Part shown: piece by piece, positions 1 through 64,000 of the stretch
How the letters are laid out: each line of letters starts with the position of its first letter
Position numbering within the stretch: position 1 is the stretch's first letter
From: Psychroflexus tropicus DSM 15496
Lineage (GTDB): Bacteria > Bacteroidota > Bacteroidia > Flavobacteriales > Flavobacteriaceae
Assembly (NCBI RefSeq): GCF_000378765.1
Contig: NZ_KB905343.1
Coordinates: 913,218 to 977,217, forward strand
Direction: 5' to 3'
Length of the DNA: 64,000 bases
Position numbers and translations under genes: made by a program
Notes under the pieces: generated by a model
Told to the model about the DNA's origin: nothing
The model's database searches: none
What the model saw: the letters and a program-made list of their open reading frames with translations, nothing else

Positions 1-728
1 ATTAAATCTATATCGTGCGTCTGTATAAAACAATCCACGACGTATTCTAAAGGAATATTGTGCACAGCATGATACTCAAAAGGGACTGGATCGAGAAATG
101 AAGTTAAAACTTTTTCATCGGTTCTGGCTTCTAATGGAGCCTCCCCCTTTGGGCAAATCCTTAAGGCGTGAACCTTACCGCCTACTTGCTTTATAAACTT
201 CACAATATCCCTAAAAGAGTTATCGCTCATTTTGTCATAATCATGCAAAGGTAAGACTGTATTTTGAATAGGATTGAACTTAAACTCTGAAGGAATGGCC
301 AAGATAGGATGTGTAATATTTCTTATCATTTTTACCGTATTGCTCCCAAACACGACTTCTTTGGCATTGGTGACTCCATTGGTCCCCATGACAGATAATT
401 GGATATCCTTTGACTCTATGACGCTTTTTACCGCATCGGTCAAGCTATCGTAAGCAACAAGAGGGTGAAAGGATACGGATTTTATATTGTAATCTAGCTT
501 TAACTTAGAAATTAGCTCATCGAGTTGTTGTTTAACTTCTTTCAATAAGGAATCATAAAAACTTTCATTTCCAGATGCTATGACTTCAACCGTAGAGTAA
601 GTGGAATCTGGTTCTTTACAATGAAGTATATAAAAGCTTAGAGAATCTCCTTCAAACAGTTGCAAAGCATAATGAATCGCATTTAGGGAGTTTTCAGAAA
701 AATCAGTAAGGGCTAAGATGTTTTTCAT
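1..728 (-). CDS. Universal stress protein (UspA family), C-terminus cut by window edge
   Basis: The reading frame starts at the ATG complementary to 726-728 and runs off the left edge without a stop, so about 242 residues are visible. The N-terminus (MKNILALTDFSENS) is the usual first beta strand of a Usp domain. Around residues 116-131 there is the ATP-binding signature G-x2-G-x9-G-S (GTNG...FGSN), followed by HPILAIP. A second Usp-like half begins at about residue 155 (NTVLPLHDYDK), so this is probably a tandem two-domain Usp of about 275-280 residues, common in flavobacteria. The cytoplasmic role would be nucleotide-binding stress response; the specific function is unknown. The first domain is seen; the second is inferred because it is incomplete. 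Confidence 0.88.
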   Translation of the reverse strand, partial: MKNILALTDFSENSLNAIHYALQLFEGDSLSFYILHCKEPDSTYSTVEVIASGNESFYDSLLKEVKQQLDELISKLKLDYNIKSVSFHPLVAYDSLTDAVKSVIESKDIQLSVMGTNGVTNAKEVVFGSNTVKMIRNITHPILAIPSEFKFNPIQNTVLPLHDYDKMSDNSFRDIVKFIKQVGGKVHALRICPKGEAPLEARTDEKVLTSFLDPVPFEYHAVHNIPLEYVVDCFIQTHDIDL

Positions 729-826
729 AAGTTTTAATTTACCCTCTAAGATAAAAACAATACCAATAAAAAAAACTGACTCTCGTCAGCTTTCTTTAAT
801 CTTGGAATTAGAAAAAACCTTTAAGA

Positions 827-1024
827 TTAAAGGCTTTTCCTGTTGTTTTTCTTTCTCTGTGCTTTTTGTCTTTTTTCTTCAGCTATCTGTTTATTTCTTT
901 TGGCTTTAGCTAACATTTCACGATTAAAATGAACTCCGTCACCGTGCATATCGGCTAAATGAACTTGCTCTTCCGTTTTAGCTGCATCTTCAAAAGGTCT
1001 AAATTTATGGTTTTTACTGCTCAT
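827..1024 (-). CDS. Small basic conserved protein, 65 residues
   Basis: A 65-residue frame with a hydrophilic N-terminal half (DMHGDGVHFNREM) and a Lys/Arg/Gln-rich C-terminal tail (KAKRNKQIAEEKRQKAQRKK). It has no membrane segment or signal peptide. It sits 69 bases downstream of hisS on the same strand and about 100 bases upstream of the universal stress gene. The composition suggests a nucleic-acid or ribosome-associated peptide, but I recognise no named domain. The reading is supported by its ordered N-terminal motif and its same-strand setting; the opposite-strand frame over it looks random. Function unknown. Confidence 0.6.
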   Translation of the reverse strand: MSSKNHKFRPFEDAAKTEEQVHLADMHGDGVHFNREMLAKAKRNKQIAEEKRQKAQRKKNNRKSL

Positions 1025-1093
1025 GTTTTTTATTTAAATATAAAACGAATTTCACATCTACACTATCTAATGAAGCGTTAAATACTTAAAATT

Positions 1094-2470
1094 TTAGGTA
1101 GTCTTCAGTTTTTTAGTTAATTCCTCAAGCTGATATGATTCCTGCTCCCCCGTCTTCATGTTTTTTAGATTGTATACTCCGTTCTGCATCTCTGTGCCTC
1201 CTGCTAGTATTACAAAAGGAATGTTCCTTCTGTCGGCATAGGTCATTTGCTTTTTCATCTTAGCCGCATCAGGATATAATTCCGTAGGTATAGAATGAGT
1301 TCGTAGTTGAGTTATAGCCTTTAAAGCATATAGAGCTTCATCATTTCCGAAGTTAATAAACAAAGCTTTCGTCGTTTCCTTAATTTCCTCAGGAAATAAA
1401 TCCAGCTCTTCAAGGACCAGGTATATTCTGTCCAATCCGAATGATATACCAACTCCACTCATATTCTTTAATCCAAAAATACCAGTAAGATCATCATATC
1501 GTCCACCACCACCTATCGAACCCATTTTCACACCTTCTGGTGCAGAGATTTCAAAAATAGCACCTGTGTAGTAATTTAAACCACGAGCCAGAGTGACATC
1601 AAGATCTAAACTTGCAGTACTTAGCGGAATTTCGTTTAAGGCCGTTTGTATAACTTCAAGTTCTTCTATGCCTTTTAATCCAATTTCAGAATGAGCCAGT
1701 AAAGATTTTAAAAGACTTTTTTTGGTTCCGAAATCTCCACTAAAATTGAAGATAGGTTTGATATTTTCAATCGCTGTTGCAGATATACCTTTCTCCAACA
1801 TCTCCTTAACGACCCCTTCCTCACCGATTTTATCCAACTTATCCAGAGCTACCGTAAAATCGATCAATCTATCGCTTTCTCCAATCACTTCAGCCAGACC
1901 AGATAAAATTTTACGATTATTCATCTTAATAGTTACACCTTCCAACTTTAAACTGCTAAAAACCGCATCATATAATTGGATAAACTCTACTTCCTGCCAT
2001 AAACTGTGACTCCCAATCACATCGGCATCGCATTGCGTAAATTCTCTGAATCGCCCTCTTTGCGGCCGGTCTGCCCGATAAACATTTTGAATTTGTGAGC
2101 GCTTAAACGGAAAGTCGATTTCATTTTGATGCTGAACTACATACCTGGCAAAAGGAACGGTTAGGTCGTACTTTAAGGCTTTTTCTGATATTGAAGAAGA
2201 AAGGCTGACGCTATCTTTATTTTCGTAAGCTTTAGAATCTGCTTTTTTAAGATAGTCGCCAGAATTCAAAATCTTAAAAATCAAACGATCGCCTTCGTCG
2301 CCGTACTTACCCATCAAGGTGTCAGAGTTTTCGAATGTTGGTGTTTCTATAGGTTGAAACCCAAAAGTCTTGAAGTGTTCTTGTATGGTGGATATAATAT
2401 ATTGACGCTTACTGACTTCTAAGGGAGAAAAGTCGCGGGTTCCTTTTGGAATTGAAGCTCTACTTGCCAT
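1094..2470 (-). CDS. hisS: Histidine--tRNA ligase
   Basis: Class II aminoacyl-tRNA synthetase that charges tRNA-His. The 458-residue length fits the family. Visible landmarks are the N-terminal IPKGTRDFSP, motif 2 (QRGRFREFTQCDADVIG, about residues 137-153), the histidine-A signature LARGLNYYTGAIFE (about 294-307), and motif 3 (GISFGLDR, about 342-349). An anticodon-binding domain follows, from about residue 365 to the end. A 37-base gap separates it from the upstream DUF6495 gene on the same strand, so the two are probably cotranscribed. Nothing is missing or truncated. Confidence 0.97.
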   Translation of the reverse strand: MASRASIPKGTRDFSPLEVSKRQYIISTIQEHFKTFGFQPIETPTFENSDTLMGKYGDEGDRLIFKILNSGDYLKKADSKAYENKDSVSLSSSISEKALKYDLTVPFARYVVQHQNEIDFPFKRSQIQNVYRADRPQRGRFREFTQCDADVIGSHSLWQEVEFIQLYDAVFSSLKLEGVTIKMNNRKILSGLAEVIGESDRLIDFTVALDKLDKIGEEGVVKEMLEKGISATAIENIKPIFNFSGDFGTKKSLLKSLLAHSEIGLKGIEELEVIQTALNEIPLSTASLDLDVTLARGLNYYTGAIFEISAPEGVKMGSIGGGGRYDDLTGIFGLKNMSGVGISFGLDRIYLVLEELDLFPEEIKETTKALFINFGNDEALYALKAITQLRTHSIPTELYPDAAKMKKQMTYADRRNIPFVILAGGTEMQNGVYNLKNMKTGEQESYQLEELTKKLKTT

Positions 2471-2507
2471 GCTTGGGTTTAAAAATTATATAAACGCTAA
2501 AATAAAT

Positions 2508-2981
2508 TTACTTTTCTACCATCTCATTAAAATACTTATAAAGTTTACCTTTAGTGATGTGAGCACCTTGTTTAATCAAGGCAAAAATATCTTTATTTCT
2601 ATCATCGCTGATGGGTTTTGAGGAGGTATAAATTTGTACATCATCGTTCAATAGATTATCTCTTAACCATTGGAAGCCTTGTTTGGTATTGATATCGACA
2701 GCTTCGTTTTCGATCTTTATTCCAATCAGATTAATGAACTGGTCGGTGAATTCAAATAAAAATAATTGCTGCGGAGAAAAATGTTCCAGGTAATTCACTT
2801 TATTCAGCACGCCTTCCCAAACCAGATCGCTAAACACATCCAATTCATCTTCGGCCACCTGTGGCTTATTGGTTTTGATGTCTTCCCATTCTTCTTTCGT
2901 GATCGATTGACTTGCCAAAAAATTAATGAATTCTTTGTGCATTTCTTTAAGCTGTTCCTGAGTAAGTCTTTCGTATTTCAT
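2508..2981 (-). CDS. DUF6495 family protein
   Basis: A conserved flavobacterial protein of about 157 residues that I associate with DUF6495; the biochemical role is unknown. I chose the ATG at 2981 (MKYERLTQEQLKEMH) because that is where the conserved N-terminus begins; an in-frame ATG at 3002 would add seven residues (MFFIFTL) that look like leader. The protein is acidic and soluble, with no signal peptide (landmarks: FINFLASQSITKEEW, ELDVFSDLVWEG, GAHITKGKLYKYF). It lies between rplI, whose terminator is just upstream, and hisS, probably in one unit with hisS. Confidence 0.78.
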   Translation of the reverse strand: MKYERLTQEQLKEMHKEFINFLASQSITKEEWEDIKTNKPQVAEDELDVFSDLVWEGVLNKVNYLEHFSPQQLFLFEFTDQFINLIGIKIENEAVDINTKQGFQWLRDNLLNDDVQIYTSSKPISDDRNKDIFALIKQGAHITKGKLYKYFNEMVEK

Positions 2982-3053
2982 AAGTGTAAAAATAAAAAAC
3001 AATATGCTTTATTGGTTTCTAATTTCGATTAGTGTGAATTAACATCATAAAAA

Positions 3054-3078
3054 AAAGCTGATCAATAAGATCAGCTTT
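3054..3078 (-). terminator. Intrinsic terminator of the rpsF-rpsR-rplI operon
   Basis: A 10-base-pair perfect stem (3054-3063 with 3069-3078, core AAAGCTGATC) with a 5-base loop, followed on the minus strand by a run of T. It sits 22 bases after the rplI stop and before the DUF6495 gene, so it closes the ribosomal protein operon. Confidence 0.85.
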
Positions 3079-3100
3079 AAAATTTGATATTAATCATAAT

Positions 3101-3550
3101 TTAATTTTCAGCGATGACTTCAAAAGTGAAGTCTAGTATCACTTCTCTGTGGAATCTAAGTTTAGCCTCATACTGTCCTAAACGTTTGATGTTTCCACCT
3201 AAAATTGTAATGTATTTTTTGTCAATATCAACATCATGTTTGGCTAGCTCATCTCTCAGGTCTGCTGCAGTAATGCTTCCAAATAGCTTATCACCAGAAC
3301 CAGTTTTTGAAGTTAATTTGATATCGAGTTCTTTTGCTTTTTCAGCCTGTACTTTGGCTTCATCAACAATTTTCTTCTCTTTATAAGCACGTTGCTTAAG
3401 GTTTTCTGCCAATACTTTTTTAGCTGAAGGTGTTGCAAGTACTGCAAGACCTTGCGGAATTAAAAAGTTACGACCATATCCATTTTTAACAGTGACAAGG
3501 TCATCGGCAAAACCAAGATTATCAACGTCTTTTTTAAGTATAATTTCCAT
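3101..3550 (-). CDS. rplI: 50S ribosomal protein bL9
   Basis: Structural protein of the large subunit, binding 23S rRNA at the base of the L1 stalk. The 149-residue length and two-domain shape fit: an N-terminal domain with the family signature (LGFADDLVTVKNGYGRNFLIP, near residues 12-32, of which GYGRNFLIP is the hallmark), a Lys-rich connecting helix, and a C-terminal domain starting near residue 80 (GSGDKLFGSITAADL). It is the last gene of the operon, 11 bases after rpsR and before a terminator. Confidence 0.98.
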   Translation of the reverse strand: MEIILKKDVDNLGFADDLVTVKNGYGRNFLIPQGLAVLATPSAKKVLAENLKQRAYKEKKIVDEAKVQAEKAKELDIKLTSKTGSGDKLFGSITAADLRDELAKHDVDIDKKYITILGGNIKRLGQYEAKLRFHREVILDFTFEVIAEN

Positions 3551-3561
3551 TTTTTGCCTTT

Positions 3562-3858
3562 TTATTTTAATAAATCACCAACGTAAGGCATCAAAGCTAA
3601 ATGGCGAGAACGCTTAATAGCTTGAGATACTTTTCTTTGGTTTTTTAATGATGTTCCTGTTAAACGTCTTGGTAAAATTTTGCCTTGCTCGTTTACGAAT
3701 TCCATAAGAAAGTCAGCATTTTTGTAATCTATATACTTGATGCCAGCTCTTTTGAAACGGTCAAAACGTACTTTACTTTTAGTTTCAATGTCTAACGGGG
3801 TTAGATATCTAATCTCACCGTCGTTCTTACCTTTCGATTGTTCTTCAATTGTTGCCAT
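3562..3858 (-). CDS. rpsR: 30S ribosomal protein bS18
   Basis: Small-subunit protein that pairs with bS6 on 16S rRNA. The 98-residue frame contains the S18 core [20 protein letters not shown] and the basic C-terminal segment [20 protein letters not shown], then ARH-type ending [12 protein letters not shown]. The N-terminal extension of about 20 residues ([17 protein letters not shown]) is typical of Bacteroidetes forms. It starts 2 bases after the rpsF stop, suggesting translational coupling. Confidence 0.98.
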
Positions 3859-3860
3859 AC

Positions 3861-4199
3861 CTACGCGCCAGTTTTAATTCGTTTAACTCTTTCTTTGGCC
3901 CAGTCGATAGCATGCTTGTCTAGTTTAACGGTCAAATAACGCATCATTCTCTCGTCTCTTCTAAACATAACTTCCAAGGGCTCGATGGTTGCTCCATCTA
4001 CTGTGTACTCAAATAAGTGGTAAAATCCACTTTTTTTGTGCTGGATTGGGTACGCTAACTTCTTTAGCCCCCAATCTTCTTTGTTCACCATCTTGGCACC
4101 TTTAGAAACAAGAAAATCTTCGTATTTCTTTACTGTTTCCTTTATCTGGTCTTCAGATAAAACGGGATTCAAGATGAAAACAGTTTCATAATGATTCAT
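3861..4199 (-). CDS. rpsF: 30S ribosomal protein bS6
   Basis: Small-subunit protein that forms a heterodimer with bS18. The 112-residue frame opens with [17 protein letters not shown] and carries the [20 protein letters not shown] segment (about 62-81) and [16 protein letters not shown] (about 79-95) expected of S6. It is the first gene of rpsF-rpsR-rplI and is preceded by a strong Bacteroidetes-type promoter. I saw no convincing S6:S18 autoregulatory leader in the short 5' region. Confidence 0.98.
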
Positions 4200-4225
4200 A
4201 AATACTTATTTTATTTTAATGCCTG

Positions 4226-4256
4226 CAAAAGTACAACTTATTCTTAATATATCAAA
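4226..4256 (-). promoter_or_regulatory. Bacteroidetes-type promoter for rpsF operon
   Basis: On the minus strand, TTTG (complement of 4253-4256) is followed after exactly 19 bases by TACTTTTG (complement of 4226-4233). This matches the Bacteroidetes primary sigma consensus TTTG-N19-TAnnTTTG and predicts transcription starting about 20 bases before the rpsF start codon. Confidence 0.85.
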
Positions 4257-4338
4257 CCCCTTGCTTTGATATCTTTTTAGCGGATTCTGCGATAAGAAAA
4301 TCAAACCTTTTATCTTTACCAAAAATGAAAAAAGCTAC

Positions 4339-4995
4339 ATGAATCAGTATATAGATCATACTTTATTAGACCCTACCGCAACCCTAATACAAATTCATAA
4401 GCTTTGTGAAGAAGCTATAGCCTATAAATTTGCTTCGGTTTGTATTAATCCTAGCTACGTCTTAGATGCTTACAAGATTTTAGAATATTCTAACGTAAAA
4501 GTGTGTACGGTTATTGGCTTTCCTTTAGGAGCCACTTCAACTCAAGCTAAAGTTGATGAGACCAAACAAGCCCTTAAAGATGGTGCTACTGAATTTGATA
4601 TGGTGATTCATCAGGGCAAGCTCAAAGCTCATGAGTACAAGTACGTTCAACATGATATTAGTGCGGTTAAAGAAGTCGTAGGGAATCAAATTTTGAAAGT
4701 AATTCTCGAAACCTGCAACCTTACTGATGATGAAATTGCAAAAGCCTGTCAACTTGCCGAGGCTGCTGGAGCAGATTTTGTAAAAACGTCTACAGGATTT
4801 GGTAGCCATGGAGCAACACCAGAAGCCATCAAAGTGATGAAAGCTAATATTTCCAATCGCATTCAAATAAAAGCCTCTGGGGGCATAAGAGATGCAAAAA
4901 CTGCTAAACAATACATCGATCTTGGTGTGTCTAGGATAGGAGCTTCAGCCGGTATCGCTATAGTAGAAGGAACTTCGTCCGATTCAACTTATTAA
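4339..4995 (+). CDS. deoC: Deoxyribose-phosphate aldolase
   Basis: Cleaves 2-deoxyribose 5-phosphate to glyceraldehyde 3-phosphate and acetaldehyde in deoxynucleoside catabolism. The 218-residue frame shows the class I aldolase signatures: [12 protein letters not shown] at the N-terminus, [11 protein letters not shown] (about 56-66), the Schiff-base lysine segment [15 protein letters not shown] (about 147-161), and [13 protein letters not shown] (about 179-191). It is followed after 10 bases by deoD, which supplies deoxyribose 1-phosphate. A five-codon mini-frame (ATG at 4325) overlaps its start codon. Confidence 0.96.
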
Positions 4996-5005
4996 AACAA
5001 ACAAC

Positions 5006-5707
5006 ATGAGTGTACATATTAATGCCAAGAAAGGCGACATCGCCGAAACTATATTATTACCCGGAGACCCCTTAAGGGCTAAGTGGATTGCCGAAACGTT
5101 TTTAGAAAATGCTTTTTGTTATAACGAAGTGAGAGGAATGCTGGGATATACTGGAACCTTTCAGGGCAGAAAAATCTCAGTTCAAGGGACAGGTATGGGA
5201 ATACCCTCCATCAGCATTTATGCTCATGAGCTGATCGCCGACTTCGGTGTCAAAAACTTAGTGAGAGTAGGCAGTGCTGGTGCTATAAGACCCGAAGTAG
5301 AAATGAGAGATGTCATCATTGCCATGTCTGCGTCGTCCAACTCTTCATTAAACCGAAATAGATTCAAGGGAGGTGATTTTGCACCTACAGCAAGTTTCGA
5401 TCTTTTTGAAAAGGCGGTAAGCACCGCAAAACAACTGAAGATTCCATTTAAGGCTGGTAATGTATTGTCCTCGGATTTATTCTATACAGATGATCCTAAA
5501 GAACACCAAATTTGGGCGGCTTACAACGTGTTGTGTGTTGAAATGGAGGCCGCTGGATTATATTCTATTGCAGCCAAGCATGATGTTAAGGCTTTGGCTA
5601 TACTCACCATATCTGATTCTTTGATTACCGGTGAACAAACGTCTGCCAAAGAACGTGAAACCAGTTTCAATCAAATGATTCAAATTGCACTGGAGCTTGG
5701 AGACTAA
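5006..5707 (+). CDS. deoD: Purine nucleoside phosphorylase, DeoD type
   Basis: Phosphorolysis of purine (deoxy)nucleosides to base and (deoxy)ribose 1-phosphate. At 233 residues it is the hexameric DeoD type. Landmarks: [21 protein letters not shown] (phosphate-binding Gly region), [36 protein letters not shown], and the substrate-binding [12 protein letters not shown] near residue 177. The catalytic aspartate lies in LTISDSL (about 204). It is in an operon with deoC upstream and overlaps the next frame at its 3' end. Confidence 0.96.
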
Positions 5708-6542
5708 AGACTCAGATCTTCAGATATTAAAACAGTATCAAGGCTTTTTGAATACGGAGCTGATGATTGATCAGCTCCCGGATTCGAAAATCGAAAAATT
5801 TGAATTTGATGCCCTGGAAGAACCTAAGACGATTCAGGACTTTCCCTACGATCAGGCTAAAGTATTTAATTTCTTGGGAAAACGCGCTGAAGTATTTTTT
5901 AGCTATTATCTCAAACGCTCAAGCCGCTATAAAGAAATAGCCCATAGCCTTCAGGTTATCAACGATAAAACCACCATTGGAGAATTTGATTTTCTTTGTT
6001 TGGATGAGCATCACCAGGAACTCAATCATGTAGAATTGATCAACAAAATTTACCTGTATGATGACACTTTACATGACAATCCCGACTATTGCTGGATAGG
6101 GCCAAACCGGCGAGATCGATTTATAGACAAAGTGGAAAAATTAAAAGTTAAGCAGTTCCCCCTACTTTATCATCCTAAAGCAGAAGCTGTATTCAATCCA
6201 CTGGATATTGACCCCTGGAAAGTCACCCAAAAGGTGTGCTTTAAAGCGATTTTGTTTCTTCCCGAAGCCTGTAGTACTCGTTTTTTTACAACCAATTTGG
6301 AAGCCGTAGCTGGTTACTTTTACACCTTGGAAGAATTTTTAAACAAAAACTGGAAACATCAGACGTTTTATATTCCAAAGAAGATAGATTGGTTTACAGA
6401 TGAGACCAATCATACCCAGTGGAAATCTTATACAAAGATTTTAAATCAGCTGGAGCAATATATGGCACAACACCAATCAGTGATGCTTTTCCGAAGAAAT
6501 AAAGAAGGAGAAGTCGCTAAGTTGTTTGTGGTATGGTGGTGA
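5685..6542 (+). CDS. DUF1853 family protein, PD-(D/E)XK-like
   Basis: A DUF1853 (COG3782) protein of about 280 residues. The family hallmark YQGFLNTEL is near the N-terminus, so translation must start upstream of the ATG at 5763. Only TTG codons are available (5685, or 5697 at the very end of deoD), so the gene overlaps or abuts deoD and is probably coupled to it. The block [12 protein letters not shown]...[11 protein letters not shown] (about 98-125) has the D...E-x3-K spacing that led DUF1853 to be grouped with PD-(D/E)XK nuclease folds. Biological role unknown. The start codon is uncertain. Confidence 0.8.
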
Positions 6543-6578
6543 TTTTTAAATCAATTTGATGAGTAAATGACCTTATTA

Positions 6579-6618
6579 AGACCTCACAGTCCCCAAAGCT
6601 TTGGGGACTGTGAGGTCT
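6579..6618. repeat. Perfect 40-base palindrome, REP-like or bidirectional terminator
   Basis: 6579-6598 is the exact reverse complement of 6599-6618, with no loop and a central AAAG/CTTT. It lies alone between two convergent genes (DUF1853 protein and pseudouridine synthase). It is more GC-rich than its surroundings, and no T run of normal length follows on either strand. It could act as a bidirectional terminator, but its perfection and composition look more like a dispersed palindromic unit. Confidence 0.8.
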
Positions 6619-6673
6619 GTTTATAAATATATAAATTAATTTGTTGGTTTGACTAAGGGATATTTTTTAAAAG

Positions 6674-7231
6674 TTATATCACCCTTACTTCTTCTGCCTG
6701 CATATCTTCAATGGTCTCCTCTCCTATTCTATAACGAACCAGTCTTAGAGTAGGAAGTCCGACTTTGGCTGTCATTTTACGTACTTGTCTGTACTTCCCT
6801 TCCGTTATGGTGATGGATAGCCAGGAGGTTTTCCCGTGGTCGTCTTCATTTCTGATATCTTTAGCACGTTTAGGCAGTTGTTCTGGTGGATCTAAGAGAC
6901 GAACGCTACAAGACTTGGTCTGATAGGGCTTGCCATAAATGCTAATTTCCAAACCTTTCGAAAGTTGGTTAACCTGGTCTTGTTTAGCCACCCCATCCAC
7001 CTGAACCCAGTATTCTTTCTCAATCCCTGTGGAGGTAATCTTATGGCTGAATTTGCCATCGGTGGTCAGAAACAATAAGCCCTCAGAATCTTGATCTAAC
7101 CGACCAACAGACATGGTGCCGTCTGGAAAATTACCAAGTTCCCCGAGTAAGCGTTTATTTCTTCGCCGTTTTTGATTGTACACAAATTGGCTTAGCATAC
7201 CATAAGGTTTAAAAATTTTAAAATTCGGCAT
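6674..7231 (-). CDS. RsuA/RluE-family pseudouridine synthase
   Basis: Converts a specific uridine in ribosomal RNA to pseudouridine. The catalytic motif GRLDQDSEGLLFLT is present (Asp about residue 46 from my chosen start), followed by KEYWVQVDG and the late signature ITEGKYRQVRKMTAKVGLPTLRLVR. There is no S4 domain at the N-terminus, as in RluE. I chose ATG 7231 (MPNFKIFKPYGML) over ATG 7264 because the conserved protein starts there and a -7 box (complement of 7262-7269, TATTTTTG) overlaps the longer start. RluE is the closest type, but the target position is not provable here. Confidence 0.9.
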   Translation of the reverse strand: MPNFKIFKPYGMLSQFVYNQKRRRNKRLLGELGNFPDGTMSVGRLDQDSEGLLFLTTDGKFSHKITSTGIEKEYWVQVDGVAKQDQVNQLSKGLEISIYGKPYQTKSCSVRLLDPPEQLPKRAKDIRNEDDHGKTSWLSITITEGKYRQVRKMTAKVGLPTLRLVRYRIGEETIEDMQAEEVRVI

Positions 7232-7280
7232 CTCAAAAAACTTAATCCATTTATATTTAGGCAAAAATACGACGAAGAAT

Positions 7281-7916
7281 ATGCGTGAAGAAATAAAAAC
7301 AAATTACGGTCAATTATTTGAACAAGAACTTTTGAATGAAATCAATGATATTGGAGTTTTAAAAAACGTGAATGCAGGTGATGAATTGATCAGGACTGGT
7401 CAATATTTATCGGCTATGCCATTACTAATTGATGGAGTGATAAAAGTGATGCGTGAAGATGAAGACGGCTTTGAATTAATGCTTTATTTTTTGGAGAAGG
7501 GCGAAACTTGTGCAATGACACTTTCCTGCTGTACTGGCTCAGCGATAAGTGAAATTAGAGCTATAGCAGAAACTGATTCTACTTTGTTAATGATACCTAT
7601 CGAGAAAATGGAAGAATGGTTGGGAAAATACAAGTCCTGGAGGAATTTTATTTTCAATAGCTACCATGAACGCTTGATGGAAGTATTAGCTACTATAGAT
7701 AATATCGCTTTTAAAAAGATGGATGAACGGCTAATTGAATACTTAAAAAATAAATCTAAACATTATAAGGACTCAGAAATCAAAGTTACCCATCAAGATA
7801 TTGCCTTTGATCTACATACCAGCAGAGTTGTTATATCGAGACTTCTCAAACAGCTTGAAAAAACCAACAGAATAAAGCTTAATCGAAATTCCATTAAATT
7901 GATAGAGATTGCCTAA
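7281..7916 (+). CDS. Crp/Fnr-family transcriptional regulator with conserved cysteine cluster
   Basis: A 211-residue regulator with an N-terminal cyclic-nucleotide-binding-like barrel (about 15-125) and a C-terminal winged helix (about 140-208; recognition region THQDIAFDLHTSRVVISRLLKQL). It lacks the Fnr N-terminal 4Fe-4S cysteines and a clear cAMP-binding motif. Instead C77, C83 and C84 sit inside the effector barrel (GETCAMTLSCC), suggesting thiol-based sensing. It diverges from the pseudouridine synthase and is followed by the HMA and CstB-like genes, which I infer it controls. An inverted repeat lies just past its stop. Confidence 0.93.
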   Translation: MREEIKTNYGQLFEQELLNEINDIGVLKNVNAGDELIRTGQYLSAMPLLIDGVIKVMREDEDGFELMLYFLEKGETCAMTLSCCTGSAISEIRAIAETDSTLLMIPIEKMEEWLGKYKSWRNFIFNSYHERLMEVLATIDNIAFKKMDERLIEYLKNKSKHYKDSEIKVTHQDIAFDLHTSRVVISRLLKQLEKTNRIKLNRNSIKLIEIA

Positions 7917-7919
7917 TGC

Positions 7920-7933
7920 GTAACTTATGTTAC
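7920..7933. promoter_or_regulatory. Candidate Crp/Fnr operator upstream of the HMA/CstB-like genes
   Basis: GTAAC-TTAT-GTTAC, a short inverted repeat beginning 4 bases after the Crp/Fnr stop codon and about 110 bases before the HMA gene. The position suits an operator for the downstream genes. The match to a Crp/Fnr half-site is loose and the assignment is inferred from context only. A weaker pair (CAGTATT near 7979 and AATACTG near 8023) also lies in this gap. Confidence 0.4.
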
Positions 7934-8042
7934 TGTGAGCATGACTTAATTTCCGTTATTTTGTACCATTAATAAACCAGTATTGTTTTTATGCTAAAGT
8001 AGCTTATAAAATATAATGAATACTGTTTGAAACGAAAAAAAT

Positions 8043-8312
8043 ATGGAAACCAAAGTTATAGTTCAGAATCTAAAATGTGGCGGATGTGCTCATACGATCT
8101 CTAAGCAAATCAATGCTATGGGTAAAGTTGAAAATGTAGTAGTTGAACCAGAAGACTCATCGGTCTCATTCACATATTATGATGAAGCTGAATTACTCCT
8201 TGTCAAAGACAAATTAAAACAACTCGGTTATCCAGTTGCAGGAGAAGCAAATTCTTATTTAAATAAAGCAAAATCTTTTGTAAGCTGTGCCACCGGTAAA
8301 ATGAATTCTTAA
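8043..8312 (+). CDS. Small heavy-metal-associated (HMA) domain protein
   Basis: An 89-residue soluble protein with a CopZ-like ferredoxin fold: the CxxC metal site C12-G-G-C15 (NLKCGGCAHTI) and the closing LGYPV (about 61-65). A third cysteine, C82, lies in a short C-terminal tail (KSFVSCATGKMNS) not found in ordinary CopZ. It probably binds a thiophilic metal or sulfane sulfur. It stands between a Crp/Fnr regulator and a persulfide dioxygenase-like gene, with 17 bases to the latter, so a role in sulfur or persulfide handling is as likely as copper transfer. No copper ATPase is nearby. Confidence 0.9.
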   Translation: METKVIVQNLKCGGCAHTISKQINAMGKVENVVVEPEDSSVSFTYYDEAELLLVKDKLKQLGYPVAGEANSYLNKAKSFVSCATGKMNS

Positions 8313-8329
8313 TTTAAATTAAAACGATT

Positions 8330-9673
8330 ATGACAATTAAACAATATAACGATAAACCTTTATCTCATCTATCTTACGCCATTGTAAGCGATGGAAAAAT
8401 GGCTGTAGTGGATCCAGCAAGAGATCCAAGACCCTATTACGAATATGCTGAAGAAAACAAAGCAAAGATAGTCGCTGTTTTTGAAACACACCCTCACGCT
8501 GATTTTGTGAGTAGTCACTTGCAAATCCATAAGGAGACTGGAGCTGAAATATACGTTAGTAAGTTGGTAGGTGCTGATTATCCTCACGCTGCTTTTGATG
8601 AAGGAGATGAATTGAAGATGGGAGACATAACTTTCAAATGTATACATACTCCAGGACACTCTCCAGACGGGATCACCATTCATGCTCTAGATGCTGCTAC
8701 GACTAAAGAAGCCATATTTACTGGGGATACTTTATTTATAGGAGATGTAGGTCGTCCAGACTTAAGAGAAAAAGCAGGTAATATGACCGCTAAGCGAAAA
8801 AAATTGGCTCAAGCGATGTATAAAACCATGACCACAAAAATGAATCACCTATCCGATCATGTTTGGGTATATCCAGCCCACGGTGCAGGAAGTTTATGTG
8901 GTAAGAACATGAGTTCTGATACCACAAGTACACTTGGTAATGAGCGTATTGGTAACTGGGCTTTTCAAGAACAGACAGAAGAAGAGTTCCTCAGTGAAAT
9001 TCTAGATGGACAACCCTTTATCCCTTCGTATTTTGGACATGATGTGGATATCAATAAAAAAGGGGCTGACAATTTTAAATCTTCTGTAGGTTCAATTCCA
9101 GTGCACCTTAATGTAGAATCCTTTGAGGCCGATGCGCCTATAATAGATACCAGACCACAAGCTGATTTTAAAGCCAATCATATTGCGGGAAGTATCAATA
9201 TAATGGCAAGATCTGAAAATGATAAAATTGAAACTTGGGTAGGTGCCATAATTCAACCTAATGAAAAGTTCTATTTGGTTCTCGACTCCATTTCTGACTA
9301 TGATGAAGTGGTCTCCAGAATTGCTAAAATTGGATACGAATCTCAAATTAAGGCAGTGCTAACTTTAGGCCAAACCCAATTTGAGTCTTCCGATGATCTT
9401 GATTACACAGATTTCAAACAAAACCCAGATCAATACACAATCATCGACATTAGAAATGTGAGCGAATTTGAAGACGCTAAGAAGTTTGATTCTGCACTTA
9501 ACTATCCGCTCAACGAATTAAGAGAATCTGCAGAGCAGATTCCAATCGATAAGCCTATACTTGTACATTGCGCAGGTGGTTATCGAAGTGCTGCTGGTAG
9601 TAGTATCATTGAGCGTATTAAACCTGATGCGAAAGTCTATGATTTGAGTGACAGAATTAATGATTTTAATTAA
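8330..9673 (+). CDS. CstB-like persulfide dioxygenase-rhodanese fusion
   Basis: 447 residues: a metallo-beta-lactamase fold persulfide dioxygenase (1-230), an inactive rhodanese-like domain (about 255-345, no cysteine in the loop) and an active rhodanese (about 350-447, C414 in HCAGGYRS). Metal-site residues are H54, H56, D58 (THPHADF), H110 (HTPGHSPDG) and D133 (FTGDTLF), with the ETHE1-type YPAHGAGSLCGK at 181-192. The fourth His of THxHxDH is Phe59, as in CstB. Domain order and length match staphylococcal CstB, which oxidises bacillithiol or CoA persulfide to thiosulfate; a bshA gene elsewhere in the window supports the same substrate. Cytoplasmic; the substrate is inferred. Confidence 0.9.
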   Translation: MTIKQYNDKPLSHLSYAIVSDGKMAVVDPARDPRPYYEYAEENKAKIVAVFETHPHADFVSSHLQIHKETGAEIYVSKLVGADYPHAAFDEGDELKMGDITFKCIHTPGHSPDGITIHALDAATTKEAIFTGDTLFIGDVGRPDLREKAGNMTAKRKKLAQAMYKTMTTKMNHLSDHVWVYPAHGAGSLCGKNMSSDTTSTLGNERIGNWAFQEQTEEEFLSEILDGQPFIPSYFGHDVDINKKGADNFKSSVGSIPVHLNVESFEADAPIIDTRPQADFKANHIAGSINIMARSENDKIETWVGAIIQPNEKFYLVLDSISDYDEVVSRIAKIGYESQIKAVLTLGQTQFESSDDLDYTDFKQNPDQYTIIDIRNVSEFEDAKKFDSALNYPLNELRESAEQIPIDKPILVHCAGGYRSAAGSSIIERIKPDAKVYDLSDRINDFN

Positions 9674-9691
9674 TACTCTTATTAACACAGT

Positions 9692-9724
9692 AAAAAGTCG
9701 ATGTTCATGCATCGACTTTTTTTT
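9692..9724 (+). terminator. Intrinsic terminator after the CstB-like gene
   Basis: A stem of 11 base pairs (AAAAGTCGATG with CATCGACTTTT, loop TTCATG) followed by a run of T, 18 bases after the stop codon at 9673. Confidence 0.9.
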
Positions 9725-9728
9725 GGCT

Positions 9729-9736
9729 TAAATTTG
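9729..9736 (+). promoter_or_regulatory. -7 box (TAAATTTG) for the TlpA-like lipoprotein gene
   Basis: TAAATTTG matches the Bacteroidetes -7 consensus TAnnTTTG and lies only 5 bases before the ATG at 9742, so the transcript would be leaderless or nearly so. No good -33 TTTG was found at the right distance because the terminator occupies that stretch. Confidence 0.5.
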
Positions 9737-9741
9737 CGAGT

Positions 9742-10794
9742 ATGAAACAACTACTGAGTATATTATTTATCGCAACAATTTTAAGTTCCTGCATGCAACC
9801 TCTGGAACAAACTTCATCTTCTCAAGTTTATTTGGTAAAAGGAACAATCAATGGAGAGTTTGATAACGAAATTTTGATAAGTTACAAGTCTAAAATCGAC
9901 ACTGCAGAAGTTACTAAAAATACATTTCAGTTTGAAGGTGAAGTGTCTTCTCCAACAGCGTTTCAGTTTGTCTTCGATTCTTTAAATTCTTCCGAAACCT
10001 TTTACCTAGAAAATGACACTTTGATTTTCGACATAATCGTAGATAAAGTTCAAGTTGATCAAGATACGCTTAAAACCTATGATATCAGTCAATTAAACTC
10101 TAGCAATACCTCATTGATAAAAGCTGAGTTCAAATCATTTTTAAAAAAGACTCCACGATCCAAACTCAACCGTACTCTGGTGTCCGACAAAATAGACAGC
10201 TTGATCAAGGCTCATCCAAACCATGATTATTTAGGTCAATTGCTTTTGGAGGTGACTATGAATCAAGACTTACTCTACAACGATGTGAGAAGTTTACTAA
10301 GCAAATTAGATAAAAATGAGCTTCGCTCTCAAGATGTAAAACTGCTAGAAACTTATCAACAGAAAAGAAAGAACTTTCAAATAGGTAGCAAAATTGACAA
10401 TTATGAACTTTTAAATGTCACCTCAGATCTCGTCGACTTAAAATCAAAACTTAAGAAATACAATCTTCTTGTATTTTGGAATAGTTGGTGTCAAGATTGT
10501 AAGAAACAGCAAAAGCAAATTCAGAAGATCTATGAAAATTATAATTTCAGAGGGTTTGAGGTGATTAGTATTTCGTTGGACACCAACCAGAACGACTGGA
10601 TCTCCTCGGTTGCAGAGCTTTCGATGCCGTGGACTTCGCTTAGAGCCGCCGATGGATTTACAAGTCCTATAGCTTCAGAAATGGGCATTGTTGATCTACC
10701 GCAATATTACCTGTTAGATTCAAAGGGTAGAATAATTGAAATCAACCTTAGTCTTAGCGAGTTAAATACAATTTTAGATGTGCTATTAAACTAA
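9742..10794 (+). CDS. Thioredoxin-fold lipoprotein (TlpA/ResA-like with DUF4369-like N-domain)
   Basis: 350 residues. An N-terminal lipoprotein signal (LSSC at 15-18) exports it to the envelope. Residues about 30-115 form a beta-rich domain like DUF4369 (VKGTINGEFDNEILISYKS). From about 210 there is a thioredoxin-like AhpC/TSA domain with the redox pair WCQDC (FWNSWCQDCKKQ, about residues 247-258) and a cis-proline region VDLPQYYLLD. Likely a periplasm-facing thiol-disulfide reductase for cytochrome or envelope protein maturation; the partner is unknown. The gene stands alone after a terminator, with an outer membrane barrel gene next. Confidence 0.88.
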   Translation: MKQLLSILFIATILSSCMQPLEQTSSSQVYLVKGTINGEFDNEILISYKSKIDTAEVTKNTFQFEGEVSSPTAFQFVFDSLNSSETFYLENDTLIFDIIVDKVQVDQDTLKTYDISQLNSSNTSLIKAEFKSFLKKTPRSKLNRTLVSDKIDSLIKAHPNHDYLGQLLLEVTMNQDLLYNDVRSLLSKLDKNELRSQDVKLLETYQQKRKNFQIGSKIDNYELLNVTSDLVDLKSKLKKYNLLVFWNSWCQDCKKQQKQIQKIYENYNFRGFEVISISLDTNQNDWISSVAELSMPWTSLRAADGFTSPIASEMGIVDLPQYYLLDSKGRIIEINLSLSELNTILDVLLN

Positions 10795-10828
10795 ATATGA
10801 ATACCAAGCGTTACAATAAAAAGAAATC

Positions 10829-11350
10829 ATGAAACATCTCTTTAAACTATTCAGTCTTGTTGGTCTTTTTATAATCTCTCAACAATCAATGTCTCAAAGT
10901 CTAGACTTAGGAGTTAAAGCTGGTATTAATTATGCCTCCGTATCAGATATAAATTCTGATGGTAAAGTAGGATTTACAGGCGGAGCCTTCGCAGGAGTTA
11001 GATTTAATACTTTGGGTTTACAAGTAGAAGCCTTATTCTCTCAACAGGGTGGCGAATTGGATGAAATAGATATAGATACGAATTATCTACTGGTCCCAGT
11101 CATAGCTAAAATTCATTTTTTGAGGGTCCTAAACATTCAATTTGGACCACAATTTAGCTATCTGCTGAATGAAGATCACCCTTTTGAATCGGAACAATTA
11201 GATATATCTGGTGCAGCTGGACTAGGAGTCAATTTAGGCAGCAGTCTTCGAATAGATGCGCGTTACAACTTCGGTTTTACCGATGCGTTTAAGGGCGCTT
11301 CAGGAAAAAACAGGTTTATTTCTTTGGCTTTAGGTCTTTCTTTTCTGTAA
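10829..11350 (+). CDS. PorT-like outer membrane beta-barrel protein
   Basis: 173 residues with a Sec signal peptide (cleavage after SMSQS, about residue 24) and an OMP_b-brl_2-type barrel: alternating strands such as LGVKAGINYASV, GFTGGAFAGVRFN, and the C-terminal GLGVNLGSSLRIDARYNFGF...ISLALGLSFL ending in Phe-Leu. It is a small eight-stranded barrel typical of Bacteroidetes; ligand or function unknown. Its last 35 bases overlap the 3' end of the convergent lipoprotein gene. Confidence 0.85.
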   Translation: MKHLFKLFSLVGLFIISQQSMSQSLDLGVKAGINYASVSDINSDGKVGFTGGAFAGVRFNTLGLQVEALFSQQGGELDEIDIDTNYLLVPVIAKIHFLRVLNIQFGPQFSYLLNEDHPFESEQLDISGAAGLGVNLGSSLRIDARYNFGFTDAFKGASGKNRFISLALGLSFL

Positions 11351-11624
11351 GCTCTACTGAAATTTCAGTCTGATCTCCAACTTGAATTCGCATCATTTTG
11401 TATTGAGGATGCGTAAATATTAATTCATCTCCCCTTTCCTTAGTGTTGATTCTGTAGTAACCATCACCATCGGTTTTCGAGTTTAAGTCAGTTCCCATCA
11501 CTTGGACCAAAACATTATCAATGGGTTTTCCTTCAGCATTAGTTACTTTTCCGTCCAAAAGATTGCTGTCTTGACCACAAGAAATAAAAAGGATGGAAAC
11601 AATTAAAAAAACAATATTTTTCAT
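11316..11624 (-). CDS. Small lipoprotein with carboxypeptidase-regulatory-like domain
   Basis: 102 residues. A lipobox (LFISC, Cys16) gives an acylated envelope protein. Residues about 22-90 form one Ig-like CarboxypepD_reg repeat (DGKVTNAEGKPIDNVLVQV...TDGDGYYRI), a fold often used by Bacteroidetes surface proteins. The Lys-rich C-terminus (KKDLKPKK) is encoded in the 35 bases shared with the convergent barrel gene. Function unknown. The diverging M1 peptidase gene starts 29 bases away. Confidence 0.8.
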   Translation of the reverse strand: MKNIVFLIVSILFISCGQDSNLLDGKVTNAEGKPIDNVLVQVMGTDLNSKTDGDGYYRINTKERGDELIFTHPQYKMMRIQVGDQTEISVELTEKKDLKPKK

Positions 11625-11653
11625 AGTATTATTGCTATAAATAGTTCTACGTT

Positions 11654-13306
11654 ATGAAACGAATATACAGCTTAGTATTCATCTTTTGTGTGTGTTTTTC
11701 TGTTCAATCTCAATTATTAGATGACAGCGATCAAAATTTTACCAGAGCAGATACTTTGAGAGGAAGTTTAAGACCTGAGCGTACCAGTTTTGATGTACTC
11801 GCTTATACTCTGGATATTAAGTTAGATCCTGAGAAGCGCTATATTTCTGGATATAATGAAATTGAATTTGAAGTTTTAGATAAAACACGAGTTATACAAC
11901 TGGATTTATTTCAAAATATGAAGATTGATTCAATTGTTTATAAGGATAAGCTATTGGAATATAAGAGGGAAGAAAATGCAGTATTTATCTCATTTGAAAA
12001 TGCCTTAACATCTGGAGCTTTAGAAAGCTTCAAGTTTTATTACTCTGGTTACCCAAAGGTAGCCGAAAATGCTCCCTGGGATGGTGGTTTTGTATTCTCT
12101 GAAGATGCTAAAGGCAAACCCTTTGTAGCAGTTGCTGTCCAAGGAACAGGCGCTAGCTTATGGTATCCTAACAAAGACCACCAGAGCGATGAACCTGATT
12201 CTGCAGATATAAAAGTGAGTGTACCTAACGGCTTAATGAATGTCTCCAATGGAAGGCTCATCGCAGAAACCCCTTTAAATAATGGTTATACACAATGGCA
12301 TTGGAGAGTGGAACATCCTATCAATAATTATAATATCACTTTGAATGTGGCTGACTATGCTCATTTTGAGGACAAGTACAAAGACTTATCCCTGGATTAT
12401 TATGTGCTGAAGGAGAATTTAGAAAAAGCTAAAGATCAATTTCAGCAGGTAAAACCCATGATGGATTGTTTTTATGAAAAATTTGGAGAATATCCATTTC
12501 AAAAAGACGGCTTTAAGCTTGTAGAGACCCCATATTTAGGAATGGAGCATCAAAGTGCTGTCGCTTATGGAAACGGATATAAAAATGGATATTTGGGCAC
12601 TGATATGTCGGGAACAGGCATTGGACTAAAGTGGGATTTTATTATCATCCACGAATCAGGTCATGAATGGTTTGGAAACTCTGTTTCTGCAGCAGATATA
12701 GCAGATATGTGGATTCACGAAAGCTTTACTGCTTACTCAGAAGCTGTGTTTGTTGAATGTGAGTACGGTAAGAAAGAGGCTGTAAGGTACTTATTTGGTT
12801 TGAGAAAAATTATAGCTAATGATTCACCAATACTAGGAGAATATGGGGTTAACCATGAAGGCTCTGGCGATATGTATTACAAAGGAGCTAATATGCTGAA
12901 TACCCTTAGAAGTGTTATCAACAACGACACAAAGTGGTGGAAATTATTGAAAGAATTTCATGAGACCTTCAAGTATCAGATTATAGATACCGATGATGTA
13001 ATTACCTTCTACAATAAACGTACTGAGCTGAATTTAAAGCCGATTTTTGATCAGTACCTTAAGTATACTTCGATTCCTGAGTTACAGCTAAAACTTGAGG
13101 ACGACAATTCTTTATTTATGCGATGGAATACAGATGTAGAAGATTTTGAAATGCCCATTGAGTTTCAAAATTCGACCGAAAAAATTATTCAAAGACATTT
13201 AATAAGTAACAATTGGAAGAAAATTGATATTGAACTTTACGACATTGAGGAATTGGCAATTAACACCTTTGGATTTTATGTCGACATTAAAAAAGTTAGT
13301 CGATAA
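11654..13306 (+). CDS. M1 family metallopeptidase (secreted aminopeptidase)
   Basis: 550 residues with a signal peptide (about 1-19, FSVQSQ). It has the N-terminal M1 beta domain, the exopeptidase motif as GMEHQ (296-300, in place of GAMEN), and the gluzincin zinc site HESGHEW (H333, E334, H337) with E356 as third ligand 19 residues on (WIHES). The length is short for M1 enzymes because the C-terminal helical domain is reduced. Likely a periplasmic or surface aminopeptidase for peptide nutrition. Homology is clear; the substrate is not. Confidence 0.92.
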   Translation: MKRIYSLVFIFCVCFSVQSQLLDDSDQNFTRADTLRGSLRPERTSFDVLAYTLDIKLDPEKRYISGYNEIEFEVLDKTRVIQLDLFQNMKIDSIVYKDKLLEYKREENAVFISFENALTSGALESFKFYYSGYPKVAENAPWDGGFVFSEDAKGKPFVAVAVQGTGASLWYPNKDHQSDEPDSADIKVSVPNGLMNVSNGRLIAETPLNNGYTQWHWRVEHPINNYNITLNVADYAHFEDKYKDLSLDYYVLKENLEKAKDQFQQVKPMMDCFYEKFGEYPFQKDGFKLVETPYLGMEHQSAVAYGNGYKNGYLGTDMSGTGIGLKWDFIIIHESGHEWFGNSVSAADIADMWIHESFTAYSEAVFVECEYGKKEAVRYLFGLRKIIANDSPILGEYGVNHEGSGDMYYKGANMLNTLRSVINNDTKWWKLLKEFHETFKYQIIDTDDVITFYNKRTELNLKPIFDQYLKYTSIPELQLKLEDDNSLFMRWNTDVEDFEMPIEFQNSTEKIIQRHLISNNWKKIDIELYDIEELAINTFGFYVDIKKVSR

Positions 13307-13308
13307 AA

Positions 13309-14403
13309 TTAACTCATTAATTTTTTCAAAGTTTGTCTTCGGTTTATTTTACCAGAATTGGTTTCTTCAAACTTGTCGATTAAATAGATGCTTTTTGGTT
13401 TTTCATACTTATCGAAAGTAGATAGCTTGTCCATTGCCTCTTTGAGGTCGCTTAGGTACTTATCGCTCTGAGGAGCTTCAATAAAAAGAACAACTTGCTC
13501 ACCTAGAGAATCATGAGCTATACCCGAGATAAAAAAACGGTAAGTAATTAATTTTTGGAGTTTCTTTTCAACACTTTCTGGATAAATTTTTACTCCTCCA
13601 GAATTGATTACATTATCAAGCCTTCCTTTCCAAAAGAATTTTTTATAGGTCAGTACCTCAACAATATCATTAGTTACCAACTCCTGATCTAAAATTTTAG
13701 GAGCTTTGATCACAAGGCAGTTTTTTTCATTTTGAGAAACACTCACATTAGGTAGTGCCTTAAATGGCTTTTTCTCTTTAATTTCGGCTTTAGGGTTTAA
13801 GCGTCTAGCTGCAATATGAGAGATCGTTTCGGTCATTCCATAAGCCTCATAAATTTTTGTGGGAATCCCCTGAATTAAGCCAATCAAATTCTCAGAAACA
13901 GCTCCGCCCCCTACTATAAGTTTTTTGACAAGATGCAATCTTCCTAATGAATTATCCATTTGAAAAGGAGTCATGGCACAAAAGTCATAGGTCTTAAAAA
14001 GTTTGTCTAAAGGGTTGAGTTTAGGTTCAACGATATCGAGATCCCAACCCAAAACCATCGCTCTTACTATCATCATTCTTCCCCCAATATAGTCTGCTGG
14101 GAGACATAGTAAAGCAGTTGTATTTTCAAAAACTTTAAAAAATTTACCTGTTGCTAAAGCACTGTTGACCATTTTTTGCTTATCGATAAAATAAGTTTTA
14201 GGGTCACCAGTAGAACCAGATGTTCTCACCTTTATGGTATCGTAATCATCGTTTAGCCAATCTAAAAGAAAGTTTCCTATCTTTTCTTCAAACTCCTCAC
14301 CCTCTTTTACGAAACTGTAGGCAACAGAATATAACTCTTTTCTGTTGAAGTGATTCCCGTTAATTTTAAAATTAGGATGAATCTGCTTGTGATCCACTTT
14401 CAT
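13309..14403 (-). CDS. menE: o-Succinylbenzoate--CoA ligase (menaquinone synthesis)
   Basis: Activates o-succinylbenzoate with ATP and CoA. It is an adenylate-forming enzyme of about 364 residues, shorter than proteobacterial MenE but usual for Bacteroidetes. Seen: the P-loop-like VRTSGSTGDPK (about 63-73), YEAYGMTETISHI (about 190-202), and the C-terminal GKINRRQTLKKL with the late catalytic lysine. I chose ATG 14403 (MKVDHKQIHPNFK) over ATG 14427, which adds only MICLNYKT. It belongs to a run with menC and a CPBP protease in the same direction. Confidence 0.9.
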   Translation of the reverse strand: MKVDHKQIHPNFKINGNHFNRKELYSVAYSFVKEGEEFEEKIGNFLLDWLNDDYDTIKVRTSGSTGDPKTYFIDKQKMVNSALATGKFFKVFENTTALLCLPADYIGGRMMIVRAMVLGWDLDIVEPKLNPLDKLFKTYDFCAMTPFQMDNSLGRLHLVKKLIVGGGAVSENLIGLIQGIPTKIYEAYGMTETISHIAARRLNPKAEIKEKKPFKALPNVSVSQNEKNCLVIKAPKILDQELVTNDIVEVLTYKKFFWKGRLDNVINSGGVKIYPESVEKKLQKLITYRFFISGIAHDSLGEQVVLFIEAPQSDKYLSDLKEAMDKLSTFDKYEKPKSIYLIDKFEETNSGKINRRQTLKKLMS

Positions 14404-14457
14404 GGTCTTATAGTTTAGACATATCAATACTAAATATATAAAAAATAATATTTATCA

Positions 14458-15420
14458 CTAATATGTTAAGTTTCCATTACCTGATGAGCTTGGAATCTCA
14501 ACCTTACCGAATAATTTAGACTTCCAATTTTTCCATTTATACATCTTAGCCAGGATAAGCAAGTAAATAGGGTAAATCACCAATACAGGGATGAATACAT
14601 CAAAACCAGCTGAGGGTTCCTCGGTGTAAATCAAAACAGACTCGGTTTGGAACGCAGTCCAGTCTGCCGTCACTAAGAGAGCGGTTATCAAATTATTTCC
14701 AGCATGGTAGCCGATGGAAAGCTCCAAACCTTCATCCATCAAAGCCATAATTCCTAATAAAAAACCAGTACCAATATAACTTACCATAATGATATACCCC
14801 ATTTTATCCACTTCAGGATTGCCTAAATGTAATAAACCAAAACCTACAGAAGTTACAATAAGTGGTAACCATCTATTTTTGAAAATGACGCCTAAGCCTT
14901 GCATAAAGTACCCTCTAAAGTATAATTCCTCGAAGGAAGTTTGAATAGGGACAAGTAGTATACCAATGACCGCAAGAATCAAGAATTCATCAGACTCAAA
15001 ATTAAACAGATAATCATCTGGATTGACATAATAATCTATGATAGTCATCGCAGTTATGAAAAAGGCGACAATACTGAACCCCGCAACAACTCGCTTCCAG
15101 TCAAAGTTATTTCTAGTCGTTAGTAAATCTTTGAACTTTTGATTATGAAAAAACCTTACAATCAACCAAACTCCAAAAAAACCAACTGCAAAGGAAAGCA
15201 GCATAAGAAAGAAAGTAAGATTAGAGTCTAAAGTTGTCATCATGGTTTGGTAGTCGCTTACGCCCATAAAGCCGCTACCCTGCTGAGATAATTTCCAGAT
15301 TACAGTAGCTATAAATGGAATAGATCCAATTTGCCAGATGACAAATATTAAAAAAGCTCCAACTAAATACCTCCACCATTCGTGATGTGCCTTAGTCGCT
15401 AAGGCAATAAAATCTTTCAT
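14458..15420 (-). CDS. CPBP family intramembrane glutamic protease
   Basis: 320 residues with about eight hydrophobic segments. The Abi/CAAX-type catalytic motifs are present: SFEELYFRG (EExxxR, about residues 165-173), GFGLLHLGNP (about 193-202) and HAGNNLITALL (about 239-249). Its start overlaps the menC stop by 4 bases (15417-15420), so it is translated with menC and lies inside the men cluster between menC and menE. Such proteases process prenylated or membrane proteins; any role in quinone synthesis is only suggested by position. Confidence 0.9.
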   Translation of the reverse strand: MKDFIALATKAHHEWWRYLVGAFLIFVIWQIGSIPFIATVIWKLSQQGSGFMGVSDYQTMMTTLDSNLTFFLMLLSFAVGFFGVWLIVRFFHNQKFKDLLTTRNNFDWKRVVAGFSIVAFFITAMTIIDYYVNPDDYLFNFESDEFLILAVIGILLVPIQTSFEELYFRGYFMQGLGVIFKNRWLPLIVTSVGFGLLHLGNPEVDKMGYIIMVSYIGTGFLLGIMALMDEGLELSIGYHAGNNLITALLVTADWTAFQTESVLIYTEEPSAGFDVFIPVLVIYPIYLLILAKMYKWKNWKSKLFGKVEIPSSSGNGNLTY

Positions 15421-16457
15421 AAATTAAATTTATTTTCCCAATTCTGTTCTGGATTATACTTAATCTTTTCGCCGTCAATCCAAAGCGGACTTTCTATATT
15501 ATTTGTGTATAAGCTGCCTGTTCCAAGGCCTTGTGGAAGCTGGTTTTGTTGCATAAATGTAAATTGCGAGATAGCATTCAGCCCTACATTGCTTTCTAAA
15601 GCACTTGTCATCCACCAGTTTATACTTTGTTCTTTAGCCAAGTCTATCCATTCTTTAGAACCGCGAAAACCACCAATCAAACTTGGTTTCAAGATGATAT
15701 ATTGTGGTTTTATAGTTAGTAGAGTTTCTCTCTTTTTTGTTACATCAGAAAGCCCAATTAATTCTTCATCAAGGGCAATAGGTAAGGGTGTTTTTTGACA
15801 TAGATTAGCCATAGACTCCAATTGGCCCTGGGCTATAGGTTGCTCTATGCTGTGTAAATCGTATTGACTTAATTGCTCGAGCTTACTAAGTGCTGTTTCT
15901 GGAGTAAATGCTCCGTTAGCATCTACTCGCAACTCAATATCGGAAGCTGAAAATTCACTTCTGATGTAAGCAAGCAAATCCAATTCAGATTCAAAATCTA
16001 TCGCCCCGATTTTAAGTTTTATGCAGCTGAAACCTTGATTGATCTTATCTTGAATTTGATTTTTCATGAATGACTTCTCCCCCATCCAGATTAGCCCATT
16101 AATTTTCATTCCCTTTTTACCTTTTGTAAATTCAGAAGGGTAAAGCAAGTATGGATTTGAAGAAGAATGAGACAGAAACGCCATTTCCAAACCAAATTGA
16201 ATCGAAGGAAATTCATCTAATTTAGAGTACAAGTAGTCCAGACCTAAATCGATATGATCGCATACCCATTTTAAAGTGCTCTCATAATCTGGTCTATCAT
16301 CTATACTTAAGCCCTCTAAAAGTCCACACTCTCCTATTCCATAATTGTCTTCGGTTTTTAAAACGATAAACCAGGAGGTTTTTGTTTTTAATATGCCCCT
16401 AGACGTTCCACTTGGTCTTTTAAATTCAAGCTTATGTTTAAAGTAAGATGCGTTCAT
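15417..16457 (-). CDS. menC: o-Succinylbenzoate synthase
   Basis: Dehydrates SHCHC to o-succinylbenzoate in menaquinone synthesis. Enolase-superfamily barrel of 346 residues: the KxK motif (CIKLKIG, about 146-152), metal ligands DANGAF (about 178-183), SIEQPI (about 203-208), LDEE (about 229-232) and the last lysine in ILKPSLIGG (about 254-262). It heads the menC-CPBP-menE run. The assignment over other enolase members rests on menE being adjacent. Confidence 0.9.
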   Translation of the reverse strand: MNASYFKHKLEFKRPSGTSRGILKTKTSWFIVLKTEDNYGIGECGLLEGLSIDDRPDYESTLKWVCDHIDLGLDYLYSKLDEFPSIQFGLEMAFLSHSSSNPYLLYPSEFTKGKKGMKINGLIWMGEKSFMKNQIQDKINQGFSCIKLKIGAIDFESELDLLAYIRSEFSASDIELRVDANGAFTPETALSKLEQLSQYDLHSIEQPIAQGQLESMANLCQKTPLPIALDEELIGLSDVTKKRETLLTIKPQYIILKPSLIGGFRGSKEWIDLAKEQSINWWMTSALESNVGLNAISQFTFMQQNQLPQGLGTGSLYTNNIESPLWIDGEKIKYNPEQNWENKFNL

Positions 16458-16480
16458 TTTAAAAATTTGGATAAAAATAT

Positions 16481-16508
16481 AAAAGCCGCTCTTTTAAGAA
16501 CGACTTTT
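16481..16508 (-). terminator. Intrinsic terminator of the secreted endonuclease gene
   Basis: On the minus strand AAAAGTCGTTC pairs with GAGCGGCTTTT through three G-U pairs, giving an 11-base-pair RNA stem. It works only in the minus direction, since the plus-strand copy has A-C mismatches, which assigns it to the upstream endonuclease. Confidence 0.75.
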
Positions 16509-16531
16509 GAAGAATTATTAAGATTAACCTA

Positions 16532-18487
16532 TTACTTGATGATTAATTTTTTGGTCACCACATTAGAGTTATGTCTTATTCTGATTAAATAAACCCCGGA
16601 ATTTAAATTAAATCCTAATATTTCACTTGCATTGGAAACAATTTCTTCATGTACTTTCTTCCCTGTCATGGAATAAATTTGAACAGTAGCCTTTAATTCA
16701 ATTCCTTTAAAATGTATTCCATCTGTAGCAGGATTAGGATAAAACTCAATCGTCTTTATAGTTTTATCTGAAAGAGATAAGGATTGATTCCATACTTGTC
16801 CTTGCTTATCTCCCCAAATATAATCTACAAGCTCAGGATAGTCAATGAAAGGATTCCTATTATTCTGCCAGGCATAAACTATATTATTCCTATTCATTTC
16901 ATAATCATCTACAGGATCTTCTTCATGCCACTGTAATAGTGTTTGTAGATCTCCAAGTTGACCTGTGATATCAGGAAACCCATCAGCAACAGATAGACCA
17001 TTAAACCGTATGGCTAGATAAAATACTGCTCTTGCCACATCACCTTTAAAGCTACCTTGGGTCCCTGTTGGTCCAATATATTCGCCAAAATGTTGATTAC
17101 CTCTCGAGCTATTTTCATTGGCATCTGTAGCTCTTAGCCCATGAGCATCTGAGTTGGCATGCCTTAAGGAATCTGCATTGGTATTCCACCATTCATTAAT
17201 TCCAGTGGCTATTTCATCCTCTTCTATACTAAAAAATCCTCCTCTGGAACGTGGAAAAACATGTTCTCTATTCCAAAACCCTGTTCCAGATGAACCCAGC
17301 TGATATAAATATTTAGGTCTAGATTCTTCTCTATAGGCCAACCAAACTTCATTACTATTACTCGGACTTTGGTCTGCAGATTCCAAGATAGCAATAATGT
17401 CTGCATACGGGTGAATTTTCACCACACCTTCTTCTGCAATAATATCCTGTATAGCTTGTCTGAGTTCCTGGTCTGAGTTACCATTTAAGGAACCAAAATA
17501 ATTGGAAGGACCTGTAGGGTCTACGAATTCGAAAGTTGGATTGGTTGGAGTTCCCCATGCTGCTGTAGTAAAATCATTATCCACAACGATAATCTGAATT
17601 GCATTGGCATTTAAAATATAAGGATCACCAAGGACCTCAACCTGAAGATTGATAAATTCATCACCCTCATCGATCTCATCATCTGTAATACTGATGTCGA
17701 CTGAACCAGATGTAGAGCCTATCGGTAAACTTAATGAGGTTGGCCCACTAAAGTCTTGAGCATTAAAGCTACCGTTATCTAAACTAAAGTTGATTGTAAT
17801 GGCTTCATTGAGAGGTTCTGAGATAGAAAATTCTATTGTAAAACTATCACCTTCATCAATCAGCGTCTGACTTGGGGTAATATCGATAAAAACAGGGGTG
17901 ATTCCAGATCCATCATTAAGTTCTCGAGGAGTAGGATCGCCAACGAACCAACTTCCATCCGTATTTCTTTGAATAGACTCGGTATCTTTATTCCCATTTT
18001 CATTTTCGTCTATTTGTTCGGTTTGAGCGAGAAGGTCTAGTAGATTCTGGTCGGTTGAATCGCCTGTACCGTAGACTAAGGCATCAACTAAATTGTCTAT
18101 AGTGGCTAAGGTTCCTTCAGGAAAATCGAATTCTGTGCCTCGATAAACCGCCACAGCATCGGCTCCGTTTTGAATAGTGTTTTGAGGTAAACTAAAATTA
18201 GGACTTGGAACAAGGTCTGGCCCACCTAAAACAAATAAACCATTGAAATCTGTTGTAAATCCATCTAAATTTAGGGCAAAATAGCTAGAATCTCCACCCG
18301 AAGAAGACCCATTAAATAGAACTAAAACATATCCATCTAATGAAGTGTTTGGAACCATCGTTCTCAGTTCTATAAATTCTCGAGTATCTACTCCATCCGT
18401 ATCAGCATCTAATTCATTTATAATTACATCTTGTGAGAAAATAAATTGACTTGAAATAAGAAAAGCCAATAAAATAATTTTGTTCAT
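16532..18487 (-). CDS. Secreted modular endonuclease I with type IX sorting domain
   Basis: 651 residues in clear modules: signal peptide (1-18, FIFSQ); a lamin-tail-like domain (about 20-190, VIINELDADTDGVDTREFIEL); a Calx-beta repeat (about 195-310, with SITDDEIDEGDEFINLQVEV); an endonuclease I (NucM/EndA) catalytic domain (about 330-560) with the His motif WNREHVFPRSRGG and SDAHGLRATDANENSSRGN; and a C-terminal Por/T9SS sorting domain (about 580-651, FYPNPATDG...GVYLIRI...KLIIK). It is exported by Sec, then type IX, and acts as an extracellular nuclease for DNA nutrition or biofilm turnover. It stands alone between two terminators. Confidence 0.93.
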   Translation of the reverse strand: MNKIILLAFLISSQFIFSQDVIINELDADTDGVDTREFIELRTMVPNTSLDGYVLVLFNGSSSGGDSSYFALNLDGFTTDFNGLFVLGGPDLVPSPNFSLPQNTIQNGADAVAVYRGTEFDFPEGTLATIDNLVDALVYGTGDSTDQNLLDLLAQTEQIDENENGNKDTESIQRNTDGSWFVGDPTPRELNDGSGITPVFIDITPSQTLIDEGDSFTIEFSISEPLNEAITINFSLDNGSFNAQDFSGPTSLSLPIGSTSGSVDISITDDEIDEGDEFINLQVEVLGDPYILNANAIQIIVVDNDFTTAAWGTPTNPTFEFVDPTGPSNYFGSLNGNSDQELRQAIQDIIAEEGVVKIHPYADIIAILESADQSPSNSNEVWLAYREESRPKYLYQLGSSGTGFWNREHVFPRSRGGFFSIEEDEIATGINEWWNTNADSLRHANSDAHGLRATDANENSSRGNQHFGEYIGPTGTQGSFKGDVARAVFYLAIRFNGLSVADGFPDITGQLGDLQTLLQWHEEDPVDDYEMNRNNIVYAWQNNRNPFIDYPELVDYIWGDKQGQVWNQSLSLSDKTIKTIEFYPNPATDGIHFKGIELKATVQIYSMTGKKVHEEIVSNASEILGFNLNSGVYLIRIRHNSNVVTKKLIIK

Positions 18488-18561
18488 ATTTCTAGAATTT
18501 CGACAAATTTAAAACATAAAAATAGGTTCTATTGATATTAAGGTTATTATATGATTAATAA

Positions 18562-18591
18562 AAAAGCCTTGTATCTAAATACAAGGCTTTT
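18562..18591. terminator. Intrinsic terminator of ettA (bidirectional in form)
   Basis: A perfect 13-base-pair stem (AAAAGCCTTGTAT with its complement) and a 4-base loop, with T runs on both strands. It lies 22 bases past the ettA stop and before the endonuclease start, both on the minus strand, so it should end ettA transcription. Confidence 0.88.
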
Positions 18592-18613
18592 ACATGACAA
18601 CTCTTCTACTGAT

Positions 18614-20305
18614 TTATCTTACCAGTTTTTTATACTTAATTCGTTTAGGCATCGTATCACCACCTAAGCGCTTCTTCTTGTTTTCTTCGTAGTCGCTAAA
18701 GCTTCCCTCGAAGAAATAGACTTCGGAGTTACCTTCAAAAGCAAGAATGTGAGTACAAATTCTATCCAGGAACCATCTGTCGTGAGAAATCACCACGGCA
18801 CAACCTGCAAAGTTCTCTAAACCTTCCTCAAGAGCTCGAAGAGTATTGACATCGAGATCATTGGTAGGCTCATCGAGAAGCAACACATTTCCTTCTTCTT
18901 TCAAAGTCATGGCTAAATGCAGTCGGTTACGCTCTCCACCAGATAATTTCTCTACTTTCTTATTTTGTTCGCTTCCGTTGAAGTTAAATCGACTTAAGTA
19001 GGCTCTGGAGTTCACTTTTTTTCCTCCCATCATGACTAAATCCTGTCCATCACTAAAGTTTTCCCAGATCGACTTATCAGGATCAATATTGGAGTGAGCT
19101 TGATCTACGTAAGCAATCTTAGCCGTTTCTCCTACTACAAATTCACCTTTATCGGGCTCAATTTCGCCCATAATCATTTTGAAAATCGTGGTTTTACCAG
19201 CACCATTAGGACCAATTACACCTACAATACCAGCTTGAGGTAGATTGAAATTAAGGTTTTCATATAAAAGTTTTTGATCAAAGGCCTTACTAACTCCTTT
19301 TGCGTCAATGACGTTGGTACCTAAGCGAGGTCCGTTAGGAATATAAATTTCAAGTTTTTCATCAAGTTTATCCTGATCCTGACTCATCAATTTATCATAG
19401 TTATTCAATCTCGCCTTTTGTTTAGACTGGCGTCCTTTTGGAGCCATCTTCACCCATTCCAGCTCGCGTTCTAAAGTTTTCTGACGTTTACTGGCTTGTT
19501 TTTGTTCCTGAGCCATCCGTTTGGATTTTTGATCCAGCCATGACGAATAGTTTCCTTTCCAAGGGATACCTTCTCCTCTATCCAATTCTAAAATCCAACC
19601 CGCTACATTATCCAAAAAGTACCTATCGTGAGTGACGGCGATGACGGTTCCTTTGTATTGCTGTAAATGATGCTCCAACCAATGTACAGATTCTGCATCA
19701 AGATGGTTAGTAGGCTCATCCAGTAGAAGAACATCTGGCTCTTGTAGCAGTAGTCTACATAAAGCTACCCTTCTTTTTTCACCTCCAGATAGATTTTCTA
19801 TTTTTTGGTCTGATGGAGGCGTTCTAAGCGCGTCCATCGCCACATCAAGCTTATTGTCGAGTTCCCAGGCATTGGTGGCATCTATTTTGTCCTGAAGCAC
19901 AGCCTGACGATCCATAAGTTTTTGCATCTTATCGGCATCCTCATAGACTTCAGGTAAACCAAAATCATCATTGATTTTATTGTATTCATCAAGAATGGCT
20001 ACCACATCAGAAACCCCTTCTTTCACCACATCCAAAACTGTTTTTTCTGGATCTAATTCGGGTTCCTGTTCTAAATACCCCACTGAATAATCCTGAGAAA
20101 ATACTACATCACCCTGATAGTTTTTTTCCTGTCCGGCAATAATTTTCATCAGGGTAGATTTACCCGATCCATTCAAACCTAGAATACCAATCTTAGCACC
20201 GTAAAAGAAACTGAGGTATATATTCTTTAGTACAGGCTTATCTTCGCCTGGATATGTTTTGGATACTCCCGACATGGAAAATATCACTTTCTTATCATCT
20301 GCCAT
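18614..20305 (-). CDS. ettA: Energy-dependent translational throttle protein (ABC-F)
   Basis: 563 residues with two ABC ATPase domains and no membrane segments. Domain 1 has the Walker A GLNGSGKST (about 42-50) and LSGGEKRRVALCRLL / LLLDEPTNHLD (about 170-202); domain 2 has GPNGAGKTT (about 360-368) and LSGGERNRLHLAM / LLLDEPTNDLD (about 458-490). The EttA-type arm is in domain 1 and the linker between them is Arg/Lys/Gln-rich (KRMAQEQKQASKRQK). In the ribosomal E site EttA gates elongation according to ADP/ATP. The CAL67264-type gene is just upstream, an arrangement conserved in flavobacteria. Confidence 0.95.
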   Translation of the reverse strand: MADDKKVIFSMSGVSKTYPGEDKPVLKNIYLSFFYGAKIGILGLNGSGKSTLMKIIAGQEKNYQGDVVFSQDYSVGYLEQEPELDPEKTVLDVVKEGVSDVVAILDEYNKINDDFGLPEVYEDADKMQKLMDRQAVLQDKIDATNAWELDNKLDVAMDALRTPPSDQKIENLSGGEKRRVALCRLLLQEPDVLLLDEPTNHLDAESVHWLEHHLQQYKGTVIAVTHDRYFLDNVAGWILELDRGEGIPWKGNYSSWLDQKSKRMAQEQKQASKRQKTLERELEWVKMAPKGRQSKQKARLNNYDKLMSQDQDKLDEKLEIYIPNGPRLGTNVIDAKGVSKAFDQKLLYENLNFNLPQAGIVGVIGPNGAGKTTIFKMIMGEIEPDKGEFVVGETAKIAYVDQAHSNIDPDKSIWENFSDGQDLVMMGGKKVNSRAYLSRFNFNGSEQNKKVEKLSGGERNRLHLAMTLKEEGNVLLLDEPTNDLDVNTLRALEEGLENFAGCAVVISHDRWFLDRICTHILAFEGNSEVYFFEGSFSDYEENKKKRLGGDTMPKRIKYKKLVR

Positions 20306-20323
20306 TTATTTTTATTTTGTTGA

Positions 20324-20500
20324 TTAAACTCTTCCTTTTAACGCATTGAATACCCAGGCGATTGCAAAAAAACCAACTCCTACAGCCGCAAAGCCCCATC
20401 CTGCTATTTCATTATACCTAAAGGCTCCTAAAGCAATCAATCCTAATCCAACAATCACCATGATAAAGGTAGCCCAAGCTAAAACTGTATTTTTGTTCAT
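20324..20500 (-). CDS. CAL67264-type small membrane protein, 58 residues
   Basis: Reading the minus strand from the ATG at 20500 gives MNKNTVLAWATFIMVIVGLG at the N-terminus, then LIALGAFRYNE, a second hydrophobic stretch GWGFAAVGVGFFAIAWVF and the basic end NALKGRV, stop at 20324. This is two transmembrane helices joined by a short charged turn. It matches a small flavobacterial family I know as CAL67264, usually found beside ettA; the spacing here is 18 bases. Role unknown. Confidence 0.85.
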   Translation of the reverse strand: MNKNTVLAWATFIMVIVGLGLIALGAFRYNEIAGWGFAAVGVGFFAIAWVFNALKGRV

Positions 20501-20586
20501 CAATTCATGTTTTTATGAATTGGCTAAAATACGAAAACCTTTTAACTCCATTCAAATAAACAAGTTGTGAACTTTAGTTGTAATTT

Positions 20587-21273
20587 TTAGTTCTTATTCA
20601 AATCTGAGATAGCTTCATGTAATGCTCGACCAATGCTTTGCTTTTCTTTTTCATCACAAAGCTGTTTCTGATTGATTTCAAGCTCGATACCAAGATAGTT
20701 TGAAGGAAAAATTTTCCTTAATGAAGTCGTAAATCCATCTGATTTCCCTAAATAAGGGTAGTTTAATCTTATTCTATAACCTACTAACCTTAACTTAAGT
20801 TCAGCCTGAAGCTGTTTTGCGAAGTCACGTTCTTTAGGTCGATGGGGGTCGTATAAAATGCCGATTTCTGCTTGCCTTTCAACTGAACTTAGAACTGGGG
20901 TAAAACTATGGATAGACACGTGAAGAACAACATGTTTTCCTTCTATGGTTTTATTTATGTGTTGTTGAATATGATTCCGGTATCTTTGGTAATATTCAAA
21001 AATTAACCTCTGCTTCATATCTTCATCGAAAGCCTTAGAAACATTAGAAAACAACTGAGAATGATGAAGAGATCTATTGACTTCAATCAAAAGTCGACTC
21101 CAGGGATAATGAGTATTGAAAAAGGAAAGATCTTTGAGAACTTCGTAGACATCAAATGCACCAATATCATATCCCTCATGTGTATTTAGTCTATCTTTTT
21201 CTTTTTTAAACCAGCTGATAAATTCAAGAGGCAAAGCATTGCTGGCATGCTCACATGTTAAAAATAGTTTCAA
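20587..21273 (-). CDS. N-formylglutamate amidohydrolase homologue
   Basis: 228 residues of the HutG2/FGase fold. Visible zinc-site and substrate motifs: TCEHASNALP (6-15), EVNRSLHHSQLF (about 64-75), HVSIHSFTPVL (about 119-129, metal His) and YLGIELEINQKQL (about 194-206). The family removes formyl or other acyl groups from glutamate-like compounds. No other histidine-degradation gene is nearby. Instead the start overlaps the end of the GCS2-type ligase by 4 bases (ATGA), so it is the third gene of a coupled ligase block and may hydrolyse or edit the product. Confidence 0.88.
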   Translation of the reverse strand: MKLFLTCEHASNALPLEFISWFKKEKDRLNTHEGYDIGAFDVYEVLKDLSFFNTHYPWSRLLIEVNRSLHHSQLFSNVSKAFDEDMKQRLIFEYYQRYRNHIQQHINKTIEGKHVVLHVSIHSFTPVLSSVERQAEIGILYDPHRPKERDFAKQLQAELKLRLVGYRIRLNYPYLGKSDGFTTSLRKIFPSNYLGIELEINQKQLCDEKEKQSIGRALHEAISDLNKN

Positions 21274-22493
21274 GGGAGGAAAACTTTATTTTGAGCAAGA
21301 CAATTCCCGAGTTGAAAATATACCTGACGTATATGCTCTTCAGAACAATCTGCCCCCAGAGCTTTTATAATACGAGTAGATAAACTTCCATGCTCTAAAA
21401 TAGATTGAATAGCTAGCTGATGCCTTGATTCCATTCTATGAGCTACTTTGGAATACAGATGGCTCCATAACTCCTGGCAAGATATAGACTTTGCTTTCAA
21501 ACCGAATAATTTTAAAAAATTAGAATTATCAATCATGGCCAATTCAGCATCATTAATCACAGGTTTCAAAAGGTCAAAAAGATCGTCTTCATGCCAAGAC
21601 TTAAGTTCCTCTAGAGTCGAAAAATCTTCAGCTGTCAAAGATTTTAATACCTCAACTATTAAACTAGCGATAGCAAGATCTGCCAGTGGACTCTCCTGAA
21701 GGTCTAAAACCCTTATTTCAATGGCATTTCTATCGAATCTTGCTATTGCTCCTCTTGAGTTTAGAAAGTGATGCTCAAGAATATGTTCCTGATCATAAGG
21801 AGCTATAGCCGCATTTATAGGATCAAAAATTAGGCTTTGATAGGATGAAAAATTGAATACCTGTTCAGGGATTACTTTACCGGTCATTTCCGGAATTTCT
21901 TTTTGGTTGGTTAGGTATAACTTCATCCTGTTGTCTTTAATCCCTGTATATTTTCCTTCCAGAATGGGTGAACTTGCACTTAAAGCAGGTAATATTGGAA
22001 GTAGAATTCTAATAGCTGCATGTAGTTTTTCGAATTCTATATCATCATAAAACGGCAGATTAATATGCATACTTTGCACATTGGACCAACCATGACCAGA
22101 GCAATCAAAGATGCGATTATATAAGGCATAAACTTCACTGTAAGAATGTTTCCATAATTTCATTTCTAAAGTTGGGTTCATCAAAGGGTGCGCTGCCGTT
22201 GGCCAGAGTTCCAGCTTTTTTTCTTTCAATAAGCCGTTAATTTCAAGAATGTTTTCATGAAATTTAAGGTCTAGCTTTGAGAGATCCTTTGCCGGTCCAT
22301 TGGTTTTTAATTCAATCACATGAGCAGCAAGTTCGTTACTCCATTCAACAGAACCATTGTCTACATCGGAAACGACTTCTCCAGTTTTGAATTCCATAAG
22401 CATATCAACAGAGGGCTGAATTTTACCTGTGTCAGAATTTACCAGTATATATTCTAACTCAATCCCAAAGACCTCAAATAGATGATATTTCAT
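21270..22493 (-). CDS. GCS2-type carboxylate-amine ligase (YbdK/EgtA-like)
   Basis: 407 residues of the glutamate-cysteine ligase family 2 (COG2170). Landmarks: FGIELEYILV (9-18, metal and substrate Glu), DNGSVEWSNELAAHVIELKT (about 45-64), SMHINLPF (about 144-151), ALSASSPILEGKYTG (about 170-184) and RFDRNAIEIRVLDLQE (about 257-272). These ligases join an amine to a gamma- or alpha-carboxylate using ATP. It overlaps both neighbours by 4 bases. Since the organism carries bshA, glutathione synthesis is unlikely, and the true substrates are unknown. Confidence 0.9.
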   Translation of the reverse strand: MKYHLFEVFGIELEYILVNSDTGKIQPSVDMLMEFKTGEVVSDVDNGSVEWSNELAAHVIELKTNGPAKDLSKLDLKFHENILEINGLLKEKKLELWPTAAHPLMNPTLEMKLWKHSYSEVYALYNRIFDCSGHGWSNVQSMHINLPFYDDIEFEKLHAAIRILLPILPALSASSPILEGKYTGIKDNRMKLYLTNQKEIPEMTGKVIPEQVFNFSSYQSLIFDPINAAIAPYDQEHILEHHFLNSRGAIARFDRNAIEIRVLDLQESPLADLAIASLIVEVLKSLTAEDFSTLEELKSWHEDDLFDLLKPVINDAELAMIDNSNFLKLFGLKAKSISCQELWSHLYSKVAHRMESRHQLAIQSILEHGSLSTRIIKALGADCSEEHIRQVYFQLGNCLAQNKVFLP

Positions 22494-23950
22494 GAGTCTT
22501 GTTTTGAATTTAAACGTGATTTCAAAGCCGAAAGAATGGCGGTATAGACTTCATCACCATAGTAACCGTCTTCTACTCCCGCATCAATATTAGGATTATC
22601 ATTTATTTCAATAACTAAAGCTTTACCATTAACCTCCTTCACATCTATTCCATATAAACCTTTGCCCATTATTTTTGCTGATTTTAATGCTGCTTTCATG
22701 ATGTGTCCAGGAACTTTCTCGATGGGGAAACAATCTGCACTGCCATCCTGATCATCCTTCTTGTCTGCAGACCAATTATAAATTTGCCAATGCCCTTTTG
22801 CCATAAAATACCGACATGCATAAAATGGCTTATGATCCAGAATTCCTATCCTCCAATCATATTCAGAAAAGGTGTATTCCTGAGCGATTATTAAATCAGA
22901 AGTTTTAAACATCTCAGACGTCAATATTTCAAATTCTTCTTTAGTGTTAGCCTTCTTAACCCCAAAAGAAAAAGTAGAGTCCGGAGATTTCAAAACACAA
23001 GGTAAACCCGTAAAGCTTAATACTTCTTTTTTATTATCCTTATGAACAATAAAAGTTTTTGGGGTCGGTATATTATTTTTTTGCAAAGCTTCAGCCATGA
23101 ATACTTTATTGCAACATTTAAGTATCGCATCCGGATAATCAATAATAGCCAAGCCATCTTGGACAGCTTTTCGCGCAAAAGCGTAAGCTTCATTATTTAC
23201 CTCAGTACTCTGTCTTATAAACAAAGCATCAAATGAACTTAACCTATACAAATCCTTAGGTGAAATAATTTCAACGTAAAAATTCATTTTTTCGGCCAAT
23301 TCAACGAATTTCCTTAAGGCTTTAGGGTTACTAGGAGAAGCAGGATCATTATCCTGAACTAAAATGGCCAGGTCGTATTCTGCTTTGCTCAATTTAGGTG
23401 TGTCGTAGCGTTTTTTTGAAAAATACTGAGAAGCGAAGCCGTGCATGCTGTCTAGATGTTCCTTAGGTATTTCTGACGCGGATATAGCTTTAATAGTTTT
23501 TATATTCCACTTGGTGGTGTACTTAAATACAATTCTTAAAAATGGGATTTGAAAATGTCTAAAGATTAAACTACTCAATTCTTTATATTTCTGAGCTACA
23601 TTTTGCCCAAAATAAATGCTTAGTGTAAACTCCTGGGACTTAATGTTTTTTAGACTCTTTTGAATCTCATCCTCAAATTCTTCAGAAACAATTTTGACGA
23701 GTTTCTTTTCCCCCAGGTCTACCAAATTACTAATGGTTGGAATAGCATTATGTCCCCTGGCCTTTGCAAGTAGAGACACATAATAGCCTTTGGACTGGTA
23801 AGAGTATTGATCGCTTAGATTAAAGACCCTGGCAGACTTCAAGTAAGCGTATTCGGGTTTGGTTAAATAATCTTGAGATGAAATTATGGTGGTATGATCC
23901 ACCATGATTGGCCATTTATCGGGTTGGCTCACCACTATAAGTTTGTGCAT
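22490..23950 (-). CDS. RimK-family ATP-grasp ligase with RLAN N-terminal domain
   Basis: 486 residues from ATG 23950 (MHKLIVVSQPDKWPI), the start matching the family; a TTG at 23974 would add eight residues and overlaps the promoter box. Residues about 30-190 are the RLAN domain (ARVFNLSDQYSYQSKGYYVSLLAKA, split at 41-65). Residues about 275-480 are a RimK-like ATP-grasp with NKVFMAEAL, LPCVLKSPDSTFSFGV, QEYTFSEYDWRIGIL and the metal site VIEINDNPNID (446-456). ATP-grasp enzymes of this type add amino acids to carboxylates. It heads the block with GCS2 and amidohydrolase; the target is unknown. Confidence 0.9.
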   Translation of the reverse strand: MHKLIVVSQPDKWPIMVDHTTIISSQDYLTKPEYAYLKSARVFNLSDQYSYQSKGYYVSLLAKARGHNAIPTISNLVDLGEKKLVKIVSEEFEDEIQKSLKNIKSQEFTLSIYFGQNVAQKYKELSSLIFRHFQIPFLRIVFKYTTKWNIKTIKAISASEIPKEHLDSMHGFASQYFSKKRYDTPKLSKAEYDLAILVQDNDPASPSNPKALRKFVELAEKMNFYVEIISPKDLYRLSSFDALFIRQSTEVNNEAYAFARKAVQDGLAIIDYPDAILKCCNKVFMAEALQKNNIPTPKTFIVHKDNKKEVLSFTGLPCVLKSPDSTFSFGVKKANTKEEFEILTSEMFKTSDLIIAQEYTFSEYDWRIGILDHKPFYACRYFMAKGHWQIYNWSADKKDDQDGSADCFPIEKVPGHIMKAALKSAKIMGKGLYGIDVKEVNGKALVIEINDNPNIDAGVEDGYYGDEVYTAILSALKSRLNSKQDS

Positions 23951-23971
23951 GTAAGACTTGAAATAATCAAT

Positions 23972-23979
23972 CAAAAATA
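23972..23979 (-). promoter_or_regulatory. -7 box (TATTTTTG) before the RimK-like gene
   Basis: The complement of 23972-23979 reads TATTTTTG, matching TAnnTTTG, about 21 bases before the chosen ATG at 23950. No clear TTTG sits at the -33 spacing. It suggests the ligase block can be transcribed apart from the phosphorelay genes upstream. Confidence 0.5.
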
Positions 23980-24015
23980 CATTAAAATTCAGATGCTTGT
24001 TGTAATGGAAAAAAA

Positions 24016-24306
24016 TTAATTTGCCTGGTGTTCAAGGTATTCTTTGATCTTTTCATTTACTTTCAACCAAAATGTATAGAGCTCTTGTAGTCGATCTATA
24101 TTAGCTTTAGATGGATGTTCCCTAAGTAATGATTCTAGTTGTTTTGGATCTAGAGTAGAATGAGCATTAACCTGAGCAAATCGAGACGATAATTTATGGA
24201 TAATCTCTGCCAATAGATCTGTGTCGTTATTTTTTAAAGCGATGAAATATTGATCTAACTCTTTTTCGTTTTCCTCTACTAGGGTACTTACGAGATCTTT
24301 AAGCAT
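24016..24306 (-). CDS. Histidine phosphotransfer (Hpt) domain protein
   Basis: A 96-residue, mostly helical protein with the Hpt-like motif EIIHKLSSRFAQVNA; H37 is the candidate phospho-histidine. The glycine of the classical HxLKGSS is replaced, so the match is by pattern, helical content and setting: it follows the hybrid kinase gene by 12 bases. It would carry phosphate from the kinase receiver to a second receiver, either the small regulator or the divergent NtrC-type regulator. Confidence 0.75.
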   Translation of the reverse strand: MLKDLVSTLVEENEKELDQYFIALKNNDTDLLAEIIHKLSSRFAQVNAHSTLDPKQLESLLREHPSKANIDRLQELYTFWLKVNEKIKEYLEHQAN

Positions 24307-24318
24307 TTCCTCATCGTC

Positions 24319-26511
24319 TCATGCATAGATTTTCAGTTCTTCAAAATCAAAGCCTTGTTTAAGTCTATGCTGCTCAGAAGTAGAAGAAGTTGAGGTATAA
24401 AAACCCCTAATTTGAAGTAGTTTTGCTGTTTTTTTCAAAATCACATCTCGTCTGATGGGTTTAAAAACCTGTTCATCAAAAGCCTCTAGTTTTAATTTTT
24501 CCTCATCACTCAACATAACGTTAGCTGTGCAAACAAGTGTATTTTTCAAATCAATTTTATCTTCTCTTAGCTTGAGTAAAAGCTCATACCCCGTCATATA
24601 AGGCATTTTAAAATCAATCAAATAAAGATCGTAATCATGGTGGTTTAAAAGATGCTCATATCCTCTTTTAGCATCGTTGAATATGACAAGTTCAGGTCCA
24701 TAAGGTTCAAATAGTTTTTCGTAAAGTCTGAAAATCAGTTTATCATCATCCAGAATGAAAAGACGCTTTCCGTTTAATGCATTTTTATTCAAATTAAACT
24801 GACCCCGTTCAGGCTCAATCGCATCTTTTTTTATCACTTCAAAGTTAAAATGCATGGTAAACTTAGTTCCCTCACCAGGCTTACTCTCTACAAAAAGATG
24901 CCCGCCCATTTCTTTGACGAGTTTTTTAACAATGCCTAGACCAAGCCCTGTCCCCTTCATTTTGCTTTTATGAGTTCCTGCTTGTTGGTAATCTTTAAAT
25001 ACGGAGTTCAATTCGGCTTCACTCATACCTACTCCAGAATCTTCAACTTCAATAATTAACGCTGATCTTTCATCTTTTTCTTCAACCTCAACATTCAATT
25101 TTATATAGCCGTCCTCGGTGTATTTAAGCGCATTATGCATTAGATTGTAAAGGATTTGTTGTAGTCTCTGTGCATCAGCTTTTACGTAGAGTTCTTCTGC
25201 AGGAAATCTAAAAATGGGATCAATATTTTGATTTTTAATGAGTTCATTAAATCCCTGTTTAGTGTCTCTAAATACTTGAGAAAGGTTACACGGGTTGTTT
25301 TGGATTTCGATTATTCCTGCCTGAATCTTAGCCATATCTAAGATTTCATTGGTCATCTGATACAAATAATTAGAGGCGACTTTAATCGATTTTACATTTT
25401 CATCTTTATCATCTAGCAAATCAGAATAACCAATAATAGAGGTTAATGGTGTTCTTAATTCATGGCTCATAGTCGATAAAAACTTTTGCTTTTCTACCGC
25501 AGCGCGTTGAGCCTGTTTCTCACTTGCTCTTAGTTTTTGCTGATAGAAAATATTTTTATCGATATCCTTCAAAATGATAAACAAAGTGACTAAGCTGATT
25601 AAAATTAGTACAGCTATTAAGATACCCATCTCAATGAAATAGGTGATAGAATCGTCTTTTAGTTCACTTATCGAGTTATTGTAGTATTCATACTCTTCAA
25701 ATAAAATCTCATTAAGCGTATTTTCTACATAGTTATTGATTTCAATATTTTTTCTAAATATCTCCTGTTCCTTTCTCTTCAACGAACCGATTATTCCAGC
25801 TCTTTTAGACTGATACTCACGTATGGCCGGACTAATATCAAAATTGCTTTGTTGAGTTTGACCTTTCGAAACCAGAGTGTCTACAGATTGGTTGACAAGT
25901 GTGTCAACTGAACTTACAATTTCACTCTCCGACCCCTCGTCTTTTGAAGAGCCAAATAGTTTCTGAAAAAAACTTCTCTCATCTTCTTCAGGGCTTTTTT
26001 CTACCTTTTCGTAAATTTCAGAGTTGATTTGCTTGATAATCGTTACAGAGTCTGATGGCTTTGCTTCTATCTTTGAAAATTCTTCTTCGACCAGTAATTT
26101 TAAGTCTTCAACAAATATTTCTTGACTTTGTTCTTTTTTATTCTCAAGCTTAAAATAATCATCCCTGATTTCTTTTAAAAGCACAGGTATCGTGTCGAGG
26201 TTTCTGTCTTTAATAATGCGGTCCTGATTAAAATTATTTTTGACTGAATCGATGTTGCGTTCAATGCTTTGTATCAAACTATCAGACCTAGAGGAGTCGA
26301 ATCGACCAGAATCAACTAGGTATAAATTATTGAGCTTGTTTAGGTCGATCATTATTTTTTTAAGATGATCTGACCTCTTATTTGGAGTGAGCGTATCTTC
26401 AACCTTGGTTCCTAAAGCAGTTAAACTTACATAAAAGTAAAATCCAAGAGCCAAAAGACCAACAGAAAACAAGGCAAAGAGCCACATCATTTTTCCTTTT
26501 AGCTTGAACAT
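24319..26511 (-). CDS. Hybrid sensor histidine kinase with C-terminal receiver
   Basis: 730 residues. Two transmembrane segments (about 10-30 and 291-314) flank a roughly 260-residue periplasmic region rich in charged coils and Ser/Thr. HisKA follows with phospho-H350 (STMSHELRTPL), then HATPase_c (about 445-560; N box HNALKYTEDG, G boxes DSGVGMS and GTGLGLGIV), and a receiver (about 583-700) with D588-590 and phospho-acceptor D633 (LIDFKMP), K at VFKP. Its start overlaps the small response regulator by 13 bases and the Hpt gene follows, so all phosphorelay parts are in one transcript. The signal is unknown. Confidence 0.93.
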   Translation of the reverse strand: MFKLKGKMMWLFALFSVGLLALGFYFYVSLTALGTKVEDTLTPNKRSDHLKKIMIDLNKLNNLYLVDSGRFDSSRSDSLIQSIERNIDSVKNNFNQDRIIKDRNLDTIPVLLKEIRDDYFKLENKKEQSQEIFVEDLKLLVEEEFSKIEAKPSDSVTIIKQINSEIYEKVEKSPEEDERSFFQKLFGSSKDEGSESEIVSSVDTLVNQSVDTLVSKGQTQQSNFDISPAIREYQSKRAGIIGSLKRKEQEIFRKNIEINNYVENTLNEILFEEYEYYNNSISELKDDSITYFIEMGILIAVLILISLVTLFIILKDIDKNIFYQQKLRASEKQAQRAAVEKQKFLSTMSHELRTPLTSIIGYSDLLDDKDENVKSIKVASNYLYQMTNEILDMAKIQAGIIEIQNNPCNLSQVFRDTKQGFNELIKNQNIDPIFRFPAEELYVKADAQRLQQILYNLMHNALKYTEDGYIKLNVEVEEKDERSALIIEVEDSGVGMSEAELNSVFKDYQQAGTHKSKMKGTGLGLGIVKKLVKEMGGHLFVESKPGEGTKFTMHFNFEVIKKDAIEPERGQFNLNKNALNGKRLFILDDDKLIFRLYEKLFEPYGPELVIFNDAKRGYEHLLNHHDYDLYLIDFKMPYMTGYELLLKLREDKIDLKNTLVCTANVMLSDEEKLKLEAFDEQVFKPIRRDVILKKTAKLLQIRGFYTSTSSTSEQHRLKQGFDFEELKIYA

Positions 26512-26879
26512 ACTCTAGATATTGAGGTTTGTTGAAATAATGTTATCAACTCTTTAGGGTTGAAGGGTTTTTTCAAAAAATGTTGAACACCAAGACTTTG
26601 AGCTTCAAAAATAAGATTTTCATCGAGTATTCTGCTCATCAATATTAGCTTTGACTTATTAGTTGAGTTTTTCATTTCGCTAATCAAGTCTAAAGCACTA
26701 CATCCTGGAAGCCTATAATCTAAGAGCATGTAATCAAAATTATGTGTTTTGAAATTTTCTCTAGCGGAAACACTATCTTGAGTAATAATTACAGTGAAAT
26801 CATGTCTAGAAAGATAAGTTTTAAGAAGCTTACAAAAGACCAGATCATCTTCTACAATTAAAATGGAAATCTTTTTCAT
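26499..26879 (-). CDS. Single-domain response regulator
   Basis: 126 residues from ATG 26879 (MKKISILIVEDD), a bare CheY-like receiver: acidic pocket E10-D11-D12, phospho-acceptor D54 (YMLLDYRLPG), Ser/Thr switch near LMSR and K in FLKKPFNP. An ATG at 26915 would add a 12-residue tail with no receiver function. There is no output domain, so it is likely a phosphorelay intermediate or acts by protein contact. It overlaps the kinase start and leads the minus-strand set. Confidence 0.88.
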   Translation of the reverse strand: MKKISILIVEDDLVFCKLLKTYLSRHDFTVIITQDSVSARENFKTHNFDYMLLDYRLPGCSALDLISEMKNSTNKSKLILMSRILDENLIFEAQSLGVQHFLKKPFNPKELITLFQQTSISRVCSS

Positions 26880-27149
26880 CAATTTTACAATTGCTAATTT
26901 AGAATCAATAATCATGCAAGTCTTAACTCAAAAGAGGAATTCATTTTAACAGGGTAGCATTACTGCAGTTCAGGCAATTGTAACTTATCAAAAAAATGAT
27001 CTTTTTGCTTTTTTGGTGCAGAAGGAGATGAACTTGCTCTACACTTTGAGTTAGAATTCAACACCTTATATCATAATATAATTAACTCTAGTTTATCATC
27101 TTAGTTAAACAAAAGAAGTTGCTTTTCTATATTTTAGCAAGAAAATATT

Positions 27150-28508
27150 GTGAGTAAACTATTAATTGTTGACGATGATCCTTTTTTTAATAAAACCTTA
27201 TCCAATTATTTAAGACGGTTTAAATACGACATCGAAACCTCAACTTCTGCTGAAGAAGCTTTAGACTTATTAAAAGATATGACTTTTGATCTAGTCATCA
27301 CCGATTTTAGGCTTCCTAAAATGGATGGTCTGGAACTAATTGAAAGCATCAAAAACAAATGGAATACTCCAGTGATTTTGATTACCAACTACTCCGATAT
27401 ACGCACTGCAGTAAAATCTATAAAATTAGGGGCCTTTGAGTTTGTATCCAAACCCATTATTCCAGAAGAATTTAAAATTGTTATTGAAAAGGCTTTAGAT
27501 ACTCCAAAAGCTGAAACTTCAATACCTACCAAAACTAATCAATCTTCTAAATCTGTGGATTCGTCCACCATAGTAAAAGGAAAAAGCGAAGAATCCAAAC
27601 AGCTATGGTCTTACGCCAAGCAAGTTGCTCCTACGCAGATGTCTGTTTTAATTACAGGCGAAAGTGGAACCGGAAAGGAATATGTTGCCAAGTTCATACA
27701 TGAAAACAGTAAACGAAAAGACAAGCCTTTTGTAGCAATAGATTGTGGAGCACTCCCAGAGAGTATAGCTTCCAGTGAGCTATTCGGACATATAAAAGGT
27801 GCATTTACAGGTGCAGATCGCGATAAAAAAGGACAATTTGAATATGCCAACGGCGGAACCCTCTTTCTCGATGAAATTGGTAACTTATCTTATGAGTCTC
27901 AGGTCAAGCTACTAAGGGTGTTGCAAGAACGAAAAATACGACGAGTTGGAGGTAATCAAGAAATAGATATTGATATCAGAATTATTGCAGCAACTAACGA
28001 AAACTTAGACTCTGCAATTGCTGAAAATGAATTTAGAAATGATCTATATCACCGATTAAATGAATTTTCTTTGACCATACCTTCTTTAGAACATAGACCG
28101 GAAGATCTCGAAGAGTTTATTGATTATTTCATAGAAGAAGCCTGCCAAGAACTTGACAAGGAAAATGTGAATATCGACCCTCAGGTTGTTGATGACCTTA
28201 AAGACTACGATTGGCCTGGCAACCTAAGAGAGTTAAAGAACTTAATGAAAAGGGCTGTTTTGCTTTGTCAGAATAGAATCATAGAGCATAAACATTTACC
28301 TCCTTCTGTTTTTAAAACACCGCAAGCGGAGACTACTCCTAAGGTAAATTCTAATGATCTTAAACAGGTAAAAGAACACCACGAAAGAGAAATTATTTTA
28401 AAGTGTTTAGAAAAAAATAAATTCAACAAAAGTAAAACTGCTAAAGAGCTAAACATCGACAGAACAACGCTTTACAATAAAATTAAAAACCTAGGTCTGG
28501 ATGTATAA
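27150..28508 (+). CDS. Sigma-54 dependent response regulator (NtrC family)
   Basis: 452 residues beginning at GTG 27150 (the only start that preserves the receiver strand LLIVDDDP). Receiver 1-120 with phospho-acceptor D52 (DLVITDFRLPK); AAA+ domain about 140-375 with Walker A GESGTGKE, the sigma-54 contact loop GAFTGA, Walker B GGTLFLDEIG and R fingers; and a Fis-type helix-turn-helix at the end (SKTAKELNIDRTTLYNKIKNLG). It diverges from the kinase/receiver/Hpt genes with a 234-base gap that I searched without finding a -24/-12 promoter. It probably receives phosphate from that relay; its targets are unknown. Confidence 0.94.
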   Translation: MSKLLIVDDDPFFNKTLSNYLRRFKYDIETSTSAEEALDLLKDMTFDLVITDFRLPKMDGLELIESIKNKWNTPVILITNYSDIRTAVKSIKLGAFEFVSKPIIPEEFKIVIEKALDTPKAETSIPTKTNQSSKSVDSSTIVKGKSEESKQLWSYAKQVAPTQMSVLITGESGTGKEYVAKFIHENSKRKDKPFVAIDCGALPESIASSELFGHIKGAFTGADRDKKGQFEYANGGTLFLDEIGNLSYESQVKLLRVLQERKIRRVGGNQEIDIDIRIIAATNENLDSAIAENEFRNDLYHRLNEFSLTIPSLEHRPEDLEEFIDYFIEEACQELDKENVNIDPQVVDDLKDYDWPGNLRELKNLMKRAVLLCQNRIIEHKHLPPSVFKTPQAETTPKVNSNDLKQVKEHHEREIILKCLEKNKFNKSKTAKELNIDRTTLYNKIKNLGLDV

Positions 28509-28537
28509 AAAAGTCTCTCATTATTGAGAGACTTTTT
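28508..28537. terminator. Bidirectional terminator between NtrC-type regulator and peroxiredoxin
   Basis: A 13-base-pair stem (AAAAAGTCTCTCA with TGAGAGACTTTTT) and a TTAT loop, directly after the regulator stop and 17 bases before the convergent peroxiredoxin stop. T runs on both strands let it serve both genes. Confidence 0.9.
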
Positions 28538-28553
28538 ATTTTAAGTATATCAT

Positions 28554-29186
28554 CTAGGATTTGCTGGATGTCGTTCTTAAATATGGCTTTACAGTTACAT
28601 AGCCAGGAAATAGTTTTTTAGCCTCTTCATCACTTACAGATGGAGAAATAATGGCGTCCTCACCTTGCTTCCAGTCTGCTGGTGTCGCTAATTTTTTATT
28701 AGCTGTCAATTGTAAACTATCAATCACACGAATCAATTCATCAAAATTTCTACCAGTAGAAGGTGGGTAGGTTAATGTCAATTTAATTTTCTTATCGGGT
28801 CCAATGACAAAAACTGAACGTACTGTCGCTTTTTCTGAAGCATTCGGATGAATCATATCGTAAAGCTCAGCCACCTTTCTATCTTCATCTGCGATAATTG
28901 GAAAATTTACGGTAGTGTTTTGCGTTTCGTTAATATCTTTAATCCACTCGTGGTGATCTTTTACAGGATCTACACTTAAGGCGATAACCTTCACTCCTCT
29001 TTTATCGAATTCTTCTTTAAGCTGAGCTGTTCTTCCTAATTCTGTGGTACATACCGGTGTAAAATCTGCAGGGTGTGAATAAATGATTCCCCAACTGTCT
29101 CCTAACCAATCGTGAAAGGAAATTTCACCTTCGCTTGTTTGTTGAGTAAAGTCTGGAGCTGTATCTCCTAATCTTAAATGTGCCAT
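28554..29186 (-). CDS. 1-Cys peroxiredoxin (Prx6 type)
   Basis: Reduces peroxides via a single catalytic cysteine. 210 residues with the active-site PVCTTE (SHPADFTPVCTTELGR, Cys at about 46), the Prx6-typical SVDPVKDHHEWI and the C-terminal region LATPADWKQGEDAIISPSVSDEEAKKLFPG with no resolving cysteine. Reductant in a bacillithiol-using organism is not established. It is a single gene with its own upstream region; a LytR/OxyR-type site was not found. Confidence 0.95.
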   Translation of the reverse strand: MAHLRLGDTAPDFTQQTSEGEISFHDWLGDSWGIIYSHPADFTPVCTTELGRTAQLKEEFDKRGVKVIALSVDPVKDHHEWIKDINETQNTTVNFPIIADEDRKVAELYDMIHPNASEKATVRSVFVIGPDKKIKLTLTYPPSTGRNFDELIRVIDSLQLTANKKLATPADWKQGEDAIISPSVSDEEAKKLFPGYVTVKPYLRTTSSKS

Positions 29187-29271
29187 GATTTATGTTTATA
29201 AATTAATATTCAAATTGTATTGAACATATAAAATTAAACATTGAGAATAAAGATTGAAGAGAAGCCAACAA

Positions 29272-29308
29272 GTTTAGCTTTTTGTTTAGACAAAATGATG
29301 AGCTAAAC
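29272..29308 (-). repeat. Inverted repeat after mtaB, possible weak terminator
   Basis: GTTTAGCT (29272-29279) pairs with AGCTAAAC (29301-29308) over a 21-base loop just past the mtaB stop. There is no clear T run, so it is at best a weak hairpin. Confidence 0.3.
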
Positions 29309-29316
29309 AGAAAGTC

Positions 29317-30651
29317 TCATTCTGCTACCTCTAGCTCATTTGCAAAGTCTATTCTCACTAAACCATCGTCATCTATATCTTTTAAAATCACCTGATGCTT
29401 AGTGTTGACTAATTCAGGGTTCCAGAAAGCTTTTACTTTGACATAGTTCTCTGTAAATCCATGTATGTAACCTGATTTATTTTCACCCTCGAACAAAACT
29501 TCACGAGTTGATTCTAACTGACTTTCATAAAAGGCCCTTCTTTTCTTGGCAGAAAGCCCTCTAAGCATTTTACTGCGTTTTTTCCTTACCTTTAATGGGA
29601 CAACGCCTTCCATCTCTGCCGCAGGCGTATTTTCACGTTCTGAGAAGGTGAACACGTGCAAATAAGAGATGTCAAGTTCATTTAAAAAATTAAACGTCTC
29701 CAAAAATAGCTCATCCGTTTCGCCTGGAAAGCCTACAATCACATCTACACCAATGCAGGCATTAGGCATGGTTTGACGAATTCTGGAAACCCGATCGACG
29801 TATAATTCTCTCATATACCGACGACGCATTTTTTTTAATAATGTATTGCTACCACTTTGCAAAGGAATATGAAAATGAGGGACAAAGCATTCGCTTTCAG
29901 AAACAAAATCTATGGTTTCATCTTTCAGTAAATTGGGTTCTATTGATGAGATCCTTAGCCGGTCAATTCCCTCGACCTGGTCAAGAGCTTTTACAAGGTC
30001 TAAAAAAGTATGCTCATGTTTTTTATTACCAAATTCTCCTTTGCCATAATCTCCGATGTTGACTCCGGTTAGCACAATTTCTTTGATTCCCTGCTCAGAA
30101 ATTTCCCTTGCATTTTGCAATACATTATCAAGTTTATCAGACCTAGAGATTCCCCGTGCTAAAGGGATGGTACAATAAGTGCATTTATAATCACAGCCAT
30201 CCTGAACTTTTAAAAATGCTCTGGTACGGTCGCCAATTGAATAAGAACCAACATAAAAATCTGCTTCGTCGATTTCGCAGGAATGCACTTCTCCGAAATC
30301 ATTTTTGGTCAGGTCTGTGATATAGTCGGTCACTTTAAATTTTTCAGTAGCTCCCAAGACTAAATCCACTCCGTTGACATCGGCTAATTCTTCAGGCTTA
30401 AGCTGAGCATAACAACCAATACCAATGATATAAGCATCAGGATTTGATTTCTGAGCTTGCTTAACGATGGTTTTAAAACGCTTATCCGCATTTTCAGTCA
30501 CACTACAGGTGTTGATAACGACCACATCTGGCTCATTGTCAAATTCAACCCTCTTATACCCCTCTTCTTCGAAATTCCTGGCGATGGTAGAGGTTTCAGA
30601 AAAATTCAATTTACAACCAAGGGTGTAAAAGGCAACTGTTGGTGTAGACAT
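29317..30651 (-). CDS. mtaB: tRNA t6A37 methylthiotransferase
   Basis: Radical SAM enzyme that makes ms2t6A at position 37 of tRNAs reading ANN codons. 444 residues with an N-terminal UPF0004 cluster-binding part (Cys in TLGCKLNFSE, NTCSVTEN and GIGCYAQ), the radical SAM motif CDYKCTYCTIP (about 155-165), and a C-terminal TRAM-like stretch (about 370-440, SGYIHGFTENYVKVKA). It belongs to the MtaB (YqeV) group rather than MiaB by length and by GCKLN. Its promoter is at 30670-30677; the solute-binding gene diverges. Confidence 0.94.
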   Translation of the reverse strand: MSTPTVAFYTLGCKLNFSETSTIARNFEEEGYKRVEFDNEPDVVVINTCSVTENADKRFKTIVKQAQKSNPDAYIIGIGCYAQLKPEELADVNGVDLVLGATEKFKVTDYITDLTKNDFGEVHSCEIDEADFYVGSYSIGDRTRAFLKVQDGCDYKCTYCTIPLARGISRSDKLDNVLQNAREISEQGIKEIVLTGVNIGDYGKGEFGNKKHEHTFLDLVKALDQVEGIDRLRISSIEPNLLKDETIDFVSESECFVPHFHIPLQSGSNTLLKKMRRRYMRELYVDRVSRIRQTMPNACIGVDVIVGFPGETDELFLETFNFLNELDISYLHVFTFSERENTPAAEMEGVVPLKVRKKRSKMLRGLSAKKRRAFYESQLESTREVLFEGENKSGYIHGFTENYVKVKAFWNPELVNTKHQVILKDIDDDGLVRIDFANELEVAE

Positions 30652-30669
30652 GATATATTATTTGTAGTG

Positions 30670-30677
30670 CAAAATTA
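30670..30677 (-). promoter_or_regulatory. -7 box (TAATTTTG) before mtaB
   Basis: The complement of 30670-30677 reads TAATTTTG, a full match to TAnnTTTG, about 19 bases ahead of the mtaB start. No -33 TTTG is evident. Confidence 0.5.
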
Positions 30678-30753
30678 GAAGAACTATTTTCAGTTTAAAC
30701 TTCTATATTCGCATTAAAGCGCAAAGATACCAACTATAATTTATTTCCTAAAA

Positions 30754-32355
30754 TTGAAACTCAACTCCTCATTTTTCACTTTTATTCTATTGACTGTATG
30801 GAGCATCACCTCATGCACATCTCCAAAGTCAAGTACCAAAGATCACTTGGTTTTTAGATATAACGAACATGCTAACATCACCTCTTTAGACCCAGCTTTT
30901 GCTAAAGATCAGAGAAACATTTGGCCGGCTCATCAGCTATATAACACCCTAGTAAAACTTGATGATGAACTGAATATTGAAACAGATTTAGCTAAAAGCT
31001 GGAGTATTTCTGAAGATGGATTAGTCTACACATTTACATTACATGACGACATTTACTTTCATCAACATCAGGTGTTTGGAAAAGATTCTACACGTCAGGT
31101 TTTGGCCAGCGATGTCGAATACAGCCTAAAACGACTCACCGATCCTGAGGTGGCATCTCCTGGCAGCTGGATCATATCTAATGTAGAGCATATATCTGCA
31201 CTTAACGATAGGATTGTAGAAATACGGTTAAAACAAAAATTCCCAGCATTCCTGGGCTTACTTTCCAGTAAATTTTGCTCTATAATTCCCAAAGAAATGG
31301 AATCTTTGGATTTTCAAACTTCACCTATTGGCACTGGACCTTTTAAGTTTAAGCGTTGGGAAATTGGCGAAAAGCTGGTGCTTAGAAAAAATGATCTCTA
31401 TTTTAAAATGGATGCTCAGGGCAATAGATTACCTTACCTTGAAGCGGTAGCCATCACTTTTTTACCAGATAAGCAAAGCGAGTTTCTCGCTTTTGTACAG
31501 GGAAAATTAGATTTTCTCAGCGGGCTTGATCCTTCTTATAAAGATGAACTCATCACCACTTCGGGTGAGCTTAAATCAAAGTTTAAGAGTCTAATTGAAA
31601 TGGAAAAAAGTCCTTACCTGAATACTGAATATTTAGGTTTTTACCTAGACTCCAACACAAAAGAAGCTCAATCTAAGGCCTTCAGAAAAGCGATTAATTT
31701 TGCATTCGATAGAGTTAAAATGATTAAATATCTAAGGAATAATATTGGAATACCAGGTAATAAAGGATTCATTCCAGAAGGCTTATCTGGACAAACTCGC
31801 AGTGATGGCTATTCCTACCAGCCTGAAAAGGCTAAAGAATTAATACAAAAATTTAAAGATGAAACTGGGGTTAGCAGACCAAAGCTCATAATCAGTACCA
31901 ACCCCTCATATGTAGATTTAGTTGAATTTATCCAAAAAGAAGTACAGAAAATTGGGGTACAAGTAGAGATAAATGTCATGCCTCCGTCCACTATAAGGCA
32001 GAAACGTTCTGCAGGACAACTTGATAATTTTAGAGCTAGCTGGATTGCCGATTATCCGGATGCTATTAATTATTTGTCTTTGTTTTACAGTCAAAACCTC
32101 TCCCCAAACGGTCCTAATTACACCCATTTTAAAAATAAATCATACGATAAGTTGTTCGAAAAAGCACTGGGAACAACAGTGGATAGTCTGAGGTACCAAT
32201 TATATGCACAAATGGATTCAATAGTTATTGAAGAAGCTCCAATTATTCCATTATATTACGACGAAGTAGTACGCTTCCGTTCTAAAACAGTTGAAGGACT
32301 TGGCATAAATCCCTTAAATTTATTAGATCTTTCTCGGGTAAAAAAGATCAAATAG
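30754..32355 (+). CDS. Peptide/nickel-type ABC solute-binding lipoprotein (SBP family 5)
   Basis: 533 residues from a TTG at 30754, since the signal peptide FTFILLTVWSITSC begins right after and no ATG precedes it in frame. Cys21 is a lipidation site. The family 5 signature is present (VFRYNEHANITSLDPAFAKD; AKSWSISEDGLVYTFTLHDDIYFH) together with the C-terminal APIIPLYYDE. It should bind oligopeptides or similar solutes at the outer leaflet of the inner membrane. No permease or ATPase genes adjoin it, so the transporter is encoded elsewhere or it acts alone. Confidence 0.9.
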   Translation: MKLNSSFFTFILLTVWSITSCTSPKSSTKDHLVFRYNEHANITSLDPAFAKDQRNIWPAHQLYNTLVKLDDELNIETDLAKSWSISEDGLVYTFTLHDDIYFHQHQVFGKDSTRQVLASDVEYSLKRLTDPEVASPGSWIISNVEHISALNDRIVEIRLKQKFPAFLGLLSSKFCSIIPKEMESLDFQTSPIGTGPFKFKRWEIGEKLVLRKNDLYFKMDAQGNRLPYLEAVAITFLPDKQSEFLAFVQGKLDFLSGLDPSYKDELITTSGELKSKFKSLIEMEKSPYLNTEYLGFYLDSNTKEAQSKAFRKAINFAFDRVKMIKYLRNNIGIPGNKGFIPEGLSGQTRSDGYSYQPEKAKELIQKFKDETGVSRPKLIISTNPSYVDLVEFIQKEVQKIGVQVEINVMPPSTIRQKRSAGQLDNFRASWIADYPDAINYLSLFYSQNLSPNGPNYTHFKNKSYDKLFEKALGTTVDSLRYQLYAQMDSIVIEEAPIIPLYYDEVVRFRSKTVEGLGINPLNLLDLSRVKKIK

Positions 32356-32409
32356 ACTTAGGTTAACTAGACGATATCATCCATTCCTTATATTTGAAAA
32401 AAACATTTT

Positions 32410-33729
32410 ATGGAATACCTCAATTTCATCATAGGCAGTATTGCGTTGCTTTTAGGTTTTTTAATTTCTAAACTCTTAGACCGTTCAACGATTTCTAAGT
32501 GGAAAACTACCTCCTATCATTTTGAAAAACTTTATGAAGATGCTAGTAAGAGAGAGGAAAAGATGAAGGAAGAATATCAAAAAACTAGAGATAAACTTCA
32601 CTTAGATTTACAGCAAGCGATTGATGCTCGACATCAAACTCAGAATAAATTCACCCAGTTACAAACTGAAACAGAAGGGCTAAAGAAATACTGGAAAGAG
32701 CAAAAAACTGAAATGCAAGCTTTGCAAAAAAAGTTTGGAGAAGAATTCGAAAATTTAGCACAACGTATTTTTGAACAAAAATCAGAGAAATTCACTATTG
32801 AAAACAAGAAAAATATATCTCATATTCTAGATCCACTGAAGGAGAAATTGAATTCGTTTGAGACTAAGATTGAAAAAACTAATACTGACTTTTTAAAAGG
32901 GCATTCTCAGCTTGGTGAGCAATTAAGGTACTTGAACGAGCAGAACCTTAAAATTTCTGAAGAAGCCAATAATCTGACAAAAGCCCTAAAAGGTGATAAC
33001 AAAACTCAAGGGAATTGGGGAGAGATGATACTTGAAAAAGTACTTCAAAAATCGGGTCTGCAAAAAGGTAGAGAATACGATATACAACAGCATTTTAAAG
33101 ATGAAAATGGCACGAGTAAACTCCCAGACATTGTGGTGTACCTGCCTAATAATAAGCAGATGATCATTGACTCGAAAGTAAGTTTAAAAGCTTATGAAAG
33201 CTACATCAATGCCGAGGGAGAAAACGAAAAAAAAAGATTTTTAAAAGCTCATGTTAAGTCGCTGGAAAATCATTTAAAAAGTTTGAAAGAAAAACAATAT
33301 GAGCTTCTGGGTGGCGAAACCTCTCCAGATTTTATTTTGATGTTTATTCCTATAGAACCTGCATTATTTTTGGCTCAAAGTGAAAATTCAAATTTCTTTT
33401 ACACTGCTTTCCAAGATAACATTTTGATGGTAAGTCCTACAACACTGCTATCCACCTTAAGAACTGTAGATATGGTCTGGGGCAATGAAAAGCAACAACA
33501 AAATGCTTTGGAAATAGCCAAACATGCTGGCGATCTTTATGATAAATTCGTCAACCTCATCGAAGGACTTAATGCAGTTGGAAATCGAATAGATTCCACA
33601 AAGACTACCTATGAACAAGCGATGAAAAAATTAACCGGACAACAAAACTTAATCAAAGATGTTGAAGCTTTAAAAGAGTTTGGGGTGACTACCAAAAAAA
33701 CCATCAACTCTAAATGGATATCAAAATAA
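32410..33729 (+). CDS. rmuC: DNA recombination protein RmuC
   Basis: 439 residues: an N-terminal membrane anchor (IIGSIALLLGFLIS, about 7-20), a long coiled coil (about 35-200) and the RmuC nuclease-like domain (about 205-400; KTQGNWGEMILEKVLQKSGL, LPDIVVYLPNNKQMIIDSKVSLKAYE, FIPIEPALFLA). RmuC limits inversion and rearrangement at stalled forks in other bacteria. A TATATTTG -7 box sits at 32389-32396. It is followed by a thioesterase gene after 18 bases, likely cotranscribed. Confidence 0.93.
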   Translation: MEYLNFIIGSIALLLGFLISKLLDRSTISKWKTTSYHFEKLYEDASKREEKMKEEYQKTRDKLHLDLQQAIDARHQTQNKFTQLQTETEGLKKYWKEQKTEMQALQKKFGEEFENLAQRIFEQKSEKFTIENKKNISHILDPLKEKLNSFETKIEKTNTDFLKGHSQLGEQLRYLNEQNLKISEEANNLTKALKGDNKTQGNWGEMILEKVLQKSGLQKGREYDIQQHFKDENGTSKLPDIVVYLPNNKQMIIDSKVSLKAYESYINAEGENEKKRFLKAHVKSLENHLKSLKEKQYELLGGETSPDFILMFIPIEPALFLAQSENSNFFYTAFQDNILMVSPTTLLSTLRTVDMVWGNEKQQQNALEIAKHAGDLYDKFVNLIEGLNAVGNRIDSTKTTYEQAMKKLTGQQNLIKDVEALKEFGVTTKKTINSKWISK

Positions 33730-33747
33730 ATTATAACTCTATCTCAC

Positions 33748-34287
33748 ATGGAAACCTATAAACATAATTCAGAATCTGCAGTCGTCCTTAGTCAATTAAT
33801 GCTTCCTTCACACTCCAATTTCGGAGGGAAAATACACGGAGGATTCATTCTTTCACTTTTAGATCAAGTCGCTTTTGCTTGTGCCTCAAAACATTCTGGT
33901 CATTACTGTGTCACTGCTAGTGTCGATAGAGTTGATTTTTTAAATCCAGTTGAAGTTGGAGAATTACTCACTTTAAAATCCAGTGTTAATTATGTAGGCA
34001 ATACCTCAATGGTTGTAGGAGTGAGAGTAGAATCTGAAAACATTCAAAATGGAACCAAAAAACATTGCAATTCCTCCTATTTTACAATGGTTGCAAAGGA
34101 CGAAAATGGAAAAAGCACCCAAGTACCAGGTTTGGAATTAAGCTCCGAAGATGACTATAGGCGTTTTATTAAAAATATAAAACGGATGGAAAACAGAGCT
34201 AAGCATGATGAAACGTTTGCAAATTTTGAGTTTGATAAAGCTGAATATGAAGTAATACTTAGAAATTACAACGTAAAATTGGATTAA
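33748..34287 (+). CDS. Acyl-CoA thioesterase (hotdog fold)
   Basis: 179 residues of the YciA/BFIT-like hotdog group. Seen: the catalytic segment NFGGKIHGGFILSLLDQVAFACA (split here: G-K-I-H-G-G near residues 27-32, then the Asp of LLDQ), and TASVDRVDFLNPVEVGELLTLKS further on. It hydrolyses acyl-CoA; chain length unknown. A helical C-terminal extension of about 45 residues (SEDDYRRFIKNIKRMENRAK) follows the single hotdog domain. It lies 18 bases after rmuC. Confidence 0.9.
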   Translation: METYKHNSESAVVLSQLMLPSHSNFGGKIHGGFILSLLDQVAFACASKHSGHYCVTASVDRVDFLNPVEVGELLTLKSSVNYVGNTSMVVGVRVESENIQNGTKKHCNSSYFTMVAKDENGKSTQVPGLELSSEDDYRRFIKNIKRMENRAKHDETFANFEFDKAEYEVILRNYNVKLD

Positions 34288-34307
34288 GAGATTATATTGA
34301 ATAAAAT

Positions 34308-35039
34308 TTAATTTGAATATTGACGGTATCCAGTTGCAGATGGAGGTATGATTTTTTTGTTCTGTTGCCACACATCCATCAACTGTAGTAGCTCAATATT
34401 TTGTTTTGGAGGTTGCTTTTCTAGATTACCAGATTGAAATTCTCTTTGTAAAATATCTTCAATGTAGAAATCTTCCTTATTATCCGTTGGGTTATATTCC
34501 TCTTTTAAAGAAATGTTGAAAAAATTTGCGGTGGTATTATACCAAAAGGCTCTCCAACCCGATCTTAAATCTTTTACTAAATCGAATGTAGTAATACCAG
34601 TTTGTCTGTGAATTAACTTCACTAATATTTGACCTTCAGTTTTGGTAAGTTTTTTTAGCTCTTCGGTAAATTCATCTTCAATATAATTTTGGACTACTTT
34701 GGTATACTGGCGTTTTCCTCTTTTTGACTTAATAGTCGAAAGGCGATTATTAAGGGTATTGAAACGTTCTGAGGCTAACTTTGCGTATGGCCATACCTTT
34801 TTAGTTTTACGTTTTAAAATAAGATAACGTCTAAATTCTTTACGGTCTTCAAATTTTAGTTTAGGATAAATGATAACTTCTTCTAATTCGACCTCACTCA
34901 CCCATGACGTGTCTTTACTGACGATCATATATTTCTTTTGTTCCTTATCTGGAACCGAAGAGACATTTTTCTGTTTTAATTCTTGGGCATTTACAGACAA
35001 ACCTATAAACAAACAAAAACTAATTAAATTTCTCACCAC
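34308..35039 (-). CDS. DUF4294 family secreted protein
   Basis: 243 residues with a signal peptide (about 1-18, cleavage near VNAQE). The DUF4294 core spans about 50-200 with YPKLKFEDRKEFRRYLILKRK and KVWPYAKLASERFNTLNNRL; it is strongly basic and includes QGTRFR-like repeats of Lys/Arg. The C-terminal 30 residues (QPPKQNIELLQLMDVWQQNKK) are variable. Periplasmic or outer membrane, function unknown, and restricted to Bacteroidetes as far as I know. A -7 box (TAATTTTG) lies at 35073-35080 on the minus strand. Confidence 0.82.
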   Translation of the reverse strand: MVRNLISFCLFIGLSVNAQELKQKNVSSVPDKEQKKYMIVSKDTSWVSEVELEEVIIYPKLKFEDRKEFRRYLILKRKTKKVWPYAKLASERFNTLNNRLSTIKSKRGKRQYTKVVQNYIEDEFTEELKKLTKTEGQILVKLIHRQTGITTFDLVKDLRSGWRAFWYNTTANFFNISLKEEYNPTDNKEDFYIEDILQREFQSGNLEKQPPKQNIELLQLMDVWQQNKKIIPPSATGYRQYSN

Positions 35040-35141
35040 ATTTATTTTTAAAACTATGAACTAAAATCGTTCCAAAATTATGAATTCGTTTTCAACTTAG
35101 TCTCAATACTTTACTAAATTAGCGAATAAAAAAGGAAAGAC

Positions 35142-36212
35142 ATGAATGATAATTCTCTAAAATTTTTAGAAAGCTATTTAAATAATGCAGCTCCAACGGG
35201 TTATGAATGGGAAGGACAGAAATTATGGATGGACTATTTGAGACCTTATGTTGATGAGTTCATTACAGATACCTACGGTACGGCAGTGGGTGTGATTAAT
35301 CCAGAAGCAGATTTTAAAGTAGTAATCGAAGGCCATGCTGATGAAATATCCTGGTATGTCAATTATATTACAGATGAAGGCTTGATTTACGTGATTCGTA
35401 ATGGTGGAAGCGATCACCAAATAGCTACGTCAAAACGTGTTAACATTCATACCAAAAATGGTATTGTAAAGGGAGTTTTTGGATGGCCAGCAATTCATAC
35501 TCGAGATAAATCTAAGGAAGAGTCTCCAAAGTCTGATAACATTTGTATCGATGTAGGCTGTTCAACAAAAAAAGAGGTAGAAGAACTAGGTGTACACGTA
35601 GGTTGTGTTATCACCTACCCAGATGAATTCTTCGTTCTTAATGAAAATAAATTTGTATGTAGAGCGCTCGATAACAGAATAGGAGGTTTTATGATTGCAG
35701 AGGTTGCCAGAATGCTTAAAGAAAATAAAGTTGAGCTTCCATTTGGTCTTTACATTACCAATTCCGTTCAGGAAGAAATTGGGCTAAGAGGAGCAGAAAT
35801 GATCACTCAAACCATTAAACCTAACCTAGCCATCGTTACAGATGTATGTCACGATACCACCACCCCTATGATAGACAAAAAGAAAGAAGGCCTAACTAAA
35901 ATTGGCGATGGACCTGTGATCAGCTATGCACCAGCTGTTCAAAATAAATTGCGAGAAATGCTAATTGAAACAGCAGAAAAACATGAGATTCCTTTCCAAA
36001 GATTAGCCGCCAGTAGAATGACTGGAACCGATACGGATGCCTTTGCTTATAGTAATGGCGGAGTGGCTTCAGCTCTAATTTCTCTTCCCTTACGTTACAT
36101 GCACACCACAGTAGAAATGGTACATAAAGAAGATGTAGAAAACGTTATCAAATTGATTTACAATTCATTACTTGAAATAAAAAGTGGAGACACCTTTAGT
36201 TATTTTGACTAG
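35142..36212 (+). CDS. M42 family metallopeptidase (TET-like aminopeptidase)
   Basis: Cytoplasmic dodecameric-type zinc aminopeptidase of 356 residues. Metal ligands are visible as EGHADEISWYV (first His, about 67), CRALDNRIGGF (Asp, about 178), VQEEIGLRGA (catalytic Glu-Glu, about 209-212), TDVCHDTT (Asp, about 233) and MHTTVEMVHKED (last His, about 326). Annotated elsewhere as endoglucanase or aminopeptidase; peptidase is the better reading. It stands alone before a terminator. Confidence 0.93.
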   Translation: MNDNSLKFLESYLNNAAPTGYEWEGQKLWMDYLRPYVDEFITDTYGTAVGVINPEADFKVVIEGHADEISWYVNYITDEGLIYVIRNGGSDHQIATSKRVNIHTKNGIVKGVFGWPAIHTRDKSKEESPKSDNICIDVGCSTKKEVEELGVHVGCVITYPDEFFVLNENKFVCRALDNRIGGFMIAEVARMLKENKVELPFGLYITNSVQEEIGLRGAEMITQTIKPNLAIVTDVCHDTTTPMIDKKKEGLTKIGDGPVISYAPAVQNKLREMLIETAEKHEIPFQRLAASRMTGTDTDAFAYSNGGVASALISLPLRYMHTTVEMVHKEDVENVIKLIYNSLLEIKSGDTFSYFD

Positions 36213-36229
36213 AGACTTAATCGTATTTA

Positions 36230-36267
36230 ATCAAAAAAAGCAGCCATCAAGGCTGCTTTTTTTGATT
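36230..36267. terminator. Bidirectional terminator between M42 peptidase and symporter genes
   Basis: A long inverted repeat with core GCAGCC / GGCTGC, five-base loop ATCAA and A/T runs on each side extending to AATC / GATT. It serves the convergent M42 peptidase and dicarboxylate symporter genes. Confidence 0.9.
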
Positions 36268-36281
36268 AAAATCATTACTCG

Positions 36282-37598
36282 TTAGTTTTCAAAGTCTTCC
36301 TTTGTGTATTTATCGTCCCAATTTTTAACCTGAGGATCTCCTAATTTGTCCTGTGACTTGGCCACAAGCATCGATACTGCTGCATCTCCAGTAACATTTA
36401 CACTCGTTCTAATCATATCCAGAGGTCTATCTACGGCAAATATAAGAGCTAGACCAGCTTCAGGAATTCCCGCCTGTCCTAAAACTATAACCAACATAAC
36501 CATTCCAGCACCTGGAACGGCAGCAGAGCCAATTGAGGCAAGAGTAGCAGTAGCAATAATACCCAGTTGAGCTGCAAAGCTCAAGTCCATCCCAAAAGCC
36601 TGGGCAATGAATACAGCAGCAACAGCTTGATACAAACTGGTTCCATCCATATTAATAGTAGCCCCTATTGGAAGAACAAAACTAGATACTTGTGGATGAA
36701 CGCCCAGATGTTCTTCTACTCTTTCCATAGTAACCGGTAAGGTTGCAGCACTAGAGCTGGTTGAAAAGGCAAGTAACTGTGCTGGTGAGATTCCATTGAG
36801 GAAAAAACGCGGTGATTTTTTGGTAAATATTCCTACAATTATAGCATAAACCCCAATCATGAGTAATAAGCCTCCAACCACGCATAGTGCATAATAACCT
36901 AAGGCTATAAACAGATCTGTGCTTGGCGCTTCCACTACTAAGGCCGCTAATAATGCAAATACACCATAAGGAGCAGAAAGCATGATTAAGTCGATCATTT
37001 TTAAAATGACTTCGTTGAGGGAGTCAAAGAACTCTTTGATAGGTTTGGATTTCTTTTCAGGAATTAAAATCATTCCTATTCCAAAAAATATGGCAAAGAA
37101 AATAACTTGTAGCATATTGGCATTGCTTGATGCCGCTCCAAAAATATTATCAGGAACCAAATCTTCTAAGGCTTGCAATGGGCCAGATTCCTTCTGCTTT
37201 TGAGCATTCTGCCTGGTCAATTCGGCGTCGCCCCCATAGCTTTCCACTAATTCTTCTCTGGTATCTTCATTGATGCTTTTACCTGGCTCAAAAACGTTGA
37301 CAACCATAAGTCCAATAGATACTGCAATAACTGTAGTTGTAAGGTAGGTTAATATAGTTCTGAGACCCATCTGTGAAAGGCTAGAAATATCCTTCAAATC
37401 TGAGACTCCTTTTATTAATGAAGCCAAAATTAATGGTACAGCAATGAGCTTAAGAGCATTGATAAATATGGTACCAAAGGGTTTGATCCAATCTGTAATA
37501 AAACCACTTCCCCACTCAAAATTGGATAAAATAAAAGCGAAAGCAATACCTAAGGCCATTCCCAGAAGGATTTGCCAGTGTAATTCTAATTTTTTCAT
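36282..37598 (-). CDS. Dicarboxylate/amino acid:cation symporter (DAACS family)
   Basis: 438 residues with about eight membrane spans plus two re-entrant loops. Family marks: the serine-rich STSSSAATLPVT (about 275-286), the NMDGT motif (about 313-317, cation site in GATINMDGTSLY) and the DRPLDMIRTSVNVTGD segment (about 384-399). It takes up glutamate, aspartate or C4-dicarboxylates with H+ or Na+. The stop-to-start gap to aroC is zero bases, so the two share a transcript though they are not related in pathway. Confidence 0.93.
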   Translation of the reverse strand: MKKLELHWQILLGMALGIAFAFILSNFEWGSGFITDWIKPFGTIFINALKLIAVPLILASLIKGVSDLKDISSLSQMGLRTILTYLTTTVIAVSIGLMVVNVFEPGKSINEDTREELVESYGGDAELTRQNAQKQKESGPLQALEDLVPDNIFGAASSNANMLQVIFFAIFFGIGMILIPEKKSKPIKEFFDSLNEVILKMIDLIMLSAPYGVFALLAALVVEAPSTDLFIALGYYALCVVGGLLLMIGVYAIIVGIFTKKSPRFFLNGISPAQLLAFSTSSSAATLPVTMERVEEHLGVHPQVSSFVLPIGATINMDGTSLYQAVAAVFIAQAFGMDLSFAAQLGIIATATLASIGSAAVPGAGMVMLVIVLGQAGIPEAGLALIFAVDRPLDMIRTSVNVTGDAAVSMLVAKSQDKLGDPQVKNWDDKYTKEDFEN

Positions 37599-38657
37599 TT
37601 AGTTGATAGATTTATTGATTAAATAGGCATCTGCCAATACCAAGGCAGCCATGGCTTCTACTACAGGAATTGCTCTGGGGACCACACAAGGGTCGTGTCT
37701 TCCCTTCCCTTGCATTTCCACTTCTTTAGCATCTTTATTGATGGTCTGTTGTTTTTGCATTAAAGTAGCAACAGGCTTGAAGGCCACCCTGAAATTGATA
37801 TCCATGCCATTGGAAATTCCTCCCTGTATTCCACCACTGTGATTGGTTTTGGTGGTTCCGTCGGTGTTGAATAAATCGTTATGTTCGCTACCCTTCATCG
37901 AGATCCCTTCAAAACCGGACCCATAATCAAAACCCTTAACAGCATTGATGGTCATCATTGCTTTACCAAGATTAGCATGAAGTTTCTCAAATATCGGATC
38001 CCCTAAATTTTTTGGAACATTTGATATAACGCATTTTACTATTCCTCCAATGGTATCGCCTTGTTTTCTTATTTGTTTGATGTAGTTTTCCATTTTAGCT
38101 GCGACTTTCAAATTGGGGCAGCGTACAGGATTCTTTTCAATATCATCAAAATTGATATGATCCTCGTCAGTAAGTTGAAGAGAGCCCACAGCAAATGTAT
38201 AAGCTGTAAAACTAACTTCTTTTAAAATTTGTTTGGCGATGGCTCCGGCCACTACCCATGAAGCAGTTTCTCTAGCACTAGATCTTCCACCACCTCTATA
38301 ATCCCGTTTACCATATTTTTGATCGTAAGTATAATCAGCGTGGTTCGGCCGATAAACGTCTTTAATATGGCCATAATCTTTGGATTTATTATCTGTGTTT
38401 TGTATTTCAAAACCGATTGGAAGACCGGTGGTAACACCTTCAAAAATACCAGATTTGAAGTGAACAATATCAGATTCTTTTCGTTGAGTTACAATTGAAG
38501 ATTGACCTGGTTTTCTCCTATCGAGTTCGATTTGAATTTTCTCAAGATTAAGCTGAATGCCTGGCGGAACTCCATCCAAAATCCCACCTATAGAAATTCC
38601 GTGAGATTCACCGTAAGTAGTGAGTTTTAGAAATTGACCAAAACTATTTGATGCCAT
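37599..38657 (-). CDS. aroC: Chorismate synthase
   Basis: Converts EPSP to chorismate, the last step of the shikimate pathway, with reduced FMN. 352 residues with all three signatures: [18 protein letters not shown] (about 14-31), the central [17 protein letters not shown] (about 113-129) and the C-terminal [19 protein letters not shown] (about 319-337). It is the first gene of a two-gene unit with the symporter; a good promoter lies just upstream. Chorismate feeds the menaquinone genes elsewhere in the window. Confidence 0.97.
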
Positions 38658-38670
38658 GTGTTGTTTTGAA

Positions 38671-38700
38671 CAAATGTAAACGTTTTAAGCAATAATCAAA
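38671..38700 (-). promoter_or_regulatory. Bacteroidetes-type promoter for aroC
   Basis: On the minus strand TTTG (complement of 38697-38700) is followed after 18 bases by TACATTTG (complement of 38671-38678), one base short of the usual 19-base spacing. It lies about 13 bases before the aroC start codon. Confidence 0.75.
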
Positions 38701-38865
38701 AAGCATTCAAAACAGAATAGTCAAGTTAAATTGGAATTCATCAAGATCAAGTAAATTTTAAGTTACGACATATTTACTTTTCATAACATCTGGCTTATAC
38801 TTTCGTAATCTTAAGTTTACTAATTGCTCTGATCGAAATTATTACTTTGTATAAAACCATTTCTA

Positions 38866-39696
38866 TTGAAAAGAAAAGTCGACTTAGTTGTTTTATCCGA
38901 TATTCATCTTGGAACCTTTGGCTGTCATTCTCAAGAATTACTAAACTATTTGTATTCCATCCAGCCTAAAAAAATCATTCTAAATGGTGACATTATAGAC
39001 ATTTGGCAATTTAGAAAAAACTATTTTCCAAAAACACACCTCGAGCTTATCAAAATATTTATTGAATTTTCTATGTCTGGAACTGAAATTATATATATAA
39101 CAGGCAATCACGATGACATGTTAAGAAAGTTAAGTGATTTCGAAATAGGAAATATCCAACTGGTTGACAAGTTGATTTTAAATCTTGATGGTAAGAAAGC
39201 CTGGTTTTTTCATGGTGATATATTTGATATCTCCATTCAAAATGCCAAGTGGATTGCAAAACTAGGGGGCTGGAGTTATGATTTTTTAATTTTAGGAAAT
39301 AGACTTTTGAATTTATTTCTATTAAAACTTGGTCGAGAAAAATATTCTTTATCCAAAAAGATTAAAACTTCTGTAAAAAAGGCGGTGAAGTTCATTGATG
39401 ATTTTGAAAAAACTGCTGCCGACTTGGCTATTCAAAATGGATATCATTATGTTGTTTGTGGCCATATTCATCAACCACAGATTTCAAGAAAAGTTAATAA
39501 AAATGGAACCTGCTTGTATTTAAACTCAGGAGATTGGGTAGAAAATTTAACGGCTTTAGAGTATCATAATAAGCGTTGGGAGCTTTTTCAGTACAGTCAA
39601 TCCAAGGCAAAAGTCAAACATTCGACAAAAAATAATTCAGAAGGGCTTATAAGCGCATTTACAGTTTTTTCAACGAAGCATATGAAGAGCGGATAA
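38866..39696 (+). CDS. LpxH-like UDP-2,3-diacylglucosamine diphosphatase
   Basis: 276 residues of calcineurin-like phosphoesterase. Metal motifs: SDIHLGTF (Asp-x-His, about 11-18), LNGDIIDIWQF (about 41-51), TGNHDD (about 83-88), HGDIFD (about 118-123) and GHIHQPQ (about 201-207). In Gram-negatives this group releases lipid X in lipid A synthesis. The start is a TTG at 38866, because the conserved strand KVDLVVLSDIH follows at once and an in-frame stop lies 34 bases upstream with no ATG between. Another phosphatase function is possible. Confidence 0.88.
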   Translation: MKRKVDLVVLSDIHLGTFGCHSQELLNYLYSIQPKKIILNGDIIDIWQFRKNYFPKTHLELIKIFIEFSMSGTEIIYITGNHDDMLRKLSDFEIGNIQLVDKLILNLDGKKAWFFHGDIFDISIQNAKWIAKLGGWSYDFLILGNRLLNLFLLKLGREKYSLSKKIKTSVKKAVKFIDDFEKTAADLAIQNGYHYVVCGHIHQPQISRKVNKNGTCLYLNSGDWVENLTALEYHNKRWELFQYSQSKAKVKHSTKNNSEGLISAFTVFSTKHMKSG

Positions 39697-39727
39697 AATT
39701 TCGTTATTTGTGTAAAAATACAGAATC

Positions 39728-40528
39728 ATGAGAAAACTAAATTTAACACTTATTTTCTTTTTCATATTAGTTTTTACCATATCATGTTCAGAAGAGGAAG
39801 ATAATTTTTTAACTTCTGACACAGATTATTTTCGCCTAGAAGTTGGTAATTCCTGGAATTATGATAACCAACTGAATCAAAACTCAGAGACCATCCAAGG
39901 TTCAGAAACACTTAATATTACGGAGCAAAATCAAAATCGGTATCGTTTTTCCCAGACAGTAGATAACCTTGCAGGATTTTATACAAGTATACTATCTTCC
40001 GGAGAAGTATTTAAGCAAAGTGGAAATCAACAGATCGCCTATGATGGACAATTCTCCATTCAACTTGAAGATAATCTACCAGCTATAGAAATTCCCCTTG
40101 AAAATGTAGTGCTATATGATGCCAATCTATCTCAGGGTAATTCCATGTCTGTCAATACAGGAGAATTTCAGCAAAACATCAACGGATTTCCTGTAGATTT
40201 TATTTTTGAAATTAATTCCATTCATAAAGGCTTTTTAGCTCAAGAAGTGATTAATAATACAACTTATGAAGATGTGTTTGTTTCTGAAATTCAAGTTTCG
40301 CTTTCGGCTAGTGTTTTCTTAGTAATCACTAACGTTCCACTACTTCAGGAACAAAAAGTGACTACAATCACTAACTATTATGCGAAGGATGTTGGTTTAA
40401 TATCAAGTGAAGTCTCTACAGCAATTATTTTTGAAGATATTCCTCCACAATTAGAAGTGGAGATTCCAGACGTAGATTTTTCTTCAGAACAGTTACTTCA
40501 GGATTATACTTTGAATCCAGACTCATAA
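39728..40528 (+). CDS. Hypothetical lipoprotein, 266 residues
   Basis: A lipoprotein signal (LVFTISC, Cys at about 20) precedes a Glu/Asp linker and a beta-rich secreted body with many Asn, Gln and aromatic residues (YFRLEVGNSWNYDNQLNQNSE). This resembles the large group of Bacteroidetes lipoproteins that open with a WNY-type strand; no catalytic residues stand out. Function unknown. It follows the LpxH-like gene by 31 bases and its last 6 bases overlap the convergent FAD/Fe-S gene. Confidence 0.75.
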   Translation: MRKLNLTLIFFFILVFTISCSEEEDNFLTSDTDYFRLEVGNSWNYDNQLNQNSETIQGSETLNITEQNQNRYRFSQTVDNLAGFYTSILSSGEVFKQSGNQQIAYDGQFSIQLEDNLPAIEIPLENVVLYDANLSQGNSMSVNTGEFQQNINGFPVDFIFEINSIHKGFLAQEVINNTTYEDVFVSEIQVSLSASVFLVITNVPLLQEQKVTTITNYYAKDVGLISSEVSTAIIFEDIPPQLEVEIPDVDFSSEQLLQDYTLNPDS

Positions 40529-43441
40529 GACGAAACGATTTAAAATAGATACTGGGTGTAGAGCTTCTTTTTGAGTACCATCTTTAATTTGGTGTCTGCA
40601 GCTCGTTCCATTGGCGCAGATGATCGCTTTAGAATTTTTTACTGCAGGAAATAAGACCAGTTCACCAATATCCTGACTCACCTTATAATGTTCCTTTTCG
40701 TATCCGAAACTTCCAGCCATGCCACAACATCCTGATGGGATCAAAGTTACCTTGAAATTAGCTGGCAAGTTCATAAGGTTGAATGTGTGTATTTGATTGG
40801 ATAAGGCTTTTTGGTAGCAATGGTTGTGGATTTTGATGTCCTTATTTTCACCTGAAAATTGATCAGAGGTAATTCGTCCAGCTTGGATTTCTGCATCCAA
40901 AAATTCTTCAATTAAAAAAACATGTTTAGAAAGTTGCTTTGCTGAATTTTGATCTGAAGCCAATTTTAAATACTCGTCTCTGAAACTCAATATTGTGGAA
41001 GGTTCAATTCCTAGAAGGGGAACATCTTCAGAAATTAGGGGTGCAAAGATATCTATATTTTTATCAATGAATTTTTGAGCTTGATCCAATAGGCCTTTTG
41101 AGAAATAAGCTCTTCCACTTTCTTCATGTTTTATAATCTTTACCTCATAACCGAGCTTTGTAAGAAGTTCTACAGCATCAATTCCAATTTCTACATCCAA
41201 ATAATTACTGAATTCATCTATAAATAAGTAAACTGATTTTTTTGGTTGGGTTTTAGGCATTAAAGAAATAGCTTCATTTTCTAAATGAAACCTAAGTGAT
41301 TTTGAGTTTAACTTAGGTAGGCTTCTTTCCTGAGCAATACCAGCTATAGCTTTAACAAATTTTGAAATTACCGGATTTGAATTAATCCAGTTATATAGTG
41401 GTGCTACTGGAGCGGATAATTCATTAATCAAGTTATTTTTTGCAAATAGCTTAGTTCTCCATTTTATGCCGTTTGCCTTTTGATATTGATAGAGAAATTC
41501 AGTTTTAAAGGCTCCAACGTCCACATTACTAGGACATTCGTTTTTACAGGCTTTACAGCTTATACATAAATCAAAAATTTCTTTCAGTTTTTCATCATCA
41601 AACGCATTTTTTTCTAAATGTTTTTCTGTAAGAACTTCACGTAGCATATTAGCTCTTGCCCTCGTTGTATCCTTTTCATTTTTGGTAGCCTGATAGCTCG
41701 GACACATACCACCTTCAAATTCATGAGACTTCCTGCAATCTCCGCTTCCATTACATTGCTCTGCAGCTCTTAAGATGCCTTGATTTTTCGAAAAATCCAT
41801 TTTTGTAGCAATTTCTGGCTCTACCCTATCGACTTCGTAGCGTAAATTTTCATCGATCGGTTTGGGATTGACAATTTTTCCAGGGTTAAATATGTTTTCT
41901 GGATCAAAAAGAAGTTTAATTTCCTGGAATATAGCATAACACTCCTCACCCACTACCAATTCAGTAAAAGGTGCTCTTACTCTCCCATCCCCATGTTCAC
42001 CACTCAAAGCTCCTCCATAAGATTTAACCAATTCTGCTACTTCTCTCGATATAGACTTAAATTCTTCAACACCTTTAGAAACTTTTAAATTTAAAATTGG
42101 TCTTAGATGTAACTCACCTGCCCCTGCATGCGCATAATACACTGCTCTTTGGTTATAAGACTGCATAATTTTAGTAAAATCTGAAATGTAGCGAGGCAGA
42201 TCTTCGATTGCTACAGAAGTATCCTCTATACAAGCAACAGCTTTTTCGTCGCCTTTAAGATTTCCCAGAAGACCAAGCCCAGCTTTCCTTAGCTCTATAG
42301 CCAGATCTATCTCTCCATCTTTTAATACTGGAGATGCATATGCAGAAGATGAGTTGAGATCATGCAACAAGTCTTTGATTTGAGTCTTAAGATCTCCAAC
42401 AGAATCAGAACGCAATTCCAGCATAAGTATGGCTTCAGGATCTGCTTCCAAAAAGAAACGATGGTCTTTATATTTTATACTATCCTTAGTACAGTCTAAT
42501 ATGGTTTTATCCATCATTTCGCAAGTAAATAACTCATGAATCATACACAGTTCTACGGTTTCTAAACAGTCCTGGATACTAGAAAAGTGAGCGGCTACCA
42601 TCGCATTATACTTTGGCTGAACTGAATCTAATTTCAATTCAAGTTCTGTAGCCAGATATAAAGTCCCCTCACTTCCACATAGAAGTTTATTCAGATTAAA
42701 ATATTCCTGACGGGAATCCTTAAAAAATGAATGATTGTAGAGCTCGTCAATAGCATAACCTGTATTTCGCCTATGGATAGAAGATTTTGGAAAGCCTTGT
42801 TCTAAAATTCTTTTAAAATTCTTACTTCTAAAAAGCTGATCAAAATACTTATAAATCTTACCCTCTAAAGTTGCTAATTCTGTTTTTTCTTTGAATTCTA
42901 CCTCATTTAGCGGTTTTACCTCAATGAAGCTTCCATCGGACAGATAGCCTTTGGATGAGATAACCTTATCTCGTGTTACTCCGTATTTTATGGAAGTCGT
43001 ACCAGAAGAGTTGTTGCCGAACATTCCGCCAAGGTTACAGCGATTACTTGTTGATGTATTGGGTCCAAAAAAGAGTCCCTCTGCTTTAAGTCTTCTATTT
43101 AAACTATCCCTTACAATACCAGGTTGAATTTTGATTCTGTGGCTCAATTTATCAAAGTCTAACTCATCAACGAAATACTTACTTATGTCTACAATAATAC
43201 CATCTGTAACACACTGTCCTGCTAAAGAAGTTCCTGCTGCTCTAGGCGTGATAGATAAGTGATGCTGATTAGCGAACTTAATGATTTTAAATAAGTCCTC
43301 TCCATCTTTAGGGTATGAAACTGCAATAGGGATTTCTCGATAGACCGAGGCATCAGTAGCATATATTGACCGATGTATTTCATCTAAAAATAGCTCCCCT
43401 TTGAGGGACTTTGATAAGGATTGAAATATTGACTTCTCCAT
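40523..43441 (-). CDS. Large FAD-linked oxidase with Fe-S and CCG domains (D-lactate dehydrogenase type)
   Basis: 972 residues joining an FAD_binding_4 domain (about 15-240, TPRAAGTSLAGQ), an FAD-oxidase C domain (about 260-530, GEHGDGRVRAPF), Fe-S cysteines (CNGSGDCRKS / MCPSYQAT and CISCKACKNECPSNVDV, about 560-640) and a C-terminal CCG-type region (HNHCYQKAL, PSGCCGMAGSFGYE, about 880-930). This fused layout is that of D-lactate, D-2-hydroxyglutarate or glycolate dehydrogenases (YdiJ/Dld-II type) that pass electrons to the quinone pool. The substrate cannot be fixed from sequence. A TACTTTTG -7 box lies at 43458-43465. Confidence 0.9.
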   Translation of the reverse strand: MEKSIFQSLSKSLKGELFLDEIHRSIYATDASVYREIPIAVSYPKDGEDLFKIIKFANQHHLSITPRAAGTSLAGQCVTDGIIVDISKYFVDELDFDKLSHRIKIQPGIVRDSLNRRLKAEGLFFGPNTSTSNRCNLGGMFGNNSSGTTSIKYGVTRDKVISSKGYLSDGSFIEVKPLNEVEFKEKTELATLEGKIYKYFDQLFRSKNFKRILEQGFPKSSIHRRNTGYAIDELYNHSFFKDSRQEYFNLNKLLCGSEGTLYLATELELKLDSVQPKYNAMVAAHFSSIQDCLETVELCMIHELFTCEMMDKTILDCTKDSIKYKDHRFFLEADPEAILMLELRSDSVGDLKTQIKDLLHDLNSSSAYASPVLKDGEIDLAIELRKAGLGLLGNLKGDEKAVACIEDTSVAIEDLPRYISDFTKIMQSYNQRAVYYAHAGAGELHLRPILNLKVSKGVEEFKSISREVAELVKSYGGALSGEHGDGRVRAPFTELVVGEECYAIFQEIKLLFDPENIFNPGKIVNPKPIDENLRYEVDRVEPEIATKMDFSKNQGILRAAEQCNGSGDCRKSHEFEGGMCPSYQATKNEKDTTRARANMLREVLTEKHLEKNAFDDEKLKEIFDLCISCKACKNECPSNVDVGAFKTEFLYQYQKANGIKWRTKLFAKNNLINELSAPVAPLYNWINSNPVISKFVKAIAGIAQERSLPKLNSKSLRFHLENEAISLMPKTQPKKSVYLFIDEFSNYLDVEIGIDAVELLTKLGYEVKIIKHEESGRAYFSKGLLDQAQKFIDKNIDIFAPLISEDVPLLGIEPSTILSFRDEYLKLASDQNSAKQLSKHVFLIEEFLDAEIQAGRITSDQFSGENKDIKIHNHCYQKALSNQIHTFNLMNLPANFKVTLIPSGCCGMAGSFGYEKEHYKVSQDIGELVLFPAVKNSKAIICANGTSCRHQIKDGTQKEALHPVSILNRFVL

Positions 43442-43692
43442 AATAAATTATCATTTTCAAAAGTAAAACAGTCCATCAAATTTTAAGTGTGAACAAATGA
43501 TAAGATTGAGAATGACTTTCAAAGTTTGAAATTAAAATTAAAGGTTAAAAAAAGGGTATTAGAGATTAAAATTTTAAAAAAAATAATTTCGGTAATTTAT
43601 ATTTCCTAAATTTATAATCCATCTAATTGTTAGATACAACTTTTGAATTGCCGCAACTGGCTATTATAAATCAAAAACAAAAAATAAAAATT

Positions 43693-43995
43693 ATGGACAT
43701 CAATTTTAATTATGTACACGTCACAGCAAGCGATAGACTTGAAGCTCTCGTTACTAAAAAGCTTGAAAAATTAGAAAACAGATACGATTGGATTGTTAGA
43801 GCGGAAGTGTTTTTTAAAACTGAAAATACTTCTAGTCCTGAAACTGGAATGATATGTGAAATCAAACTAAGTGCTCCAGGTCAAAACGTTTTTGCTTCTT
43901 CAAATGAGAAAGGTTTTGAAACTGCAATTTCTAGTACTGTAGATGATATTACGAGACAGCTCCAAAAGAAGAAAGAGAAGATGTCTAGTCATTAA
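43693..43995 (+). CDS. hpf: Ribosome hibernation promoting factor (short HPF/RaiA)
   Basis: A 100-residue protein that binds the ribosomal decoding centre in slow growth. The start is the ATG at 43693 (MDINFNYVHVTASDRLEALV), where the HPF fold begins; an upstream TTG at 43627 would add unrelated residues. KKLEKLENRYDWIVRAEVFF and the basic C-terminus TRQLQKKKEKM are typical. The long HPF dimerisation domain is absent, so this is the short form. A short inverted repeat (43517-43531) lies in the shared 251-base upstream region. Confidence 0.9.
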   Translation: MDINFNYVHVTASDRLEALVTKKLEKLENRYDWIVRAEVFFKTENTSSPETGMICEIKLSAPGQNVFASSNEKGFETAISSTVDDITRQLQKKKEKMSSH

Positions 43996-44018
43996 AGTGA
44001 TCTCAACACCATCAAATA

Positions 44019-44053
44019 AAAAAAAGGCTATCTTATTACAGATAGCCTTTTTT
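44019..44053. terminator. Bidirectional terminator between hpf and the TPR gene
   Basis: AAAAAGGCTATC pairs with GATAGCCTTTTT across an eight-base loop, giving a 12-base-pair stem with T runs. It ends hpf (plus) and can also end the TPR gene (minus), which stops at 44070. Confidence 0.9.
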
Positions 44054-44069
44054 ATGCATGTTATTTAAA

Positions 44070-45338
44070 TTACTCTTGCATAGAGTTAATCTTCTTTTGA
44101 AGAGCATCTGCCTTATCAGACATTTCTAGTTGGTAATAAATATTGAGTTTGGTTTGAAGTGCTTGCATATTTTCTGGAGCCAATTCAGTAGCTTTTTCTA
44201 AATATGGAAGTGCCTCTTTATAGAATTGCTTCTTTTTCTCATTGAGTTCTTGATATTTTTTATTATCTGCTCTTGAGTTTCCTAAGCTATTCATTTTTTC
44301 AACTATAGCTCTTTCCTCACTAAGTGTTAGAGCTGCCAAATTGATGTAAGCATTTACCATTTCAGGATTTAATTCAATGGCTTTGTTATAATATTCTTTA
44401 GCAGCTTCTTTATCACCTAGTTGTTCTGATGATACTCCTAAATTATAAAATAAAGTAGGGTTTTCAGGATCTTTTTTTACAACTTCCCTCATCACTTCAT
44501 TATACTTATCTATTTTATCCATTTTATAGTATAAATCTGCTTCAGCCTGCATTATTCCGATATCATCTGGGTTTTCTTCTTTTGCCTTTTGAATAGCAAC
44601 CAAAGCTTTTTCTGGTTGATCCTGCTGTATATAAATTAGCGTAATATTTTTCGCAATTTCACCAGTAAGCCTAGGAGTGTTATTAATCTCAGGATTTTCG
44701 TAATCACCTGTTTTAATAGCAATATCTCTCATGCTTTCTGACTCGAAATTCTCTTTTTCACCAGATTCTTTATTGGTCGCAAGATATTGAGTTGTTCGAC
44801 CATCAAATCCTAATTCAATAAGTTTGTTGTAATGGTTTAAAGCTCTATCGTATAATTTACCGTTAACAGCAGCTGATGCTGCATAATAAAGCATCACAGT
44901 GTCATTTTTATTCAGTTTGTAAGATTCATAAAGTAACTTAGAAGCTGAATCGAAATTTCCTTTATTTTGATTATCAATAGCTGTTTGAACCATCGTTTGT
45001 CTTAGTTGAGATTGATAAGTAAGGGCATCCTCATTATCTTTTTCAATTGCTAAAACATCGCTTAAAGATTCTAGAGCCATGTCAACACTTGTAATCATTG
45101 TTTCTCCGCTTTGACTTTTAGCCATATTGCCATAAGCTTTAGCCTTGGCTAAATGATATCTTACCACCCACTTATCTTTTTCATCGACTAATTGTGGTTT
45201 TGCTTTTTCTAGTTCTGCAAGTGCTTCTTTATAATTTTCGTCATCGACAGCACTCTCTGCGCTTCGGATTTCTCCACGTTGGGAAAATCCTAAACTTGTT
45301 ACACCTATTAATGCAATTACTAAAATTGACTTTTTCAT
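44070..45338 (-). CDS. Secreted tetratricopeptide repeat protein
   Basis: 422 residues with a signal peptide (about 1-18, GFSQR) and several TPR helices through the protein, clearest at about 290-325 (PTLFYNLGVSSEQLGDKEAAKEYYNKAIELNP) and about 375-415. Periplasmic scaffold by its export signal. It lies 50 bases after gyrA on the same strand, probably read through from gyrA, as commonly seen in flavobacteria. Binding partner unknown. Confidence 0.87.
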   Translation of the reverse strand: MKKSILVIALIGVTSLGFSQRGEIRSAESAVDDENYKEALAELEKAKPQLVDEKDKWVVRYHLAKAKAYGNMAKSQSGETMITSVDMALESLSDVLAIEKDNEDALTYQSQLRQTMVQTAIDNQNKGNFDSASKLLYESYKLNKNDTVMLYYAASAAVNGKLYDRALNHYNKLIELGFDGRTTQYLATNKESGEKENFESESMRDIAIKTGDYENPEINNTPRLTGEIAKNITLIYIQQDQPEKALVAIQKAKEENPDDIGIMQAEADLYYKMDKIDKYNEVMREVVKKDPENPTLFYNLGVSSEQLGDKEAAKEYYNKAIELNPEMVNAYINLAALTLSEERAIVEKMNSLGNSRADNKKYQELNEKKKQFYKEALPYLEKATELAPENMQALQTKLNIYYQLEMSDKADALQKKINSMQE

Positions 45339-45388
45339 GTTTCTATTCTATTTATTAAATTTAATTGTTAATGTTATTCAGTTGCATT

Positions 45389-47896
45389 TTAATCGTTAAG
45401 TTCTGATAATTCACTACTATCTTGAACATCGTCTTCATCTTCATTCAATATTTTAGCCACGGCTGCTATTTCGTCCTCTCCTTTAAGCGAAATTAATCTC
45501 ACCCCTTGAGTAGACCTTCCCATAGTTCTGATATCGGAAACCGACATTCTGATAGCAACACCAGATTTTTTGATAATCATAAGGTCATCATCATCCTGAA
45601 CCGTTTTCATAGCTACAAGCTCTCCAGTTTTTTCAGAAATAGAAATGGTTTTTACACCTTTACCGCCTCTATTAGTAATCCTGTATACTGGTTCGCCGTC
45701 TACATCATCGATAAATGTTCTTTTTCCATATCCCTTTTCAGAAACGACTAAAACGGTCTCATCTTGAGGATTTTTTACACAAATCATGCCAATGACTTCA
45801 TCATTCTCAGATGCCAAAGTAACTCCTTTCACACCAGCGGCACCCCTACCCATTGGTCTAATGTGCTTTTCTTCAAATCTTAATGCTTTTCCACTTCTTA
45901 GTCCTAGCATTACTTGATTCTCTCCATCTGTCAAGACTGCAGATAGCAACTCGTCATCTTCTTTAATGGAAATCGCATTTATACCATTTACTCTAGGTCT
46001 TGAATACTGTTCTAAAACTGTCTTTTTAACCTGACCTTTTTTAGTGACCATCAACACATAATGATTATTGATATAATCCTCGTCAGATAAGTTCTCTACC
46101 AGTATGAAGGCATTGATTCTATCATCAGGATCCAGATTCATCAGGTTTTGAATCGCTCTACCCTTACTTGTTTTACTCCCTTCTGGAATTTCAAAAACTC
46201 TCATCCAGAAACATTTACCCTTTTGGGTGAAAAACAAAATGTATTGATGATTAGTTCCTGCAAAAATATACTCTAGGAAATCTTCATCTCTGGTGGTAGA
46301 GGCTTTCTGACCTACACCTCCTCTATTTTGAATTTTATATTCTTTTAGCGGAGTTCTTTTAATGTAACCAGCGTGTGAGATCGTTAAAACGACGCTTTCA
46401 TTTGGAATCATATCTTCCATGCTGAAGTCTCCACCAATCATGTTGATTTCAGATCGACGATCGTCTCCATATTTATCTTTGATCTCTATCAATTCGTCCT
46501 TTATAATTTCCATTCTTCGTGGTTCATTATTAAGGATATCCTTTAAATCTTCAATGGTTTTCATGAGATCATCGTACTCAGATCTTAATTTATCCTGCTC
46601 CAGACCAGTAAGCTGTCTCAAACGCATTTCTACGATAGCTTTCGCTTGAATCTCGGTAAGTTCAAATCGTTCAATTAATTTTTCCCGAGCCTCTTCTGCA
46701 TTTTGAGATCCTCTAATAAGCGTAATAACCTCGTCTATATGATCTGATGCAATGATCAAACCTTCTAAAATATGTGCTCTCTCTTCAGCTTTTCGCAATA
46801 AGTATTTTGTCCTTCTGATAACAACTTCATGCCTATGCTCTACAAAGTTGAAAATGATATCTTTAAGATTAAGCATTTGAGGTCTGCCTTTTACCAAGGC
46901 AATATTATTCACACTAAAGGTAGACTGAAGCGCAGTGTGCTTGTATAAGGTGTTTAAAACCACATTAGGTAAAGCATCTTTCTTTAGGATATAAACGATC
47001 CGCATCCCATTTCTATCCGATTCATCTCGAATTAAAGAAATACCTTCTATTTTTTTATCATTAACCAGGTCTGCGGTTTTCTTAATCATATCCGCTTTAT
47101 TGACCTGGTAAGGAATCTCCGTCACGACCATGCATTCTCTTCCTTTAATTTCTTCAATATCTGCTTTAGCACGCATGACAACTCGACCTCTACCTGTCAT
47201 AAAGGCATCTTTCACACCTTCGTAACCATATATAATACCACCAGTAGGAAAATCTGGAGCTTTGATGTAAGTCATCAATTCTTCGATTCCAATATCTCTG
47301 TTATCGATGTAAGCACAAACACCATTCACTACCTCTGTGAGATTATGAGGTGGCATATTAGTTGCCATACCAACGGCAATACCACTGGCTCCATTCACTA
47401 GCAGATTGGGGACTCTTGTAGGAAGTACAGTCGGTTCTTCTAAAGTATCATCAAAATTTAATTCAAAATCAACGGTTTCTTTTTCAATATCTGCGAGCAT
47501 TTCCTCGCTTATTTTTTGCATTCTGGCTTCAGTATACCTCATTGCAGCAGGGCTATCGCCATCTACAGATCCAAAGTTACCTTGCCCATCAACAAGTTGG
47601 TAACGCATACTCCATTCCTGAGCCATTCTGACCATAGCATCGTATACTGAGGTGTCTCCGTGAGGATGGTACTTACCCAAAACTTCCCCTACAATTCTAG
47701 CAGATTTTTTATGGGCTTTATTTGAAAAGATTCCAAGCTCCTGTAATCCGAAAAGAACTCTTCTATGGACCGGTTTTAAACCATCTCTTACGTCTGGTAG
47801 TGCTCTGGAAACGATAACTGACATCGAATAATCGATGTAAGCAGTTCTCATTTCGTCCTCAATATTAATCGGTATTAGCTGTTCACCGTCTGCCAT
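45389..47896 (-). CDS. gyrA: DNA gyrase subunit A
   Basis: Breaks and rejoins DNA in type II supercoiling. 835 residues: N-terminal breakage-reunion domain with [23 protein letters not shown], quinolone region [20 protein letters not shown] (Ser-type positions occupied by Asp-Thr-Ser) and catalytic Tyr in [10 protein letters not shown] (about 121). The C-terminal domain (from about 500) has six beta-pinwheel blades, including the GyrA box [10 protein letters not shown] near 532-541. The acidic C-terminus ([17 protein letters not shown]) is normal for this family. Confidence 0.97.
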
Positions 47897-47960
47897 GTAT
47901 TTCAGTTTAAGTTAATATGTTAGTCTAAAACTCAAAAAGCAACTTTAAATTGTTGCCAAG

Positions 47961-47968
47961 CAAATATA
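47961..47968 (-). promoter_or_regulatory. -7 box (TATATTTG) upstream of gyrA
   Basis: The complement of 47961-47968 is TATATTTG, about 65 bases before the gyrA start. The best TTTG is too close (10-base spacing), so only the -7 part is convincing. Confidence 0.45.
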
Positions 47969-48079
47969 CAAAACCTATCAAATCCTTAAAGTCCCATATA
48001 GCTTTTATACCACTTTTTTTAGAAACTATATTTAATAAGATTTTCACTATTGAAATGGCATATATCAACAATAAGGTAT

Positions 48080-48087
48080 TATTTTTG
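48080..48087 (+). promoter_or_regulatory. -7 box (TATTTTTG) upstream of clpC
   Basis: TATTTTTG lies 26 bases before the clpC start codon, a good distance for a promoter. No TTTG at -33, and no CtsR-type or HrcA/CIRCE repeat was seen. Confidence 0.5.
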
Positions 48088-48113
48088 AGTAATGTCTAAT
48101 AAATTTAAAGACT

Positions 48114-50663
48114 ATGGATGATAATTTCTCACCAAAAGTAAAAGAAGTAATCGCATTTAGTAAAGAGGAGGCTTTAAGGCTAGGTCATGATTTTATAGGA
48201 ACTGAACATTTAATGTTAGGTTTACTTAGAGATGGAACTGGAAAGGCTATTAATATCCTCGATGCGATGAATATTGATTTGGAACTGCTGAGAAGAAAAG
48301 TTGAAATCTTAAATCCTTCTGATCATACTAATGCAGATATTTCTCAAGAAAAAAAGAATCTTCATTTGACTAGACAAGCTGAACGTGCTTTAAAAACGAC
48401 TTTTTTGGAAGCTAAATTATTTCAAAGTTCTTCTATAAATACTGCACATTTACTCTTATGCATTTTGAGAAACGAAAACGATCCTACCACCAAATTACTT
48501 AATAAGTTGAAGGTAGATTATGATAATGTGAAAGAAGAGTTTAAAGCTATGATTACTCAAGATGGAGATTATTTAGATACTCCTACAGACGCCTTTTCTG
48601 ACGATGCTGCATCTTCTGGAGATTCTGGAAGAGAATCTCTCGGTGGTTCTGGAAGTCAAAAAGGCAAGTCTTCTAAAAAATCTAAAACTCCTGTTTTAGA
48701 TAATTTTGGGCGAGATCTCACCGAAATGGCACAGGAAGGAAAATTAGATCCTGTTGTAGGTCGTGGAAAAGAAATCGAAAGAGTTTCTCAAATTCTTAGT
48801 CGTAGAAAGAAAAATAATCCTTTACTCATCGGTGAGCCTGGTGTTGGTAAAAGTGCAATTGCCGAAGGGCTGGCCCTTAGAATTGTACAGAGAAAGGTTT
48901 CCAGAATTCTTTATGATAAAAGATTAGTAACCTTAGATCTAGCGAGTTTAGTGGCTGGAACCAAATATCGAGGACAGTTTGAAGAGCGCATGAAAGCAGT
49001 GATGAATGAACTCGAAAAGAATGATGATATTATTCTCTTTATCGATGAAATACATACTATAGTAGGAGCTGGTGGAGCTACTGGCAGTCTTGATGCTAGT
49101 AATATGTTTAAACCCGCTCTTGCTAGGGGAGAAATACAATGTATTGGCGCAACAACTTTGGATGAGTACAGACAGCATATCGAGAAGGATGGCGCACTAG
49201 AAAGGAGATTTCAAAAAATTATTGTTGAGCCTACTTCGATAGATGAGACTGTAGAAATCCTTAATAATATAAAAGACAAATATGAAGATCATCACAACGT
49301 GATGTATACAGAAGAAGCTATTAAATCTTGTGTCTCGCTAACCAACAGATACATGACAGATAGATTTCTTCCGGATAAAGCTATTGATGCCTTAGATGAG
49401 GCTGGTAGTAGAGTTCACATTACAAATATTCACGTACCTAAGCGTGTACTAGAGCTTGAAAAAGAATTGGAGGCTATTCGTGAAGAAAAAAATTCTGTGG
49501 TTAAAAAACAGAAATATGAGGAAGCTGCCAAGCTGAGAGATGATGAGAAGAGAATTGAAAATGACTTGCAGCAAGCTCAAGATGAATGGGAGAAAGAATC
49601 CAAAGAAAATAAAGAAACTGTTACAGAAGATCATATAGCCGACGTAGTGTCTATGATGACAGGAATTCCTGTAAAAAGGATTGCAAAAACTGAAGGTAAT
49701 AAGCTTGCAGAACTTCCTGATACTATCAAAAATAAAGTCATTGGACAAGGTGATGCTGTTGCCAAAATTGTAAAAGCCATACAGAGAAATAGAGCTGGAC
49801 TTAAAGACCCTAATAGGCCGATTGGTTCTTTTATTTTTCTTGGACAAACTGGTGTTGGTAAAACACAGTTAGCTAAAGTATTAGCTAGAGAACTCTTTGA
49901 TAACGACGATGCACTCATTCGTTTAGACATGAGTGAGTATATGGAAAAATTTGCAGTTTCACGACTAATAGGTGCACCTCCAGGATACGTAGGATATGAA
50001 GAAGGTGGACAGCTTACTGAAAAAGTGAGACGCAAGCCATATGCGGTAATATTATTAGATGAGGTTGAAAAAGCTCATCCAGACGTGTTTAATATGCTTC
50101 TTCAAGTGCTTGATGATGGTCATTTAACTGATAGCTTAGGTCGAAAAGTCGATTTTAGAAATACTATCATTATCATGACCTCCAATATTGGAGCCAGAAA
50201 GCTTAAAGACTTTGGTACTGGTGTTGGTTTTGGAACACAATCCCAAAAACAACAGGAAGATGAAAACACCAAGAAAGTTATTGAAGGAGCTTTAAAAAAG
50301 GCTTTTGCGCCAGAATTTTTAAATCGTGTAGATGATGTCGTTATTTTTAATGCTTTGGAAAAAGAAGACATCAAGAAAATTATCAATATTGAGCTAGAGA
50401 AATTATTTGCTAGAATAAAAGATGTAGGATACAATTTTACCTTAAGTGATTCAGCAAAAGATTTTATAGCAGAAAAAGGATTTGATAAGCAATACGGAGC
50501 AAGACCTCTCAACAGAGCTATTCAGAAATATATAGAAGATGCTCTCGCTGAAAAAATAATCAATTCTACTGTGGTCGAAGGGGATACTTTATATATGGAC
50601 TTCGATAAAGAAAAAGATGAACTTGTAATTGAAGTTCAAAAAACAGTAGATAAAGAATCATAA
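48114..50663 (+). CDS. clpC: ATP-dependent Clp protease ATPase subunit ClpC
   Basis: 849 residues of AAA+ unfoldase. Clp_N repeats at about 1-145, a Gly/Ser/Lys-rich hinge (about 155-190), AAA1 with Walker A GEPGVGKSA and Walker B ILFIDEIHTI, a middle coiled coil with UVR-like KKQKYEEAAKLRDDEKR (about 460-480), AAA2 with GQTGVGKT and LLDEVEKAHPDVFN, and a C-terminal D2-small domain. The short middle domain distinguishes ClpC from ClpB. ClpP partner genes are not in the window. Confidence 0.95.
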   Translation: MDDNFSPKVKEVIAFSKEEALRLGHDFIGTEHLMLGLLRDGTGKAINILDAMNIDLELLRRKVEILNPSDHTNADISQEKKNLHLTRQAERALKTTFLEAKLFQSSSINTAHLLLCILRNENDPTTKLLNKLKVDYDNVKEEFKAMITQDGDYLDTPTDAFSDDAASSGDSGRESLGGSGSQKGKSSKKSKTPVLDNFGRDLTEMAQEGKLDPVVGRGKEIERVSQILSRRKKNNPLLIGEPGVGKSAIAEGLALRIVQRKVSRILYDKRLVTLDLASLVAGTKYRGQFEERMKAVMNELEKNDDIILFIDEIHTIVGAGGATGSLDASNMFKPALARGEIQCIGATTLDEYRQHIEKDGALERRFQKIIVEPTSIDETVEILNNIKDKYEDHHNVMYTEEAIKSCVSLTNRYMTDRFLPDKAIDALDEAGSRVHITNIHVPKRVLELEKELEAIREEKNSVVKKQKYEEAAKLRDDEKRIENDLQQAQDEWEKESKENKETVTEDHIADVVSMMTGIPVKRIAKTEGNKLAELPDTIKNKVIGQGDAVAKIVKAIQRNRAGLKDPNRPIGSFIFLGQTGVGKTQLAKVLARELFDNDDALIRLDMSEYMEKFAVSRLIGAPPGYVGYEEGGQLTEKVRRKPYAVILLDEVEKAHPDVFNMLLQVLDDGHLTDSLGRKVDFRNTIIIMTSNIGARKLKDFGTGVGFGTQSQKQQEDENTKKVIEGALKKAFAPEFLNRVDDVVIFNALEKEDIKKIINIELEKLFARIKDVGYNFTLSDSAKDFIAEKGFDKQYGARPLNRAIQKYIEDALAEKIINSTVVEGDTLYMDFDKEKDELVIEVQKTVDKES

Positions 50664-50665
50664 TT

Positions 50666-50695
50666 GAAAAAAACTCCTTACTAGGAGTTTTTTTT
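50666..50695 (+). terminator. Intrinsic terminator after clpC
   Basis: AAAAAAACTCCT pairs with AGGAGTTTTTTT around a TACT loop, beginning 3 bases after the clpC stop codon and followed by T runs. Confidence 0.9.
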
Positions 50696-50718
50696 GTTTT
50701 AACTTAAGTATTGGACCT

Positions 50719-50865
50719 ATGAAAATTACAAAGCTTACCTGGTTATATGTTATAGCTGCTCTTGTAACTTTGTATGGAATTATAACAAGGCAATTCATAT
50801 TTTTACTTCTTACTTTCCCGTTAGGCATTTTCTATTATAATAAAAATAACAATAAGGAAAGCTAA
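50719..50865 (+). CDS. Small membrane peptide, 48 residues
   Basis: From ATG 50719 the frame reads MKITKLTWLYVIAALVTLYG, then a short polar turn, FIFLLLTFPLGIFYY and the polar tail NKNNNKES to the stop at 50865. Two hydrophobic helices and a basic start suggest an inner membrane peptide. It sits between the clpC terminator and the dps-linked genes. No named family is recognised. Confidence 0.55.
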   Translation: MKITKLTWLYVIAALVTLYGIITRQFIFLLLTFPLGIFYYNKNNNKES

Positions 50866-50947
50866 TAGTTAAAAATAGGCTAAACCAGGATCTAGGTTTG
50901 ATTTCATTGAAATAAGGTCATACATTTAACAAAAAATATTAAGATTA

Positions 50948-51247
50948 ATGAAACAGAAAGATACTTTATCACAAACCATGAATATGTTAAGAGATCATGG
51001 CTATACAGAAGATTTAAATCTGCTTGATGAACATTTAGAAAATAAAGCCAAAAATAAAAAATACCCTGTTGAAGACTTTGAAGTAGACGAATATTTCAGA
51101 TTTGAAGGGATGGCAAATCCAGCTGATAATTCCATTTTATATGCTATTTCAACATCAGATGGTCATAAGGGTATGCTGGTTGATGGTTATGGTAAATCTG
51201 GAGGTCAGGTTTCTGATAAGATGCTCGATAAACTCAAATTGAATTAA
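50948..51247 (+). CDS. Conserved small Bacteroidetes protein (often misnamed PRPP synthetase)
   Basis: 99 residues, soluble, with the stable core LRDHGYTEDLNLLDEHLENK, YPVEDFEVDEYFRFEG, NSILYAISTSDGHKGMLVDGYG. Close relatives are sometimes labelled phosphoribosylpyrophosphate synthetase, but no PRPP-binding motif is present and the size is far too small, so I reject that name. It is one base upstream of the first dps gene, suggesting a stress role. The molecular function is unknown. Confidence 0.82.
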   Translation: MKQKDTLSQTMNMLRDHGYTEDLNLLDEHLENKAKNKKYPVEDFEVDEYFRFEGMANPADNSILYAISTSDGHKGMLVDGYGKSGGQVSDKMLDKLKLN

Positions 51248-51248
51248 A

Positions 51249-51737
51249 ATGAATTATTTAAATCTCGATAAAACCAAATCTAAGGCTACAGTCAAAGAAT
51301 TAAATATTCTCTTGGCAGACTATCATCTTTATTATCAAAAATTAAGAAATTATCACTGGAATATAGTTGGTCATAATTTTTTTGATTTACACGAACAATT
51401 TGAAGTCATGTATGACGATGCCAAATTGAAAGTAGATGAAATTGCTGAGCGAATTTTAACTCTAAGATTTCAGCCAGAAAGTAATTTATCTAACTATTTA
51501 AAGCTTTCTAATATTAAAGAATCAACATCAAATAAAAATGATGTAGACATGGTGAGTGATTTATTAAATGACCACGGCATTATAATATCTCAAATGCGTA
51601 AGGTTATTGAAGTCGCAGATCAAAATAGTGATGAGGGTACGATTGATTTAATTGGTGCCTACATTAGAGAACTTGAGAAAACAAGTTGGATGCTGGATGC
51701 ATGGTATATGCAAACTGCAGACAAAAGAAACGCTTAA
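51249..51737 (+). CDS. dps: Dps family ferroxidase, first copy
   Basis: 162 residues of ferritin-like Dps, which oxidises and stores iron and protects DNA. Ferroxidase residues at the subunit interface are present as NYHWNIVGHNFFDLHEQFE (His and acidic residues, about 37-55) and DEIAERIL (about 66-73). It lacks a Lys-rich N-terminal DNA tail (MNYLNLDKTKSKATV). It follows the 99-residue gene directly and is the first of two tandem copies. Confidence 0.94.
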   Translation: MNYLNLDKTKSKATVKELNILLADYHLYYQKLRNYHWNIVGHNFFDLHEQFEVMYDDAKLKVDEIAERILTLRFQPESNLSNYLKLSNIKESTSNKNDVDMVSDLLNDHGIIISQMRKVIEVADQNSDEGTIDLIGAYIRELEKTSWMLDAWYMQTADKRNA

Positions 51738-51768
51738 ACTAAAGTCTAATTTAAAAATTTATTATTTT

Positions 51769-52257
51769 ATGAATTATCTAAATTTAGATAAATCCAAAAC
51801 AACAAATACTGTAAAAGAATTAAATATCTTATTAGCTGATTATCACTTATATTACCAAAAGTTAAGAAATTTTCATTGGAATATAATTGGTCACAATTTC
51901 TTCGACCTTCATGAGCAGTTTGAAGAGATGTATGATGATGCCAAAGTAAAAATTGATGAAATTGCTGAACGTATATTAACTTTAAGATTTCAGCCAGAGA
52001 GCAATTATACAGATTATTTAAAAATGTCAAACCTATCTGAAGCCTCTTCAGAAATTGAAGATTTTCAAATGGTGGCCGCTCTGTTAGATGATCATGGTAC
52101 AATTATTTCTCAAATGAGAAAAGTTGTAGATGTAGCCGACAAAGATGGTGATGAAGGTACAATAGATCTTATTGGAGCCTACATCAGAGAGCTTGAAAAA
52201 ACAAGTTGGATGCTTGATGCCTGGATTATGAAAAAAGAAGAAAAGCAACATTCATAA
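51769..52257 (+). CDS. dps: Dps family ferroxidase, second copy
   Basis: 162 residues from ATG 51769 (MNYLNLDKSKTTNTV); an upstream frame from 51652 only extends into the end of the first copy. The ferroxidase segments (NFHWNIIGHNFFDLHEQFE, DEIAERIL) are kept and the two copies are very similar over the entire length, mainly differing in residues 80-105. This is a tandem duplication. The mscS-type gene follows after 7 bases, so dps-dps-mscS is likely one transcript. Confidence 0.93.
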   Translation: MNYLNLDKSKTTNTVKELNILLADYHLYYQKLRNFHWNIIGHNFFDLHEQFEEMYDDAKVKIDEIAERILTLRFQPESNYTDYLKMSNLSEASSEIEDFQMVAALLDDHGTIISQMRKVVDVADKDGDEGTIDLIGAYIRELEKTSWMLDAWIMKKEEKQHS

Positions 52258-52264
52258 TTAAATT

Positions 52265-53176
52265 ATGCAGGAATCGGAAATTGTTCAAAAGACTGAAAAG
52301 TCTTGGAATGAATTAACTAAAAAAGTACTAGATTGGGTAGATTCAATTGTATTGAATCTACCTAATTTTGTTTTAGCAGTAGTCGTTCTTATTTTGTTTA
52401 TAATCTTTGCCAAATATGCTAGCAAACTTGTAGATAGAATATTTAGAAAAAGTAGTGCTCAGGATTCTATACGTACGGTTTCTGTCAAGGTGTTTAAGGT
52501 CTTAATCATAGCACTAGGGTTGTTTTTATCTCTAGGTATACTTAACTTAAATACGGTTTTAACCTCAATATTGGGAGCTGCAGGTGTTGTAGGTTTAGCG
52601 GTTGGTTTTGCGCTTCAGGGTACACTTCATAATACGTTCGCTGGGGTAATCATTAGCTTTATTCCAAAATTACAAATCGGTGATTGGATAGAAACCAATG
52701 ATTATAGCGGTTTTGTTGTTGATATTAATCTTAGAAGCGTCATTATTCAAACAGTGGACTACAATCTTGTGGTTATACCTAATTCTAAAATTGTAGACTC
52801 TCCCTTCAAAAATTTTAGTCGAACATCTCGAGGAAGGATTATTTTATCTTGCGGTGTCGGCTATGAAAGCGATTTGCAAAAAGTACAGGAAATTACAGAG
52901 AATGCCATTAAGGAAATATTTGAACAGCAACCAGGTGAGAGTATTGAATTTTTCTATACCGAATTCGGAGATAGCTCCATTAATTATCAATTGAGATTCT
53001 GGACCAGTGTTGCCAATCAAGGAGACGTTTATAAAGCTCAGCATAAAGCCATACTAGCTATTAAAGCTGCTTATAACGAAAATGATATCAATATTCCATT
53101 CCCTATCCGAACTTTGGATTTTGGTAAGAACAAATTTAGGTCTGAAACTCTGGAGGTCAGAAATCTTAAGGATTAG
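52265..53176 (+). CDS. MscS-type mechanosensitive channel
   Basis: 303 residues with three N-terminal membrane segments (about 30-52, 75-95, 100-130), the pore helix rich in Gly/Ala (LGAAGVVGLAVGFALQGTLHN) and a cytoplasmic cage with GDWIETNDYSGFVVDINLRSVIIQTVDYNLVVIPNSK. It opens under membrane tension to release solutes. Its 3' end overlaps the convergent bshA by 4 bases. Gene order after dps suggests an osmotic and oxidative stress set. Confidence 0.93.
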   Translation: MQESEIVQKTEKSWNELTKKVLDWVDSIVLNLPNFVLAVVVLILFIIFAKYASKLVDRIFRKSSAQDSIRTVSVKVFKVLIIALGLFLSLGILNLNTVLTSILGAAGVVGLAVGFALQGTLHNTFAGVIISFIPKLQIGDWIETNDYSGFVVDINLRSVIIQTVDYNLVVIPNSKIVDSPFKNFSRTSRGRIILSCGVGYESDLQKVQEITENAIKEIFEQQPGESIEFFYTEFGDSSINYQLRFWTSVANQGDVYKAQHKAILAIKAAYNENDINIPFPIRTLDFGKNKFRSETLEVRNLKD

Positions 53177-54291
53177 ATCATTTTTTGATATAGCTTTTCA
53201 TATTGACAAACGACGTGATCGACGTCAAATGTTTCTGCTATTTTTCTGGCTCCCTCTTTAAATTTATTAAGTGTGCGATCGTCTGAAAGAATTTTAATTC
53301 CATTTTTGGCCATAGATTCCACATCTCCAACATCACTGAGGTAACCAGAAACACCGTCAATGTTTACTTCCGGTAAACCTCCTGCGTTGGAAGAAATCAC
53401 TGGAACTCGATGAGCCATAGCTTCAAGGGCTGCTAATCCAAAGCTTTCTTTTGCTGAAGGAAGCAAAAATAAATCTGAATAACACAGAATTCGCTCCACT
53501 TCATTGCTTTTACCTAAGAAAAGTACTTTATCCTTAATCCCCAGCTTTTTAGCAAAATTACTTGCTTTTTCCCTATCTGGTCCGTCCCCTACAATGATTA
53601 ATCTAGATTTTATTTCAGTCTGTATTCTGTAAAATACATCAATCACATCTTCTAATCGTTTAACCTCTCTTAGATTACTAACGTGAGTAATGACTCGTTC
53701 ATCTTCATCTGCAACCATATGTCGCTTGCAGTCTTCGAAAGACTCATTGAGGTTTGAAATGTCTATAAAATTGGGAACTACTTCAATTTGCTTTTTGATA
53801 TCAAATATTTTAAGAGTGTCCAGTTTTAAGCTTTGTGACACAGAAGTGACAATATCGCTATTATTAATACTGAAATTGACAGCAGGCTTATAAAAAGAAT
53901 GGCTGCCCACCAAAGTTATGTCGGTACCATGAAGCGTAGTCATCATTGGTAAGTGAATGCCTTCCTCCTTCAGCATCTGCTGAGCCATGTATCCTGCATA
54001 AGCGTGGGGAATAGCATAATGTACATGCAGTAGGTCAATTTTATGTTTTTGAACCACTCTAACCAGTTTACTCGAAAGCGCAAGTTCGTAAGGTTGATAA
54101 TGAAATAAAGGATATTCCGGCACTAAGACTTCATGATAATGAATAGATTGACTAAGATACTCTAGACGAACTGGTTGTTTGTATGTTACAAAATGTATCT
54201 CGTGCCCTCTTTTAGATAAAGCTATACCTAATTCTGTGGCTACTACTCCACTCCCTCCAAAAGTTGGATAACATACTATGGCTATTTTCAT
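53173..54291 (-). CDS. bshA: N-acetyl-alpha-D-glucosaminyl L-malate synthase (bacillithiol)
   Basis: Glycosyltransferase family 4 enzyme that joins GlcNAc to L-malate, the first step of bacillithiol synthesis. 372 residues: GGSGVVATELGIALSKRGHEIHFVT (about 12-36), DLLHVHYAIPHAY, TTLHGTDITLVGSH (about 118-131), HVSNLREVKRL and the sugar-nucleotide EX7E site in KESFGLAALEAMAHRVPVISS (about 277-297). The motif combination LHVHYAIPHA is specific to BshA over generic glycosyltransferases. It lies at the end of the minus-strand run, 66 bases after the GH3 fusion. Confidence 0.94.
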   Translation of the reverse strand: MKIAIVCYPTFGGSGVVATELGIALSKRGHEIHFVTYKQPVRLEYLSQSIHYHEVLVPEYPLFHYQPYELALSSKLVRVVQKHKIDLLHVHYAIPHAYAGYMAQQMLKEEGIHLPMMTTLHGTDITLVGSHSFYKPAVNFSINNSDIVTSVSQSLKLDTLKIFDIKKQIEVVPNFIDISNLNESFEDCKRHMVADEDERVITHVSNLREVKRLEDVIDVFYRIQTEIKSRLIIVGDGPDREKASNFAKKLGIKDKVLFLGKSNEVERILCYSDLFLLPSAKESFGLAALEAMAHRVPVISSNAGGLPEVNIDGVSGYLSDVGDVESMAKNGIKILSDDRTLNKFKEGARKIAETFDVDHVVCQYEKLYQKMI

Positions 54292-54310
54292 CGATCTTTT
54301 AATTGATTTT

Positions 54311-54318
54311 CAAAAATA
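54311..54318 (-). promoter_or_regulatory. -7 box (TATTTTTG) before bshA
   Basis: The complement of 54311-54318 reads TATTTTTG, 19 bases before the bshA start, in the 66-base gap after the GH3 fusion gene. It suggests bshA may also have its own promoter. Confidence 0.5.
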
Positions 54319-54357
54319 GAGGATATCCAACTATTGATATCTTAAACTAATCTCAAT

Positions 54358-57267
54358 TTAATCCTCACTCAAAGTTTCGTAGATAACACTTTGAATTTTT
54401 GTTCGAATATCTTCTTTAATCAATTTGACATTTTCTACATCGGGGTGAATTCTATTAGATAAGAATATATAAATGATTTCTTTATCAGGGTCTGCCCAGG
54501 CATAAGTTCCTGTAAATCCCGAGTGTCCAAAACTAGACATAGATAAACATCCACAGGTAGGACCCACCTCTTCAAGCTGTGGTTTATCAAAACCAACACC
54601 TCTTCGTACATCCTTATCGCAGTAATAACAAGTATTAAAGGCTGCCATGGTTTGTGGTTTAAAGTAGGTCTTATCTCCATAATTTCCTTCATTAAGATAA
54701 AGCTGCATAAAAGAGGCCACGTCTCTGGCATTTCCAAATAAACCAGCGTGACCGCCGACCCCTCCAAGCATGGCAGCACCCTGATCGTGAACAGTACCGT
54801 GGATCAATTGCTTTCTCCATTCGTTATCAAATTCTGTAGGAACAATATTTTCTTTATCAAAATGGTTTAAAGGGTAGAATTTTAATCGCTTCAATCCCAT
54901 TGGCTCATAAAAGTATTCTTGTGCCAAACTATTTAAAGATTCCTCTGTTTCTTCTTCAATATATTTTTTTAAGAAATAATATGGAAGATCAGAATATTTG
55001 TATTCCAATTCTTCTCTCAATTCGCTTTTCACAATTTCTGAATAAATAGAATCTTTGTAATCTGACCTTAGGTACATATTATCCACAATCTTGATACTAT
55101 ACTCTTCAGAATATTCAGTAGCATAATACTTTGTCTTATCTTCTAAAGTCTTCTTATAAAAAGGAATCCAAGACTCCAATTTGGCATAATGAGAAAGCAT
55201 ATCCAAGACACTTATATTAGCTTTATTGGAAGTGGCAAGCTCTGGCAATAGTTCGTGTAATTTAGATTTAAGTTCCAGTTTATTAGATTCCTGCATAGTC
55301 ATCAAAAGTGGAAGTGTTGTAAGTATTTTAGTTAAGGATGCTAAATCGTAAACATCATCACTGTCAACTTTTATATTTTTATCGTATGTGTGATAGCCGA
55401 AGTTTTTTTCGTAAATGATTTTTCCTTTTCTGGCAATTAGTATCTGCATACCTGGAGTCATCTCCTCTTCCAAAGCTAAATTGGCAATCGAATCGATTTT
55501 AGATTCAAAGTTGGAGTTAAATCCTAAATTTTGATAAAAATCGGTTGCTAATCTCCCAGAAGAATTGAGCTTAAAACCTGTCCCGTAAGGAAAGGCATGA
55601 GTAATACTTACGGGAAGTTTCCCCTTAACCTCTAAAGCTCCAAATAGTTGTTGTGCAGCAACTTCCTGAGCTATTTTACTATTTTGATAGACCTGCAAGA
55701 TGGCGTCAATATGAATGAAGCTCCTCAAATCCAGTAAACTGTAAGGCCTTGAAAAGTTAACTAAACTTACTTTGTTAGATTTTGAGATTTTATCAATAAG
55801 ATTGATTTCGAAAGGAGTGAATTTATAATCTGCCCAAGGAGACGCATCCGATTTATGAAATCCTATGATAATATGATCGTAATCCAATCGACCATCCACC
55901 CTTTGAATAGAGTCCAAATTTTGAATTTCATGAACATTGGTGTAAGCGTTTAGCGTTTTTAGAAAAGTAGCTCCTGAAGCATCTCCCAGTCCCAGATAGG
56001 CCAAACGTTGACTTTCAACATCATTAACAGGCAATAGACCTAAATCGTTTTTTAGTAAGGTGGTTGCATTTTCAATAGCATTATGATATATAGCATCATC
56101 CTCAGAAGAATTTAAGTCTGCTATTAAGTTATTGGTATCTATAGATTTAAAATCATTTAAACCTACTTTATATTTGGCGTATAAAATCTTTTTAACTGAA
56201 GCGGCCACTCGTTTCTCTGAAAGCTCACCTGTTTTTATCGCCTTTTTGATGAGTTGGATTGCTTTAGGGACGTCTTCAGAAATAAGCAGAATGTCGCTTC
56301 CTGCTTTAAAAGCTTGAAGATCTACTTGCCCGGGTATATTATTATTACTAACGCCTTTCATGTTTAATGCATCCGTAATCACTAAGCCATTAAAACCTAA
56401 TTCCTTCTTCAACAAGTTGGAGACGATATTGGGTGACAAGGAGGAAGGTAATTCATTTTGAGTTTCAAGACTAGGAACATTTAAATGGGCAACCATTATA
56501 CTACTTACTCCTGCTTTGATCAAAGCTTTAAAGGGATACAATTCAACTTCTTTGATGCGCGCTTCAGAGAAATTGATGGTAGGTAATGTTTTATGAGAAT
56601 CCTGTTCAGTATCACCATGACCTGGAAAGTGCTTTGCGCTGGTTAAAACCCCAGCACTATGTAATCCTTTCATTAGGGCGACAGCGTGAGAAGCCACTAG
56701 ATCTTTATGTTCACCAAAAGACCGATTACCAATAATCGGATTGTTAGGATTCGTATTGATATCAGCGACAGGAGCAAAATTAATATGGACGCCCATGCGT
56801 TTATTGTGTTGTCCAATTTGATATCCTACTTTTCTAACTATTGAGGTATCTTGGATAGCGCCAAGAGTCATATTCCAGGGAAAGGCATAGGTCGAATCCA
56901 ATCTCATAGCCAATCCCCACTCTGCATCCATGCCTATAAGCAAAGGAATTTTATTTTCAGATTGAATTTCATTAGTCAACTTAGCCTGGCGATGTGGATT
57001 ACCTTTAGAAAAAATTACTCCACCAATGGAATTGCTTTTAATAAATTTCTTTATGTTTTCTAATTCATCATCAGATTTATTAGTAAACAAATCAATCATA
57101 AATAATTGACCTATCTTTTCTTCTAAGCTCAGTGAGGTGTATACGGAATCTACCCACTGACGCTGTGATTGAATATCATCAGAAAACAAACTGCTCTGTG
57201 AAAAAGCAAAATTTAATGAAAAAAAAGCCATCAGGAAGATGACTTTAAATGAGATAGTTGTGTACAT
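54358..57267 (-). CDS. GH3 beta-N-acetylglucosaminidase fused to a serine beta-lactamase-like hydrolase
   Basis: 969 residues. Signal peptide (about 1-23, FAFSQ). GH3 domain about 40-380 with the NagZ-type catalytic dyad loop KHFPGHGDT (212-220) and nucleophile D299 (VITDALNM). A GH3-like C domain follows (about 400-590), then a class C beta-lactamase-like domain (about 600-960) with the SxxK serine (ASLTK, about 650), a YSD in place of YxN, and HSGF near the end. It is exported, so unlike cytoplasmic NagZ it works on peptidoglycan in the periplasm, with the second domain as an amidase or esterase. The fusion is typical of Bacteroidetes. Confidence 0.92.
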   Translation of the reverse strand: MYTTISFKVIFLMAFFSLNFAFSQSSLFSDDIQSQRQWVDSVYTSLSLEEKIGQLFMIDLFTNKSDDELENIKKFIKSNSIGGVIFSKGNPHRQAKLTNEIQSENKIPLLIGMDAEWGLAMRLDSTYAFPWNMTLGAIQDTSIVRKVGYQIGQHNKRMGVHINFAPVADINTNPNNPIIGNRSFGEHKDLVASHAVALMKGLHSAGVLTSAKHFPGHGDTEQDSHKTLPTINFSEARIKEVELYPFKALIKAGVSSIMVAHLNVPSLETQNELPSSLSPNIVSNLLKKELGFNGLVITDALNMKGVSNNNIPGQVDLQAFKAGSDILLISEDVPKAIQLIKKAIKTGELSEKRVAASVKKILYAKYKVGLNDFKSIDTNNLIADLNSSEDDAIYHNAIENATTLLKNDLGLLPVNDVESQRLAYLGLGDASGATFLKTLNAYTNVHEIQNLDSIQRVDGRLDYDHIIIGFHKSDASPWADYKFTPFEINLIDKISKSNKVSLVNFSRPYSLLDLRSFIHIDAILQVYQNSKIAQEVAAQQLFGALEVKGKLPVSITHAFPYGTGFKLNSSGRLATDFYQNLGFNSNFESKIDSIANLALEEEMTPGMQILIARKGKIIYEKNFGYHTYDKNIKVDSDDVYDLASLTKILTTLPLLMTMQESNKLELKSKLHELLPELATSNKANISVLDMLSHYAKLESWIPFYKKTLEDKTKYYATEYSEEYSIKIVDNMYLRSDYKDSIYSEIVKSELREELEYKYSDLPYYFLKKYIEEETEESLNSLAQEYFYEPMGLKRLKFYPLNHFDKENIVPTEFDNEWRKQLIHGTVHDQGAAMLGGVGGHAGLFGNARDVASFMQLYLNEGNYGDKTYFKPQTMAAFNTCYYCDKDVRRGVGFDKPQLEEVGPTCGCLSMSSFGHSGFTGTYAWADPDKEIIYIFLSNRIHPDVENVKLIKEDIRTKIQSVIYETLSED

Positions 57268-57272
57268 ATAGT

Positions 57273-57755
57273 TTACAGTAATCGACTATGCCAGCTTTCT
57301 GTCATAGGCACTTCCCAATAGTCTTTATATTCTTGTTTAGTATTAACCAGGTTATTGAACACAATAGTTTGTGGCGATACAGCCTTTTGTTTTACCATTT
57401 TCTTAAAGTCGATTAATGGCTTGTACGCCACAAATTCTCCATTTTTGAAACTCACATTCATTTTATCCAATAAATCTACATCATACTCTTTTTCTAAATC
57501 CTGAATAAAATGAACTGAGGCATCAATAGAACATCCACTAGCACTGGCCTGAGATTCATCAAGCCCTAAGATGATAAACCGATTATATCGAATCTCAAAG
57601 CCCGCTTTTAGCGATTTACCATGCACTGTCCATTGCTGCAGAAAATGATTAATCTTAGGCTTTATTTCATTCAATTCGTCTTCACTGAACCCCCTATTGG
57701 CTTGAAATATCCAAACTCTGGCAGAATCTGGCAAATCTTTAAACTCTACAACCAT
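57273..57755 (-). CDS. Conserved Bacteroidetes protein, 160 residues (mislabelled ABC transporter ATPase)
   Basis: A soluble 160-residue protein: VWIFQANRGFSEDELNEI, GFEIRYNRFIILGLDES, ASGCSIDASVHFIQDLEKEYDVDLLDK, VFNNLVNTKQEY and the closing ESWHSRLL. It has no Walker A, signature or Walker B, so the frequent name ABC transporter ATPase is wrong. A conserved Cys-Ser-Ile-Asp (GCSIDASVHF) could be functional. It is 5 bases from each neighbour, inside the Fe-S/peptidoglycan run. Function unknown. Confidence 0.85.
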   Translation of the reverse strand: MVVEFKDLPDSARVWIFQANRGFSEDELNEIKPKINHFLQQWTVHGKSLKAGFEIRYNRFIILGLDESQASASGCSIDASVHFIQDLEKEYDVDLLDKMNVSFKNGEFVAYKPLIDFKKMVKQKAVSPQTIVFNNLVNTKQEYKDYWEVPMTESWHSRLL

Positions 57756-57760
57756 AATGT

Positions 57761-58552
57761 TTATAAATCTTCAGCATTAGCAATCATTTCGACAACGTCT
57801 AAGACCTCTATATCGTCTTGCTTTTCTTTATTCTTAACTCCATCTGTCATCATCGTATTACAAAAAGGGCATCCGGCGGCAATAACTTCTGGCTTCACCT
57901 CTACGGCCTGTTCTGTTCGATGTATATTTACTTCCTTATCACCTTTCTCAGCATCCTTAAACATTTGAGCTCCTCCAGCTCCACAGCATAGACCTTTAGA
58001 CTTACAGGATTTCATTTCTACCAATTCTACTTCCAACTTTCTAAGTAAGTCTCTTGGTGCTTCATATTCTCCGTTTGCTCTTCCCAGGTAACATGGATCG
58101 TGATAAGTGATACGTTTACCTTTAAATTTTCCACCTTCTACTTTTAAGCGTCCTTCATTGAGGAGCTGCTTTAGAAATTGAGTATGATGAACAACATCAT
58201 AGTTTCCTCCTAGAGCTGGATATTCATTTTTAATAGTATTGAAGCAATGCGGACAGGCTGTAACGATCTTTTTGACTTCATATCCATTAAGGACTTCAAT
58301 ATTGGTCATTGCCTGCATTTGAAATAAAAATTCGTTTCCAGCTCTTTTTGCTGGATCTCCGGTACATCCTTCCTCTGTTCCTAGTACAGCAAAATCTACG
58401 TTGATATTATTTAATATCTTAACGAAAGCCTTGGTGATTTTCTTAGCTCTATCATCAAAACTTCCAGCGCAACCTACCCAAAATAAAACTTCTGGTTGTT
58501 TCCCCTCTGCTAAATAAGATGCCATTGTTGGCACATTCATTTTATCGCTCAT
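57761..58552 (-). CDS. CCG-domain Fe-S protein (HdrB/LutA-like)
   Basis: 263 residues with two cysteine-rich CCG-type units: WVGCAGSFDDRAKK (about 26-39), GTEEGCTGDPAKR, ACPHCFNTIKNEYP, and then SCKSKGLCCGAGGAQMF (about 187-203) and AGCPFCNTMMTDG. Such domains hold a non-cubane Fe-S cluster and handle thiol or disulfide redox, as in heterodisulfide reductase subunit B. Paired with the membrane Fe-S protein two genes upstream, it should form an electron-transfer complex. The substrate is unknown. Confidence 0.9.
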   Translation of the reverse strand: MSDKMNVPTMASYLAEGKQPEVLFWVGCAGSFDDRAKKITKAFVKILNNINVDFAVLGTEEGCTGDPAKRAGNEFLFQMQAMTNIEVLNGYEVKKIVTACPHCFNTIKNEYPALGGNYDVVHHTQFLKQLLNEGRLKVEGGKFKGKRITYHDPCYLGRANGEYEAPRDLLRKLEVELVEMKSCKSKGLCCGAGGAQMFKDAEKGDKEVNIHRTEQAVEVKPEVIAAGCPFCNTMMTDGVKNKEKQDDIEVLDVVEMIANAEDL

Positions 58553-58562
58553 TATCTATTTT

Positions 58563-58982
58563 TTAATCTTTAAAAACTTGAATTATTTCTTGTTTATCGA
58601 CAAGGTCTGTAAATTGACCTTTATACCGAGTAGCTTTTACAATATGGTTGTCTATCCAATGGTAATTTCCACCTCTTGGCTTTCCCATCAATAAACTATG
58701 ATACTTAAATCCATTTTTCTTTAGCCATTCTTCAGTAACTTCTCTATGTTCTTCTACTCTAGAGGTAAAGAAACAAATTTGATGACCCTCGTCGTACCAT
58801 TTATTGACCGTCTTTAAAGCATCTGGAAAAGGGTCGCAAGTAGCCATACGTTCTGGCTCTTCATTAGGAACATCATCTGTTACAGTTCCATCTATGTCGA
58901 TAAGGTAGTTTTTTACCCCATCAGGTAAACTTGGACTGACTGACTGTCCTTTAGCATCTTTTTGAGTGTTACTTTGTGACAT
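58563..58982 (-). CDS. HAD-like small hydrolase (annotated elsewhere as phosphoheptose isomerase)
   Basis: 139 residues. HAD motif 1 is seen as LIDIDGTVTDD (about 27-37; nucleophile D29), motif 2 as FFTSRVEEHRE (about 72-82), and a motif 3/4-like IDNHIVKA near 110. This fits a small HAD phosphatase or nucleotidase with a minimal cap. The name phosphoheptose isomerase does not fit: there is no SIS fold. It is sandwiched between two Fe-S protein genes with gaps of 1 and 10 bases, so it may be part of the same pathway. Confidence 0.85.
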   Translation of the reverse strand: MSQSNTQKDAKGQSVSPSLPDGVKNYLIDIDGTVTDDVPNEEPERMATCDPFPDALKTVNKWYDEGHQICFFTSRVEEHREVTEEWLKKNGFKYHSLLMGKPRGGNYHWIDNHIVKATRYKGQFTDLVDKQEIIQVFKD

Positions 58983-58983
58983 A

Positions 58984-60327
58984 TTATGCTTCTTCTTTCG
59001 CCCAGTCTAGCCTATCTTGTTGATTATATGGCCAAGGAGCAGCATTATTTTCAATGTTCGACATGGCATTATTGAGTTCTGCTGGTGCAGCACTTTGCTC
59101 CATCACCAGATATTGTCTCATATCCATAATAATAGATAAAGGATCAATACCTATAGGGCAGGCATCTACACAGGCATTACAAGTGGTACAAGCCCATAAC
59201 TCTTCTCTAGAAATATAATCGTCTAGTAATTGCTTATCAGATGATATCTCATTACCCTTATCCAGCTCTTTACCAACTTCCTCGAGTCTGTCCCGAGTAT
59301 CCATCATTATTTTTCTTGGAGATAATTTTTTTCCGGTTTGGTTGGCAGGACATTCTGATGTACAGCGACCACATTCTGTACAAGTGTAAGCACTTAATAA
59401 CTGAAACCAGTTTAAATCCTGCACATCACTTGCGCCAAATTTTTCTGGAACCTCTTCTTCATCTCCTTCTGGCTCAGCAAAAGGATCGGCATTAGGATCC
59501 ATCATTAGTTTAACCTCATTGGTAACAGCGTCTAGATTTTTAAACTTACCTAAACTTTCTAAATTAGAAAAGTAAACATTTGGAAACGCCAGTAAAATAT
59601 GAAGGTGTTTGGAATAGTAGAGATAATTCAAAAATATTAAAATACCTATAATATGTAGCCACCAGGCTGTTCTCTCAAGTATGATTAAGCTTTCAACACT
59701 CATCCCGTCAATGATTGGAAGTAAAAACTGACTGATGGGGAATGAACCCATTATTCCAGCTTCATTGAAGTAGTGTGGAGCTCCAGAAAGTTGTAATTGA
59801 TAATCTGCGGCGTTCATAGTTAAAAATAAAACCATAAGAACCACTTCGAAGTAAAGGATGTAATTTGCATCGTTTTTAGGCCATCCCTTTAGCTCTCTAG
59901 AAAGAAATCGTTTAATGTTCATTACATTTCTTCTTAGCCAAAAAATGATAACACTCACTAAGACTAAGAAAGCTAGGATTTCAAAACTTCCTATAAGAAA
60001 ATCATAAACAGGACCTAAGAAACCAAATATTCTATGAGTACCGGCAACACCATCAATAATTATTTCTAAAACTTCAATATTGATAATTACAAAACCTACA
60101 TAAACAATGATGTGAAGAATCCCTGCAATGGGTCTGGTTACCATTTTGGATTGTCCTAAGGCAACCCTCATCATTTTTTTAAAACGTAAGTTCTTATGAT
60201 CCTTTCGGTCCACATCCCTTCCAAGGTTGATATTACGTCTTATAGAGGATACATTTTTTGCAAAAAATAATATAGCTCCTCCAAGGGCTATGATAAATAA
60301 AATTTGAGGTAAATAGTCTAGCATCAT
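58984..60327 (-). CDS. Membrane-bound 4Fe-4S dicluster protein (HdrC/DsrK-like)
   Basis: 447 residues with about five membrane helices (about 7-25, 72-95, 100-130, 155-180, 215-240) and a cytoplasmic pair of ferredoxin clusters: CTECGRCTSECPANQ (about 317-331) and CTTCNACVDACPIG (about 387-400). This is the quinone-linked membrane anchor type found with CCG proteins, and the CCG gene follows two genes later. It would pass electrons between menaquinone and a cytoplasmic thiol or disulfide partner. MlaD lies 2 bases upstream. Confidence 0.9.
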   Translation of the reverse strand: MMLDYLPQILFIIALGGAILFFAKNVSSIRRNINLGRDVDRKDHKNLRFKKMMRVALGQSKMVTRPIAGILHIIVYVGFVIINIEVLEIIIDGVAGTHRIFGFLGPVYDFLIGSFEILAFLVLVSVIIFWLRRNVMNIKRFLSRELKGWPKNDANYILYFEVVLMVLFLTMNAADYQLQLSGAPHYFNEAGIMGSFPISQFLLPIIDGMSVESLIILERTAWWLHIIGILIFLNYLYYSKHLHILLAFPNVYFSNLESLGKFKNLDAVTNEVKLMMDPNADPFAEPEGDEEEVPEKFGASDVQDLNWFQLLSAYTCTECGRCTSECPANQTGKKLSPRKIMMDTRDRLEEVGKELDKGNEISSDKQLLDDYISREELWACTTCNACVDACPIGIDPLSIIMDMRQYLVMEQSAAPAELNNAMSNIENNAAPWPYNQQDRLDWAKEEA

Positions 60328-60329
60328 TA

Positions 60330-61262
60330 TTAATCTTCTGTGTTTTCGTACTCTTTATTTTTCTTTCCAAAGACTGAAAAGTGAACGTATCGTTTAGGAT
60401 TTAATTTCAAATCTCGCAGTAGCTCTTCCATCTCCTTAGTAGCATTTTCGAGGTTTTGATACATTTGATCATCATTGATTAACTTACCTAAACTCCCTTC
60501 ACCTTGATTAAGTTTAGCGGAAATTTCATTAAGGTTTAACATTGTTTTATCGGCATTATCTGCAATTCTACCAAATTCAATTTGAGATAAAGAATCAGAT
60601 AGGGTTGAAAAATTCTCTGCAGTCTGGCTAAACTTATCGATCGATGAGTTTATTTTTTCTTTATTTGAATCCAACAGGCCACCAATTTTGGAAGATGAGC
60701 TTTTCAGGGAAACAAGTATTTGATTAAGGTTTTGAACAGAGCCCTTAAGATTATCTCTGGTTTCAATATCCAAAACATAATTAATAGAACTCACCAAAGT
60801 ATCTACTTCCACAACAGCGTTAGAAATCTTTTCTTTTAAAGGAGTAAGCTTTTCGTTAACTAATTCAATAAGACCCTCTTCTACGGAAGATTGAAGAGTG
60901 TCTCCAGATTGAGCAAGTTCCGTTAAATCATCATCCAGATTGATTTGCATCGACTTTCCGCCAATAAGTCCACCTCCATAGATTTGAGCCACACTTTTAT
61001 TGGAAAATTGAAAATCATTATTGATGTTTAATTTGACAAGTAGCTTCCCAGAGTCTATAAATTTAATCTCGGTCACTGTACCTACCTGGTATCCATTAAT
61101 GGTTATAGGTGCTGAAGGACTAAGACCTTCTACATTATCATAGACTGCATAAAACACACGAGAAGAGTTAAATAAATTATTCCCCTTAAGGAAATTGTAT
61201 CCGAATATGAGTAATCCCACTGCAACAATAGCGAGAATACCAACTTTTAGTTCTTTTTTCAA
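60330..61262 (-). CDS. MlaD family lipid transport protein (MCE domain)
   Basis: 310 residues with one N-terminal membrane anchor (about 5-25, VGILAIVAVGLLIFGY), an MCE domain (about 38-115; GLSPSAPITINGYQVGTV) and a long coiled-coil C-terminus (about 150-290). Such proteins carry phospholipids between envelope membranes. MCE ATPase and permease genes are not adjacent. The gene lies 42 bases downstream of the amidase and leads into the Fe-S run. Confidence 0.9.
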   Translation of the reverse strand: MKKELKVGILAIVAVGLLIFGYNFLKGNNLFNSSRVFYAVYDNVEGLSPSAPITINGYQVGTVTEIKFIDSGKLLVKLNINNDFQFSNKSVAQIYGGGLIGGKSMQINLDDDLTELAQSGDTLQSSVEEGLIELVNEKLTPLKEKISNAVVEVDTLVSSINYVLDIETRDNLKGSVQNLNQILVSLKSSSSKIGGLLDSNKEKINSSIDKFSQTAENFSTLSDSLSQIEFGRIADNADKTMLNLNEISAKLNQGEGSLGKLINDDQMYQNLENATKEMEELLRDLKLNPKRYVHFSVFGKKNKEYENTED

Positions 61263-61304
61263 AGGATTTAGATTTGTTTCAAATGTAGTAAACTTTCATT
61301 AAAA

Positions 61305-62429
61305 CTAGTCACTACTTCGTGTCTTCAGTGCTTCTTTAATTGAAATTTTTTTTCCAAAAGAATCGAAGGCAACTATAAAGGCTGAAGTATAACCTTCTGC
61401 CTTGGCTTTGTCTTTTAAGGTCTGGGCATTTACGTAATTATTTGTGTCACCAAACAAATATTTAAAGAGGTCGTTTTCTTGATGCCGAGTTATTGGCGAA
61501 AGTTCCTTAAAGTTTTGAGGAGAAGGTTCTATTTTTCTTGAGCTAGCAGCAAGTTGGACTTTAAAAGACACCGAAGAAAAATCTTCCATAACGTCCTGTG
61601 AGCTCACTCTATATTCGCTAAGCTCAGCTTCTATAGCCTTAATATTAATGATGTTTTTATAATTATTGATTCCATCAACAATAGCATTAGAAAGTTTTTG
61701 CTGACCCTTCTTAGAATTGAGAAACGCTCCTTCAGTTTTATTGGTTAAAAAACCTGTTTCTATAAGTACACTGGGCATGTAGGTTTCTCTTAGAACCAAA
61801 AAGCCTGCTTGTTTTACTCCTCTGTTTTTTAAATTTAAAGAGCCCTGAAATTGATTTTGGACAAAGTTTGCAAGTAGAACACTTTGATCTAAAAATTCTT
61901 CTTGCATGATGGTGAACCCAATATAGGATTCTGGAGAAGTGGGATCAAAACCGTCGTATTTAACTTCGTAATCATCTTCGAATTTAATCACCGAATTTTC
62001 TTTCATAGCAATCTCTAAATTGTCTTCATTTCTATGAAGACCTAGCACAAAGGTTTCAGTACCTGAAGGCGCAGAATTAGCTACTCCATTACAATGAATA
62101 GAAACAAAAAGGTCTGCTTTTGCATCGTTTGCAATTTTAGCTCGCTTATCTAAGGGAATAAATACGTCCGTTGTTCTGGTGTACATCACTTTAAGATCTT
62201 CATATTTTTCCAGCTCCTTCCCTACCTTCAACACAATTTTTAAAGCAATATCTTTTTCATAATAACCGTTTCCGCGGTTCCCCGGATCTTCTCCTCCATG
62301 TCCTGCATCTAGAACGACTACAAATTTATCTGAACTCGATTGAGAGTAAGATGAATTTGAAAAGACAGTAAAAGCCAGGCAAAACAATAATAAAAGGAGA
62401 CTTGAGTTTGATCTAAGCATGAATTTCAT
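61305..62429 (-). CDS. N-acetylmuramoyl-L-alanine amidase (Amidase_3)
   Basis: 374 residues with a signal peptide (about 1-29). Catalytic domain about 38-240: zinc ligands in VLDAGHGGEDPG (His at 43), EKD, VSIHCNGVANSAP (His at 111) and the catalytic Glu in VLIETGFLTN. The C-terminal region (about 280-374) is SPOR-like in pattern (FKVQLAASSRK). It cleaves the amide bond between MurNAc and the stem peptide. It leads the eight-gene minus-strand run and diverges from lptD. Confidence 0.93.
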   Translation of the reverse strand: MKFMLRSNSSLLLLLFCLAFTVFSNSSYSQSSSDKFVVVLDAGHGGEDPGNRGNGYYEKDIALKIVLKVGKELEKYEDLKVMYTRTTDVFIPLDKRAKIANDAKADLFVSIHCNGVANSAPSGTETFVLGLHRNEDNLEIAMKENSVIKFEDDYEVKYDGFDPTSPESYIGFTIMQEEFLDQSVLLANFVQNQFQGSLNLKNRGVKQAGFLVLRETYMPSVLIETGFLTNKTEGAFLNSKKGQQKLSNAIVDGINNYKNIINIKAIEAELSEYRVSSQDVMEDFSSVSFKVQLAASSRKIEPSPQNFKELSPITRHQENDLFKYLFGDTNNYVNAQTLKDKAKAEGYTSAFIVAFDSFGKKISIKEALKTRSSD

Positions 62430-62478
62430 ATTTGTGTATGATATTGGAAACTTTTTTAGGAAGCATTAAAATAAAATG

Positions 62479-62520
62479 TAATTTTGGGACTTCAAAATAG
62501 TGGCCTCTTTTTACAAAAAT
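62479..62520. promoter_or_regulatory. Divergent promoter region between amidase and lptD
   Basis: TAATTTTG on the plus strand (62479-62486) and TATTTTTG on the minus strand (complement of 62513-62520) are full -7 matches pointing toward lptD and the amidase. The two boxes face each other, so the predicted transcripts overlap by about 15-20 bases. No -33 TTTG is obvious for either. Confidence 0.5.
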
Positions 62521-62533
62521 AGTACTAAAAGCA

Positions 62534-64000
62534 TTGCGTACAAACTTACTTCACATACTTTTTTGGTTAGCACTTCTTGTCAATTTTGGCCTGTATGGGC
62601 AAGAAAAGGAACAACAAAAGCAAGATAAAGTAGATTTTGGATATCTAATCGATAATAAAGTTGATTCTATTACGCAAAGTATCAAGTATATCATCGGAGA
62701 TACAATTGTGCCGCAGCAAAACGTAAAGAAAAGAGAAACCCTCACCGATGTTGTAGATGCCTTTGCCAAAGATTATAAAAGATTATCGAGACGAGAAGAT
62801 AAAATGTACCTTTATAATGAAGCCAAAGTAGTTTATGGTGAGATGACTATAGAAGCAGGTCGAATAGTCCTAGATAATGCTACGAAAGAAGTATTTGCAG
62901 CAGGAATAATCGACTCTACTGGAGCTTACACTCAATCTCCAAGTTTTAAGCAAGGAGACAATCTTGTAGAGCCAGATAGCTTGATATTTAATTTTGATTC
63001 TCAGAAAGCCCTTGTATTCAATTCCAGAACAGAGCAAGGTGGTTTTAAAGTAAAAGGCGAAATCTCAAAACGTCAAAATGATTCTATTTACTATCTGGCT
63101 AATGCTAAATTCACCACTGCAGAAGATATTGATGATGCAGATTATTACTTCTTCGCCAGAAAGATAAAGTTTGTTCCCGATTCTAAAATCGTAACAGGAT
63201 TTGTGAACATGTACATTGCCGATGTTCCCACTCCGCTTGGACTCCCTTTTGGATATTTTCCTCTAACAGACAAACAGTCTTCTGGATTTATAATCCCTGC
63301 GTATGGAGAAAACCCAAACAGAGGCTTCTTCTTGATGAATGGCGGTTATTATTTTGCCATTAGCGATTACGTTGACTTAGCGGTTCAGGGAGATTATTAC
63401 ACTAATGGAAGTTATGGTCTTAGAATGGAAAGCAACTATAATGTGCGCTATAAATTTAACGGAAATGCTGCTTTTAGGTACGAAAAACTACTCCAGGAAG
63501 AACGCGGGTTCCCTAACTTTAGCGAGACTACAGTCTATAATTTACGCTGGACTCATAACCAGGATCAGAAAGCTAATCCTTCATCCAGATTTTCTGCTTC
63601 TGTGAATCTAGGTTCCAGTGATTATTATCAACAATCTGTCAACCAAAACAATACAGGTAACTTTCTTAATAACACTTTAAATTCTTCAGTCTCTTACTCA
63701 AAAACTTTTGACATAGAACCTGCTATGAACTTAAATATTTCAGCAACTCATAGTCAAAACACACAAACACAAGAAATCAACTTGACTCTACCTACTTTAC
63801 AATTCAGTATTGGAAGAATCTTTCCCTTTGAACCTAGAACCGGCACAAAAAAAGGAGCAATTCAAAACATTAACCTTCAATACAATTTAAGAGCTGAAAA
63901 TAGAATTAGCACGACAGATTCCTTATTTTTTACGCCAGAAATGTTTGACGGAGCAGACATTGGTGCAAGGCATACCATACCCATTTCTACAAATTTTAAA
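62534..64000 (+). CDS. lptD: LPS assembly outer membrane protein LptD, C-terminus cut by window edge
   Basis: The frame opens at TTG 62534 (no in-frame ATG upstream) with a signal peptide (LLHILFWLALLVNFGLYGQ) and runs 489 codons to the right edge. An OstA/LptA-like periplasmic domain fills about 40-215 (KMYLYNEAKVVYGEMTIEAGRIVLD; ADVPTPLGLPFGYFPLT), then barrel strands start (SGFIIPAYGENPNRGFFLMNGGYYF and onward). This layout is the Bacteroidetes form of LptD that inserts LPS into the outer leaflet, and it commonly lies next to an amidase gene. The missing part should be several hundred residues of barrel. Confidence 0.9.
   Translation, partial: MRTNLLHILFWLALLVNFGLYGQEKEQQKQDKVDFGYLIDNKVDSITQSIKYIIGDTIVPQQNVKKRETLTDVVDAFAKDYKRLSRREDKMYLYNEAKVVYGEMTIEAGRIVLDNATKEVFAAGIIDSTGAYTQSPSFKQGDNLVEPDSLIFNFDSQKALVFNSRTEQGGFKVKGEISKRQNDSIYYLANAKFTTAEDIDDADYYFFARKIKFVPDSKIVTGFVNMYIADVPTPLGLPFGYFPLTDKQSSGFIIPAYGENPNRGFFLMNGGYYFAISDYVDLAVQGDYYTNGSYGLRMESNYNVRYKFNGNAAFRYEKLLQEERGFPNFSETTVYNLRWTHNQDQKANPSSRFSASVNLGSSDYYQQSVNQNNTGNFLNNTLNSSVSYSKTFDIEPAMNLNISATHSQNTQTQEINLTLPTLQFSIGRIFPFEPRTGTKKGAIQNINLQYNLRAENRISTTDSLFFTPEMFDGADIGARHTIPISTNFK

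Follow-up and report, generated by a model that had tools for sequence, protein, structure and literature searches.

A translationally coupled RLAN-ATP-grasp, GCS2 and FGase gene block in Psychroflexus tropicus looks like a reduced form of a four-gene C39-RLAN-GCS2-FGase cassette

The window analysed here is a 64,000-nucleotide stretch of the Psychroflexus tropicus DSM 15496 genome. It carries a block of three genes on the minus strand, for which the following features were recorded in window coordinates.

22490..23950, minus strand: RLAN-ATP-grasp ligase gene (486 aa; Pfam RLAN and RimK matches; ATG start common to relatives)
23444..23875, minus strand: RLAN domain, extent of the Pfam match (residues 34-177 in the 494-aa ORF)
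22493..23377, minus strand: catalytic ATP-grasp half, RimK/LysX-like (residues 192-486)
22490..22493, minus strand: 4-base overlap (ATGA) of the RLAN stop and the GCS2 ATG, from the ORFs and sequence
21270..22493, minus strand: GCS2-type carboxylate-amine ligase gene (407 aa, ATG start; Pfam GCS2)
21270..21273, minus strand: 4-base overlap (TTGA) of the GCS2 stop and the FGase TTG, from the ORFs and sequence
20587..21273, minus strand: FGase-family (PF05013) hydrolase gene (228 aa, TTG start; Pfam FGase)

The mechanical ORF of the RLAN-ATP-grasp protein begins eight codons earlier than the start adopted here, with a TTG at 23974 (494 aa). The sequence-only reading had described 4-base overlaps at both junctions, and both are present; the one at 21270-21273 hinges on the TTG start of the FGase gene, and TTG is found at the same junction in other family members too. 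Its domain calls were also borne out, as RLAN and ATP-grasp, GCS2 and FGase all score above their Pfam cut-offs.

In the first protein an RLAN domain (PF14401; 161.5 bits, cut-off 25) is followed by an ATP-grasp domain (RimK, 30.3 bits, cut-off 21; Dala_Dala_lig_C, 32 bits, cut-off 24), the arrangement of an RLAN-type ATP-grasp protein. E448 and N450, of the E-x-N metal motif of ATP-grasp enzymes, are invariant in 18 aligned sequences, and the motif aligns with that of RimK. The solved chains that best match the catalytic half are RimK and LysX (profile match, up to 42 bits); there is a weak profile match to GshB (1gsa, 22 bits), and hhalign gave a probability of 97.9 for E. coli RimK against 76.0 for GshB. 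The protein falls below the NCBIfam cut-offs for RimK itself (rimK_fam, 60.3 of 143.4 bits; S6 ligase model, 24.5 of 331), and a separate canonical RimK that passes its cut-off (258.1 bits) is encoded elsewhere in the genome. An AlphaFold2 model of the RLAN part (residues 1-190; pLDDT 92.9) has three structural matches at E 0.001 or better, all of them ArgX (ATP-grasp ligase) chains, with TM 0.51-0.55 and rmsd 8.7-10.4. When the profile of the RLAN half was compared with those of the catalytic half, RimK and GshB, no score reached significance (the best match, although collinear, had a probability of 0.8%); it is therefore the fold match, and not the profiles, that suggests RLAN may be a duplicated ATP-grasp domain.

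The second protein matches Pfam GCS2 (PF04107) at 83.3 bits (cut-off 21) and is the only such match in the genome at E 0.001. Its AlphaFold2 model (pLDDT 92.1) is nearest in fold to YbdK (1r8g; Foldseek E 1.8e-13) and to plant glutamate-cysteine ligase (2gwc), with PafA and Dop further down the list. Eight residues (E12, E14, E61, H102, H143, R189, E259 and R261) are invariant in 22 sequences and align with E. coli YbdK. The protein lies far under every NCBIfam cut-off for YbdK and GshA (TIGR02050, 54.2 of 176.4 bits; NF010039, 53 of 371; TIGR02048, 38.6 of 249.05). The third protein matches Pfam FGase with 68.2 bits (cut-off 28.9), and here too the genome has no second match, to PF05013, at E 0.001. 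It is closest among solved structures to Atu2144 (2odf, 125.4 bits) and far less close to 2q7s (21.4 bits), presumably a HutG-like enzyme to judge by its title; a genome search for HutF gave no match.

We found that the three families travel together. Among 395 sampled Bacteroidota genomes, 30 have the GCS2 subfamily, and the same 30 hold a stand-alone RLAN-ATP-grasp gene adjoining it; RLAN occurs in 44 genomes, and every GCS2-subfamily genome lies inside this set (hypergeometric P ~4e-35, an overstated value as the genomes were taken as independent). FGase follows the ligase pair in 21 of the 30, and strong FGase matches occur in 24 of the 395, 21 of them within the cassette. Nine of the 30 whole genomes with both ligases lack FGase, and 3 other genomes have it by itself, so this step is not obligatory; FGase is also missing from 25 of 109 GCS2-bearing neighbourhoods, some of which are truncated by contig ends. 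Across the fetched loci, a gap of at most 20 bases separates the genes at 96 of 110 RLAN/GCS2 junctions and at 80 of 85 GCS2/FGase junctions, with an exact 4-base overlap at 36 and 40 of these junctions, respectively; gaps were measured to the nearest in-frame start, a choice that favours small gaps, with locus L076 left out. The sequence-only reading had proposed a search for co-occurrence of the three families, and this co-occurrence proves to be tight, with coupled genes, both within Bacteroidota and at loci from many further phyla. Of 166 genomes sampled from the class to which Nitrosomonas belongs, 39 likewise have RLAN-centred systems. Clustering of neighbouring genes, run without one later set of loci that is a source of the evidence from other phyla and on GNAT, revealed no further widespread gene family around the cassettes. 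One of the locus sets comprises the best 80 of 591 and leans to near kin, with many metagenome bins.

RLAN and GCS2 point to the same nearest relative in only 63 of 109 loci, and RLAN and FGase in 33 of 84 (L076, L142 and L057 excluded), so the parts of the cassette may have moved separately. Mirror-tree support for co-inheritance is moderate only (Spearman 0.46-0.62).

The sequence-only reading had spoken of a three-gene form, but this is not how the unit usually looks, as most cassettes have a fourth gene. This gene, encoding a C39-type (papain-like) cysteine peptidase, lies directly upstream in 26 of the 30 Bacteroidota cassettes and in many loci of other phyla, and the one-strand order C39-RLAN-GCS2-FGase is seen in several phyla. 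The C39 subfamily scores above 300 bits in 26 of 395 genomes, in all 26 directly upstream of RLAN, and its Gln9, Cys15, His172 and Asp190 are invariant in 16 sequences. In the window RLAN-ATP-grasp, GCS2 and FGase stand in order and coupled with no C39 gene directly upstream of RLAN; at E 0.001 no C39 match was found anywhere in the window's genome or in three sampled relatives with the block. Four further GCS2-bearing loci (L109, L126, L128 and L130) lack C39. In a tree of 155 RLAN proteins, which left out L076 (the same genome as L033), L142 (taken to be the same contig as L045) and loci with fewer than 380 matched model positions, the C39-less Flavobacteriaceae form one clade amid C39-bearing ones, for which reason loss of C39 is the likeliest explanation for this clade and for the window's genome. 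The window's block thus looks like a reduced form of the four-gene cassette, and C39 is dispensable, the cassette persisting without it in Flavobacteriaceae. A 585-aa gene was considered as a substitute for C39 and rejected: it lies upstream in 12 of 34 Flavobacteriaceae loci, at distances of 99 to 5182 bases, and the one member scanned had no Pfam match at E 0.001.

In other lineages the position of GCS2 and FGase is taken by a GNAT acetyltransferase, in fusion with either C39 or RLAN. Among 155 RLAN neighbourhoods, 38 have GNAT and 109 have GCS2, and at the thresholds used none has both, a pattern which fits two alternative capping enzymes; in this count the C39 part of GNAT-C39 fusions fell under threshold and was not scored as C39. 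C39 was not found at E 0.001 in the 12 genomes with GNAT-RLAN fusions.

How might such a cassette work? The block may be read as a translationally coupled amide-metabolism cassette of two ATP-dependent ligases and hydrolases that fit them. GCS2 is predicted to cap an amine, with the gamma-carboxyl of glutamate as the likeliest point of linkage, and the RLAN-ATP-grasp ligase would attach what has been capped to a further amino acid, a peptide or the end of a protein through an acyl-phosphate, the chemistry of RimK and LysX. The cap, N-acyl or gamma-glutamyl, would be removed by FGase, and C39 would cleave (or transfer) the other amide, such that the cassette could both make and recycle its product; lineages with GNAT would use an acetyl-type cap instead of the gamma-glutamyl one. 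The three enzymes may act in sequence on one product, as the sequence-only reading had inferred; the product is most likely a small N-capped peptide and not glutathione. That the cassette serves the synthesis and recycling of such a gamma-glutamyl- or acyl-capped peptide is a tentative reading, to which we give a little less than an even chance. A fuller version is possible but doubtful: a widespread pathway of capping, joining and recycling, with a gamma-glutamyl cap (added by GCS2, removed by FGase) or an acyl cap (GNAT), in which RLAN would be a worn-down ATP-grasp domain now serving to bind substrate or partner, and C39 would close the cycle but has been dropped in Flavobacteriaceae.

The ligases might instead add amino acids to the terminus or a side chain of a protein or peptide, to be trimmed or taken off again by the hydrolases; precedents are RimK and the protease RimB, which act on ribosomal protein S6 (RpsF), and PafA with Dop for Pup. 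The presence of PafA and Dop in the GCS2 fold list speaks for such tagging, RLAN could bind a protein partner, and the nearest solved relatives of the ATP-grasp half (RimK and LysX/ArgX) act on protein or carrier-protein termini, as stated in PMC10092738 and PMC4490483, the former also describing an operon of rimK and a trimming protease in Pseudomonas. We regard tagging as rather unlikely, however: families of small ORFs (20-95 aa) near the cassettes are common to close relatives only, nor is any other family of genes widespread around them, a canonical RimK (258.1 bits) is encoded elsewhere in the genome, and rpsF, at about 3924-4193 in the window, is distant from the block. Also weighed was a glutathione-like thiol or metal-binding peptide, for which GCS2 would make gamma-Glu-X, the ATP-grasp ligase would add a third residue and C39 would resemble phytochelatin synthase. 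The nearness of the GCS2 model to YbdK and plant glutamate-cysteine ligase, the weak GshB match and a below-cut-off match of one of four scanned C39 members to the Phytochelatin model (14.1 of 24.9 bits) point this way, but hhalign favours RimK, the NCBIfam GshA and GshB models score far under cut-off, and an acetyltransferase in place of GCS2 would be unexpected for such a thiol. The genome moreover has bshA, for bacillithiol, at about 53176-54291 on the minus strand (BshA model, 558.7 bits); the sequence-only reading had noted the presence of bshA and argued from it against glutathione synthesis. That argument is upheld, and we consider a thiol pathway improbable.

A RiPP pathway, with C39 cutting the leader and the ligases altering or lengthening the core peptide, recalls the C39 peptidases of transporters that cut double-glycine leaders and the ATP-grasp ligases that make graspetides (PMC8939145 and PMC10318531). 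It is very improbable here, since the cassette persists without C39 in Flavobacteriaceae, neither a transporter nor any other neighbour family is widespread, and no precursor-like ORF is shared beyond close relatives: in a search of ORFs outside frames longer than 150 aa, L076 left out, no small-ORF family occurred in more than six loci, and those were close relatives. Separate housekeeping roles (S6 for RimK, histidine breakdown for FGase) in genes brought together by chance, which the sequence-only reading had named as fatal to a common pathway, would suit the three genomes where FGase stands alone, but they are contradicted by the matching co-occurrence and adjacency, a second, true RimK in the genome, the lack of a HutF match and an FGase nearer Atu2144 than HutG; we find this scarcely credible. 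A role in defence was rejected: none of the window's three proteins, nor the one C39 protein scanned, had a PADLOC match, and a GNAT-RLAN fusion had a single weak one, in its GNAT part (18.1 bits).

Iyer et al. 2009 (Mol Biosyst, doi 10.1039/b917682a) reportedly sorted ligases of the ATP-grasp and GCS2 types by their gene neighbourhoods and proposed peptide pathways for them, and this prediction probably covers part of the RLAN/GCS2/C39/GNAT network. GshA (GCS2 type) and GshB (ATP-grasp), which make glutathione, have the same two ligase folds as the block; the block differs in scoring under all their cut-offs, in a RimK-type rather than GshB-type ATP-grasp domain, in its added hydrolases and in the replacement of GCS2 by GNAT in some cassette lineages. 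In the synthesis of N-acetylglutaminylglutamine amide (NAGGN) by Ngg and AsnO, Ngg combines GNAT and ATP-grasp in one protein with an adjoining peptidase, a layout that the GNAT-RLAN-ATP-grasp fusions resemble, but the cassette has RLAN and the GCS2/FGase alternative, and it has no amidotransferase, the four families being the only widespread ones beside it. In the butirosin side chain (BtrJ, an ATP-grasp ligase; BtrH, a papain-like acyltransferase) gamma-glutamyl is an amine-protecting group that is later removed; near the cassette, in contrast, neither an acyl-carrier protein nor another pathway gene family is widespread. PMC10318531 describes BtrH_N as closely related to C39 and, citing Iyer 2009, DUF3335 C39-like peptidases as often fused to GNAT domains; a DUF3335 search in six genomes that were reached from named loci gave no match. 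RimK/RimB, which glutamylates S6/RpsF, is similar in that one operon encodes an ATP-grasp ligase of the RimK fold and a product-trimming protease (PMC10092738), but the block adds RLAN, a second ligase and FGase, most cassettes add C39, and the window's genome has a separate canonical RimK.

Among the matches listed in the open PMC literature there was no paper on this cassette, and our literature search found no assigned product for RLAN-centred systems. The four-gene cassette, present in diverse bacteria, seems to make and degrade a small capped peptide or peptide tag. If this reading is true, a sizeable share of bacteria would make a capped peptide or peptide tag that has gone unrecognised, and the natural exchange of GCS2 with FGase for GNAT would mark the cap as the variable part.

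The block in the window consists of three minus-strand genes, each with a Pfam match over cut-off:

22490-23950, minus strand, RLAN-ATP-grasp gene
21270-22493, minus strand, GCS2 gene
20587-21273, minus strand, FGase gene

Both junctions are four-base overlaps (RLAN/GCS2, ATGA; GCS2/FGase, TTGA), and no NCBIfam model scored over cut-off for the three proteins. Searches of the window's genome at E 0.001 returned one match for PF05013 and one for GCS2, in each case the block's own gene. Psychroflexus longus is the nearest named relative among the matches listed (RLAN protein 85% identical), from which records very near the window's genome may be left out. Directly upstream on the same strand lies a gene whose 96-aa product matches Hpt weakly (24016-24306, minus strand; 16.3 bits, below cut-off), and also just upstream is a large protein that by eye resembles a histidine kinase with a receiver domain (24319-26511, minus strand); a congener (L033) has different genes at this position. 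One genome of the window's genus (G053, listed completeness 100) has no match for RLAN, C39, cassette GCS2 or cassette FGase, and the block is therefore patchy even inside the genus.

At E 0.001, we found RLAN in 44 of the 395 Bacteroidota genomes, 43 of them with a score over cut-off. A stand-alone RLAN-ATP-grasp gene has GCS2 adjoining in 30 of these 44, with FGase next in 21 of the 30; another 12 lack GCS2 and carry a GNAT-RLAN-ATP-grasp fusion (Pfam check of the GNAT part in two). Of the remaining two, one has a GNAT-C39 gene together with a split RLAN gene, and the other has a degraded match. The sequence-only reading had named co-occurrence of the families as its check, and this was borne out: a whole-genome search at E 1e-20 placed the cassette GCS2 subfamily in the same 30 of 395 genomes as the adjoining RLAN-ATP-grasp. 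Strong matches to the cassette FGase subfamily occur in 24 of 395 genomes (21 in the cassette, three alone within one genus; two further matches are weak), and in the nine cassette genomes without adjoining FGase none was found elsewhere at E 1e-5. The RLAN-ATP-grasp / GCS2 / FGase block forms a unit. The three orphan FGase loci (L156, L157, L158; three genomes) have no cassette genes around them, and their FGase adjoins a 309-aa protein that is D-2-hydroxyacid dehydrogenase-like by eye. Two cassettes look broken, one of the 30 with RLAN and GCS2 in separate frames (L057) and one from the class of Nitrosomonas with RLAN in several short pieces (L226), and one Bacteroidota cassette has a SAM-dependent methyltransferase at the FGase position after GCS2 (L040:10594-11271).

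Clustering of neighbours revealed a fourth gene, which encodes a C39-type peptidase and immediately precedes RLAN. In four such proteins scanned, Peptidase_C39_2 and Peptidase_C39 were over cut-off, and DUF3335, Guanylate_cyc_2 and Phytochelatin appeared below cut-off in some. All of 16 aligned sequences keep Gln9, Cys15, His172 and Asp190, whose order and Gln-Cys spacing match those of papain-like active sites. The subfamily exceeds 300 bits in 26 of the 395 Bacteroidota genomes, in all 26 directly upstream of RLAN and within the 30 cassettes. Another 41 genomes gave partial matches of at most 32 bits, mostly in frames of 700-860 aa, which were taken as transporter peptidase domains; one of the 41 is the GNAT-C39 gene of G155. 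At E 0.001, C39 had no match in four genomes of the window's family (the window's own, the congener G355, and the two other cassette genomes, G198 and G226) or in the 12 GNAT-RLAN fusion genomes.

The wider survey covered the best 80 of 591 RLAN loci in named genomes, many of them metagenome bins, in stretches of up to 8 kb each side of RLAN. These 80 include Flavobacteriaceae, Pontibacter, Rufibacter, Imperialibacter, Fibrobacter and Ignavibacteria, and also Desulfobulbaceae, Omnitrophota, Uhrbacteria, Planctomycetes, Verrucomicrobia, Nitrosomonas and Thiobacillus. GCS2 follows RLAN in 75 of the 80, FGase is present in 58 and C39 in 43; some gaps in gene content are due to short contigs. Loci that combine all four genes include Desulfobulbaceae (L107), Ignavibacteriales (L114), Fibrobacter (L117), Omnitrophota (L127), Thiobacillus (L146), Planctomycetota (L152) and Wenzhouxiangella (L155). 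The 37 loci lacking C39 comprise 31 of Flavobacteriaceae type (L076-L106) and six others (L109, L120, L126, L128, L130, L135).

Within the class of Nitrosomonas, RLAN was found in 39 of 166 genomes. Nitrosomonas communis (L140) has C39, RLAN and GCS2, with no FGase seen. In 25 of the other 38 loci, a GNAT-C39 gene lies no more than 2.5 kb from RLAN (same strand in 19, opposite strand in six; one protein checked in Pfam has DUF3335 at 283.8 bits plus GNAT). Of the rest, seven have the full C39-RLAN-GCS2-FGase cassette, one has GNAT alone, one has broken GNAT-RLAN pieces, two have C39 and RLAN with GCS2 not seen (a contig end truncates one of them), and two have no cassette partner by the profile models used, although L225, one of this last pair, carries a GNAT of another kind upstream.

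We placed 155 RLAN proteins on a quick IQ-TREE phylogeny (LG+G4) with a midpoint root, the root itself not being inferred. Their neighbourhoods contain C39+GCS2+FGase (50), GNAT (38), GCS2+FGase (34), C39+GCS2 (21), GCS2 alone (4), C39 alone (4) or none of these (4); in GNAT-C39 fusions the C39 part did not reach the threshold and is uncounted as C39. No neighbourhood among the 155 loci had both GNAT and GCS2 at these thresholds. A GNAT match of 35 bits, below the labelling threshold, lies 2.7 kb upstream at one GCS2 locus (L144). The window and the Flavobacteriaceae-type rows form one supported clade (n = 34) that lacks C39; its sister, also supported, is the Desulfobulbaceae cassette L107, which has C39. 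When GNAT-C39 fusions are considered, each side of the midpoint split includes loci with a C39 partner. On this midpoint-rooted tree, C39 would have been lost rather than gained in the Flavobacteriaceae-type clade. FGase requires at least 21 changes and has therefore been gained or lost repeatedly. GNAT-RLAN fusions stand at two places, nine rows inside the GCS2 side and three beside GNAT-C39 loci. The next commonest neighbour family around the cassette, counted on either strand, reaches 12 of 95 loci, and further families are confined to single lineages. In 12 of 34 Flavobacteriaceae loci (for example, L035:9981-11738), RLAN is preceded on its own strand, at a distance of 99 to 5182 bases, by a gene for a 585-aa protein, for which Pfam gave no match in the one member scanned.

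The AlphaFold2 model of GCS2 (pLDDT 92.1) is closest among solved folds to YbdK (1r8g; E 1.8e-13, TM 0.68/0.78), followed by plant glutamate-cysteine ligase (2gwc) and then other glutamate-cysteine ligases, PafA and Dop; its sequence profile had no match among solved chains at E 0.01 (YbdK, 0.036). E12, E14, E61, H102, H143, R189, E259 and R261 do not vary among 22 sequences and align with YbdK; the equivalent residues bind metal and glutamate. The C-terminal half of RLAN-ATP-grasp is RimK/LysX-like. For the RLAN half modelled alone (pLDDT 92.9), the Foldseek matches at E <= 0.001 were three chains of ArgX, an ATP-grasp ligase (TM relative to query length 0.51-0.55, rmsd 8.7-10.4), with synapsin, LysX and others lower; sequence profile comparison did not confirm this half's likeness to ATP-grasp. 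Judged by its model, RLAN is probably a degenerate ATP-grasp module. The nearest solved relative of FGase is Atu2144 (2odf), with 2q7s remote.

Known roles are excluded or weakened. The window's RLAN-ATP-grasp fails RimK models, and a canonical RimK is encoded separately, on a contig other than the block's (258.1 bits, G000:C1:950851-951702). HutF had no match in the window's genome, so N-formylglutamate would not be supplied by the HutF route. Glutathione synthesis is disfavoured, as GshA and GshB models scored far below cut-off and bshA is present, as the sequence-only reading had claimed. A search near the cassettes for a shared precursor peptide, as a precursor-peptide pathway would have, found none.

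Peptide pathways were reportedly predicted from such neighbourhoods by Iyer et al. in 2009. DUF3335-GNAT fusions are already noted, with citation of that study, in PMC10318531. Given these precedents, the C39-RLAN-GCS2-FGase cassette is a variant of an already predicted kind; searches of the open-access literature yielded no product or experiment for it.

Beyond gene content, we infer a mechanism whose main rival is protein tagging in the manner of RimK/RimB (PMC10092738). This mechanism would match each of two ligases to a hydrolase, pairing GCS2 with FGase and RLAN-ATP-grasp with C39. On the tree, FGase was found in none of the 38 neighbourhoods labelled GNAT. The exchange of GCS2, with or without FGase, for GNAT suggests that both would cap an amine, GCS2 with a gamma-glutamyl and GNAT with an acyl group. 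The ATP-grasp enzyme would then couple this capped unit, via an acyl phosphate, to another amine, and the hydrolases would recycle the capped product.
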